Shown here piece after piece: positions 1 to 64,000 of a DNA stretch of 64,000 nt (positions are counted from its first letter, which is position 1; each line of letters opens with the position of its first letter). The stretch is from Apteryx mantelli (Eukaryota; Chordata; Aves; Apterygiformes; Apterygidae). The stretch covers positions 24,519,207 to 24,583,206 of the forward strand of contig NC_089983.1 of NCBI RefSeq assembly GCF_036417845.1. Direction: 5' to 3'. The notes beneath the pieces were generated by a model that ran no database searches, was not told where the DNA came from, and was given only the letters and a program-made list of their open reading frames with translations. The translations under genes were made by a program, and so were the position numbers.

Positions 1-631
1 ATCTCTTATTAAAAAAAATACACACAGCTGACCAATACCATAGTCGCAAAGAGTAAACAGTACTCCAACAAACCAGATGATGCAAAGGCTAAACTTGCAT
101 TCCATTTAAATGAACTTTAACAGCTGTGATCCATCTTTGAAAAGGTCTCAGTGAAATGACTCAGAAAGCAAGCATTAGGTTTTACAGAAAATCCCAAACT
201 TCAAAGTCCTCAGAGGTTTTCTAGACAGTTCCTTAGCACACAAAGAACAGAAAGTTTGTACATCATGTACTTTATAGGGAGTTTATTCAAACATCAAGAC
301 TAGGATTTATAGCCTTTTTCTTCTCCAGAATCCAATTAAGAAAAATCTAGTACATCAAATAGGTATGGTTTTAGATCGCACACAAGTCCATGCTGTTTTT
401 TTTTTTCCCCCTCCTCCTGGTGCTTTGAAAATATTTTGGATTTCCAAAGAATTACTGCAATGCCAGCTAGTAGAGAAGGAGAATGTTGTCTTTTTATTCA
501 AGAGTATACTAAAAATAATACAAAATACTGGTAAACAGATGAACTACACATTTGTTTTAAAGACAGTAAGGATCTTTGCTACCAATATGTAGGTAGTGTG
601 AAATGACTGTTGATTTGTAATGGAATCTTAC
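1..631 (-). other. RBM45: RBM45 intron 8, partial
   Basis: This AT-rich stretch lies downstream of the exon 8 donor on the minus strand. I looked on the minus strand for the expected continuation of RRM4 (the strand after VLEDVF, then the C-terminal tail) and found no matching reading frame. The final exon or exons should therefore lie beyond the left edge. It contains short poly-T/poly-C tracts near 397-416. No other gene or RNA was seen. Confidence 0.7.
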
Positions 632-798
632 CAGAACACATCCTCCAATACGTTTATGGGTAAAGGATGGGGATTAAATAGTATGAAAAGCCTTTCCTTC
701 ACAGAAGTGTCAGGTGGAACTTTTTTTTTGTGTGGTGGAAGTATGGCATCTGTTTGGGGCTGAAGTAACTGTGAGCTGGAAGTTCCTCCAAATGCCTG
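632..798 (-). CDS. RBM45: RBM45 coding exon 8 (start of RRM4)
   Basis: The exon has an AG acceptor at 800-799 and a GTAAGA donor starting at 631, and encodes residues 353-407 plus two bases of codon 408. It starts with [20 protein letters not shown], similar to the linker of human RBM45 as I remember it. It ends inside the C-terminal [12 protein letters not shown] (about residues 387-395) is the RNP2-type first strand, and [11 protein letters not shown] is the following helix. A run of nine A residues on the coding strand (721-729) encodes three lysines (376-378), a basic patch near the nuclear localisation region of the family. Phase is 0 at the acceptor and 2 at the donor. Recognition is strong. 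The C-terminus is not in the window. Confidence 0.95.
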
Positions 799-1085
799 CT
801 GAAACAAAAATAAGATGCAAACATAAATTAATTGATCAGAAAAAAAGTTCAATTTTATCTTATTTACAACTTTTGATCCAATCATAGGACATAAACAATA
901 TCTAACAGTTCTAAACTTAACTCATTCATTTACCTTGGTTGTCATTAATTTGGACAATAAATCCAAATAAGGTCAGACATCTTTAAAGAGAATAATAAAA
1001 GAAGTAACTCTGGTTGGTTTGTGCATTAAAAAAGTAGCACCTAAAGCTGATAAGAATATTAACAGTATCCATGATATTAACTTAC

Positions 1086-1179
1086 AGGAGGTGTCCTACA
1101 CTGATGAGAAATTGAATTATTCCACAACAGTGATGACATGTGTGCTGTTACCAGTTCTGTTGCCATTCTTCTAATGAGG
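1086..1179 (-). CDS. RBM45: RBM45 coding exon 7
   Basis: This 94-base exon runs from a TTGCAG acceptor (AG at 1181-1180) to a GTAAG donor at 1085. It completes codon 321 and encodes residues 322-352, LIRRMATELVTAHMSSLLWN and the following residues. In human RBM45 the same place reads LLRKMATQMVAAQLASMVWN, from memory. The segment is the helical linker between RRM3 and RRM4. Its ends join exon 6 (phase 2) and exon 8 (phase 0) without a frame break. It is too short and too intron-bound to appear as a long reading frame, so it was found by similarity and splice signals. Confidence 0.9.
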
Positions 1180-2916
1180 CTGCAAGCAGAAGTGATAATA
1201 AATGATTAAAAAAGAAAAAAAGAAAAAAAAAAGCTAAGTTACTATAATCTTAAATTCAGCAAAAGAAAGTAAGTTTCACACATCTAGAAGTATTTTTGAA
1301 AAATCTGTAAACTCAAATAGATCATGGGGAAAAAAAAAAAAAAAGAAAAAAAAACCTCTCTCCCCCTCTCTCCCGGCATTCCTGACACTCCAGACATGCC
1401 CTGAAATTATACATGGTAGCTAAAAGTCACTGAAAACACTCATATATCTCTACATATAGAGCTCTTTTCCCCAGAGCATTGAGAAAAGGCAAAAGTAACT
1501 CTACAGAACTATTTCATTTTTTTTTTTATGGAAGGTATGTAAGACAGCAAAGACAGAGAAATTTCATCTATAAAAAGCTTTAGTAGATAAAGAACAAATA
1601 GGGGAAAAATGGACTTGACCTAGAAATGCCTTCATCTAAACTGTGCATTTCTTCTAAAATCAAATTTACTATATATAGAGAGGTTTTTTTAAAAGAAAAA
1701 TAAAGCCGATATTGGGGTTTTTTTAGTCATTGTTAGTGTTTCAATAAACAGAGCACAGAGATTCAGTTCAGAAGTTGTAACATCATCATAGACACAGAAA
1801 GTTCACTTCCAGCTCTCATTTTCTGAGAACTTTCTTATCCCCCAACAGAATAAAGAAAAAGCAACAGTACTTTTGCATTGTAAGACAATGAAATAATAGA
1901 AATTATTGAAGAGTGAAAGAAAGAGCTTGACAAAAAGGCTGGTTGCAACTAATTATTGTTTTAGTTTAGGTCAGGAGTGCACTTCTGAAGTGAATCTCCC
2001 CATTTTCCTTCCCTACTGTGCTTTGGTTCACATCCCATAATAGCTTCTAATGGCATGAACTAAATTCCTTTTGGATAAAACTAAGCCAAAAGATTCACTG
2101 AAGGAGCACACCTAACACTCCAACTTCTAAGGGGCATTCAGACCACAGGAACAGACCAGAGATGGTTCAAAGTAAAACCCTTTGAAAACCAGAGCGGGGA
2201 CATCAGACCACAGCACCAACAGTTTTACTCAACGGGTGCGTTTCTTTAGGCTACCCTCCCTGCTACCATAGCCTGAGCATGCTTCTTCCATATAGCCGGG
2301 TTATGCAGTAAAGTTAACTTGCAGCTTGGATTTATCAGTTTTGTTTTGTTCAAAAGTCCTTTTTCCCCCCTCTCAATTTTTTGCTAGTGCCCTTTCAAGA
2401 ATTTGAGAGTTCTTATGTGATAAAATCTTTTAAAGTAGGTGTCTTTTCACTGTACTGGTCAAGACTAAGTTCTCCAGTTTACCCGTGTTTCCTTTGAACA
2501 TTCCAAGTTTATCTGCAGCATTCCAAACGCAACCAAGGGATCAAGCAGATAAAAGTCTGTTTTTAATACAAAAGCCTCACTAAAAAAAACATTCCAGCCT
2601 TGCTATGTATCACAGAGACATTTAAGAAGATTCTTGACAAGTTCAGGATTTTCCAATGTATCTTAAGAATACATATTTTATCTTTTTTCTTTTCCCTATG
2701 TCAAAGAAAAGTAGTAGAAGTTTCAAAAGGCTTATTTCAAACTATACAAAAACCACTACATTTCAGACAGTATTATTTACAGGTGTGAAACAGCACTGCA
2801 GTAACATCGCTGTTCCTTCTTATATTAAAAAGGAGAAAAAAAATTTCCCCCCCCCAAAGTTTTGCTCTCCAGAACACATGACTTGCAACTTTCTATCTGT
2901 ATGGATTGGTACTTAC
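1180..2916 (-). other. RBM45: RBM45 intron 6
   Basis: This is 1.7 kb of AT-rich intron between exons 6 and 7. It holds a purine tract at 1327-1352 (an A run, G, a second A run) next to a C/T-rich tract at 1355-1374, and a C run near 2848. I see no second gene, RNA gene or recognisable transposon. Confidence 0.75.
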
Positions 2917-3046
2917 TCTGAGCTATCACTCCCATCTTCTAGGAAAGTGACAGTTAATCGATTTCCAGGAGGGTACTCAAAACCATGTAATTTATACTTG
3001 GCATATATAGCTGATGCAGCAGTACTGTACTGAATCACAGCATACC
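2917..3046 (-). CDS. RBM45: RBM45 coding exon 6 (end of RRM3)
   Basis: The exon has a TTCTAG acceptor (AG at 3048-3047) and a GTAAGT donor starting at 2916, and covers residues 278-320 plus two bases of codon 321. The product begins [20 protein letters not shown], which is the RNP1-type strand and second helix of RRM3. It continues with [20 protein letters not shown], the last strand. Both correspond closely to human RBM45 ([20 protein letters not shown], from memory). Phases match exon 5 (1) and exon 7 (2). Confidence 0.95.
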
Positions 3047-3949
3047 CTAGAAGTAAAACGCATGTGTTTACAGCATGATAAATGTATATCCTAAGAACAA
3101 ACTACACTTACATAAAGCAGTAGGATCAAGTTTCACATTAGTCACAGATGCTACAACATTCCAATGGCTTTTTACCAAACAGTACATTCTTTAATAGCAA
3201 CATCAGTAACATTTGCAAAGAAAAATTCAATAGAACTAACTGGTGACAGAGCAGCTATATTTATATTAGCTTGAGAAGCAGGTACTGTCCCCTTTCCACC
3301 GGAAACCCATAAAAAGCAACAGAGGGAAAAAACATATCTTATCCAACCCAGTACTAGAAAAAAAAAAAATACATAGTACTTGAGATTCACTGTTAATGGA
3401 ATAATTTAAAAGTGAAACTATGAAGTTACATTTTGATTCTCTGAATCATTTCCACTTCAAACTTGTTAAAGCAGAGAGCTCTTTTACATTTTTTTCCAGC
3501 AGTAACAAAACAACAAAAACAAGGCCTGAAACCAAAACAATCCTTCACACACACAGAGCCAGCTATTTCAAATGAAAACTCGAAAGATCCATTTAGAGAA
3601 CATTAGAACTACATGTCTAGTAATTTTCAAAACTTTCTCTCCTTTTTATCAGCCCAAAACTTATTTGGCCATAACAAATACTTCTGATGGTTTTGATTCT
3701 GTTCTTCTTGAGATTCTATGCTCTGGATGGAAAAAAATAAAATAAAAGGTAAGTATTTAAGGCTATTTGTAAAGAGGGGTCTGAACAAAACTTAATTTTT
3801 GTGCTTATGCATCAGTGATAGCAATAACTGCTGAAACATAAAACATTCTTTCCTACAAGTGTACTGTATTTTGCAGTACTAATGAACAGAAGTACAATTA
3901 AAATGCTTCTCCTAAAAGAAAGAAAAATTGTTTCTGTACTTTTACTTAC
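3047..3949 (-). other. RBM45: RBM45 intron 5
   Basis: This is a 0.9-kb AT-rich intron with canonical GT and AG ends. It has only short A-rich tracts, such as 3358-3370. Nothing else is supported. Confidence 0.8.
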
Positions 3950-4129
3950 CATTATTAGTATGAGGATCTCGCTGAATATCACAGTACTCCAGTCCCGGAA
4001 TTAGGTCAAAGAGGGCGGACAGCTGCTCTTGGACAAAAGGAAGCCGTGATACCACTGACAGACGTTTGGAGACTGACTCCTGAATTCTGCTCTCATTTTT
4101 TTCAGAACTACAGAACTCTGGCTGCCCAC
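3950..4129 (-). CDS. RBM45: RBM45 coding exon 5 (start of RRM3)
   Basis: The exon runs from an AG acceptor (4131-4130) to a GTAAGT donor at 3949. The frame that joins exon 4 completes codon 218 and reads GQPEFCSSEKNESRIQESVS, then KRLSVVSRLPFVQEQLSALF, then DLIPGLEYCDIQRDPHTNNG. This covers the acidic/serine linker and the first strand, helix and second strand of RRM3. KRLSVVSR and IPGLEYC are almost identical to human RBM45, as I recall it. A run of seven A residues lies in the coding strand at the Glu-Lys-Asn codons. Other frames contain stops, so this frame is well determined. Confidence 0.93.
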
Positions 4130-4477
4130 CTCAAGAATCAACATAAAAATAGATAGTGTAAGTCACCACACTAGTATGCTTTCCTTTCATCCATATTTTT
4201 AATTCAACTTTTAAAAGCAATCTAAGTCAAATTTATACTACAGGTAACACGTTTATTTCATCAATGCAGGTGATGAAATAAGTCAACTACTGCAAATCAA
4301 GTCATAAAAATAAAGAAATTATATGCTTGACTAATTTTAACTCAAACACCCAATCTATTACTGAAGTGGTGATCAGAGCCTCTTTCAGCTTCCCTTCTTC
4401 ATCCAAACTGCACTCTTATTTTGTGACCATATTCAAGGCTACAAACCATTGTTAGTATAAAAAAAGACATTACTTAC
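4130..4477 (-). other. RBM45: RBM45 intron 4
   Basis: This is a short 348-base AT-rich intron with GT/AG ends. No other signal was seen in it. Confidence 0.8.
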
Positions 4478-4594
4478 CAAATGGAAACATATTTCCTCTT
4501 GGTTCCTGCCTTGTATGATTACTGTTACTATAATATTCGTGTTCAAAGGACTCAGATGACTTATTTCTAGGTTCAGCCAAAATGGCCCGGTAGC
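4478..4594 (-). CDS. RBM45: RBM45 coding exon 4 (linker after RRM2)
   Basis: The exon has a TTACAG acceptor (AG at 4596-4595) and a GTAAGT donor starting at 4477. It completes Ser179 and encodes YRAILAEPRNKSSESFEHEY, then YSNSNHTRQEPRGNMFPF, up to residue 217, plus one base of codon 218. The start is the last strand of RRM2. The rest lies in the linker that in human RBM45 includes the homo-oligomer assembly region. The spacing between YYSN and RQEP differs slightly from the human protein as I remember it, as expected for a linker. Confidence 0.93.
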
Positions 4595-6124
4595 CTGTAA
4601 GAGACAACCACACATATAGCAACACCTCAGCACACCCTAAGTATGTATGACCAGATCTGCATGCTTTGACTACAGTATTTAGAAACATGTTATTCAGAAA
4701 ACACAGTAAGTGCCGCTTTTAAGAAAATAACTAAGCTGTAACTCTTGAAGCCTCACATAATCAATGCCGCGAAAGAAACATCTTCTGTACAGGACTATTC
4801 CTATTCACAATTAAAGTAAAACAGAGCCTACTCTGCAGTATTCAGAGATGCTCTAAAGGCAACCAGCTGAACTTCCATGCCAGCTCAGTAACACAGGCCT
4901 ACTATGTTTTGCACTGATCTAGGATTTGCTTTTATGAATAATTTAGATACTATTCTCAGGCTATCCAACTCATTTCATTCTCAGACCTGAAAGGAAATAA
5001 AATGCAACTGTTAAGTAAGCTCACATACACATCCCTATCCAAGAAGGGCCACAAATACTATTTGTGTAGAAACATTTAAGATACATCAGGCATATTACTA
5101 CAAACAAAATGTTGTTTAATATTTATGATTAAATGAACATTAAATCCTAAAATTACAGTCCAACCTCCTGGTCAAAGCAGGATCAACACTGAATTCAGGA
5201 CAAGACTGCTTGGGTTTCTTCCAGTCAGGTCTTGCAAACCTTCAAGGACAGAACTTTTAAAACCTCTCTGACAACCTCTTTCAATGCTTAATTATCCTCA
5301 GGGATTTCCCCCCCCCCCCGCCTTATACCCAGTCAGAACTTCCCCTGTTCAACCTAGACCATTGACTCTCATTCTCCTGCCATGCACCTCAGCAAAGAGC
5401 CTGGTTCCATCTTCTGGGTAACCTTAAGTAGCTGAAGACTGCTACGACACTCCTGCCAAAACCCTTCTCTTCTCCAGGCTGAGCAAGCCCAGGTCCCTCA
5501 GCTTCTCCTCACAGGTCACACGCGTCAGTTCCCGACCACGTAAGTGGCCATCCACTGAACTCACTCAAGTTCATTAACATCTTTTTTTGTCCTAGGGAAT
5601 AAGTGACAAATCACCAAGTCACAAAGCATACAATCTTTTATTTTGTAAGAGATGAATTTTGACTTTAATTGAACAAATCTTCAATTAGCATTAATTTTAA
5701 ATAAATGTAATCAACACTATCTCTGTGGGTTACCAAATATATTTTTATATACTTGATATAAAATGAATGCATATATTTGATAAAACATGAATACTCCTAG
5801 CAACATATTAAAATGAGGTTTTTCCTGTGTGTGGAGTCTACACTAGAGACTGATATTATCACATGAAAGAAATCTCTGTATCCATTTCCAAACCCTTTTC
5901 ACTGTTCCTACTTGGAGAGTCCGGTCCTGCAAGAATAATCAGGTGACTAATCTCAACAAGTGTTGATAATACTATTTTTCATTTGCAATACTAGTGTAAC
6001 TTTTGGCTTAAGAGGTGTTTACATAATAATTTATCTGCAAACCAAAGTGAAGATTAAAAGGTACACTAATGACCATATACACACTTATTGTGAGAAACTT
6101 GGAAGAATTCAGTCAGATCCTTAC
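4595..6124 (-). other. RBM45: RBM45 intron 3
   Basis: This 1.5-kb intron contains the CR1 fragment described separately, a C run at about 5309-5319 inside that fragment, and AT-rich unique sequence. No other gene was seen. Confidence 0.8.
5157..5540 (-). mobile_element. CR1-type LINE fragment (3' end region)
   Basis: Read on the minus strand, the element has the familiar landmarks of chicken repeat 1 in order. Near 5480-5520 there is a segment like 'gaggagaagctgagggacct' followed by 'ggcttgctcagcctggagaa'. Near 5160-5185 there is 'gaccaggaggttggactgta', matching the GGTTGGACT landmark near the CR1 3' end. The 3' terminal octamer repeats are missing, and the body is diverged and carries a C/G run near 5310. 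It is a dead, 5'-truncated fragment inside RBM45 intron 3, antisense to the window and sense with respect to RBM45. Edges are approximate. Confidence 0.85.
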
Positions 6125-6251
6125 TTCGATCACACTCTTCAATTGCTCGGGCAGCTTGGGATGGTTTTAAATATCTCACATAGCCCAAACCTTTACTTTC
6201 TCCAGTGGTCTTGTTCTTAATAATGCTGCAATATTCAATGTCTCCGTACAT
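6125..6251 (-). CDS. RBM45: RBM45 coding exon 3 (RRM2 core)
   Basis: The exon has a TTCCAG acceptor (AG at 6253-6252) and a GTAAGG donor starting at 6124, and encodes residues 137-178 plus one base of codon 179. The product starts [20 protein letters not shown], continues [20 protein letters not shown] and ends [12 protein letters not shown] (156-164) is the RNP1 octamer of RRM2 with its aromatic RNA-contact positions present. The methionine at 137 follows the splice junction and is not a start; the human protein has Val there, from memory. The match to human RBM45 is nearly complete. Confidence 0.96.
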
Positions 6252-6377
6252 CTGGAACAATTAAAAAGCATATTAATTTACAATAAGTGAAAATGCATTA
6301 AAATTTTGTTTTAAGCTCTTCTGATAAACTAAGAAAATCCAATTGAAGATAATGATCAACAAACACTGAATTAGTAC

Positions 6378-6500
6378 CTTGAACTTATCTCTGAGATCTT
6401 CCTCTGTATAGGATTTTGGTATCATAACAAAGATTCGTGTAAGCTCTTCATCTTCAACATCTCGGTGGCTTCCAGAAGCTCTCGATTGTGCAATAAATAC
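6378..6500 (-). CDS. RBM45: RBM45 coding exon 2 (end of RRM1, start of RRM2)
   Basis: This is a 123-base, 41-codon exon with phase 0 at both ends. It has an AAG acceptor (AG at 6502-6501) and a GTACTA donor starting at 6377. It encodes [20 protein letters not shown] followed by [20 protein letters not shown] and K (residues 96-136). VFIAQSR closes RRM1, and RIFVMIP (117-123) is the RNP2 strand of RRM2. It is practically identical to the human sequence as I recall it. The intron to exon 3 is only 126 bases. Confidence 0.96.
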
Positions 6501-7253
6501 CTTAAAAAAATTATATGGACATTAATTACTGAAGAAAGAGTCTTAACCACTTTGCTTGTTGATACAAGCAAGAAAAAGGTTGTTTTTAAAAAAATCTTTA
6601 TCTTTCATATAATCTAGCTTTCCTGATATGAAAGAAGATCTCTGATCATAGATGCACCTGTGACAAAAGCTAAGTTAACATATCTGTTAAGTACGGTGCA
6701 TCCCAACTGTTTCTCAAACGGAACAGAAGCCTGCAGAAGCTTTCCGAAGGTACAATGGAGAATGGTCAGGAGCATTCAAGCCTGATTCAGTAGCACTATC
6801 AATGTCACAGGTGGCATGTGAGGTAGCAACAAATGCACTACTGTAACAGGCCAGCCCTAATATAGCAGTATTAACAAAAACAACCAACCAACCAAGCAGT
6901 TTAATATGGCCTTGCTCGAGTTCATAGCTCACTTAGCCAACGTCTGCAGGTGTAGTGCTCAGTGAGGGACTATAACTTCCCACAACTGTTAAATTTATTT
7001 CAACAGTTAAAAAAAGTTATCTCAACAGTGCACCCAGAAGACAAACAGGCAAAACAACTAAATAGATAAGTAAATAAAACACAAGTAAAAACCTTCAATG
7101 CAAGCATCTTATACAAAGGGAGCAACTGACTTCACAGAGCTCTTAAGTTATTCATCTAATGGTCACACAGGGGAGTAGGGAACACAAACCCTGATCTTCT
7201 GGCTTCTAATGATAAGTGCTTTTAGAAAATACTTTCAGTGTCTCAATTGCAAA

Positions 7254-7313
7254 AAGATATGAATGACTCTAAATGTGGAATCTTCTTTCACTGTTTAGAG
7301 TCATTCATATCTT
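7254..7313. repeat. Perfect 20-bp inverted repeat (hairpin) in RBM45 intron 1
   Basis: The left arm at 7254-7273 (aagatatgaatgactctaaa) is the exact reverse complement of the right arm at 7294-7313, separated by a 20-base loop. I checked the arms base by base and pairing stops at both ends. Such a hairpin could be the remnant of a small inverted-repeat transposon, or could fold in the RBM45 pre-mRNA. No microRNA or transposon family is recognised. Confidence 0.9.
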
Positions 7314-7549
7314 CTCATTATTTGGGGAATATAAAAACAATTCAAGAGGTTGAAAGTTGCCAGCAGGCCCCATAGATTAAAGAAAAACATGAAATTTTTT
7401 TTGACAAAACCTGTGCATAACATACAAAAAAACCCAAAACAAAACATTCTTGCAAAGACAGTTCTAGGTATCTGTGTTAATCTTGTTTAACACACCTGAA
7501 ATATACATTTTCTTAAAGTATTTTTAAAGAGACTCCCTCCATAAAAAAT

Positions 7550-7567
7550 GGGGGGGGGGGGGGGGGG
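7550..7567. repeat. Poly-G run, 18 bases
   Basis: An uninterrupted run of 18 G on the plus strand (C on the RBM45 strand) sits at the change from AT-rich intron to CpG island. It is likely length-polymorphic and could form a G-quadruplex. The exact length may be affected by sequencing. Confidence 0.9.
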
Positions 7568-7946
7568 AAGAGTTAAGGACCACGTATTCTCCAAGCCTGC
7601 GGCAGCTCTTGTAACGCGTGGGCACTTCAGCCAGGCGTGCAAACCCGGCTACCTTACCCTGCAACCAGCGACGCTCCCTACGAAGCGCACTACGAAGCTC
7701 ACAAACCCAGCGGCCCGAAACGGCCCCGGGTTTGACTCTAAACTAGAGTCACAGCATCGGCAACGAGCGCAAGTGCGGATAAAGCGTCGGAGGAAGAAGC
7801 GGCTCCCCGGCCGTCACTACGAGCAGACCCGCCCCCGCGGCCGAGCAGAGGCCGGCGAGGCCGGGCCCGGGCCCGCAAGGGGCCGCGCAGCTCTGGGGCC
7901 AGCGCGAGCTGCGGGCCGGCCAGCTCGGGCCGCAGCAGCCGAGGCC

Positions 7947-8206
7947 CGCCGCGGCTGCCGGGCGCCGCCGCCATGCTGGGGAGGGCGCCGCGGCTGCCGG
8001 GCGCCGCCGCCATGCTGGGGAGGGCGCCGCGGCTGCCGGGCGCCGCCGCCATGCTGGGGAGGGCGCCGCGGCTGCCGGGCGCCGCCGCCATGCTGGGGAG
8101 GGCGCCGCGGCTGCCGGGCGCCGCCGCCATGCTGGAGAGGGCGCCGCGGCTGCCGGGCGCCGCCGCCATGCTGGGGAGGGCGCCGCGGCTGCCGGGCGCC
8201 GCCGCC
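7947..8206. repeat. 39-bp GC-rich minisatellite, about 6.7 copies
   Basis: Six full units start at 7947, 7986, 8025, 8064, 8103 and 8142, followed by a 26-base partial unit from 8181. The unit begins cgccgcggctgccgggcgcc and ends gccgccatgctggggaggg on the plus strand. Copies are identical except for a G-to-A change at 8136 in copy 5, which points to recent expansion or ongoing homogenisation. The array ends six bases before the exon 1 donor hexamer of RBM45. On the RBM45 strand every full unit contains AGCATGGCGGCGG, which resembles the YY1 core. Being a multiple of three, the array stays open in several frames, but it is intronic. Confidence 0.97.
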
Positions 8207-8217
8207 GCGGCCCGTAC

Positions 8218-8502
8218 CTTAATGGGCTTGGTGTCGGGAGCCAGGCTGCGGCCATGCATCATCTCCATGGCCCGGCAGGCCTGCGAGCTGCGGGCGAACT
8301 TGATGAAGGCGATGCCGCGGGACTCGTTGGTGCGCTTGTCCCGCAAGAGCCAGATGTTCTGGATGTCGCCGAAGGGGGCGAAGCGGTCCCGCAGCAGCGC
8401 CTCCCCGGTGTCCTTGCCCAGCACCACGAACACGCGGCTGTTGGGCGGCTCGTCCAGGCACTCGGCCGACAGGCGGAACCCACCGCCGCCGCCCTCCTCC
8501 AT
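8218..8502 (-). CDS. RBM45: RBM45 coding exon 1 (start codon, RRM1)
   Basis: RBM45 (also called DRB1) is an RNA-binding protein of developing nervous tissue. It binds GAC-type RNA motifs, self-associates and shuttles to the nucleus. This exon encodes residues 1-95, from [20 protein letters not shown] to DTKPIK. RRM1 covers about residues 23-101 and RGIAFIKFA (62-70) is its RNP1. The ATG at 8502 has a strong context (GCC before, G after). The C-terminal side matches human RBM45 closely, while the glycine-rich N-terminus differs. An in-frame upstream ATG at 8604 with no stop between could add 34 residues ([11 protein letters not shown]...), but its context is weaker. Exons 1-8 in the window give 407 codons plus two bases of a protein that is about 475 residues in human. 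Confidence 0.96.
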
Positions 8503-9020
8503 GGCGAAGCCGCCGCCGGGCTCCCGAGCTGCCGGAGACCGCCGGCTTTTCTCAGGCGCCGGCGGGGAGCGGCCGCTGCGCCCTTTCCGCCTGGGCGACA
8601 ACATGTCCGCGCTGGGCGCGGGCTGCGCCCCTCCCCCGGCCGCGCGCCCAGTCAGGGCCGCGCCGCGCCCGCCGGCGCCGCTGACGTCCTGCCGCTCCGC
8701 CGGCGCCTGGGAGGCGCCGCTGCGCTGCGCCAGAACGAAGCGTCCTTGCCGGCCGCGGCGCGGCGCCCTGTGCCCCTCGGCGGGCGTCTGTCAGCGGGGA
8801 GGGGCGCTGAAGGAGGAGCCGGGCAGCCGTGGTGCCGGAGGGGGGGCTTCTGCCTGGGAGGGGGCGTCGGGCGAGCACTTGCGTGTAAAAGACACGGCTC
8901 TTCCCTCGCCCGGAGCTGCAGCGGGTATTTGGAAAGGACTAGGGAGAAACAAACCGAGAGCAGGCGTTGGGGAACGGGCTCCCTTTAACTCCCGCCGTCC
9001 TGTGCCACAGTCCGTGTCCG
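8503..9020 (-). promoter_or_regulatory. RBM45: RBM45 5' UTR and CpG-island promoter
   Basis: The sequence upstream of the RBM45 start is extremely rich in G, C and CpG, and the island continues through exon 1 into intron 1. A CRE-like TGACGTCC lies at 8682-8689. No TATA box is evident. The transcription start cannot be fixed from sequence. Confidence 0.75.
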
Positions 9021-9750
9021 AGGATGGTGTGGCCTCAGCATCTCCCGCACACACTCGTGCTACAATACTTACAGTTTTTTAAAGGATCTCTTTAAATTAG
9101 AGAGCTCACTACACTATGTGGTGACCCACTCCCTTCAAAGCAACAGCAGTGTCGTAATGAGACAGCTTTTCCCCAACGAAACCGTTTTCAAGGCCTCTAC
9201 TGTGATAGGCACCAGTGGGGCTAAACAGAGTTCTTGTGAACTCTGGGCATATAGAGGCCTAGGGAGCTGGATGTATTTCATGAGAACCAACTACAAAAAA
9301 TATCCAGGAAAAATAATTTATCTGTGGGAAAAAGTATTGGCAGTGGTAGTGATTTGGGAAGCGGAATTTGTGAATGTGTGCAGAGTTAAGTGGCAATTCA
9401 TTTCAGAGTGTAAAATAGGTTAATGAGTATTTTTAGAGGAACACGTTTTGGATATAGTGTTTGTTTTTGGTACCACATAAAGGAATACTCAGGAAAATGA
9501 AAGTTCCTTCTTTACAGAACAATGGGAAGCCTGTTGAGAAAAGTGAGTTTAAGGTACAACTCATTGGGAACAGCTTGTTAGGGTTAAAAGGCAATGTCTT
9601 TTATGAGCACTGAACAGTGCACTCTTTTTTTTCCTAACTCCTGATACCATATCTTCTTGGCACTGCAAGATTGGGATGCAAAGCAATTTAGTAGGAAAAA
9701 CAAGCATTTCGGCATAGGGAAGCGGCCTGCAGAGAGAAGGCAGCGCTCCC
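9021..9750. other. Intergenic spacer between RBM45 and CYCT promoters
   Basis: This is about 0.7 kb of ordinary AT-richer sequence between two CpG islands, with no coding similarity or repeat recognised. Because RBM45 and CYCT are transcribed away from each other, it may hold shared regulatory DNA, but no specific site is supported. Confidence 0.6.
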
Positions 9751-10085
9751 GGGGGCTCCATGCCGCCGCCGCCGCCCGCCCCTCGCGCGGGAACTGCCGT
9801 TAGAACCGTTAGCACTGCACAGCCCACCCGCCACCTCCTGCTCCCGCTAGAAAAAGGGCGCGGCTCTTAATCCCACCCCGCGGGCCTCCGACGCACCAAT
9901 CAGAAGAGAAGGTGCTGAGTTAGCCTGTCCGTGATTGGGCGCCACTCTGACGACACCTGTCCTGACTCCGGTCGGCTGCGAAGTGTCTGCTGAGGCTAGG
10001 GCCCGCCGGATTTGGGGCACGTGGTTGCGGGGCAGCGCAGGGGGGGCCCTCCGCCTTGGCAGGGGCCAGCCGCTGCCCGGGGGTC
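9750..10085 (+). promoter_or_regulatory. CYCT: CYCT CpG-rich promoter and probable non-coding exon 1
   Basis: This isolated GC-rich island lies 0.8-1.1 kb before the cytochrome c start codon. It contains a CCAAT box at 9896-9900, an inverted CCAAT (ATTGG) at 9934-9938, a CRE half-site TGACG at 9948-9952 and a CACGTG E-box at 10018-10023. Vertebrate cytochrome c genes usually have a non-coding first exon and a CRE/NRF-controlled promoter, and the acceptor six bases before the ATG shows that an upstream exon exists. The donor of that exon could not be decided. Confidence 0.65.
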
Positions 10086-10894
10086 ATAGACAATAACTGC
10101 TAATCGGTAGATGTTAAGGATATTCATCAAATATTTTTAAGGTTGCGTTAATATGTTTTGTGTATTAGAAGACATTTAAGTTTTGCACCCCTGCGTGGCT
10201 TTGTTCTCTGAGGTCAGGACTAGATTATTATAAAGGACTCCTTGAAGTTGTGTTTCTAGCTAGCAGTAATCCTTATGAATCTTCATGTCTGCACTCTGGT
10301 AGTAGTTTCCTTGCTGCTTCCAGAAGTTGTTTTCACAAGTATGGGAGAATGTACTGGAGCAGAGGATTGGAGTAAGGGATATTCTGGATATGTGACAGGG
10401 TGCAGTTCTAGAGCCATTCTAAGTAGTACTGTGACCCACAGGGAAAGCCTGAGATGCTGCTGTATTTCAGATAGGTCTTCTAGACAAAGATACATGGATA
10501 TTTTCTCTTACCATCAGAGTAGCTCTAGAAAAGCAATAAAATGACTTAAAGCTACCTTAACCTCTGAAGTTATGATGCAAATTCTGTAACTCTGCACCTC
10601 TTGGAGATGCAGTAAAAAAACTCATGGTGTTTTTTCCTAATTCCATCTTGGATAACTTTGTAAAGAATTAATTCATGACCAGCAATAACCAGATGAATTT
10701 AAGAGGTTGTGCAGCTTAACAGAGTCTAGGTTTATAATTAAGTCTCAATCAGATTTTCATTTGTTTGAGAAACTAAATTTTTATTGCTGTGCAAGACAAA
10801 TATTTTCTAAAACTGTTGAAGGAGATGATGTGACCAGCAACAGTGATCTTTTCTGTATCATTGTGTAAATTTCTCTTTTTATTTTTTGTCATAG
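10086..10894 (+). other. CYCT: Probable CYCT intron 1
   Basis: This AT-rich stretch lies between the promoter island and the ATG-containing exon. It ends in a pyrimidine-rich tract and an ATAG acceptor (AG at 10893-10894). Short open frames near 10275-10544 show no recognisable protein. Confidence 0.6.
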
Positions 10895-10900
10895 ATCAAA

Positions 10901-11069
10901 ATGGGTGATGTTGAAAAAGGCAAGAAGATCTTTATTCAGAAATGTTGTCAGTGCCACACAGTTGAAAAAGGTGGAAAACACAAGACAGGCCCAAATCTTT
11001 GGGGTTTATTTGGCCGCAAAACAGGACAAGCTGCAGGATTTTCTTACTCAGATTCTAACAAGAACAAAG
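10901..11069 (+). CDS. CYCT: Cytochrome c, testis-type, coding exon 1
   Basis: Cytochrome c carries electrons from complex III to complex IV in the mitochondrial intermembrane space and triggers the apoptosome when released. This exon encodes [20 protein letters not shown] and then [36 protein letters not shown], plus one base of Gly56. The haem motif CXXCH is present (Cys14, Cys17, His18, mature numbering), but position 15 is an extra Cys where other cytochromes have Ser or Ala. Trp33 is shared with mouse testis cytochrome c, whereas the chicken and human somatic protein has His33 (from memory). The donor is AAAG|GTAAAA at 11070, interrupting the Gly56 codon as in other vertebrate cytochrome c genes. 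Intact introns rule out a processed pseudogene. The symbol is inferred from sequence and from its place between RBM45 and PDE11A. Confidence 0.95.
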
Positions 11070-12507
11070 GTAAAACTAACAGGTGACATGAATGAGGTGC
11101 AGTGCTGGAGGGAAAGTATATGGAAAGAAGCCTTTTTCTTTAGAGATACAATAGAAAACCATATTTACAAGAATTACTCTTGGAAGCATCTATATTGCAA
11201 TACTGCAGATGAATCTGAGCTATAGTTTCAGAAGCGAAATTACTCAGTCCCTAAATTAAAAAGAAATTTTAGCAATATCTAGCATGTCAGGTCAGAATGT
11301 ATGCATCTTTTACAGAATTTTGTAGTATCAATGCGCAGATTTTCATTTCTGTTTGAGTGCTTTTAGATTTTGTTTGCTGCTCACTGCCCTCTACTGTTAT
11401 TGTGCTGTGCTGCAGTTTTACTCAAGAACACCTGACAAGGGTGACAAAGCTGACAAAATACTGTCATTGATTAAAACATTATGACTTGTTTGTGTACTTT
11501 AATACAGAAAATCCTGAAAAGCAATGAGACATCTAAAAATAATTCTGTATGTTCATTTGGGGGTTTTCCTTATTTGGGACCTTGGTTTGTTTATTTATAA
11601 TTTTTGAATCAATCTATTAATTACAAATACAGTCCTTTTTTTTTCAGTTACTGAGGTGTTTCAGAATTCACTGACTCTTTGATTTTGCCATGATTTCTGG
11701 GAGATTTTTTGTAACATTTGCTTTTACTGGAAATTCTCTCATACAAAAAGCCATACATTTCAACATATATTGACTGTTTTTTCTCTTTAAATATTTAATG
11801 AACAAATAGCACAGATGATAGTACAAGTATTTAAAAGAGAGCCAACAATGTGATATCTAAATCCACTTTAGACAATGGGAGCAGTCCACTCTTGAGCACA
11901 GAGGATGAACTTGGGCTTGTTATTAGATACTTCAGTAGTCTTCAGTACTATTGTGGTAGGCTTCTGTTGATAGAGACAAGATTTAGCAGGGCTAGAAGGA
12001 AACAATAATGCTTTTTTTTATCTTCTGTCAAGAAAATCCAGAAGTGGCTATTGATAACCCTTTTTCTAAGGCCCTTCAGTTAAGCACAGCCTTGATGAAC
12101 TTAATATGTAGATTCTCATTTCAACATTTGTATGAAATTAAAGTTCGATCTTCTGGATACAGGGATTACAAAGATACTTACATAATTTAAAGGTAATATA
12201 TAGTTAAGTTTTATCTGAAATGCTACAAAGAATTGCAACTCTCCATGATGCAAAAAGTATTATGTTATTTATATGATCAAGCTATTAAAGTGACTCAAAG
12301 GCAATGTATGAATTGTGCATTAAATGGATACTGAAATATGAATTAAATGTTGAAAATTTTATGTTATGTATCATTCACTCTCACTTTCCTCTTGGATTCT
12401 AGGCACATTATGTTCAGGAGCACCACACTTTAGATTTGAGACCCTCAGTATTTTGATATATATAAGGTTTGGGGCAAGTCTTGCATTTTATTGTATTTGT
12501 TTTTCAG
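11070..12507 (+). other. CYCT: CYCT coding intron
   Basis: This is a 1.44-kb AT-rich intron with a GTAAAA donor and a TTTTTCAG acceptor. Nothing else was recognised inside it. Confidence 0.9.
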
Positions 12508-12656
12508 GTGTTACTTGGAGTGAAAGTACACTGATGGAGTATTTGGAAAACCCCAAGAAATACATTCCTGGAACAAAAATGATGTTTGCTGGCATTAAAA
12601 AGCAGAATGAGAGAGCTGATCTTATTGCATACTTGAAAAAAGCAACCTCCTCCTGA
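12508..12656 (+). CDS. CYCT: Cytochrome c, testis-type, coding exon 2 (C-terminus)
   Basis: The exon starts after a TTTTTCAG acceptor (AG at 12506-12507), completes Gly56 and reads [20 protein letters not shown], then [20 protein letters not shown] and YLKKATSS, then TGA. The haem ligand Met80 (in GTKMMFAG), Trp59, Tyr67, Tyr74 and the lysine patch for oxidase docking are all present. The full protein is 105 codons including Met, the normal vertebrate length. The tail KKATSS and the WSE motif resemble mouse testis cytochrome c (WSEETLMEYL, KQATSS), while chicken somatic cytochrome c ends DATSK (from memory). There is no frameshift or stop, so the gene looks functional. Confidence 0.95.
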
Positions 12657-12768
12657 AACATTGCAGCATCAGCTGTAATGTCAGTGAAAAATGTTTTGAA
12701 GTTTGACTATCTCAAGTTTCATTTTTTTGATGTTAATTGTTCATTAGGGACCGGCCTTAGCAAAATCA

Positions 12769-12774
12769 AATAAA
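12769..12774 (+). terminator. CYCT: Polyadenylation signal AATAAA for CYCT
   Basis: An AATAAA hexamer lies 113 bases after the stop codon, followed by a T-rich stretch. This would give a short 3' UTR, usual for cytochrome c messages, although longer forms cannot be excluded. Confidence 0.75.
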
Positions 12775-12799
12775 GGTATGTTTTAAGATGCTAAGTCCT

Positions 12800-13984
12800 C
12801 CTACTTAACAAAATCGGGAGGTGAACATTATTTATACGGTTTTACATATTTCAGAGATCTTTGTGGAGTGTACTATAGAAAATACTATTCCTTTCTCTAA
12901 GGAGATCTGAGAGCCCGATTCTGCAGCTAGCTATTAGAACACTCATTGAAACTATTGCAGCTATTCAATTGTGGCTATGTATATTGCTATGCAAATAGGA
13001 AACTGCCTGTAAGTATTAGGGCTGACAGCAAAATGAAGTTTTTCTTTTTTGGGAAAAAAAAACCCTCAGCATGTCAGCTGGGAATAACAATATTCAGTAG
13101 ATGACAGACAACAGTTATTTCAAAAGAACACTGCATAAGGATGATGGAACTGGGATATCAAGAATATCAGATATTTTTAGGAGACAAGTAACCTTTCAGT
13201 AATGATGGTCTGAAAGAATCATGAGGAGGTATTTGAATACCTATGACCTTTTTGTTTTAAACATGTAAGTCCACTCACGGTGTACTAAAACAGCATCTGC
13301 CAGCCAGGAGTCTTTCATAGTTGTGGATTTTTTTCACCAGTCGAGGCAAATATATTCAGGTATTCATATCCTTTTATGTGTACAATGAATGAGGGCTGAC
13401 TAGCTCAAGTAATTGATATTAGTAATAGGTATTTTCACCAAAGATTGATGAAGGTGATCACAGGCCTCCTAAAATGTCCTCATGATGAGTTATTCGCAAG
13501 TGTTACAGTAAAATGTTCACTATATACTTTATACAATAGAGACAACAGGTTTTTCTTACTTCAGTCTTGATTCTGGTATTTGAGAGATTGTCAATATGCA
13601 GATTTTTGCTGTCATGAAAGCCTGTACTTATAAAATGCAGCAAATAAGCTGTAAGGTTGCCATAAGACTTTATGATGAAATTATAAGGGAAAAGCTTGTT
13701 TATACCTAAGCTTATAAAAAGAAAAAATAACTTGCTTTAAGTGTCTACAAACAGAACTGAAGCACAGTAACCATTTTGGAGTAAAATACTGTTGTGAATG
13801 CTCAGACCAAACCTTACTATAGTGAAATGGTAACAATTATTTCAGGTAATTGTAAATGTAGATGACCAATATCCTTGCATGAGAGACTGGGGTCTGTGCC
13901 TGCCTGGCACTCCGGAGTTTGTGCTATTTCTTTGTGGAAGTGCAGTGTTGCGAAAAAAGCAAGTACCACGGGGAGGGCCAGGCA
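12800..13984. other. Intergenic region between CYCT and PDE11A
   Basis: This is about 1.2 kb of AT-rich unique sequence. No coding similarity, RNA gene or transposon was recognised. The boundary with the following CpG island near 13985 is sharp. Confidence 0.65.
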
Positions 13985-15974
13985 GTGAGCAGTGACACTG
14001 GGCGAGCGGGTGCCCGCAGCCGCGGGGGGCGCAGCGCCGGGGCGGCCGGGGACACGGGGCGAGGGTGCAGCGCGGCCGCGCCCCGAGCGCCGCCGTGGGC
14101 CGAAGGGGCTGGTGGCTGCTGCCGTACGCGAGGTCCCTGTAGCTCGCAGACCTGACAGCGTGACAGCACCGCGGCTGAGAAACGCCCCAAACGCTAGTGC
14201 TTCAGCCGCCCTCGCCCTCCCCTGGAAGCATCTGCAGTTTCTGGTTCGCAGGAGCTGGGCCACGACCCTTCCGCGCAGCCCCCTCCCCGCAGGGCTGCGC
14301 CCGGCCCGGCCCGGCCGGGGGCTGCGCCGGCTCCAGCGGCTGCGCCGGCTCCAGCGGCGCAGGGGGCGGCTGAGGCGCCTGCGCGCCGCGGCGGCCGCGC
14401 GGTGCCTCGGTGGGAGCCGAGCGCCGCGCCGCCGCGCTCCGCCCTGCGGCGGCGGCGCGGGGAGGTGCTCCACGTGCGGACCCTCGCCGGGCCGCGGGAG
14501 GCGCCGCAGCCGCACGGCGCTCCGGCGGTGCGGAGGAGCGCCCCGCAGCCCCCTCCCGCCCCGGGCATCGCGGGCGCGGGTCTCCAGAACCGCGCCTCTT
14601 CTCGCCGCCTTGCTCCCCAGCGCTGCGTGCTGGCAGGCGCTGCTGCGGGCACAGGGGCCGTGCGGCTCTGCATCCCGCTGGATTAAAGATTCGCCCGTGT
14701 GTTTTCCCAGCCGCCAGAGCTCCCATTCATGAATTTCTGAAGCTGCCTTCATTCAGTCTTTGGTTAGCGCATGAAAGACATTTTTCACGTGTTAAGATCC
14801 ATGACTCCGGTTTTTCAATCGCTTACGCGTAGGCATCGATTTAGCAATGAAACGTGCTCCACGTGCGCGTAAAAATATCCCCGGCCCGTCTGGCTCGCTG
14901 GATGCGGCCGGTTCCCGTCTGGCAGCTGATAGCGCAGAAGGAGGCAGCGCGCCGCGCGTCAGCGCTCCCGCCCGCCGCGGAGCTGCGCGGGGCTCCCCGC
15001 CGGCGCGCACCGAGCTGCCCCTGCGGAAGCAGCTTTCCGCCGCACGGCCCGGGGCGCGGGAGGCAGCGGCGGGCAAACGGGGCACGGCCGGGTCGCTGCA
15101 CGGGAAAGGCAGCACGCGTCAACTCAGAGATTCAAGGAACGGAATTTACTTGTTTGGGGTCTTTTTTTTTTCAACAAAGGGGTGCATTTATTCCTTCTGT
15201 CTTCTAAAGTGGTAAAGTAGCTCAACGCTATAAAAATCACACCGCTTCGATAGCAACGCTGCCGTTACCTCCCCGAGCTCTCCGGCAGCCCCCCGCGCTG
15301 CAGCCCGCGCTGCCCGCTCCCCTCCATGCGGCAGGCGGACAAAGCAGCCCCCTGCCCGCGCTCCCCCGAGGGGCTTCAGCGAGGAGCCCGGGGCCGCTCC
15401 GGGGACCCGCTGCCCCCCGCGCCCCGGCGGCGGCGCGCCCCGGCCCCGCCGCACCCCCGCGCCCCCGTCGGGGCGGCGGCAGGGAGGCGGCTGCCCCCCC
15501 CGCCAGCGGCACTTGCGATCCCTCCCTCCTCCTCCTCCTCCTCGCTGCTGCCTCCCCGCGCGGCTCACGCGTCCTCCCTCCTCCCCCGTGTCCGCGGCGG
15601 GGCTACGCAGCCGCCAGCGGCAGCGGCGCTTGGCGGCGGGCGCTGCCCGAGCGCTCCGCGCGCATCTCCGCGGCACCACCCGGCGGAGCGCGGGGCCACC
15701 GCGGGAGCGGAGAAGGACGCAGAGCCGGGAACTGGAGAAATACCTACAGTAATAACAAAAAAAGAGTGGGGCCGGGGGCAGGAAAAGGAGGGCACGCGGG
15801 GAAGTCGGGGCGAGGAGGAGGAGGCGCGCCCGCGGCGGGCTCGGGCTCGGGGCAGCGGCGGTGCCTCGCGGGCGCGCCGGGGCTCCCCCGCCCCGGGCAG
15901 CCGTCGGGGCGGGCGGTGGCACGTGGCGCCGGCGGGGCATGCCTCCCTGAGCGCCCCCGGCCCCCGCCGGCACC
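13985..15974 (+). promoter_or_regulatory. PDE11A: PDE11A upstream CpG islands, promoter and 5' UTR
   Basis: Two GC- and CpG-rich blocks (about 13985-14690 and 14870-15120) are followed by a third block (about 15250-15974) that runs into the coding exon. CACGTG E-boxes occur at 14471-14476, 14786-14791, 14860-14865 and 15920-15925. A direct repeat of an 18-base unit (gctgcgccggctccagcg) lies near 14323-14358, and an NRF1-like GCGCCTGCGCG near 14374. No TATA box stands out near the start codon. The long open frames here on both strands are typical of GC-rich DNA and show no protein similarity. Confidence 0.7.
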
Positions 15975-16769
15975 ATGGCGGCCGACGCCGACCTCGACGT
16001 GGCGGCGGTGGAAAGTTTCCTAGAGAGGCACCCGGAGCTGGTGGAGAAGTGGCTGCAGAGGAAAAACCCGCTGCCGAAAGCGGCGGGCAGCTCCGGGAGC
16101 GCGGCCAGCCCCGCGCCCGGCCCGTCGGAGGAGCGGCGCGGCGGCGGCGGCTGGGCGGGCGCGGGCGGCTCCGGCCCCGGCGGCGGGGGGCTGCAGCGGC
16201 GAGCCTCGCAGAAGGAGCTGCGGAAGAGCTTCGCCCGCTCCAAGGCCATCCCCGTCAACCGCACCTACGACGAGCATGTGCACGCGCGGGCGCAGGAGCC
16301 GCTGAGCAGCGCGCGGCGGCGGGCGCTGCTGCGCAAGGCCAGCTCCTTGCCCCCCACCACGGCGCACATCCTCAGCGCGCTGCTCGAGTCCCGCGTCAGC
16401 CTGCCCCAGTACCCCCCCACCGCCCTGGACTACAAGCGCTACCTCAAGGAGCACAACGAGCGCCAGTTCTTCCTGGAGCTGGTCAAGGACATCTCCAACG
16501 ACCTGGACCTCACCAGCCTCAGCTACAAGATCCTCATCTTCGTCTGCCTCATGGTGGACGCCGACCGGGGGTCCCTCTTCCTGGTGGAGGGCGCCGCCGC
16601 CGGCAAGAAGAGCCTCGTCTCCAAGTTCTTCGACGTGCACGCCGGCACCCCGCTGCTGCCCTGCGGCTCCACCGAGAACAGCGACGAGGTGCAGGTGCCC
16701 TGGGGCAAGGGCATCATCGGATACGTGGCCGAGCACGGCGAGACGGTCAACATCCCCGACGCCTACCAG
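15975..16769 (+). CDS. PDE11A: PDE11A coding exon 1 (N-terminus and most of GAF-A, long isoform)
   Basis: PDE11A is a dual-specificity phosphodiesterase that hydrolyses cAMP and cGMP; its N-terminal GAF domains regulate activity and dimerisation. This exon encodes 265 residues of the PDE11A4-like form. The ATG at 15975 sits in an excellent context (GCACCATGG) and starts MAADADLDVAAVESFLERHP. Next come a Gly/Ala/Pro-rich low-complexity linker (about 36-73), the conserved RRASQKELRKSFARSKAI block (Ser78 corresponds to a known kinase-type RRAS site), RKASSLPPTTAHILSALLES (Ser123) and GAF-A from about residue 165. The exon ends PDAYQ|GTAGGA at phase 0, where exon 2 continues with DRRF. Oddities: the N-terminus is shorter than in human, and Gly199 replaces a Cys in VDADRCSLF. 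Catalytic exons are not in the window. Confidence 0.97.
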
Positions 16770-19700
16770 GTAGGAGCCCCCGGGTGCCCCCGCGGACCGT
16801 TTTGGGGAGGCGCGGGTGTGCACGGGCGGGAGGTGGCTGCCGCGAAAGCGGGAGCAAGCTCCCGGCGCAGCCGCGCTTCTGGGTTGCGCGGGGTATTAGG
16901 CGGCTTCAGGCGTTTCCAAAAAGCGCATGGGAATCCGCTGAAGAAAAGTTTAAAAAACGCACCCGACAGTCCCGATAATAAGACTTTTAAATCTTTGTCT
17001 CGCTTAACGTTCCCTGCCTGCCTGCTGCTGAAATAATCTTGCTGTTGTCAGAAGAGCGTGTGTTTGCAACTTTGCACATGCCCACTCAGACCACATGGCA
17101 AGTATGTTCAAACCTTTTCCCAGGAGCGATATAACCAGTCCTTTTATTCTCCTACAAGGGGTTTCTACAACCTCAACTTTTATAGAGGCTTTAGCTTGAA
17201 TTGTGAAAACGCAATCCTGTCTTCAGAGCAAAAAAGCCCTTTGACTTCAGCAGGGACAGCAGTGTCTTCTCCTGAGTGCACGTTACTGCAGAACAGTGCA
17301 TTCACTTCGTTAGCTCGAAATGCACTACTCTGTCTCAGTCATAGGGATTGCTCCTAGTGTTAGACACTATCATCCATTTAAGGTTCCTTAGAAAAATAAG
17401 AACCACAGAACTCCAGATTTCATACATTAGGATCCTGGAAAGACACAGAAAGCTGGGAGATATACGTCTTTAAGAAGTCTGGGAATAACTGTTGCCCAAT
17501 GTCTAATTTTGTTCTAGAATAGTAACTACAATAATAATAATCAACATAAAGTTTATGACTCTTGATAAACCATGCAAGGAAGACACTTGAAAATTAGGAT
17601 TGGATTATTTTTTGTTTTAAACACAGGAGACTCAGGCTCAGTGTATTTTGGGCAGAACATTTACTTATTTGTCAATCAGTGAAAAATGATAGGCACCTCA
17701 CAGATCTAGACTGAGAGAGGTTTCCAACACATAGAGTTCAAAGGGAAAGAACAGAACTTGGTAAAAAGGGTGTAATATTCAGAGTAAAATGTTTGAATGT
17801 TGGCTCATCTTTAATAAATTCCAAGGTTGCTTTCTTATTTCCTCCTCTCCATTATATGCTTTCTTTTACCATCTTATTTTTTTATATGACTTTCCCTTCT
17901 AAAAGAGTACTCTTTCCAAAATAACTGCTGGTGGTGGTGGTCAAGCTGAAGATGTTCTCAGTAGTCTCAAGTGGCTAAACAGATGAAGGGTATTTGAGTT
18001 TGGTTGTGCAAGAGTTTGATCTCTCTTTATAACTGCTGCCTTTTTCTTGTTTCCAGAGTCTCTGGGTAGCTCAGATACCTCTTTGTGGAAGTGAGAAGGC
18101 CACTGGCATGGCAGGGCATTTTCTAGTCCTAGGGGATTGTATTATTTTTTTCTGAAGTGTTTGTTCTTGTGTTTACTTCCCTGTAAAAAAGCCCAGTTAC
18201 TTTAAACAGGTTATTCTCTGTATCACCAGCAGAGAATAGTGAAAAACAATCTTTGCAGTTGCCATTCCCAGTACTATTTCTATTATACTTTTGTCTGGCT
18301 TCTATTCTTCATTAGATTAAAATACTATAAATAATACACTTCATTGTTTATTTAAGCACTAAGTACGTTAGTTGCAGTCGAAGGGTAAGTCCTAAGCCAA
18401 GTTTACCCTGTAATTTTATCAGTTGCAACTTTGCAGCTTTCAGTGGAGTTACTTGTGATTAATTCTAGTGCAAAAGAAACTTTAGACCTTGTAACTTTAA
18501 TGAAAGTTTTGCTTGATAATAAAATGAGGGATCTGCTTTCTGTTATGTTTCTGACTTAGCACAGTTTATCTTCTGTTACCTGGCATGTATATAACCATTG
18601 TGCATCATTAAAAGGAGACCTTTCTAATTTAATAGTCTAGAGTAAAGAGCCCTAAGGAAGCTTAGCTGTGTGTGCATAAAGAAGGCACAGCTGTTCCATC
18701 TCAGATTATTGTAGGTCTCACAATACAGTACTTTAAAAATTAATAAATATGGCGATATGATTTTTGTCAGCATTGCCACCGATGATGGAAGTGTTTAATC
18801 AACCTTCAGGTTAAAAAAGCACCATCAGCAAACTTTGCCAGGCTGACAGATGGAGTTGGAGGAAAACTTTTGTCTGTTGAAAAGAATGTTTGCATTGACG
18901 CTTCCTATTTGGTCAGAAAAGGCCTTTTATTATGTTAGGTCAGACAAACATCTCTAGCTTCATTTAAAGACTTTCTGCTTGTTTTTGAAATTAACAGTCT
19001 TGTTTAGAAAGAGGTAAAGATACTTCCCTATTATCAGCTATTTTACAGAAAAAATAACAGGATTGGGAAATTTAATTTACTATCTTCCAACCATCTTTAT
19101 TTTTTTTGAGCCAGATCAAATACCAGCTGAAATTACTGGAAGTCCCTCTACCAGCTAGTACAGATAGGATTGCCTGCTTGTACACAAAGTATCGTTAGCT
19201 ACTACTAATGGTAATGGGAGTTTAGTGTGTTCAACACTACATTTAAATCAGGTAATGTCCTGTAATGTGCTTTATGCAGGCAGTGCCCTGCTCTCATACA
19301 AAGCCCTGTCAGTTTAGAAAGTTTGTAAATGACTTGCAGTGGCATTTTCAGAGGTAGTATAGGATTTCAATAACACCTTTTTTTTTTTCTAAAGAGAAAA
19401 AAGTACTAAAAATGAAATCAAATAATAGGTTGGGGCTTTTCCATGATTCTGGTGACTACTGTTGTCATGTCTGACTTTCAAAACCTTGCTCATGTGAACA
19501 ATCTTATTAATTATATGAGCCCACTTAGATATGAGCATTGGAATTAATGCTAAGTATTGAAGATTGTATAATAATCAGTTTTTGTTAATACTAAACACTA
19601 AGAAATAACTAACTATAATGTCTCAAGGTAACTCTTTATGAAGCTTAGCAGTGACTGTACAAACATTTTGGAGGCTTACAGCATCAGAGAATTAACAAAT

Positions 19701-22700
19701 ATTTAGTGTATGGAATGATTTAGGTGAATGCCATATGCCTTCTATTCAAAAGTTGCGTGATTTCAAATGTGAGATAGAAAGCATTATTAATTACATGGCA
19801 AAGTCACCTGATGAAAGTGAGTTTTTGTAACTATATGACAGTTTGTAAAATGTATGAGTTTACTATTAAGTACTTTAAGTCATTTGCAAATCTCCATTGA
19901 GATAGTGCTGCTGAGGATTTGAAACCATGAATGGAATATATGGAGATACATACTTTCTTTCTGTTTAGGAGCTAGTCTAAAACTCTTTCTCCTATAATAA
20001 GTTGACTTATAAAATGTTAGTCAGATTAAGTTTTAAAATATGACCCTGGGGCTTCTTCCATCAGCAAAACATGTCAGGGTTACTCCAGTAGTGGTACTCT
20101 CTGTTTTTGAAAGAAGAATTAATGTTAAATTTGGAATTAAAAAAATAACTGTAAAAGAAGAAAAACAGCTTATCAGTTGGTTACATGTTTTAATGAAGTG
20201 GGGAGGAAAGAAAGAAAAATATTAGAAGGAGTCGTGCTAAGATATGTGTTCTTGTAAGCTGGAGAAAATGCAGTACAAGATGATTAGAAATGATTTTTCA
20301 GTACAAGTCAGTCTTTAAAAAGCAAATTTAACCAAATTACTGGAATTAAAATCAAGCAAAACGAAAGACAAATTGAGCTCTCCCTGTTCTTCTGGCCTCT
20401 CTTCTGTAATACCTCTCCAAGTTTAGGCCAACTGGATTACAGCTAATGTAAACACAAGCCTTTAGACTAAATTAAAAAAAATCCTGGAACACTTAGGTAT
20501 AGGTATTGATTTTTTTTTTTTAAACTAGAACTCTTAGTGAGTTAAGTCTTAGTGAGTTATGAGTATCCATTTTCTCCTACTATTACACTGTAGTATTACA
20601 AAGTTTCCTGCTTATTGGTGTAAGCATTTTAGTCTGGGAGTTCCCTTGTGAGAAGGGCTGTTTATATAGAAGGTCATGAACACGAGAGCCAAATTTTATT
20701 ACACAGGGTAACTGTTTGTTACCATCAATATTAACAGCGTGTCTCTTTCAATTTTAAAGAGCAGTTAAAGCACTGAAACTGAGAGTCCTGGGAGGTTCAA
20801 GTCTGTGAACGGGAAGCACTTAGGAACTGTTTTATTCAGCAGTACTTGACAAGCAGACACCAAACAACTGCTGTATGCATTTTAGTACTACCTCTTAGCA
20901 AGGACAGAGTTTGCTTTTTAAGGAGCAGAGATGAAACATGGCAAGCAAAAATAATAATTTTTAAAAAGACAATTCCATGTAATACAGAAGAAATGAGTTA
21001 AAACAATTTTTGCTGTGCACTGAACATGACTAGAAAGTACCACAGGGAATGCAAAAGATAATTGAAATAGTAAAGAAATACAGACTAATGTGCTTTCCAC
21101 AAAAGGACACTATTCCATGATGCAAAATTTAGGGTAACTTAAAATTGTGAGTATGAATCAGTAAATTAATATAAAAAGAATAGTGACACATGAAGGAACG
21201 TTATAATTATCCCCAAATCTGCTGCCCAGAACAGACTAGTTCCCCACATAGTGGGTTGTGTTGGGCTCCCCACAGAAGGCAAGGCTCCTTGGAGGGCTCC
21301 CTTTCCGGCTCTGGGAAGCCGCTTTCCTGCGGCCTTGGTCTGTGTTACGTGTCTGAAATCAGCCTGAGCGAGCAACCACGTCAGCTCCCTGCCCAGCGGG
21401 GACTCATCCGAGGCAGGAGCTGAGCTTTCAAGGCACAGCTGGCACCTGCGCCTGCTTGTCAACAGGCTGCCTCTGCTGCGGGGCGCTTGGAGGTCCCCTC
21501 ACCTCCTGTCATTTCCCTTTTGTGATCAGTCCTCTTCTGAGGGAGCAGTTTCTGACTGAGGTGTAAGATTTCCTCAGACCTTCTTAGGTAACACTGCTTC
21601 TGCTCATATCTTGGAAGTTTCTACTGGAAACAGAAATTCCTGTAGAAAGTCAGGATTGCAGAGAAGGGTGTTTGTCCAAAGTCATCCAAGGACTCCATAT
21701 TCTCTGTTTCACATCCCTCTACACTGCTTTTCCTGGGCAGTACTAGGAGAATCACTGGAAAGGCCAGAGTTGCAAAATATGTTATAAATTGCTGGTGACA
21801 GCCCACAGGTCTCATGAGGGAACATAACTGCCTCCCTGCATCTGCACTGAGGTGGGGGCCAGACCTGCAAGGTTGCCTTGCTGACCGCAAAGCCAGGCTG
21901 CCTGTCCTCCACAGTACAGACCAGGAGCTCTTGCTCATGGCGGTAGGTATTGCCATGCCGTTGTCTCATGGATGCACAACACCTGGTAGCTCTTCCAGGT
22001 GCGCCTGCTGCAGCTGCTTTGTCAGTTGTAAGTGAGCACTAGGTGCGCTGGGCTCCTGCGGGGCGCAGGGTGCCCAGGTGGAGGCTGTTTGCCCCAGCTC
22101 CCTGTGGCTCCGAGCAGTGTTGTGGCAAACGAGAGGTGCCTGAGGGAGCACAAAAGAGGCTTTGCAGGACTGGTTGAGAGGGAATCTGCCTGTGCCCTTT
22201 CAGTAGGGCCCATACCGACATATGATGAGCTTTCTCTACTTTTCACTTGTGCTGTTGGGAAATTATCAGGTGTGGGGGCTTATACACTTAAAATTGGTGC
22301 CAAGCTACACAGTCCTGCATGATTTCAGCATTAGTCTGAGGGAGTGCTTAAATGCATAGGTTCTTCTAAGGAAGAGGTAATCGGGAGGGCTTCATGGCAT
22401 CAACAGGTTGGCAGTTTGGGGGTGGGGTGTTATTTATTTATCAAAAAATCCACCTAGCTAGTCTCTCAGTTAACCTATAGAGCAAGCACTTGGTATCTCA
22501 GCACCTTTGATTATCAAAAAGATGTAATAGCAAGCTCTGGTCTTTCTTTTTTTTTTTTTTTAATCTAGTGCACCTCTAGGCAACTAGTTGTTCAGTAGTT
22601 GGAATAAGAAAAATCTTTTTGAGACCTGTGATAGTTTACCTTTCCTATAGAGCATCTTTTGTTAAGGCTGATAAACTTTATTTGAATGGGATAATCCCTC

Positions 22701-25700
22701 AGCCAATCCATCCTTCTGAAGTTTATAGCTAACCAAACACTTTCAGCTTTCTTTTCTTCAGCCATTTGTAAATACTTCTCATGAGATGAGCATGAAACTG
22801 GTTGTTCTGTGGCCTGCAACTTCCTTGTGAGTTCTAATATGCTGCTGGGAAAAGAGGTTTTGGGTTCTCCAGTCATCGTTTTGGTGCTGGTGAAGTATGC
22901 AAATATAGGATAAGAAGGGGTGTAGTTTTACATAACATGGATTTGAACTCTTTGATCTGGTTGTATTATATCCCTCATAGTTTTTATCATGGAAAGTAAA
23001 GCTAGAGAGATTCCAGAAAACACTTGGAAATGTTCATCTGATGGAACATCTTTACTGCAGCCGGTCTACCATGATTTAAAGGAGACCAAGCTGTTTTGGT
23101 TTCCTTCTGTCCTAAATAGCTTGCATGGGACACTTTATGTACAAATCTTGTTATGTATCTGGAATATATTCTGGAAACCAGCTGCTGTATCAACATTGCC
23201 ATGGTTTCTGGGTAATCCGGTACAAGTCTTTGTGGGTGGCAAAGTACAGATACTGATATGATCTAGAGGGGATAGCTGCAGATGGGAAGAATCTGGATTT
23301 CTATCTGCCCTGTGTCCCATGGTATTGCCCTGTGTGATTTCTGGGTGAAGCTCATTGCCTCAGCTATAGAGCTGGCTCAGGATTCTTTCACGTTTTGAGG
23401 GGTGGGGGGAAGGTTCTTGGAAACCCCTACTTTTGAAAAAGCCTTTCTGGTTATGCTGTGAAAGAGTCAGGACCTACAAAAGGGGAAGCCACTGCCATAT
23501 ATGTTCTTTTTCTCTTCGCCCTCTGTGGTGGAACTGATGACACAGGCAAGCCTGTGCTTCCCATTACTAAACTTAAAGTTGCTGCCCTTCTTAATTCTGT
23601 GTGAGGATTTGGGATGCTGTTATACAAACATTGTAGAAAATGGAATTCATTTTAAAGTTAGAATATTCAAACATATTAGTACGTAGAAATGAAGTCAAAG
23701 CATTCACCAGTATCAACTCTATGCTGTGGTATAATATGTGATACTGTATACGTGTGTTACTTACAGACACGCTTTTTTCCTGGTGTCACTATACCTGGAT
23801 GAGTTCACTACAGATCTTCATATCTGTTTGTAGAAGCAGTGAGCAAGAACTCCAGCCAAAGGAAAAGTAGACTTTATTTCTTTCCCATGAGTATAGCTCA
23901 GCGTTTATGCATATCAGACACACGTTTCACTTTGCCCCACCCCCCCCACCAAATCCTTGCACTTTTATGAAACTGCAGAATTGCTTGTGCATTTAAAAAA
24001 AAAAAAGTATATGACCTCATGCAAAATAAGAAGAAAAGATAACACACAGGTCAGTAGAGCAATCGGGATCAAACAGGAACTAAAACTAAAAGAATTAACA
24101 TATAGATAAATTGTAAATGTTAAATGGCAATAACTTTTAAAGGAAATTAGAATAACTTCATCAAATAGGACTCTAAAGGCAAAGTCATCTCACACACTGC
24201 TAGACCAGTGCAGAGAAGACTTGGAAGAAGAAAGCTGATGAGGTGGGATCAGACATGCAGAATGCTAAGCGCTTTTTCCAGGAAGCTGGCTACCCTAAAC
24301 TTAATGAGCTGTGTTGATATGCATGTATAATACTCATGCACACTGCCTAGGTGAAGGACACTCAAAGTTCCCATTCAGGTGCTTAATGCCTTGCAGGAAT
24401 TTCATTAGTTTTGCCACTGAAAGCAACAAGAAGTTTTAAGTCTAAAAGACAAATGTGTATAAATACTGCAGATGCTCATTTATCTGACTCCTCTGTAGCC
24501 AGATTTGCTTTCAGTTGTTTTCATGTGTTATTGCCATGAAAATAAGTTCATTTGTCTAAGTATATTCTGTACTTTTAATCTTATTTAGATAAGTGAATGT
24601 CTAGTGTATACTTATGGCTTAGTTAAAGGTTCTTTCATATATAAAATCATAGTTTGTCAATCCTATTACTTTATCAGTGAGCCTTACAGAAAGATGTTCC
24701 AGAAGATGATGCTTCCTTAGGAAAATAAGAACATTATTTAAAAAGCATGACTTCATCATAAACTCCCAGAAAAGAATGGAGATATTTTTCTAACTATATG
24801 GCACTCTGCATGATGTGACAATGTAGTATAACATAGTTCAATTATATATTTGATTAGAGTAAGTCAGTGATTCAGTGAACGAAGGGCCTAATCCTGCAGT
24901 TCTAATTTTAGCACAAATCCCATCAAGTGCAAGACTGAATGAAGGTTTAGTTTGGCTTGGTCTTGGATTATGTTATTTTTAATGTTTGGTTGCTTTTTAG
25001 TTTTCCAAAACAAATAGATGTTTTATTGTATTTAGTTGCAATTGTATGTTACTGTGTATTTTTTCTATAATATAATGAAGTTAATATAATGTCCAAGTGT
25101 ATTTACGTTGTCATATTGTAAGTCAATTGGTCTTACTTTTTCATCTTACTTGACAAACTACTGAAAACATAAACATCTCAAGCTAATGGTTCAGCCTTAT
25201 CTTTTACAAGTAGGAGCAGAATAATGTGTTAATAGAGCAGTGTTAGCTTTACACAATCTGAGTTTTATGTCTTGACAGCACGTCTTTAAAAATGAGTATG
25301 ATTTTGTTAATAATGCTATTGATTTATCACTAAAAAATATTTTAAATTATTCAAGAATCTTATACTCCTTCTAAAATACCTGAAGCCATGTGTAATGTTA
25401 AGAAAGCAGCAAGACCCAATGAATACATTGCAACTTGCAAAGTTGTTCATGTGGGTAATCATTAGGCTAGACTTCAACCCATAGATTTTGTTGAAACATA
25501 CAGGAGTTCTGGCTGATTTGGTGAGAGAAGTATCAGTTTTAAAGCCATGCAGTACCTGTATATAAAGATCATGAATCTTTAGGAGAACAGTTTTAGGGAT
25601 TGGCTCAAACTGAGGGTGGAATGAGATGGGAACACAGATGTGGTTGTGGCTAGCTTCTAGGAGGACCTCAGTCAGGCCCAGTGCAGAAAGGCATGGAGAC

Positions 25701-26303
25701 TCACTGTGCTGGAGCAGATACTAGTGAATGTAATCCATAAATGTTTAAAATTAGAGAAAACTGTGATAGTAACTTTCTGTAAAACTCTTTCTTTGATAAA
25801 GATCTGAGTGAAGCAGAAGTTCAGAGGCTGTCATACATGATCAGACCACAACTTTGTTTACTCTGCTATGCTGTCAATGATATCAGCAGTCTAACATCAG
25901 TTTGTTTTTAAGGAAGGAAAACAAAAACATTTCCTAATGGATCTAGGTAATGTTATCCTACAGAGGAATCTTTTTCTGATCCCTACTGTTGATCAGCTCG
26001 GACTATGAAGAATAAAATGTAATTATGCTTATTATCTTGATATTCATGTCTACAAACTTGTTTATGCTCATGAAGTCCACTCCTTTTTTAAAATTTATCT
26101 ATATTATTTTTCCATTAATTCTTGCTTATGTGTTTTCTTTTAACTCTGCAAAAGAAACACTGGTGCAAAAGATATGTTGTCTACTTAAGTTCATTGCCTA
26201 ACTATTAAATGAAACAGTGCTCAGAACAGGACATATATCATACCTTCCCCCACCCCCTAATTAAACAAAAAAGCCCCAAACTACTGACCCACTAAAGAAA
26301 AGC

Positions 26304-26325
26304 TTTTTTTTTTTTTTTTTTTTTT
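26304..26325. repeat. Poly-T run
   Basis: About 22 T residues in PDE11A intron 1, followed by AAAGGTAAGTAAG. It may be a homopolymer or the tail of an antisense retrocopy. No body of a retrocopy was recognised. Confidence 0.85.
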
Positions 26326-27390
26326 AAAGGTAAGTAAGTCTTTATTATTTGAAATCTGGAAATGGAGAATTGTGAGGATCAATGTTCCCTGGTTTTTGGA
26401 GAGTTGTTTTGGGAATCAAGGAATACTGTTGGCTAAGCTGTTTAATGCGTTATTGTCTGTTTTATTCAGCTTACCTTATAAGAAATATTGCTGTCAGTAG
26501 ATAAATGGACTGTATTTATTTACTTACTTGGGAGAGTAAATCCCAAGTTTTAGGGTTTGAGATGCTGAAGAATGGTACTAGTTTGTTCTCTTCTTGTCTT
26601 CATCTCTGGGGCTTGAGGGACTTTTTGGGAGGTGACAGGCATGGCTGCAGCAATCCTTACAGGGAAGTCTCTTCAGAGATTGCGTTAGTTAGTTAGTTGT
26701 CTCTTGTGTGCATGTTTCTTTTCTATAAGGTTCTGTCCATATTTGTTGTAGTGATTACTGCTTGGTTTCTTGTTTATACATAATATGATTTATACCATAT
26801 GTAATTTTATAGAGAAGAGTATCTAGAACAGACCTGATGCCTTCGTTTATTTTTCAAATTTGTATTTAGTTGTCTTTAATATTATGCTTTGAGTCTGGTA
26901 GTGTACTGTCTTTTGGATTGCTTTTTTTTGTTTTCTATTGAAGTTGATAGAACATAAATTAATAAATTGAAAAGGTCTTTTTCCAATTACAATTTCTCTA
27001 CTTCTACAGGTCTCTAGGCTCCTGGAGCACGGCTTCTTGTAAAGTCAATCAAAGTGATCTTAAATCAAATTTGTCTGTCCCATACAGTTCAGTAAAACAG
27101 TAATATTCAGCTTAACAAGCTGTCCAACATATTTTACTCTTTCATTACCTGTCTTTGACACTACTTTAGCTAATGTGATCTTGATCAGTAACTTAAATAT
27201 AGTATATTCAAAGAAAACTTACCTTAAGGTGTGCAGGTTTGGGGTGGGTTTTTTTGTTTGTTTGTTTTTGGGTTTTTTTGAGCCACTCCCAAGAAACAAC
27301 TGTGCAGTAGTGGGGGAACTACTAACTCGCATATAGTAGGCCGGGCCTGTTATACAAGGACCGCTTGTATTCTTCTGTTCTGTATGATTT

Positions 27391-27412
27391 AAAAAAAAAA
27401 AAAAAAAAAAAA
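27391..27412. repeat. Poly-A run, 22 bases
   Basis: An uninterrupted A22 preceded by about 120 bases of unclassified sequence and a G/T-rich tract (27241-27280) with GTTT repeats. It looks like a retroposon tail, but no family was identified and no clear target-site duplication was seen. Confidence 0.85.
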
Positions 27413-30400
27413 GTATTTCCAAATAGTAAAAAATGAGAAATAGCTTTTGCTTGTAGTTCTGCAACTGTAGTTCTATCACTTAGTCCGTTTCACTAAACCC
27501 TTCAGTGTCCTTAGGTTTTGGAGAGATAAAACTGTCTCTTTGTCATGAAGATTTCATTGCTGGAAATGTATTCAGACAGGTGGTTCATCCTGTGTTACGT
27601 TATTTGACTTTTAGCTAACTTGTTTTAGGATTATTCTTTTTTGGTCTAAATCATGCTAATAGTACTCATTTAAATGGTACTAATTTGATAAGGATATGAA
27701 AAAGACAGGTTTTCTTTTCAGTGTCTTTAAAAAAAAAAAAAAAGTACCTTTCTTTCCTAGTACTGTGTGAACTTGTATTGAAAATCCACATTGAAATCCA
27801 GTTGGTGAAACTTCACCCAGAAATTAAACTGTCTCTATTTCTATCATAACCACTTCCATTACATCAGTTATCTTGAGGAAAGAAGAATGTAGATTTAAAT
27901 TACATAAAAAAGAACAAAATACTTATTTTGAGTGTTGTTTCATGGGAATTTCAGAGACACACTATAGCCTTCTGTTGAATAGTGCATCTCATTAGAATTT
28001 TTTTGAGAAGAGATTTTTGGGGGAGGGGGGTTGTTTTTTTGAGTTTTTTTTTTGGAAATAAACAGGAAATGTCTAGACTCTTTTAGTAAGCGATAGAAAT
28101 AGTAGCCTCTTAGTGATGATTTACTACTTAATCATGGTCATCATGAAATTTTTTTTTTGTAGGCTTTATCTAAATGTAGCTGTTCAGTTTTCTGAACGTC
28201 CGGTGACTGTTATTTAGGGATTCCGGATCCAAATATACTAATGCCCAGATTGTTCTGCACCAAGGTAATTTTGCTATTGATCTCAAAGAAAGGAGTGGAC
28301 TTTTTTCTTATTTTCCACTTGAAACCATTTCTAAGAAGGAGATTACAGGAGATCCTTACTAAATATTCAGTCCACTCCTATCAGTAATACAGCTGATCAA
28401 CTTTTTTAGTCTCATGGTCAGATTTGCAAACTAATTTTATGAATGCAAAGGTAAATCCAGCGGACTTGGCACAGAGTAGTTGGGCATTATATGAGTAGGT
28501 CCTGATTCAAGCAATCTGAAGCTCCAGGTGCATCAAAATGAGTATCATATAAGATCAGAACTTGTGGCTATATTCTACATTTTGAGTTTTCAGCTGATGT
28601 GATGAAGGTAGGGGATCTTAGTGTATCAAAATGCACTTTTCTAGAAGTCGCTGATAAGACTTCATGTTGCTAACAGCTGCTGTTCCAGATTGTAGCATTT
28701 CTGATGCTTATGTTCTTGATCACTTTCAGGTCATGCTTTTAAGATAATCTTCACAGTCAAAAGAACTAGAAACTTTTTTTCTTTTTTAAATTTTCTTAAT
28801 GAAAGTTGGGATTCTGATATCATCACATGATTCCAGAACCCTAGAAGAAAGCTTTGTGTCTGTGCCTTAATTTGGCCTTGTATAGAATAAAAACACAAAG
28901 ATGTTTGGATATACTTTAAAAATGTCAATAAGTGAGAAAAGACAAAAGAACTGAGACTGCAGTGTCATTGCTCCAGCAGCTGAAATACTGGCACTTAGAC
29001 TGAATCAAGCCTGTTCTCTTCTGTGTGTTTTTTCTTGATTGAACATCACATTTTACAGGGTGATATTTCTCCAAAGAAGAATTTACAATCAATAAATAAT
29101 TTCAGACAAGATAAGGCTTATCCTCTAGAATAACTCTTCCTTGTTGGCAGTTCTGAAATGCTGATTGAAAGTGCCTCAGTCATTACACTTTGAATGGGTC
29201 TCTGACATCTGGAAATGTCATTATACAGAACCAGAACAGTAAAAACAATTATATGTTGTTTGGTTTTGGTAATGTTTTAATCAGTCAGTAGAAGATTTTA
29301 CATTAGAATTCCTCAGATTTTACTGTATGAAAATACTGCCAGTACAATTATAACTGGTGAGGTTTCTCAAAAAAGGAAGAGTATATTTTGCATCTGTTCT
29401 GTCCCTAATTTCTGAATGCAAGTCTTGACTATAAAAGATAAACTTGAAAGCAAATGCTCATTAGTATTATCACCATTAACATTCCTGAGCACCCAGAAGT
29501 GCAGTGCAGATGGGGACCCTGTTGTGCCACAGGCTGCCCTAACAAATGGGATAATACAATTTGCATCACAAAATGTTTGCAGGCTTATGGCCTCTCTCTG
29601 ATTTAGCAGCTTTGTTATCAGCTGCTAAACAGGCCTCCTTGCTCAAGGTTACTACCCTGTAAGTAGAAGTAGATGTAAATTGGTACAAGCTCCTCAGCCT
29701 CCACAGTTCACGCTTGGGTATTTGAGCTTCTATTGATGCTGTTAAATCTAGCAGAACCTGTCAGCTAGATCATACTGTGTACATCCTATTACAGCATAAG
29801 TGATGCAGCAAAGCGGGGTGGGGACACAAAAAAGTAGAATTGGTATATAGTACAATATGCACATAAGAAAGCTGAATGGCTGGTTGACCTGTATCATTCA
29901 GCAATATTAATGCTGGCAGAAATAGTATTTTATTTTGTTTACTTCTGTCTGTTTCCTCATTACTTCCCCTAATGCCACTGAAATGAAATTCTCGACTGCT
30001 TTTCCACTAAAGGTTGTAGAAAAGGTTTCACTTCATGTTCTAATAAATTTCACTTTTACCCAGTTCTTGTTGGAGTCTTATTTTTCAAGAATTCCCCCCT
30101 TTCCCAGTTAAATGGTTAAGTTCTCTATACTGTACCTGCACTACCTTTAGTCTCTGCTCCAGAGGTGCAATGCCCTTCAGCAAAGGGTGGTCCAGTTCTC
30201 TAGCATAAATGGATAATCTGATATTATCAGATGGCAATAAGACTGAAATAGGTGGTTGCATCTGTGTCTAATGGGACTAAGGCTTCTGGGAATAAGGCTG
30301 TGTGATTTGTTCCAGGATCCGTGTGCCTCCCTTATCCTATGTAGAGGCCCCAACAAGAGATACAAGCAGGGAATTTCCAAAATCTACTTGCAAAGGAGGT

Positions 30401-33400
30401 GCAGCAGTAGCAGTAATGAGTTGTAATTTAAAAAACAGGTTCCAGGTTGCTAGTTTCTCTATTTTACTAGTTTGCTGCTCTGTACCAGCACCCCCTAAGG
30501 AACATGATTGACATCTTTGTAGTCAAGTCTGTTCCTAACATGGGCAACTGTATTGTATAGATCCAATTCAGACGGGTTCACAAGGCTCTGTCCCATGTGC
30601 CATCTTTTGCTGTGGGTCAGACCACACTCTGACTGTACATTAGTCTTGAGGCCTCTTGTAAAGGCCATGACTATGTATGCCACAGGAAGAGAGAAGCAGA
30701 AGGGTCCTTGCCTTGATTTCTGTATCCTTACATGTAAATTTATTATCCCAGGAAGCTGATCACAGCTGGCAGACTTGTTCTGTCATGATGGTTAATGAGT
30801 CAGTGGAGATTTTGTGGAAGAATGAGAAAGAATATGGTCTATTCAGCCCCAGAGAGAATCAGTGTCTCTTGTCCTGGGCAAGGCAAATTTGCCATCTTAC
30901 TGTGTGGTACTGCCAAGAGACAGATGATCTCTAAATTTAAAGTAGCTGTTGATGGTGAGAAGCCATTTACTTAGTGGGGTACTTTCCAACATTTAATGCC
31001 CCCCCCTTTTTTTTTGTTTTGGGTCCAGACACAGGGCACTTAGTGGTGTATAATCTCAATAAACCTAAAACTGAACCTGCATACTTCCTTACTTTGAGTA
31101 ACAAGGTCCACAGATCTGGCTAATCTGGCCACAGATAAATACATTAGAATAAAGATGGAACTTCTACATGCTCATGGTAACTCCTCATATTTTGCTGTTT
31201 TGAAACTTTATTTTCATCAATGCGTAATTAGTCACTCTGTAGTAAATTTCCATAACTGGAATTTACTCCTGTTACTAAAATGTAAGCAAGGGAGAAGCTT
31301 CAGGCAGCTGGTATCTCCTGAGTGACTGACAGATTGTAAGTTTCAGTTGGACTAAAATACCCATTGTAGTGACCCTTGTTATCTAAACAAAAGAAATTTT
31401 CAGGTGGGCACAAATATGTCTTCCTGTTTCTTGTCATACACCTCTGTTTTGTCGTAGAGCAATGTATCTCTTTCAGTGAAATGTATTCAAATAGACAAAT
31501 CCTGACTCACTTCTAGTCCACCCAATTGTTACCCTTTTACAATTGAAAACCTTCTTGAAGATTGATTTTTATCTGTAAGACCCATAAGAGGTAAATCAAT
31601 AACAATATTGCTAATCAAGACTCCTTGTCATTTTGATGTCTCCCTGTGTACGCTATTTTGGGTTGAACAAAATCAGTAGAGTGAGGGTCTGTGTCTCTTC
31701 AGTAACACAAAGCATGTTATCAGTATTTCGGTAAAAATAATTCTAAATAGTTCAGACAGTATCAAGAAGTAGACGAAGAAATAATGTCCAATTTAATCAT
31801 TGGTGAGACCTGTGTGATACTTGCACTGCATCTCACTTTATGTGGACTGTTCTAGAAGAAGAATCTCCTAAGCATGGTCCTCTATGGTGCAGAATGGCTC
31901 AGCTCCTATTGAAGTTAATACGAAAGCATTCGGAAGCATGCGGAAAGCTCACAGGATCAAACAGGTCTGGGCCCTGGATGCCATTATTAAAAAACATTCA
32001 TCATGGGGGTTCTGGGTCTCCTAAAGAAATTGTTAGGCACAAATAATTCAAGGAAATCTCATTGCTTTACCAAAGAGCACACATTGGAAATCTGCTCTTT
32101 GTGGAAGCAAAGGCTGTTTAATACACTCCAGAGGCACAAATGGGTCCAGGGAAGAACAGCTCCTAATAAAATTACAGAATTAAAACAAAGCAATCAAAGA
32201 AAATTGTATAATTAAAAAATACCCAAAGCTTGATATTTTGTGGCAGTAGAACACTATAATTGCTATAAGAATAGCACAGTCAGTATTAATTCTTTACAAA
32301 GAATATAAAAAAAACGCAAAAAGCAACATAATAGCTAAATGTATATGTTAATCTCTATGCTGAGTGAGTGTTGACCACTTCTAAAGCATGTCACTTTGGA
32401 GGTGACTAAAACAGTCTTTCTGTAGTATTTGCAATGCAGAACAGGGAAATAAAAATCAGAATAAGATTTTTTTTTGGGAGGGGAAGGGAAATCTGTCTCA
32501 GTTTATAGCATGGGTAAAGATTTAATGAATTCTCTTCCTCATCACAGTCAAATCTTGTAGATTAAGGATGGTAAGGATTGTTCTTTCATCACCTGAGTCA
32601 AGAATACACAGACATTATTTCCCAACCAATATTGTCTAGACTTTCAAAAGACTTGCTTATTTTTGTACAACAGCTCAGTTCCCTCACATTAAGGAAGTCA
32701 GAACTGGCTGTAACCACTGGCTTCAGTGGAAACAGTAACTTAACCTTGGAAGAACAGAGCTGCTAATAGCAGTAATTCCCTGGCTAATGTAACAGGTACA
32801 GCTAGTAAAGATACTTCACTTATAAGATGAACAAAGATGGTGTTAGCACTACCTTTTCTAAACTTTGCAACCTCCTTTGAATCATTTTGTGATCTGTAAT
32901 TTGAGTTATGCTATTCCAGAGCAGAATGAATTTCAACCCATAATCTATTTGTGTCAGGTTAAGGCTCTCGCTAAGGACGGAAGGAAACCTTGGTGCAATC
33001 GAAGCTGTCAGTTGCAGACAGATGTCTTCCTAGTTATAGATTTACTTATTGACTGAGTTTCCAGAAAGTGCAACTTGTGCTTGGTGTTTCAGGAACTCAT
33101 TTGTTTTGGGAATATAGAGAAACAGTCAAGCCTTCTTCCAATAGACAATTCTTGTTTAAATGACCACTTAAAACAAACAAACCATATTCAGTTCCCTTTA
33201 GTTTTTGTCAATCTACGTTGAAAGACATTTTCTGCTAAAATTTGTAGTTTGTTCTCAGCTGTTTGCTTACTTCAAATGTTAATGTATTTATAAAAAGAAA
33301 AATTTAAGACTTTTATTATCAAAAGTACTATAAGCTCCACTTGCTATTCTGGTAACCATAGAAGTTGTACGAGAAGATATTTAAGGTGTCTTTTAAACTT

Positions 33401-33570
33401 TTCTGTTTGCATATACAGTAATCTTTCTCTAGTGGCAACTAGCTGTATGTACCCTGCAGAGGATGCTTAAAACAAAAACTGCAAATCCAGTCAGTATACC
33501 GTAGGAGTCAAGTTCTCAGCTAAGGTATGCACTAAAAAAATATACTGGCACTGGAGGGGACCCACATTAT

Positions 33571-33595
33571 ATTTATTTATTTATTTATTTATTTT
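33571..33595. repeat. (ATTT)n microsatellite
   Basis: About six tandem ATTT units in PDE11A intron 1. Confidence 0.95.
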
Positions 33596-35289
33596 TAATA
33601 GGGACATTCTATGCTTAATTTTCTGGTAAGAACTGAGGCTTTTAATTACAGATTCTTGAAAAAGCATTTGTACCCCATTGGAATATTAGCTCCCATGCCA
33701 GGCCCTAGTAGATTTACTGAATTTAAAGTGTAACAAGAAGAGAACTGGGACCAAAAAGAGTCTTTATCTGCTTGACATTGAAATAGTAACCCTCTATAAA
33801 ACACAGTTGTGGAGTGGCAGCATGGCCTAGCATAAGGGTGTGTGTATATAAGATCAAATACTAGCGCTAGACATCAGTCTTCAGTTCAGTGAAAGTGTTC
33901 TATAAAGTGGTGGCATTTTTTTTTTTTAACAGTGATCAAATTTAATTATAAGTAAAACTTAATGTTTTCTCTCTATGTATATATTTTGCATTAGTAATTG
34001 TATCAGTGAAGACTGTGTATTCTGTACTGTCGTCCTCTCTTACAGCAGTGTTCTGGAATTCCCACAACTGTGGAAGCATCTGGGCTTTCATCAGGACATG
34101 AAGCACCACTTGTAGTGCTTTAGTGTAAAATATGTCATTCGCCCAAAACGAGGGTTAAAACCTGAAGTGAGGTCTGTAAACACAGCTTAAATCAGTCAAT
34201 TTTTCAATGCCTTGGTATTAGTACTACTTCTGAGACTTCAGTATCTGAATGACCTTTGGGGATAGAAATATACTGAATGCTTTATGCTCAATGCTGACTC
34301 CACGTGGGACAGGAATGACAATAGAGTATGAAGCAATTCCAGTTTTAGTAAACTATTTGAATTTTGTGTTGAAAAGTAAAGTTCTCTTTAAAAGAGCTGC
34401 AAGCATTTATTTCTTATGTACATACCTTCATAAATATGGGTAACCTTAGACACATTGCCTTAGAAAAACTTTAAATAACAAAATACTACTGTTTCTTCAA
34501 AGATCATTTTGTTATTAGTATCTTTACTCTTCAACATGTTACACTACTAACATTTTTGTTAGATCTTGAAGAGATTGATTTCTGTCATTCTTTTGTAAGA
34601 ATTTAAGCTCATAGTATGTGTTCTGTTTTTTCTGTGAGAAAATGCACGCTTTATGACAAATGGGAATTACACCGTACACTTATTCAGTCATGATTTATAG
34701 GTTTTTTTATGTATGCATTAATTACCATAGTCAAAAAAACTTAAGTGTACAAGGCCTAAATGAAAGTGGATACAAAAGTGCATGAAGTAATTGTGCTAAA
34801 AAAAAATCTTCATATTCAGTGTCATAGCAATAAACTTTGTTAATAAAATAATTCTTGGCCAGCAATATTTTAAAATAAATATAACTGCAAGAAATTAAAC
34901 TTGCAAAATTCTTCAATAAATAATTACTACTTGCCATGTAAAGCTTACAGGTGAACTTTCATTGCGGAGATTCGGTCACTGTGCTCCCATTAACATTAAT
35001 GAGTGTTATGCTGTTAGATCCCTGCACACTATGCTGAAGACTTGCCCCTTAGCACACTACAGATTGCTGAAAAGTTGCTCTATATTTTCAGCGCTTTCAG
35101 GCTACCCAGGTGTTTGCTCCTCTTTTCAGTGTGCGAATGGTGATTTAGGTGGGGGACTGGGATTATGGTTGTGGCGAAATCTTTGTTGAGAACCAGTCCT
35201 TTCGGGTGGTCTCCATGAAGTCTTTCCCTGCTTCGCAGCTGGTGCAGTTTGAGTACAGCAACTTGAAGAACATAACATTAAAGCATCAC

Positions 35290-36190
35290 AACTAAGCGCG
35301 TGGTGCGCTGCCGAGCTCCTGCGTCAGCCTGCGCCTCGGAGGAGCCGCGGCCTGCGTGTGGCGGGGGGGAGCATCTCGCCAGCCCACTCCTCCCTGGCAG
35401 CAAGGCGGAGGGAGAGTGGAGTGAGCAGCATTGGTTAAGAGTGAAGACACTGAAAGCCACCTGTGAACACGTGGTGGCAGGAGCTAGGTGACAGCTTTAG
35501 CCACTGAGGGCTTCCTTATCTTGGTCGAGCTGTGTGAAACTTATGGGGAAGGCGGCTGTGGCCTGGGCCCCTGAGCGGGCAAGGAGAGGGCGGCAGGCCG
35601 TGGTGGCCGCGCAGGGGGCCCGCGCAGGCCGGCTGCCATTTCACGATGGCGGTGCAGTGTGGCGTGCCCCAGGGAGGGAACCTTCTGGAAGCATCCAGCC
35701 TCTCCGCCTCTTTCCCCGCTGGCAGGAGGGCGAACGGCTGAAACCGCTTGCGCTCAGGCAGTGCAGCAAGGGCTGCTGATAGCTGTCCAAGGCGGCAGGT
35801 GCCGCGCAGGGCCATGCCCTTGGTCCAGGCCCCCAGCACGCGACGACGCCTTTCTCGCGCCAGGAGATGCTGTTGCCAACCCACAGCCAAGCGGCAACAC
35901 ATCTCCTGCAGAAGGAGCACCGTATCCCTCCCCTGGGGAGGGGCGAGAGATAATCCTCGTTTGCCCATGCTCCAGGATGGAAAAGGGAGGCGGGTAGAGG
36001 AGGGGAAGACATAAACGTGATCCTCACCGCCTTCTCGGCAAGGCGGGAGCATAGGTCCTCAATGCAGGGCTGCGCTCAGTGCTGCTCCTCTGCACGTCTC
36101 TGGTGTAAGCCCCTCTTCTCCTCCCTTTTTATATTTATGTTCCTCACACATTCCTTTCGTCTTCGTTTCCGTGTCCTCCTGCTGACTGCT
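35290..36190. other. GC-rich, CpG-containing island just upstream of PDE11A exon 2
   Basis: About 0.9 kb of GC- and CpG-rich sequence stands out from the AT-rich intron and ends roughly 300 bases before coding exon 2. It contains a CACGTG at 35469-35474, many open frames on both strands without recognisable protein, and a good donor-like TTTAG|GTAGGT at 36204-36213. It could be an alternative promoter and first exon for a short PDE11A isoform (human has several with separate first exons), or an old GC-rich insertion. Its function is not established. Confidence 0.5.
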
Positions 36191-36485
36191 TTGGTAGTGA
36201 TCCTTTAGGTAGGTCGTTGCCCTAATTGAGGAGGACATGTGGGACCTTACCGTTACATACTTGTGCTTACTAAGCCTTGGAGCGATCCTCTGAGAAAGAA
36301 AGGTTTCTTTTAGTATCTTAACTCAGAAAAGCAGATAGCAGGGAATAGGGTAATAACAGAGAAGTAACAACATAATACTGCTGAAAATACTGTTCAAGAC
36401 ATTGAGAAAAGAAAGAACTTACACTGCCTGAAGAAAACTCAGATGTATGATATGCACGTTAACACTTCCTTATTTTCTTTTGAAG

Positions 36486-36644
36486 GATCGTCGCTTTAAC
36501 GATGAGATTGACAAACTGACGGGTTACAAGACGAAGTCGCTGTTGTGCATGCCCATAAGAAACAGCGATGGAGAGATTATTGGTGTTGCCCAAGCAATAA
36601 ATAAGACTCCTGGAGGTGCCCCTTTTTCTGATGATGATGAGAAA
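36486..36644 (+). CDS. PDE11A: PDE11A coding exon 2 (end of GAF-A)
   Basis: This 53-codon exon with phase 0 at both ends runs from an AAG acceptor (AG at 36484-36485) to a GTAAGA donor at 36645. It encodes [40 protein letters not shown] and [13 protein letters not shown]. It carries the NKFDE signature of cyclic-nucleotide GAF domains: NK (residues 39-40 of the exon), F47 and the closing DE. The match to human PDE11A is nearly exact, with changes only in the loop (TPGG for IPEG, from memory). Confidence 0.97.
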
Positions 36645-38036
36645 GTAAGACTACCTTTATCTTTGTATGTTTTTTGTTTCTCTTGTAGCTTGGGAGACTG
36701 TTTTAGAGATACTCACTCAAATGTTATGAATAGACTATTAAGGAATAAATCATCTTACAGATTTTTGTAATCAGGTTATTAGTGAATTAGTTAACTTCTT
36801 AGGGATGATAACATCTCAGCATTGTAGTGGCTTACAATACCTATTCTATCTTTGTGTGCCTGTTGGAGAGGAGGGGAAAGTTGAGTACTTAATTCTGCAT
36901 GTCCAGTTAGTATCTTGTTTTATCGTTCCAAGTTGTCCATCTTTACTTAAATCTGCTACTGATCTGTTTTTTCATATTTCTTCAACTTAAAAAAAAAGTC
37001 ACTAGAACTAACATCTTATGAAGATATTATTGCAGCTCCAAAGCAGGAAAGCTGATTCTTGTTTCATGAGATTGAGGCTAATGGTCTACTATTATTGTTC
37101 TTCATCTCCTGTTAAAAATACTGTCTGCTTCCATATTAGCAGAGTCACTCTTAAGAGGCATCGTTAACCTCAGATTAAGCGAGATCTGGCACTGAAAATC
37201 ACTTCTGCAGCCCTCTTCTCTTAAATAATTGTCAGACTTTCCAACTTTCCCCTTCCCTACATGACCTGGAGTCTGTTACTGGTGTTGTAAATTCCTGGGT
37301 TTTGTATTAGCCCCTTACTACATAGTCTCTTTTATAGAGATTAAGGTTTTAGAGACCGTGTCTTGTAGTGCAGAAGCTAGAGTTTCTAAGACACTTAATA
37401 CACTCTCTAATAAACTTATAAGCTACAAACTAAATTTAAGGGCTCAGGGGAAAAAATAAACTGGTATTATTGTGGGGTAGCTCGAAGAAAATGTCTCATA
37501 GAAAGATGTTAGATTGCTTTAAGAAACAAAGGAAAGACTTTAGAATCATCAGAATTATACCTTGAACACTTTCCATTTTAAGTTAAGTAACCTCAGTAAA
37601 TAATGAAGAAATAAAAGATACTAAGAGGAGATCAACCATCATAGCAAAGAACGTATTTGTCAGAGATAAAATAGATGTTAGAGAAGAACGTGATCCAAAA
37701 TCTAATGAAGTCAGTAGAAGTTGTTACTACCAGTTCAGATGACTTTGTGTCAGCCCATACCTATTCTATAAAGATCAGATGCACTTGGGAGTCTGTTATT
37801 ATTAAAGTGTGGGGGGCAGCTCTTGGGTTACGCTGAACACTCTTTAAAATACATCATAAAACATACATCTATTGTTCTGTAAATGTGGGAGATCTTGCAT
37901 CTGAAATTTCAGTTTAATGCTCTCTAAATCTTATATAGACTCTTTTCATGCAGTACATTTTAATAGGAAGAGTTCAGAATTGACCTTAGGTAAAATTTGT
38001 CAAGAAATTAATATTTCTTTCCTGCTGAAGCAATAG

Positions 38037-38074
38037 CTTCTTCTTCTTCTTCTTCTTCTTCTTCTTCTTCTTCT
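38037..38074. repeat. (CTT)n trinucleotide microsatellite
   Basis: About 12 uninterrupted CTT units followed by a T run. It is a pure polypyrimidine mirror-type tract that could form triplex DNA and is likely polymorphic in length. Confidence 0.95.
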
Positions 38075-38407
38075 TTTTTTTAATATAGATACTCTGTCAA
38101 CAAAACATTTGGAGAAGAATCGCAGTAGAACAAATACAATGTTTTGTTTGTGAAAGAAATATTTTGTGGTGATAGCAAATTTGCTGATTTTTTCACTTTG
38201 TTTTTGAAAATTTATTTAATAAGAATAAATTCACAGGGAAAACTATCACAGAGAAACTCCCAAGCTTGCTAACTTAAAAACTGTCACCTTCTCCTAATGT
38301 TCTCAATGTGATAAATGCCTGTAGCATATGCAGAAGAAACTTTAGTTTATTTTAGAGCAGGTAATACCCCCTTATGTTATCATAAAATATAGGACACTAC
38401 AAGGTAC

Positions 38408-38680
38408 CTATGCAAAACAAAGAGGGCAGGAGGGGGAAACTGAGTGTGTGAAGTGGAGTTTGGAGAATAAAAGGAGCTCAAAGGGCAGGAGAATAGAGGG
38501 AGCAGAAAGGAAGGAACTTGAATGAAAGGAAGGTTGCAGAGAAAAGTGGGAAAATGGTGCTGTTGAAGGCAGATGCATATAGTTGAGCATATAGGGAAAA
38601 TGTGAATGAAGCCAAAAGATAACTGGGACAAAAAGAAGGATAAAGGGTAGCAAACTGTAGAGAAATAGAAAAGCAACTCA
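38408..38680. repeat. Purine-rich low-complexity block
   Basis: About 270 bases dominated by G and A on the plus strand (many GGAAGG, GGGAGC and AAAGG words), without a clear tandem unit. The C/T-rich minus strand explains the open frames there. Confidence 0.7.
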
Positions 38681-41600
38681 CTCTGCCCAGCCTGTAGGAG
38701 AGAGAAATGGAGTTTCCATCAAGCACATAATGGGAAAAATTACTTCTCTATGCCTATTAAAACAGTATTGAATCTCATTTGTGCAGAAATGTAGTTAGAG
38801 GCAGGCTTTGCCACTAAGGGCTGCTTATGTTGACTCAAAAGCAGTTAATATTTGATAGAGAGCCACCAACAGTGGCTTTCTTTTACATGTATGCTGAGAT
38901 TTCTATACTATGACAAAAAGAGGTGTTAAGTAATGTCTGTCAGAAAGGGAAATTCCTGCCTCATTGGTTCATCTAAATAGTTAATTTTCAGAATCAAGAT
39001 AGTATGATATGAATGAAATGCCTTAAAAAAATTAAACTAACAGCAGTTTATAAAGGCTGTGAGATATTGCCTAAATTAAACTTGTCTTGCATAGAAACAA
39101 TGAGTCCTTTCTGAAGTTGATATTACATGATTATTTTTACTTGTTATATATATGGAACAGTGAATTTAGAGCATAGTGCATAGGTATTAAATAGTCATTG
39201 GAAAAATTTGTTTGATTGGTGTGAGTAATAATATGAATCTTAAAATGAATAATGTCTGTTAATAGCATCATACTCTCTGGTTTGCTGTGCAGTGGGAGTA
39301 ATTCAAAATTGATTGCCTTTTTGAAATTTCATTATGTGATGGAATCTTTTTCATCAGTCCAGGTGGGAAAATGCTTGCCAGATGAAATACTAATAAGCAG
39401 GTACACGTTAAAGTTGAGAGAGGAAAGCAGAATAATGATTGTTTTTACACCTCATGTTAGCTATCAGATATCTTCAATAGAAACAGCTACGAACAGACAT
39501 TTCTTTATATTTGATATGGTACATCCTTACCATCAAGTGGAGATCTTCCAGGAGTTATTCTTACCAACACCTACTTATAAATGAAGAGCTAGCTTGCTTG
39601 CCACGTAACACTGTTTGCTTTTGGTGCTTTTTCCTAAATCTATTTCAGTGGTATATTCTGATCAGCGCTTGCGCTGACTGTTAACTCTCTTGTTAAGCCT
39701 TAAGCTTCTGATTCTCATTAAGTCACAGCTGTTTGGATCCAGTTTGAAAGATTAGACTTAGATTTGGACTACAATGTTATTTAAAGTGCATTCAACAAAT
39801 AAAAGGAGTGAAGGATAAATTAGGTTAACAGTAAGAACGTCTATGGTATGCAAGACTAACAATACAAGACAGCTCATAGCTCCCTAATTATTCTGTGGTA
39901 CTGTTTGAGCTTTAAAATTTTCTAATAAATGTCAACTAGCTGTGGTTGCTCTTCGCACCAACACTACTAGTAATTTTATAAACTGGAGAATTAATTACAA
40001 GAGCAATATTAATTGCAATGTGTATGTATATCTGACATACCCTTTTGGTTAGATGCTTTCTTTACTGTATCTTGGAATAATGAAGAAAGTCACAGTCCTG
40101 TCTCTGTCAGCAGTATCAGGTATTCTAGCACCACGTTAAAGATAATTCTCTCTCATGTGAGAGCATATAAAAACTTGATATTTTTCTTTGAAAATAATTA
40201 GTTTTTGAGTCTGACTAACTGATGATGCACAGTGATTTAGTTTTAATTAAATAAAAAATTTTAGAAAGTAACTCACAATTTTCAGGTGCTACCAATTCAG
40301 ACTTCAGAAAAGACCCAAAATTGAAACTTGAACAACTTGAAAATTTTCTTTTTAAGTTATCTCAAGTTATGTAACCATGAGTTCGCTACTGAATTACTTT
40401 TGTTTTTTGAAAATCTTAAATGCTCTGTATTAATATATTAAACATACATTACTAATCTAATAGTATATGCTATGACACCAACTGCAAATGCCAAATGTAA
40501 ATTGAAAAAGAATGAGACCTTTTCTAAATAGGCTTTCTTCTACATTTCTTTTTCTGAGTATGCAATGTGTCTGCGTAAAGGGAATTTTGTGTTTAAAATA
40601 TGGCCTTAATCTTGGATACAGCATTTGATCTTTAACACTACATCTGATTATCATACATTCAACTAGCAAAGCAAGTGCTTGCATGTGACTTATGTATTTC
40701 ATGAACATGGTATCTAAACATTTGATGCCAGTACTGAGGTTGTGGCATTTGCTTCCATTTAGTGGCTACTAAGCATTATATAAAATCAGAACAAGTTGCC
40801 CAAATCTTAACTGTCATTTTATGTTATTTTTATTAGTCATTTAAAATATTTTTATAATCATAAACCAGTATATTAGAACTCTTTAAGAACATATTAGAGG
40901 GGTTTTTTTCTCATGTACATTTTATGGAAAAATGAGAATGTAACCAATATTGTGCTGTATAAGATGTTAGATTTAATGAGGCCTGGCAGTCTCTGTGCTA
41001 TTCTCTTCAAATCTGTGCTTTTAAGTTTCTTCACTCACTGATAACCTAGAAAGCATGACATATCTTTGGGAAGCCAGAGAGGGGACACAATTTCAGGAGA
41101 ATGTATTGCAGATTAACAAACTGGAAAAGAAAACTGGGAAGTCCTTTCCAGAAGAAGCAAAGACCTACCTGAGTGTTGAGGTGGTTTGTGTAGAAAAGGC
41201 TGAGTAGCTAGCAAATGAAGTAAATTCTGCCTTATGCTGATGTTACAGTTTCTGACAATTTGCAGTTTCAGAACAGTTAGAAAATGCAAATATAAACTAC
41301 TCCTCCTCTTCCTCCCCCCAAACCCTCTCAAACAAATCTCAGTGTCATTTAAGTTTGGCTTTTGCTTACAAGTGTCTTTCCGCTCTCTCTCAGCATTGTG
41401 CAAAGCAATTAAAATAATCTGTTTGGTTTTTTACAAAACCAGAAAACTATATTGTATAATGAAATGTCACTTGGGGGCACTAGTGTTTTGAGTGAATAGG
41501 AAACGAAGAATTATGTTTTCAATTAGAATTAAGTAGATGCTAGCATTGTTTTTATGTATCTTTTTTTTAGTTATCTTCAGGAAGTTTTTAATAGCAAATA

Positions 41601-44600
41601 AAATATTTAAGATTTGAGGAGTTTTTAATGCTCCCAAGCTGTAACCAAGTTTATATTTTGCTGTATGTAAAGTGTAGGAGTATTAGACTTCAAAGTTTTC
41701 ATACTTTTCATATTTTTCATTGCAAACATTCAGTTTTGTTTTTTTTTCCTTTAAATCTGTGGCCACTGTGATGATAATGCAGCACTAATAATGAACATAA
41801 GTGAATTTTCTGTATGTAATATTGATTCCCACTGCCAAATAAATTTCTTTTCTCCTTTTAGTATAAAGGACACTTCAGCCTTTTCACTGTTTAAGGACAA
41901 AACTAGACCCGCAAGGCAGCGGCATGAGAGAAAGTGCTCTGTCTCCCAATTTGTTTTGCCTCATGATGTTGCTCTGTTAAACTGACTGATTTCAGAGTTT
42001 TCTAACTTGATACAAACAATAGTAGAATGCTTTATTGCTTTAGTATAGCTTTAAAGGCAGCCATCACTTTATTACATTACGTTGAATAATTGATAACTTT
42101 TCAGAAAAATAGGCTGGTCATACACTTTTATATGTATTTTGCAAATGAGGACACCAGTTCACCTGAGAAGGCATAGCCTAGGAAGATTAACCAAACCCTT
42201 CGAAAACAACTGTACATGCTGCTTGTGTTCCCAGTGCTGTCCTGAAGATTTATTTAAGTGTTTGTGGTGTTTTCCTGTTAGTCATACTTGCTTCATGACT
42301 GGTGAGAAACAGCCTAACAAGAGCTTGACTGTCTGTGGCTTAGATTACTGCATGCCCTTCCAGAGTCTTCTGAGATGTGCTGCCAAAAATCCAGTCTCCC
42401 ATCGGAGAGGTTTATGGGACAGCAGCAGCTCCACAGTCATTTAAACTGCAGACCTGGTTCTCTCTAGCTTTGGCATCCTCCTAGCCTGAAAGATGTAAAT
42501 CAGCTGCAGGAAAATTACACAGGGCAGTTAGTTTGAACTAAATCCTACTTGATTTACTGAAAAGCAGTAGTTTGAATGCAGTGGGATTCCTCATGGGGGA
42601 AAGAAGGGCATGATTTGGTTATCTGTGTTCTGTGGATAGTTTTATTAAGAACTATATATCCAGATTCCAAGACTAAGCTAATGAACTTTGTGGTTTGTGG
42701 GGGCTTGAAGATATGGTTCTTTCATGCTTCAACATTTCTATTGCTTACATTCCTATTAGCAGCCCAGTGATTCTAAATTGACTAATTTAATATGCTCTTC
42801 TTGGCCTGTATTAGCCAAGGCCTAAATATGTTCTATACCAGGGGCTGCTATAGGGAAAATGATTTGCAGAGATCTTGCTATACCTGCTAATTTGTCTACT
42901 ATAAATTTTTGCATGATGGGCTTCTTAGAGTCACACTGAGAGGTAATAATTTCTAAGTCAATTAGGATTGTTTCTTTAGCTTACGGAAGTAATCAACCGT
43001 AAATAAAACTGTCGGGAAAGGGAGTGATCCAGAACAGGCTACCATCTCTTAGTGTTGTGAAAAGGATGAACTCAGCTCCATGAATGTGACAAACATGCAT
43101 CTGAAAATGAATTTGATGGGTGCACTAGAAAGGTGCATAAGAAACAACTTAGTTAAAGAATTTTTTGCATGTTTCACATACTGCAGTACATGATGATCTT
43201 GGCCTTGAATGTTCCTACTAACATCTACTTTGGTTCTCTGATAAATCTTCATGGCAATGAGACTCCAAAGTATATTATTTAAAATTGTCATAATCCCCAA
43301 AGGAGGTATTGCCTGCACTGTATGTCACTTGCGTCTCAATGTAAGAGACAAATTTGCTGAAGGAAGGCAGAAAATAAGAAAGACATTTGAAGGATGAGGG
43401 TGCTGAAGCACTGCAACTATCTGGGAAAACTCTAATGGTCTATTAGGCACAGTTCTTGAAAAGTCCCTTCCACACAAATTTAAATGAAAATAAACCACAG
43501 TAACTGAATTCTCTTGCTGGGGGAATTTAAAACTATTTGTCACTAGAAACTGGCTATATCAAGGCAGCTTCACACCACTGGTTTGCAACCAACAGCACCA
43601 AATGGCTGCACTGACAAATATTTGAGTGGACTGTGCCCAATCTTGCATGCATTCAGTCATGATTTCAAGTTAAGGTGAGTGCCAGGATTTCTTTTTAATT
43701 TTAGAACTCTATAAATGGGGTCAAAACTTAACAAAATATATCTACCTGTATCAATACCTTTGTTTTGAGACTGGCAGTTAATATGTGAATCTGGCATCTT
43801 CATCCCTAAGGAACGGAAACTTATGTCTAAAGTGTTTTACATTGTTGATGTTTTAATGAAATACTTATTTTTGTCCACAAACATAAATATATATCTTCTA
43901 GATGCAGGGTCTGTTTTGCTGTGTGTGTTTATGGTATGTAGCACACTAGATCCTTGATTTGAGGCCTTTTGATGCTACCATAAAGCAAATACACAGACTA
44001 TCGGATTTGGCATCAGAAATTTTTTCTTACCGAACAGCTCAGTAAAGCTGGGGGGTTTTTTGTTTTGTTTTTTTTTTTGTGGAGACTGGATTTTTGTTCT
44101 TGTTTTATGCTGTGGTGAGAATGGGGAAGGCTATCTGGATAGATTCTTCAGGGATAAGTATCTACTATGTGACTGCTGGCAGAAATCTGAATCTGGTGGC
44201 TCTTCCTGTGTTTCCTATGCTTGTATCTTCCTAAATAATTAATACAGAGAGAACTGAACAAATAGAAGCTCTTTTCTGTAAATCTAGATTGTGATTTTGC
44301 AAACATTTGTAGTATTTGTTTCAGAGCCTGACTCAAAGCTCAATAAACTAAATGGAAGAACCTCTGACTTCATTGGTCTTTGGCTGAGCCCCTAGAACCT
44401 CTGTCCATTTCTAGTATAGGAGTATTTCATTAAATTCAGACCTCAAGTTTTCTTTATGAAGCTTAAATTCATTCGAGTCAGAGCACTAAAATGAAATCAA
44501 TTCAGGATCAATTTCAACTTCCGTTTTCTTCCACTGGATGTAAATGGGCTCTAGTAGGCTGACCACAGTTTCCGTGGAAGACTATGCTGTTGATAAACAA

Positions 44601-47600
44601 ATCTGTGAGACTTCTTGATTCACTAGACGTAAAAGATGATGACTGCTTATTACATTTCATGAACACTCAGAAAATTGGAGAGATTGTTATGCTGAAAAAT
44701 TTCTAACAGAAAACAAGATTGGGATTTCCCTCAAGTTATATATAGTTTTTTTTCCTAGATAATATTTTGTCAGCTGCCAAGAGTCTAAAGTTGCCTCTGA
44801 ACTTGAAAAGGGTGATCAGGTTTAGAAATAGCAGCTAGTCGTGGAAATAGAGTCATACAAAGAGCCATAAAACAGAATGAAAATTTCTTAACGCTTCTTG
44901 CATGCTTGTTGTCGAAACAAGCTAGTTAGCACACTGGGAAACTCCATATGCCTTTCTTCCCGCAGTGGGCCCCATCCCTATTCAGCTCTGTAAGAACTGT
45001 GTGGAATCTAAGCACAGTACAGGAGCTGCCTTTTTGTGCCAAAAGCCATATGCAGGTGATGTTAAACCCATCCAGTAGACATGTTAGCAAGATCTTTCTC
45101 TTTAAAAAAAAAAAAAAAACGGTAAAAGAGCTGCTAATGTTGATATTTAACTGTTGGTACTATGTTTTAGAGTTAACATTCCACTGAGTAAGGAAATTCA
45201 GGTCTGTTTTGGATCAACTGTTTCAAGGTGATTAGGAAATCATTTAGATGGCATTGTACTGGTTAAGAAGGCCTTTTCCACAACCCTGTGAGGACTTCAG
45301 ATGTCAAGCTTTTGTTTAAAATCTGTTACAACACACAGACATAAAAGGCCCTGAATCTTCTATGGGCTGATGGTAATAGATAGTGTTTATACCTTCTGAT
45401 GATATTAAGACTTTTTACCGTTATGTTTGGCAGTTTGTGGGAACAGCCTAGCTGTTGTTATACATGTTATGCAGCATTATAGAGCGCTAAACACGGGAAA
45501 TCAGTCTAGAATGCGACAGCATTAAATATTTGTGTCCTCTACAACATTTGGGAATACAAACAGATTACTGCTTTCCTTCAGTCTTAATTCAGTTTTGGTC
45601 ATTTTATCAAAATTACACTTGCATTAATTTTTATTAATTATGCCCTTGTTTGACAAAACTCCAGAGGAGTTATGAGGATAAGCAATGCATGAGAGAGACC
45701 TTATACTTCTTTAATTAGGAAGCATTCAGCTGCACCTTAGGTCTCGATCATACTAAGAGACTTTTGGGTCTTCCTGCAAGTTCTGAAGCATTAAAATAGC
45801 TCTGGAGTTTGTGCTCGGTTCCATGTTCTCTGGTATTCACAGGGGATTGTGCAGATCTAGTGAAAGGAGTCCAGATCTCTACTGGCCATACGCTTGAACA
45901 GTCTTCACAGAAAGACTGGTAACGTAATAGTAGTTCAAACAAAATGTTATCAGTACCGAAAGTGAAGTACAGTAATCATAAACTCTATTGCCTTATCTTT
46001 GTGCAGTCACTCTTCAAATGAACAGCAGAATAGTATAAAGTTTTCAACAAAAAGACGAAAAGCCAGGAATTCTGGAGTAGTATCTGGATAGCAATCTTTA
46101 GACACTTCAATGACTAGGAACTGTGATGTTGTTTTCTTAATTTTTCTTTTTATGAAACGATTATTTTTATCATTTTTGGATATTAATAGAATTTTTATTT
46201 ATAAAATGCTTTAAATAGTAAAACAGCAGTAACACAAGGGCTCAACAGTATAAGAGTTTTGTTTTGTTTGGCTCATCTGTCAGCAGAAAGGAAGCCTGTC
46301 GCAAAATAGCATGAGGGCTATGATGTGTATTTGTGTCATGTAAGTCCTGTCTATATATGGATTTGACCAGAAAAGCTGTTATTCTGGAGAGGATTCATGG
46401 GTGGGCTTTGTTCTGAAATAATAATCCCTTCCATGTAGTGATTTTTATTCTGCTTACTATGCTCAGCTATATAGCAGCTTACTATGATCAGTTTGTGTGC
46501 CTAAACAAGCCTCTCTGGTTAAGAGATGGCACTGACACAAGGTGAAAGGCAGATGGTATGTACAGACAGATGTTGGTAGCTCAGCAGTGGAAGAACTTGA
46601 CTACAGATGAGGCCTTCAGTCTTCCAAAATGCCTATAAACACAAGATAATGATGGATTAAACGCCACAAAAAAAAAAATTCTTATTACATTACCTAAGGA
46701 ATAAAATTCTTTTACTTCTAATTGTCTTCCTTTTGGCCAACAAAGCCGCCTTAAACCAACTAAATTATTTTGGTCAGGCCACTTGTATTAGGAAAGTGTT
46801 GTTTGCTTCAAGCGAAACCTATGTTGGGGCCTAGTTATGGAAGCCTCTAAAAGGGAACCTTTCTGGTCCGCAGCTGAGAAAGCCTTCAGTTCTGACAATT
46901 ACTTGAGATGTGCCCTATGGGCTGCATGGGAGGACTTTGTCCCTAGTGAAGTATTTTTCTGAACTTCTGTCAGTCTGTTCAGTTCCCCATAGCAATTTTT
47001 CATAATAACTTCAAGGCCTGATATACTTTTAGAAAATAGCATTTCACATCTCCTGTGAATTACTTATCTTTCCTGTAGCTAAATGAAATGTTCTTACAGC
47101 AGTTTCTGCCATCAAAAGTATTTCCCACTGGAATAGTGATGCTGAGCCTGTCTGTAGCTATAGATTACACGATGAGATATTGAAAACTGCTTAGCACATC
47201 ATTTTGCTAAACAATTAAGTCAACCTCTGACCTTCAACATGTTATTACAGGCTTTGTAAGAAGCTGTAATTAAAACAATATTCCATCATTCTAGCACTGA
47301 TTTATGGTATGCCTTTGGGCAATTTACTTATAGTGTGACTCTGTTCTGAAACATAACTCTAAAAATGGCATTAGGCGGTTCCATACTTACTGTTTATCAG
47401 AATTTCCATTTTAGGTATTCTTACTTTATAAAAAGGAAGTTATTTTCCCTGCTTTTTAAGCTCAGCCTGAGGTTTTGAAGTCTTGTTGAATGCTTTCTTT
47501 CATGCACAGAAGCTGTAATCTAGACAGACCTGGATACAAAACAGCAAAAAAATTTCACAAAAAATTCAGCTTAACGTTTCTCTTTTGTTTAATGTTCCCA

Positions 47601-49549
47601 GCTTTATGTGTAATATTTTACATCTCAGTGAAAATTGTGCAGCCTTTTTGTCCTTGATTGGTTTGCAGAAGTGTAATTGATCTAACACTGGTGAACTCTT
47701 GACTGTACATCAGCAGAACTCAATACACCTCCATGTTGCCTTTGTAGTTGGAGCTGTGGTTGTCTGCAGTCCTAGCATTTGGAATATGTAAGCAGCAATG
47801 TAGCAGTAATGTCTGCTAGGAGTGTGTACAGGAATGTGTTTCCCCTGGATGTAGGAAAATGGACATTTAACTCTGAGACCACAAATGAAAAAACTCTTGT
47901 TCTTCTTTCATAGAAAAGATTAACCAGATCAGAGGGATGATCCATTTAACCCACTGACTTTTCTTTGCCAGCAGCCAAAAGCAAATGCCTGGGATGAGGC
48001 GAGTCCAGAGTAATATTTCTCCCGTATGCTCCACCAGTTTCCTGTGACTTCCAGCTCAGGGTCAGAGGTTGTATCTTTGTATTTAGTGCCTCCCCAAGGA
48101 TTTTCCACCCGTGAATGTTTTCAGGCATTTCTTGAACTAAGATAGACTTTTATCTGTCACAACTTCCTGCACGTTGTGTGAAGAATCACCATCTGACATC
48201 CAACAGTTTTGTGTTATTCCTACATGTACTGCATTTAGAAAACAGTAAAAAGTTGTTCCCTATTCATTTTATCATGCTAGTCATTTTACCCCCAAAACCT
48301 TCAGCCTCAAAAAGCTCCCACCTAGAATAATGGTGCTCGCCGCTGTAACCTGTCTGCTTTGGGGGCTTCTGCTCCCTAGTGCCCCAGCTTCTGCCTCGGT
48401 GGTGCCTTTGGTCTTACCTGCCAGTCAGTTTTAGCTGCCCTATCTGGAGGGAAGGAAGGATTTGAACCACTTTTTTTTTTTTTTTTCCTAAGTTCTAGAC
48501 TGCAAAAGCACATACTACATTTTTGTTGTTCCAGCAGTAATTGTCATGTATGTCTAGAACTGTTTTTGAAAGTCAGGGCAGAACTTCAGGGCTTTTTTAC
48601 ATTTTGATGCCACTGCATTGCTGGAACATGAAAGAAGTTTTTCTTTTGTTCGACATTGAACGTAATTGGTCTGCTTTGCTGATGGTTAATTTTAGCAAAA
48701 ACTGTTATTGTCCTTATGAAAGATTTCAGAGCTCTCTGAATTGGTGTGGATGTTGGGCAATGTCATATTATTAATAAGAGACCTTAGAACAAAGTATAAA
48801 ACATGTCAGGTCACCAATGAAAGTAAGTCAACAAGGATAACAATTGTTGTGCAGCAAGATTACATATTCCAGAGTAAAGTTGTCTAGAACTATGAAAGCT
48901 GAAGTAATTTAACCAATTAATGATAATGATTTCATCTTTCTCCCCTAGCTTGAAAACACTAGGCTAGAGTTAAAACAATCAATATTATGACGATTTTCTC
49001 AGTCAGAATATTGTTGGAGCTGTCAGAGATAACTGAGCCACAATGTTCATAATCATGAATGTGGTCAGAGATTTCAGCACAGGGCACATGCTGCACACTT
49101 CAGGTAACTCTTCACAGAGCAGGCAAGCTGTGCTTAGACAAATATTTCCTCTGAACAGCATAATGATACAGGCAGGGGCACCAGGAAGAACATTTAATTT
49201 AACAGTGCTTTGTGAAAGCTATGAGTAAGCACCTTTATTGTCAGTTCAGTCTGTGGGGAAATCTTTTATTTAGACTATTTATCCCCATACATTTTTCTGC
49301 CAAACAAAAAATGTTTATACTGGCAACTATCAAGGCTACAGTCTTTGAACTAAACATGACATGAATTTAACCTTAGTGTTAGTTTGCTGGCAATTTGCTA
49401 TCTATGTGGTAGCATGGAATGAATACAAACAAATCTTGTTTTTTTTTCTGGTTTAAAAAAGTAATTTGCTGTATAAAAATGGACTAGTAGAATTTTGCAA
49501 TGCTGGTGTCATGGTTACAAGGCAAATTCAATGATAATAACTCTCTGGT

Positions 49550-49880
49550 GTGACAATAGCTCTCAGGTGTTGTGGCATGCTTTTACCCCAAGAGATTAGT
49601 GGGAATGCTGTGGAGCTGTAGTGGACAGGGCGCAGTGCATAGGGCTGGGTGGTGGGTCCCATGGTGAGCATGGGACAGACCAGCATGGAGTCGCAAAGGG
49701 TCCTGGAAGCAATGCCCAAGGATTTGTCTGCCATGCACTCAGGTGTCCAAGGGGGATCTGGACGTGCCCTACAGCCCTGCAGTACGGAGGGGCTGGGGCA
49801 TTGCAGGCTGAGCTGGAACAGACCTCTGGGCTTGACTAAAGGAGCAGAATAGCTGCGAATATGACACCTCTTCCCACTAA
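49550..49880. other. GC-richer islet of unknown origin in PDE11A intron 2
   Basis: About 330 bases with clearly higher GC than the flanks and open frames on both strands. The longest is on the minus strand, about 128 codons, with no recognisable protein. It may be a diverged transposon or retrocopy fragment. Not identified. Confidence 0.4.
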
Positions 49881-51275
49881 GGAGAGGAGGGCTTGAAAGC
49901 AGGACGATTGCCAAGATACGTTACCATAAACACAGTCTGAATTTTCCTTTTCTGTCACACGCAATAGAAACCACGGTTCACATTGTTAGCAGGAGCAATG
50001 TACTCACTTTACTGCTTGAATCACAAAGGTTTTTAATCCATTATAGCCAGAGGTTTCAAGGCTTGTCCCTTAACTTGAGGTGTAAAGTCTTGAGATCTTA
50101 ATACTGAATGTCTGGAGGTTTCATTTCTCAGTGATGGCCAAGACAGTTGCTACCATGCTAGACATGCACAGCAGCTGAAATGTGACCTCACAAATACTGC
50201 TATCGCAAGAAGGATAAACTCTGATTTTTAGTCTCTTAATATCAAATAATTCTGCACTTCAGAAAGTCAGCAAAAGTTGACAGAGCAGTAGGTTTGAGGA
50301 TGACTTGCAAAAGGTGAAGTCTGCCTGCAGGAGTGTTAAACTGTCAGGTTGGCAAGAAACTTTTCACTTACAAATTAGGGCAACAAACAATTGTATCTAA
50401 TTGAAGTTTCTGAAAAGCTGACAATGTGCAGACTGTATTTTTCCTTATAAATGGAGAGGTGATCTCTGGTTTTGAGTGCTTTCATGAACATCTGACAAAA
50501 TCTGACCACAGCATGATAAACTCAATAGTTGCTGCCTTCCCAGACAGTTTATATACAGATGAAAGCATTTTATTTTTCCGAACTGTGTTTTGGGAAATCC
50601 CTCTGAGCAGGGAGCAGAGGCCGTTCCAGTGAGAAGCAGAAAGGTGTAAGCCATCATAAGAGCCTGTAGAAATGGTAGACGCGAGCTCATTCCATGTGCT
50701 CAGCTCTCAGTCTTTAAGAGGTCTGAAGTTGCTGCACTGATGTTTACTTTTGGAAGAATAAAGACTTTTTTTTTTCCTCAAGCTATCAGAGTTTCTCACG
50801 GGTTCTCTAAAAATTAGGTTGAGTTTTCAGAGAATAGTGGAAAAGAATGGTAAGCCTATATATTCTGTGTGTAAGTAGGATTTAATATATGTTAATTAAT
50901 AAAATTATTATTCCACTGAGGAACTATTCAGTGATTGTCTTCCTCACTGTAAATATTAAATTAGTACATTCTGAACATTAAATCAAAATACATCAATTAT
51001 TTTTCATCAGACACTTAGACTTTTTATTTTAATAACTATGAGAAATTATTTGGATTGATTCTAATTTAAGATCATAAGCTAGTTTGTTTTACATTTGCAT
51101 GGCTGTATTTTGCTTTTGCTGTCAGTTTTATGGATTTTTATGAGAATAGATATGTGAAGTCAAATGTGAAGATCTATTTTTGCTTACATACAAAAATTAA
51201 TTTAGATGTTGATGCTTGTAATGGCATGTGATATTGAAATTGAAAATAACTAAGTAACTACTAAAAATATCGAGG

Positions 51276-51298
51276 AGATTCTGTTTGAAACAGAATCT
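51276..51298. repeat. Short perfect palindrome
   Basis: Eleven-base arms (agattctgttt and its exact reverse complement) separated by one base. A hairpin or inverted-repeat remnant in intron 2; no function is known. Confidence 0.9.
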
Positions 51299-54200
51299 GC
51301 TTTTCTGGTCTCTCTCCTGTAATTCTGACACAAAGTTAATCAGGTGGTGTGACTTTACGTGAGTATGATTATTAAAGCCATGCAAGCGAGTATCAGGAAC
51401 AATAACGCAAATGTTGCGTAGCAGTGTGTGTATATCACAATAGCAGAGTTATGGCAGGAGAACTGTTGATTTTAAAGAGAAGTGCTCTGCATTCCCTTTT
51501 CTCTCCAGGAGAACACTTGTAGTTTCTTGAGCCATCCTGCGTTCTGCTTTTCCTGGAAGGCTTCTGTTACTGATGGAGCAGGGGGTGTCTGTTGCCATGC
51601 CTAATTGCAGGGGTATCATATCTTTGTTAGACTGGCATTGTGCCTACTGAATTAATGCTCAGTTAGGTTTTGATCTTCTCATTCTTACGTTGCATTAATC
51701 CAAGCTTCACATTGGTGCCTAATCTTTTCCACTTGCAGTTGCTATCACCAAACCCCAAGAATGGGTTGGTTCTAAAATAGCATTGTGAAGCACACGTAGG
51801 AATGCCGAAACTGTTGTGCTTTTAAGACAGCTTTTTGCCGTAGTTTCCTTCTGCAGAGGAGGAGAAGTGGAGGCAGAAAAGGGCAGGATTGGGGGAGTGA
51901 ATAGCTGGAGGCAGATTCAGGCTGACGGCCCGGCAACAAGTAATGGTGAAAGCATGCACTCCCGCGTTCCTGAGGCTCGACACCCATTTCCCACCAGAAA
52001 AGGGGGTTTCACCCCCTCTAGTGGCTTGCTTTCTGACTTTAGTTGTGGTATGAATATATAATTAAATGAACAAGTATAATTACAAAGCAATGCCTTTCAA
52101 TGGTTTGTTGTGACTCTCCTTTAGCTTAGGTCTTCTGCTATTTAGTGTTTGGGGGTTTTTTGTTTGTTTTGGTTTGGTTTTGGTTTTTTGTTGTTTTTTT
52201 AAGCACTGCAAGATGGCAATGTATTTTGTAAATGTTAATTAAATATAAATCTAGTTAGCCGTATTTATGCTTTTTCCATTTTTTCGACAGACTTTTACTC
52301 CACACCAGTGCAGCTCAGCTCTAGCCTAACAATGCTACAAGTGTTTGCAGCTCTCAGATGCCAAACCAGTGTTACATGTTTCTACAAGAGCGTTCAAACC
52401 CTTCCCTGCTTCACAATCACATTACATAAGTAGAACTAGCCTATTCACACTGCCATCAAGTGGATGCAAGGTATTATAACACCAGCATTATGTTTGGTTT
52501 GAACAGCTTTCTCGGGACTTTTGCATTACATTAAAATCTTAATAGATCTAACTTCACTTAGTTGCACATCTGTTGATTCTGACAAAACCTATCGAGGTGT
52601 CTCCTTTTTTCCTGCAATACTGAAAAAGCAGAGTTAGTTCTCTGAAACCGTGTGTTTTACTGAATTATGAAAGCACACAAAAAGCTCTGTAGTTTAAGAC
52701 TACAGCTGACTCTACATATGATGTTGAATTTATATCCTTATGATTGTGTATAAATTACTGTGAGACTTCAGTTGCTGTAGACTGAAATACTCAAATGTTA
52801 GTAACTGCCAGAATTTAAGTTGCCTTTAAAGTTCTTTTCAGAACCTTCAAGGGATAGCGTTTGCTTTCTTAGCAATATTTTGCTATGTCTTCTCCTTTGG
52901 TTTTGTTGTATAGCCTCAGACCTTATTTGCCTCACACTCTTCAAAGACGTTCTGAAGGTGACGAGATGAGGTGATCAGATCAAAAAATGGACTCAGGCAC
53001 CTAAATCAAGACTTATGTGTGCTTCATGCATCTCCATTCAAAATTGCAGTTCTGAAAACCTCTGCCTTATGGCTACCTACCCCAAGAAGTGCCTTAAACT
53101 CACTACCTACCTCCCTGTTCATCCACAAAGTTCTTCAGAGTGTCTGTATAAGTTGAAGAGACCTCACTCAGTCTGGGCTTTTATCTGGCAGCATCATCAA
53201 TAATTCTAATTGAACAACCTTTTCCTTTATTAGGCACTGAAAATAACTGAACCCTGTCTAATAAGTGAATTTTTAGTTACTTATAGCTGTACCACACTTT
53301 CAATGTTTAAATTTTCCATACTGGATTTTTTCCTCAGACAGAGCCTCTTGTATTTTGCCTGTTATTTTAAAAATAGTTTTAGAGAAAAATATATTATTTT
53401 GCCTAGGTTAAAAAAAATTTTTTTCCTTTGTCAAGCTCTTATACACCAAGGTTTTAGAATGGGAGCCTTGAAACTTGGCTGTGAGCTGGGATGCCCATGG
53501 CTGGATACATGTGTGTCACAGGTACTGTGAGGAGCCCATTGCTGTCCAGGTGTGCTTTAAAAAATAAAAAAAAATTACCAAATTGCATCCTCAGATAATT
53601 TTGTTGCATCGCTGTCTTAGTTTATAGATCTTTCTACATCTCTTTCAACTTTCTTCTCCCACTTCAGCAGCTTGTATCATTCTCTGTCAAAAGGCATTAT
53701 ACCCTGGTGCTGTATATAAAGTCTTTCTTCACTCAGTGAGTTCCCTCTTGTTGTTATTTTTTTGCTTATGCCTCTTCTCTCCCTATACTTTGCGCAAATA
53801 TGCGTATGCACTGTGAAGGGGGTAGAGCTCTCAATAGGCTTGCTGTTCAGTAAAGTTCAGCATGTTGTCACTTCTTACTGAAACACTGAGACATGTCCCT
53901 GACCGAAAAGGTCATTCCATAAAATATTCTGGTGTTACAAGAATTTGTGCATGTTCAAAGGACCGTTACATTTCAAACCAGTGAAAACTGCTACTTGAGG
54001 TTATCGCAAGCTGGTGCCCTTTGTCATACAGAATTGTATGTGACACGCAGCATATATCTCCACTTTCAGATATTACCAGAAATGAATATATTTAGTCTCC
54101 ACTAAATTATTTGCACACAGGGACAACCAAATTTTAATTCATCTGTATAATGTACTTTTCAATATCTCCTTTCTTTTTGTGCCTTTTTTATTTATTAACC

Positions 54201-54703
54201 TTTTTTGCCATTTTATTATAGTACTGTTTATAATTTTCCTTTATTTCATGATCCTAACTCTGTTGGAATTTGTTTTTTATTCATTCAGTACCATTTTATT
54301 TCTAAACTTATTTTTCTGTAATACAAAGGGATTTTTCCCTTCATTTTCTGTTTGTTGATCCTTTTGCATGTTGATTCTTTTGTATGTAAATGGCATTCTT
54401 TTCTTCTGTCTTAACTGTCCTTTTAGTGGTATGCCTTTTTCTTCTTTACTCTCAACCCTTCTTTCTTCCAAACTGGATATTGAGAATATAATGTTCCTGT
54501 ATTAAGAAAGAAAAAGAAATCTGCCTGTTTCTAGCATTGATGAGAGACCTAGTATTGAATGGAAAAATAAATTAGTTAGAGGTTAGTTGCATATTAGTTG
54601 ATCTTGTCCAGTGCAGTGGTTCATTCCTTTGCGTACTGGTGGTTTGCATAGAACTGCAAACATGCCCATTTATTTTCTGGTTTTGAAAGGTGTGGTGGGT
54701 TTT

Positions 54704-54707
<4 letters not shown>

Positions 54708-54734
<27 letters not shown>
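54708..54734. repeat. (TTTTG)n microsatellite
   Basis: About five tandem GTTTT units flanked by T runs in PDE11A intron 2. Confidence 0.9.
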
Positions 54735-56751
54735 ATAGTTGAGAAGTTGAGGCAGTAGAGTAGCAGTTGAAATAACAGAAACAGACAAAGGAAGCAACAC
54801 AAAAACCCAAAGGAAGCAATGCAAATGAAAGCTCTAGCAGTAAAAAAAAAACCCAAAAAACTGTAGGCACAATATCTCAAAAAAGTGCAAAAAAGTTAAG
54901 GAAGAAAAAAAATAAAGATGAAAATCAAAATAGGCAGGAAGAATGGAAGTAGTGATTCTCCTTTGCCAAGACAAATTGGAGCACTTTGCAAAACAGATCA
55001 GCAAAAGGGCAGCCCATCTATTAACCCAAAAAGGGAAAGGGGACACCAGGCACAAAGAAGAGAAAAGCAGTTTTGATCGTGGTTGCAGTAGTGGAGAACG
55101 TGCATCACAGCAAACGTTGGGCAGAGAGAGAACCCAGAATTGTAGGCCGTCTTCTGTTTGCCAGTCTAAATAATGGCACAGCCACGGGCTGGCTGAATAT
55201 GCTAAAATATCCTGGGGGAAGTAATGTAACTTGAAAAAACCCTGATATCAATTGACTTTCGTGTACAGGGAAGTCTAAAATTTGTTGAAAAAAAAATTAT
55301 TCTCTTGAAATCATAGGCACAGCCACAGGAATTTCAATAATGCTTGCTTCACACCCACCCAGAACTTAATCATTATGATGTTCAATTAGTGATAACGAAG
55401 TTTTTTCAGTGGTCTGGAAGTGCTTTCATTCTAAATCTATGTTCCCTTAGCTTTTCAGGCCAGCATGTGTGAAAAATGGGATGTTGAGGTTAAGATATAG
55501 GTGTATCTTAATGAATAGTTCTCTTTTAGTCATGTTTTCATCAATACTAATAGTTTAAGAAAGCATTTGTCATGATGCTAAGTGCAAAAATACTTCAGGG
55601 TAATTGATGCTTTGAACTAGAGTAGTAACAAACTTATTCCTAACAAAACTTATTTCTAAACTACTCTGTTATTCTGACCTCTCATCACCCAGCCCAAGTT
55701 ATCTTCAACAGTCCGCACAGTCTGAACACTAGTGCGCACAACAGCAGTAAAAATGTTATATGCAAGTTTATAAAACTCTCTAGGAAGTCATGTTTTCACT
55801 CTTTCTTTTTGTATGTAGCTGACAGCTTTGATTAACAGACCGTTAATGCTTTCTCCAGAGCCTTAAATTTGTTTTGTGTTTGTTGTAAAGATGAGAACAC
55901 TTCCTGCCCTAGGTTAAATTAGACAAAAAGAAGTATATGACAGGGAGGGAGATTAAATAGTAGTTAAAAAGAGGCAATCCATAAAACAAAGTGGTACATT
56001 GGTCTGTTTAACTAGGTTGTCAAAGTGCTCTTGGGTATTATATCATCTGTTTAAAAAAGCGAAATAGAAGGTGATAGTTCTAATAAGGAAGCTAATTTCT
56101 TTTATGACCCTTGAAACTTTTTTATTTAAACTTAACTAAAACTGTTTACCAAATACTTACTACTGACACTGTTGTTTCTCTGACAGAAATGAAAAGAATG
56201 CCATTTATTTATATGCAGGATCTCTAGTTTTTTCCCTTGTTGTTTCCCAGTTCTCTGATCTATTGGTATTAACCACCATCTTTTATTTTGCAGAGGGTTG
56301 CTGCAAGTAGATCCTGAATTTAACACTGTGTTTAGACATAATCACTATATCCATATGGGCTTCTTAGTGTGCTTTTGATTCCAGAAAGGGATCCAGGTAA
56401 AATTTACTCTAGATAAAATGCATCAGTTCACTCAAAACTTGAAATCCAGGGCTTGGACTTTGGTGTTCATTTAACTGTGGCAGCGCTCAAGCTGGGATCT
56501 GGCGTTCCCCTGCTGCACTGAGGTTGCAAGGGCAGGAGCGAAACTTCATTTCTGCACAACTCGGCTCCTCCTTGGACTCTTTGTGGGAAAGTTCCAGAGG
56601 CTAAACATGTAAATAAAGATACTGTATGTTTGCATCATCATTAATATGTGCTGGTCTTGAATAGCCCTGAATGAAGTTCTATTAAATTTTTTAGTTTCTC
56701 TTTAGGAAATTTTATGTAATACATTGTCTGTTTCAGGCACAAAATACACAT

Positions 56752-56778
56752 TCTCTCTCTCTCTCTCTCTCTCTCTCT
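56752..56778. repeat. (TC)n dinucleotide microsatellite
   Basis: About 13 uninterrupted TC units followed by an A-rich tract. Likely polymorphic. Confidence 0.95.
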
Positions 56779-59700
56779 AAAAAAGAAAAAAAGAGCTAGT
56801 CATTCTAATGATAACATTTTCAATATGGGTGTTATGGAGATGATGAAACTTCTGCTTTTGTAGGGACATCATTGGTTTATTTTTTGAAATACTGTACCTT
56901 CATTATTTCATATATCTATAGATTTTTACCTAGAAGCCCCATCATGGGCCCAAGACCCCACTACAGTAGGTGCTGTACAAGAACAGAAGGCAACTTCTTC
57001 ACCAAAGAGAAGGTAGTAACTATTACAAAATATGACAGATGGGGTGTAGTAAATATGTGTCTGTTGATATTTTGGTAGGCTCCTGTAGACCTTTTGGGCA
57101 TTTTGTGGGAATTTAATTTTTGTGCTTTATAAATTCTTTGGCTGAAAGTAGGCCACAAAAAGAAATGTCAAGGGAAGAGATAAAATCAAATAATAGTAGT
57201 CATAGTCAAGTAACTGTAGAAGTGGCAAACTTTTCACCTCTACGAACTGGAATACAGGCTGGCTCAGGTAATCACAGGATAGTAATACTAGGTCAAAATT
57301 TGGATCTAGCCTTTCCAGGGACAGGGTGACAATTAGGAACCTCTGTTTGCCATATTTTCATTAATGCAGTTGTATTTTAGTGGCTGGAATATAAAAGAAG
57401 GGTCCTGATACAGTGTTCCTGTTGCATTAAACATGTATCTATCTGGGGTTTCCAGCTGCAGGTACAGTGAAACCATTACTTTGCAAATCAGCCTCTGAGG
57501 TTTGGGTGATATTCTAACAAGCTGATGCTTCAGTGTTTTCTAGTTCTAGTATCTAGTTTTCTAGTATCTTAGAACTTTAAATTCCTTTCTTTCCATCAAA
57601 TCTATATATAAAAAAAAGTTTTCCTTATATAATACCCATACTACATGTTTGCAGGAAGTTCTCTTAAAATCAGTTCTTTGGAATGCTTTGGGTTTTTTGG
57701 AGCAGGTTCCTAAACATCTGTTTATTCCCGGTTCATATTTTTGGGTCAACATACTTTAGTATGCCTTTCCTGCTGGTATCCCTGTTAGCATACCAGGTAG
57801 TTTTTCATCATAGGCAATAAGTATCCCGTAACATAGATGTAGACTGATGTTATTTTTCCTTCATTTTGTGGAGTTATGTGGATTATTTTGGGTAGGAAAT
57901 TTTATTTGACTCTAGCTGGACAAATGCAACTGCAGTATTTGGGGAACTAAATGCTAAAGGAAAAAAAGGTGCTCTTGATAAATTATGCACTGTTAGCTGT
58001 AGTAATAAAATGTATTAAAATATTACACATTGCAGCATATAGGCATACCTATATAACCTCTATTGACGTTAATAGGAATCCAAGATTAAATCCATATGCA
58101 TTATCTAAAGACACTTTTGCTATGATCTTTCACTATCATTTGTTTTCCCTTCTTATTATGCAATTGTGCAAACAGATATTTAACTTTCTAAAATTAGTGA
58201 AGAGAACGAATAGGTACACCTCCATCAGTCACTTTATATTAAATTGTTAGTAAAGCCATAATAATTAATTAGTATTAAAGTCATGTTCAAGGTATCATGC
58301 TACTGAGGGTTATAAAACACATCAGAGTTGTGGGGGGACAGGATTTTATTGGTAGTTGTAAGCCATGAGTATAATAGCCTATTTACCTGTAATTTGCACT
58401 GACTTCAGAGCATACCACAGACAGAATTTGGCTCAAATTGTTAGTCATCAGCTGAGAATCTGGGCTGCACCTGGCAGAAGCATTACTAGGAGGTAGAGGA
58501 AGGAGAGACTTTTTTAAATTTTCAAGATTATTTGGTACTCGGGAGGTCATTGCAGACGTTAGCAGGCATTAGAACAGTCAGAAACTCAGCAGCTCTGATT
58601 TATTGCAGCTTCTCTGGGCTGTCTCTGCAGTCTGCAAGAGCTCCGAATGCCACCTTGCAGTCTGGGCTACTGCCTTATCCGTGTACACGCACAATTCTCA
58701 CCCGCGTGTGTCTGCTTTGCTCCTGTATGCATCTTCTCCTTTGACTTATGGAGAAGGGGAGGTGTCAGTGGTCTGCTGAGTTGAGCCTGGGGGAGAAAAG
58801 GTCAGAATCTGTCCATTTTAACTAAAATCCCTCTTTCAGTTTACAGGGAACACTCCATTACTCTTTGAGAAATGCAGTCTGTTTTCCAGATTAGGGTTTA
58901 ATTATCTACTTGTCTTTTAATGCTATTGAAGTAGGACCCCAATTGTATTTTGTATTATACAGTGTAACACCAATAATTGGGATTAATACAATTCCCCAGT
59001 TGTATTAACAACTGTAAGAATGTGCACAGCCCACACCGAAAGAGCTCTCAGGCTCTCAGTTTATAGACTTCCATGCAGTTGGAAGTAAATGAATGTGGTG
59101 TTCTGCTGTATAGTTGAAATCAAGGGACTTTTTGTCTCCCTGTGTTTTATGGTGTGAGTCATCTGCACAATCACAACAGTGTTCTTATTCATACCTCAAA
59201 CAAGGAGAGTGCTTTTCCTTTCATTAGTTAATGGAATAGTAAGTGCATGATAAATGTGCATGTCGGTATTGCCAAGTGTTGGTTTAAACCTTCTTAAAGT
59301 TGGTAGCTTTACCCGCTGCTTTTCATTTTTTGATAGCCCCATGAAGCAGTTAGGCTCCTTTGTGGAATATAAGGCTCAAGACAGCAGATGTTTCCGAATG
59401 GGCATGCACTTATCCCCGCTCAGAACAAAGGTGCATACGCTGAACGTGCCTGGCTCTTTTGAGAAGCCCTGTGTAAGCAGAAATAACAGAGCCGTTCATG
59501 GGCATGCACTAGTGAGATGGCCCTGAGTAAGAGAGGAAGAAAACTTGTAGTCCAAAGCCTAGCCGAAAGAGGCTTAGCACTTAGAGCAAAGAAACCTTCT
59601 CCTGCTAATTTTCTGCTTGGTTCATGGTGATGAGACTTAATACAGTCTTTATATAAAATAATGCTGCTTCAAAACAACACTTGCTTCTTTCATCTACTCC

Positions 59701-60144
59701 TCCTTTTAATGAAACCAGCTTGCAACCACAATTAAGCTGACTAAATGGATCAAAAAAGAAGGGGGTATCAGTGTATTAAATTTAATGCTTCTATCTGTCT
59801 GGATAAAACTAGTAAATGAATACCTGCTACCTCAGCGTTACTTTTGCCCTGGTCAGAAATAGCTCCTTCTACTCAATGACACAAGGCCCTTCCCAGCTTT
59901 GGAACATCAGAAGACTCATGCATTTGATGAAGAATTTCACTATGGCTTTCGTCATAATGAATCGCCATTCATTATCTGACTTTTACTTTCAGAAACCCAC
60001 AAAGTGTAAGATGACTGATGGCTCCCCCTTTACATTTCTCTTGTTTATGGGAACACAAAATAAGCACAAAATACCAGTTTGCTACTGGTATTAATGTAAT
60101 GCTGTTCCAGTTGTCTGTCTTCATATACTGTGCGGGAGGGAAAG

Positions 60145-60163
60145 CTTTTTTTTTTTTTTTTTT
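60145..60163. repeat. Poly-T run
   Basis: About 19 T residues in PDE11A intron 2; a homopolymer with no recognisable retrocopy body beside it. Confidence 0.8.
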
Positions 60164-62809
60164 AATAAGAATTGCTTACAAATTCAAGTGTCGCTTTCCC
60201 TCAGTATTCTCCAGTAGTCACTTAAAATCCATTGTTTACATGGAATGTTTTCACTGGTAAACTTGTTTGCAAGAATGTCAGTGGAGGCTGAACACTTCTG
60301 AAGGAAATCGTTTTTATGCTCAGAATCAAGCTTCATCAGTATTTATTTGTGTATATATTTATTGCAGTTAGTCTCCTATCTCTGTTGTAGCCACTGGTGA
60401 AAAGTCAAGTGATTGTTTTGTTATGGTAGGAAGCATAACGTTTGTCATCATGTAAATACAAATTGCAGATGACTGTGGAAGTGTCAGTTTTCAAAACACT
60501 TGTCCACACAGTGGGCAAAATTTTGGCATGGAAAGCTATGGTTTGGTTCCTTGACTTTAGGTTGACTTTATGACGCTTCACTTACCAACTGTGGTCACCT
60601 GAATACAGCAGTCTTTACTGAGACGTTTCATCCCAAGCAGATCGTAGAGCCTTGTCCCTGGTACTCAGAGCCCTAGAAAAGGGGAACGTGAATGTTTTTT
60701 TTTCTCAATTGCAGAACAGTGAAAAGGTCTGGCACTTCTGAAGCCCTGGGCTGTGATCCACAGCGGTAACCGAGAGAGAAAATAAGCAGCGCTAATCCAC
60801 TGTTTTGGATGTTGCGCAGCTTGGAACGACTGGAGGGGCAAAGGAGGAGCTGCTTGGGGGAAACAGGGAAGAATGCATCACTTGTGCAGACAACTTCATC
60901 AATGTGAAAATTTGAGTTCTTAAGACATATGGAAGCAGAGGAAAAATCTAAAGGGAAGATTATTTGGGAAATAATGACATTTTGTTCCCTGCCCTCTGTG
61001 GTATTTTAGTAGTACTTTGAAATCTTACAGTGACTTTCACTTAGAAGCAGTAGGTCACAGTAACGCGGTGAGTTAGTTAAGTGTAATTGTCCTTTGTTTT
61101 GCAGAGTAGGTTGTTGTTTTGACTATGGTCATGCAACACATAAGCGGTAGAGCTGAGAAAGAAACTAGAACTCTGTTTACTTCCTTTGTGTCCTAGTCAT
61201 TAGAATTAATCTTCTTTTCCATGAATAAGAGAGAAAATAAATGTATGATGATTATATTCTCAAATGTGACCATCTCAGTCAGCGTAAGTACAGCTTAAGA
61301 AGAAAATGAATGACTGAATTCAGTTGAAAGGAATGCACCTGTGCTAATTTTGAGTCACGGAGGATCTGGGACAGAAGCTTTGAGTTGTTTGCTCTTATTC
61401 TTTTTTTTTCTTTTTTTTTAAAGCACATCCCTGGTCTAGGTCAGCCTGTAATACTCATATTTTGTCTTCTATGATTGTGTGTATATAGGCAAATTTCTAA
61501 ATAAAATGTTTATAGAACTAGAAGTAGGAACATTGAATGCAGTGGTTTGATTCATGAATTCATTGCCTAGGTGATCCTAGGAAACTGAATGAGAAAAAGA
61601 ACAGTTGGAAGAATGTGTTGTCACCTGATGTAGTTATATGTTGCCTTAGATGTCTTTTAGAATTCCACAAAATAGAGTGGAGGCACTAGGCTCAATGATA
61701 TATAACTGTGTTTCAGAGAGCCAAAACACATATAAGATAGCATAACCTCGTTGATTCAGAATTGATTTTTCTTACTTAGCAAGTGTATTTAGTCTCTTGT
61801 TGCAATGAGACATTGCTTCTGACAGCAATTAGTTCTGACCTTGGAGAACCTTTGAGTAAAGTTTGTTCTGAGCTTGGAAATAATACTGTATTTCAACTTT
61901 AATCGGGAAATACGAAAACTACTCCCTTTTTCTGTTTTTTCTTTTACCTCTTGTTTATTTCCTTTCTATTTTATGTGCATGATAACAGCAGATGGTAGCA
62001 GATGGTTACTTGACTTATCATGATACAGGTATCATCTGTATAAATTTGCCAAATACCAACTAATGTTATGCTGGTCTTTATAAAATAATCCTAACTGTAA
62101 TGTGTAGTACTCACTGTATTGCCAGCTTATGGATGGAATAACCGAGAGTTTCTGTTCCTGCCTGGAACACTGTTCAGGCATTGATGCTAAAGGATTTAAG
62201 GTGATGCAACAGTTTTGTCAAGTGAGTCTTCTTGACTTAACTTTTTATTTGTGTATAGTTTAATATTTGACACTGTTGCCATTCCTTAATTTGATTCTTC
62301 TCCCTCTTAGATAATCATGGTAAAATAAAGGTGACAACAGCTTGCCCAAATCTGAAAAAACATATGTTTAATTGCAACAGTCAGACGCTCTTTCCAACTC
62401 TACTGATGATTCTCTGATAAACAGAGGTGTGCGTTAAATTAAATATTCACATCTACTGTATTGCTTTTAATTCGTACTGTTTGAGAGGTTACAAAATCTC
62501 CTCATTCTTGGTTTTACCAGCCTAGTTTTCTGAAACTTAGCTCTACTGTGTAGTGTGGTTGAGGAGTTTCTCTTCTGTTTAGGTGTTCATAAAACTGATT
62601 TAGCAGAAGCCACTAGAAGCTTCAGAGCCCTTGCAGAATCACAGGTCTCAAGAGCAATGCACAGGAAGGCCTGGGTAATGCCTAAGGATAGGAGTGGTAC
62701 TGAGCTTGGGGTGGCGTGGAACAGCACATTATGTCCACTTTCCTCATCTGTGAACTCCATACTGAAGTGCACAGAAACACTGAATTTGATCATTGTATAA
62801 ATCACAAAA

Positions 62810-62834
62810 ATTTATTTATTTATTTATTTATTTA
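62810..62834. repeat. (TTTA)n microsatellite
   Basis: About six tandem TTTA units ending in TTTACTTTTT in PDE11A intron 2. Confidence 0.95.
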
Positions 62835-64000
62835 CTTTTTACTTTTGGCATAAAACTCCTACAATGATCACTTTAACATAAATTTGCTACATGAAGTAGT
62901 TGTGAGCAACATAGTAACAGCATGAAAATATGTATAATTTATACTCTTTATGTGTTTAATTCTGGCACCCAGCATGTGCTAATTGAGCACACAGCTTGGT
63001 TTTGATACAGCTTCACTGTTAGAGGCCTTGACGGGTGAGCTACACGTCTGCTGTGTAACTGTGTTCAGTGCAACCTCTTTTATTACTCATGAGCCAAAGT
63101 AGCATCTTAGGACCCAAAATTCAGCCTGAGATGCTCTTGTGTGACTTGAATTTTGCATAAAATTTCAATTGGAAATCCGTTTCAAGAGGCTTTTAATGCA
63201 GAACTCAGTGTAATTGAACTTGCTGATTGGAGAACCATCACATTTTCAATTATTTTGCTAATTAGTACATATGTGCACTGAGGAAACATTATGCATCGAT
63301 ATATGATGTTTTATATGCACATGCAGCTTTGAAATGTAATTTTTTTGGTGTTATTATTTACATTCCTAAAGTATCTGTAATGTTTTCACTTATCAGGTCG
63401 GCAGCTATATTTGCTAGTATCAGCTTATTGGTATATTAGTATGCAGCTTGACGCAAGATCCTACTTTAGTTACCTCAAAACAAAATGTATCATCTATATA
63501 TATTTCAAAATGAACATACTGAACTACTGATTCTGTTTAGAGTGCTTTTCTTAGCCAGGTGAGAATAGTAGGGTTTAAAAGATAATCTGAATTCTTACTT
63601 GGAAAATAAAATACTTTAAATAGAGTAGGAAGAAAATTGAATCATTAAAAAAGAAAGCATGAACATAGACCTTGGCAAAAGTACAAAAATTTGCATGCTT
63701 CATCCATGCGAACCATGCCACTGACTTCAAGAAGTTGCTTGCAGGAATCAAATGAACAAATATTAGAAGAGAGAGGGGGAAAAAAAAACAACAAAAAACC
63801 ATGCTGAGAGCTAGATTGTAATAGTTTTGCTTGCCTGAGAAGGAGGAATTCAACTGTTCTTGTACTCTGAGCCCTGCTCAAACTTATGTATCCGGTTTAC
63901 AGCAAGGTCTGCTGTCTCAGCACTTCTTGCTCAAAGCATAGGTAAGGAGGGAGAAGAAAAGAAAGATTGCGCTGGTTTTGCACCAGATTTTTGTGCAGTA

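Follow-up and report, generated by a model that had tools for sequence, protein, structure and literature searches.

The 64,000-nt window (the whole stretch of Apteryx mantelli DNA analysed here) contains, on the plus strand, a cytochrome c gene with a complete coding sequence, which is very probably the avian ortholog of mammalian CYCT, i.e. the HoxD-side ohnolog of the somatic gene CYCS, functional and kept by purifying selection. This reading is based on the complete coding sequence, the presence of CYCS at C2 of the same genome, the mirrored gene blocks around the two loci, the silent and replacement differences between them, four alignment columns, a match of 36/54 residues in a second frame of the first exon, and the published case of chicken. 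In the accessible part of the report by Pierron et al. 2011 (PMC3196546) chicken is described as still having both cytochrome c isoforms, so the main claim is confirmed here but has been known since 2011.

The coding sequence consists of exon A (10901-11069, 169 nt, 56 codons plus base 1 of codon 57) and exon B (12508-12656, 149 nt, stop codon TGA), which are separated by a phase-1 intron (11070-12507) with a GT donor and an AG acceptor and are joined in frame to give 105 codons followed by TGA, in agreement with the preliminary description of an intact, full-length gene with canonical splice sites. The intron splits codon 57 (Gly57, counting Met as 1) at the same site as in the somatic gene CYCS of this bird, where the counterpart intron is 194 nt long. 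The product matches the Pfam family Cytochrom_C with an E-value of 7.6e-15. In the usual numbering, which counts the initiator Met as 0, the translation includes the CCQCH haem motif, His18, Met80, Trp59, Tyr67, Lys72 and Lys73, residues with well-known roles in cytochromes c. Judging from the translation, CYCT encodes a complete cytochrome c with the haem motif and the axial ligands intact, and its product would most likely carry electrons from complex III to complex IV in the mitochondria and trigger apoptosis, as ordinary cytochromes c do.

The haem motif, located at 10943-10957 of the window, has an extra Cys15 beside the haem-binding Cys14, whereas this position is occupied by Ser in CYCS of the same genome and by Ala in mouse testis cytochrome c. 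This residue is unusual, and the haem attachment of the predicted protein could be altered by it, which was counted against the preferred reading. The tRNA scan returned no tRNA genes, and the bacterial promoter and terminator scan returned no sites downstream of CYCT.

CYCT is located between RBM45 on the minus strand and PDE11A on the plus strand. Exons of both neighbors were located with human proteins as queries, and five stretches, namely CYCT and four neighboring ones, were run against Pfam, with RRM or GAF domains found in three of the four neighbors. The RBM45 exons (634-8502, tblastn) lie upstream of CYCT; the first one matches RRM_1 (1e-13), and another one, coding for 42 aa, has no Pfam match. 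PDE11A is represented by a PDE11A4-type first coding exon (15975-16769), the start codon of which is presumed to be the first Met in the open frame and which ends in phase 0 with the donor CAG/GTAGG, and by an exon beginning with DRRFNDE (36486-36644) with a phase-0 acceptor. The GAF match of the latter has an E-value of 1.3e-8, while that of the former (7.3e-4) is below the curated cut-off. The tblastn and domain matches thus bear out the placement of the gene between RBM45 and PDE11A in the preliminary description. RBM45 is the other neighbor of the testis cytochrome c gene in mammals as well. According to the part of PMC3196546 available, this gene is found at 2qC3 in mouse and as a relic at 2q31 in human, and Pde11a3, one of the Pde11a splice forms, takes its first exon.

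The protein itself was compared with mouse testis cytochrome c, for which we used PDB entry 2aiu ("Cytochrome c, testis-specific"), presumably mouse Cyct, and with five somatic rows (CYCS of the same genome, rodent, horse, human and chicken). Four alignment columns, W33, V57, S60 and S104 (Met = 0), set CYCT and the mouse testis protein apart from all five, as had been claimed for the testis-type residues, with the reservation that W33 is also present in tuna cytochrome c, which lacks V57 and S60 and has no residue at column 104. W33 may therefore be ancestral, and Trp33 was ruled out as a testis marker. Whole-protein identity does not single out the mouse testis form: it is 90/105 to this form, equal to that to CYCS of the same genome and below the 92/105 shared with the rodent somatic protein. 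A protein tree of nine rows gave a CYCT/CYCS split of 59/4 with no starred branch; in 84% of 200 bootstrap trees only one change was needed, a result matched by 72-88 of 500 label shuffles. The tree was discarded as a proof of orthology because the informative sites are too few, and both its lack of a starred branch and the higher identity to the rodent somatic protein were counted against the CYCT reading. Since neither whole-protein identity nor the tree prefers the testis form, the case for orthology is made by synteny and by the DNA-level test given below. No further CYCT orthologs were confirmed in IMG/VR contigs, and among 119 pattern matches in GTDB contigs two encode a relative (69% and 43% identity); both come from records whose titles name bacterial genomes, and they were not used.

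The equal identity to the two proteins would also fit a gene that had arisen recently in birds, as a duplicate or retrocopy of CYCS inserted near PDE11A, and had converged on a few testis-type residues. The genomic surroundings argue against this. When the 1.5-Gb assembly was searched in all six frames, the CYCT protein gave four exon matches at two loci (7/7 candidates scored), CYCT on C6 and a second gene at C2:132963651-132964156, the product of which is of somatic type and, in keeping with a bird genome, identical to chicken CYCS at 103 of 105 positions, so the separate CYCS locus for which the preliminary description had proposed a search does exist. This CYCS (L005, 4651-4819) has Asn33, while chicken CYCS has His33. 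A DNA query of 109 bases from exon A matched a single place in the genome and likewise missed CYCS.

The gene order around CYCT is mirrored around CYCS. On C6 there are gasdermin (24.374 Mb), oxysterol-binding protein (24.397-24.404 Mb), CYCT (24.530 Mb) and a homeodomain cluster (25.347-25.428 Mb), and on C2, in reverse, a homeodomain cluster (131.874-131.981 Mb), CYCS (132.964 Mb), oxysterol-binding protein (133.085-133.097 Mb) and gasdermin (133.119-133.129 Mb). Genome-wide, there were five matches to gasdermin at three loci, 49 to oxysterol-binding protein, which we grouped into 12 loci, and at least 150 to the homeodomain (150 of 334 candidates scored). Judging from family, place and the gene list in the accessible part of PMC3196546, the pairs are probably OSBPL6/OSBPL3, PJVK/GSDME and HOXD/HOXA. 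CYCT, adjoining PDE11A, would then belong to the HoxD-side paralogon, the cluster on C6 being presumably HoxD. The same source, as far as available, describes two Hox-linked cytochrome c regions for human as well as for chicken, gives the duplication an age of over 300 million years and suggests the early Hox quadruplication as its origin; a Xenopus cyct is named in the accessible part of PMC7414715. It is quite reasonable to suggest that duplication of the Hox paralogon early in vertebrates produced CYCT on the HoxD side together with CYCS. The proposal that the somatic/testis duplication predates the mammal-bird split is thus upheld by the mirrored blocks, and it is also found in print (PMC3196546, in part).

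Nor does the divergence of the two copies resemble that of a recent duplicate. By the Nei-Gojobori method CYCT and CYCS differ with a pS of 0.756, which is at the random limit, and a pN of 0.094 (exon A: 0.757 and 0.067; exon B: 0.754 and 0.124), and the intron is kept at the same codon. The proteins have remained identical at 90 of 105 positions in spite of the silent saturation, and saturated silent sites with few replacement changes indicate long purifying selection since the duplication. The suggestion that the testis copy is still under selection holds in this sense, as an average over the whole time since the duplication, calculated from the two copies of one genome.

Exon A has a second open frame, the +1 frame, which runs on the plus strand for 54 codons from an ATG at 10908 to the donor at 11069, ends in phase 0 and may represent a PDE11A3-type alternative first coding exon. 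The phases agree, as the PDE11A exon at 36486 starts in phase 0 and the PDE11A4-type exon, with its end at 16769, is in phase 0 there too, so the PDE11A4-type exon and, if it is spliced in this way, exon A would both be joined to the exon at 36486-36644. The +1 peptide is identical at 36 of 54 residues to the N-terminus of human PDE11A3 in the version used here. Synonymous randomisations of the CYCT exon reached a maximum of 34 identities to PDE11A3, with means of 18.1 and 19.6 (20,000 for each of two codon weightings), and 5,000 draws conditioned on an open +1 frame with an ATG gave a mean of 18.7 and a maximum of 30. The CYCS exon of the same genome gave 23 identities to human PDE11A3 in this frame, a value reached by 631 and 545 of 20,000 randomised CYCS exons, so the paralog, too, is slightly above expectation. 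The excess for CYCT indicates that this DNA and the human locus have a common ancestry, provided that the PDE11A3 peptide used is right. The match supports CYCT orthology at the DNA level, and by itself it is no demonstration of selection on the +1 frame. As an identity so far above synonymous randomisation joins the mirrored order, the retained intron and the silent saturation, a recent origin from CYCS is hardly credible.

An open +1 frame was rejected as evidence in itself, as it occurs in 56% and 48% of 20,000 synonymous draws under the two codon weightings; an open frame with a Met among the first six residues occurs in 28% and 30%. The +1-frame identity is 27/54 in each of three further pairs, namely human CYCS and CYCS of this genome, which served as a control pair with no known dual coding, CYCT and CYCS of this genome, and human CYCS and CYCT of this genome. 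The difference between 36 and 27 of 54 has a one-sided Fisher value of 0.059, and the chance of at least 36 identities under simulated divergence is calibration-dependent, from 0.0017 to 0.67 over nine settings. Codons identical between CYCT and CYCS number 26/48 in exon A and 17/38 in exon B, with no clear excess in exon A. In contrast to CYCT, the somatic gene CYCS of this bird is interrupted by a stop in the +1 frame and lacks an ATG where CYCT has one. The CYCT start codon has A at -3 and G at +4, a strong start context, which would hinder access to the second ATG 7 bases downstream. That exon A is dual-coding in birds, with selection in both frames for a testis-type cytochrome c and the N-terminus of a PDE11A3-like phosphodiesterase, is put forward tentatively, as the less likely case. 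If it is true, a single exon has served two unrelated proteins from a time before mammals and birds separated, and selection on the second frame in birds as well would make this an unusually old dual-coding exon tying a respiratory protein to a cyclic-nucleotide phosphodiesterase. The accessible parts of PMC3196546 and PMC13095499 contain no statement on the PDE11A3 frame in birds.

The open second frame also fits a history in which the cytochrome c frame evolves neutrally or is in decay, exon A being preserved solely through a PDE11A3-type form read in the other frame, all the more so as the stop in primate CYCT is reported to be silent in the Pde11a3 frame (PMC3196546, accessible part). Exon B, however, lies outside the PDE11A3 form and is fully open, with the pN of 0.124 against the pS of 0.754, which points to selection for the cytochrome c protein as such, and the haem and ligand residues are intact too. 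Such decay is thus very unlikely, and CYCT is best regarded as a functional gene for cytochrome c.

A GC-rich CpG island at 9700-10100 (GC 0.673, CpG o/e 0.79), with CCAAT at 9896 and ATTGG at 9934, is likely to hold the CYCT promoter and a 5' UTR exon, in contrast to the region at 10100-10900 (GC 0.358, CpG o/e 0.12). A polypyrimidine-AG acceptor ending at 10894, right before the ATG (TTTTTTGTCATAG, then ATCAAA at 10895-10900 on the plus strand as putative 5' UTR bases, then ATG), makes a 5' UTR intron likely, and together with the separate island it suggests an untranslated first exon of CYCT. A candidate poly-A signal, AATAAA, was found at 12769-12774 on the plus strand; the hexamer occurs 135 times in the window compared to 95.7 expected from dinucleotide shuffles (135 was reached in 0/100), so a single AATAAA is weak evidence for a poly-A site. 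The likely promoter island and the candidate poly-A signal, both previously attributed to the gene, lie outside 10901-12656.

The ancient ohnolog became testis-specific in mammals, as is known for the family, and the bird gene would have its own promoter island and probably expression in the germ line. Alternatively, CYCT may be a functional true ortholog that is not restricted to the testis in birds, the testis specialisation having arisen in mammals. This differs from the preferred reading in tissue only, so the confidence placed in the two overlaps, and it is a possibility to be taken seriously, if not the favored one. The CpG island would fit broad expression, and Pierron et al., in the part available, give testis expression for mammals and none for chicken (PMC3196546); against it are the orthology to mouse Cyct and the report in the same source that the Pde11a3 form on the same exon is testis-specific.

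The results amount to a sequence-level confirmation from one more bird species that two cytochrome c ohnologs were present at the start of the amniotes and that the primate loss is derived; what most deserves further attention is the possibility that exon A is dual-coding in birds. Among the known systems, CYCS on C2 of the same genome has the same coding-exon structure as CYCT, yet it lies presumably on the HoxA side and has N33, I57, G60 and K104. Mouse Cyct has 105 residues and all four testis-type residues like the bird protein, from which it differs at 15 positions, the bird having C15, S51, S62, M81, Q88 and N89 among them. Its first exon is used by Pde11a, and the chicken loci of Pierron et al. 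2011 are, as in this bird, two in two Hox-linked regions (PMC3196546, in part). The primate relic occupies the same locus as bird CYCT, and its exon shared with PDE11A3 is the counterpart of exon A, but its cytochrome c frame carries a shared stop according to the accessible part of that report (PMC3196546), whereas the frame of the bird gene has none.
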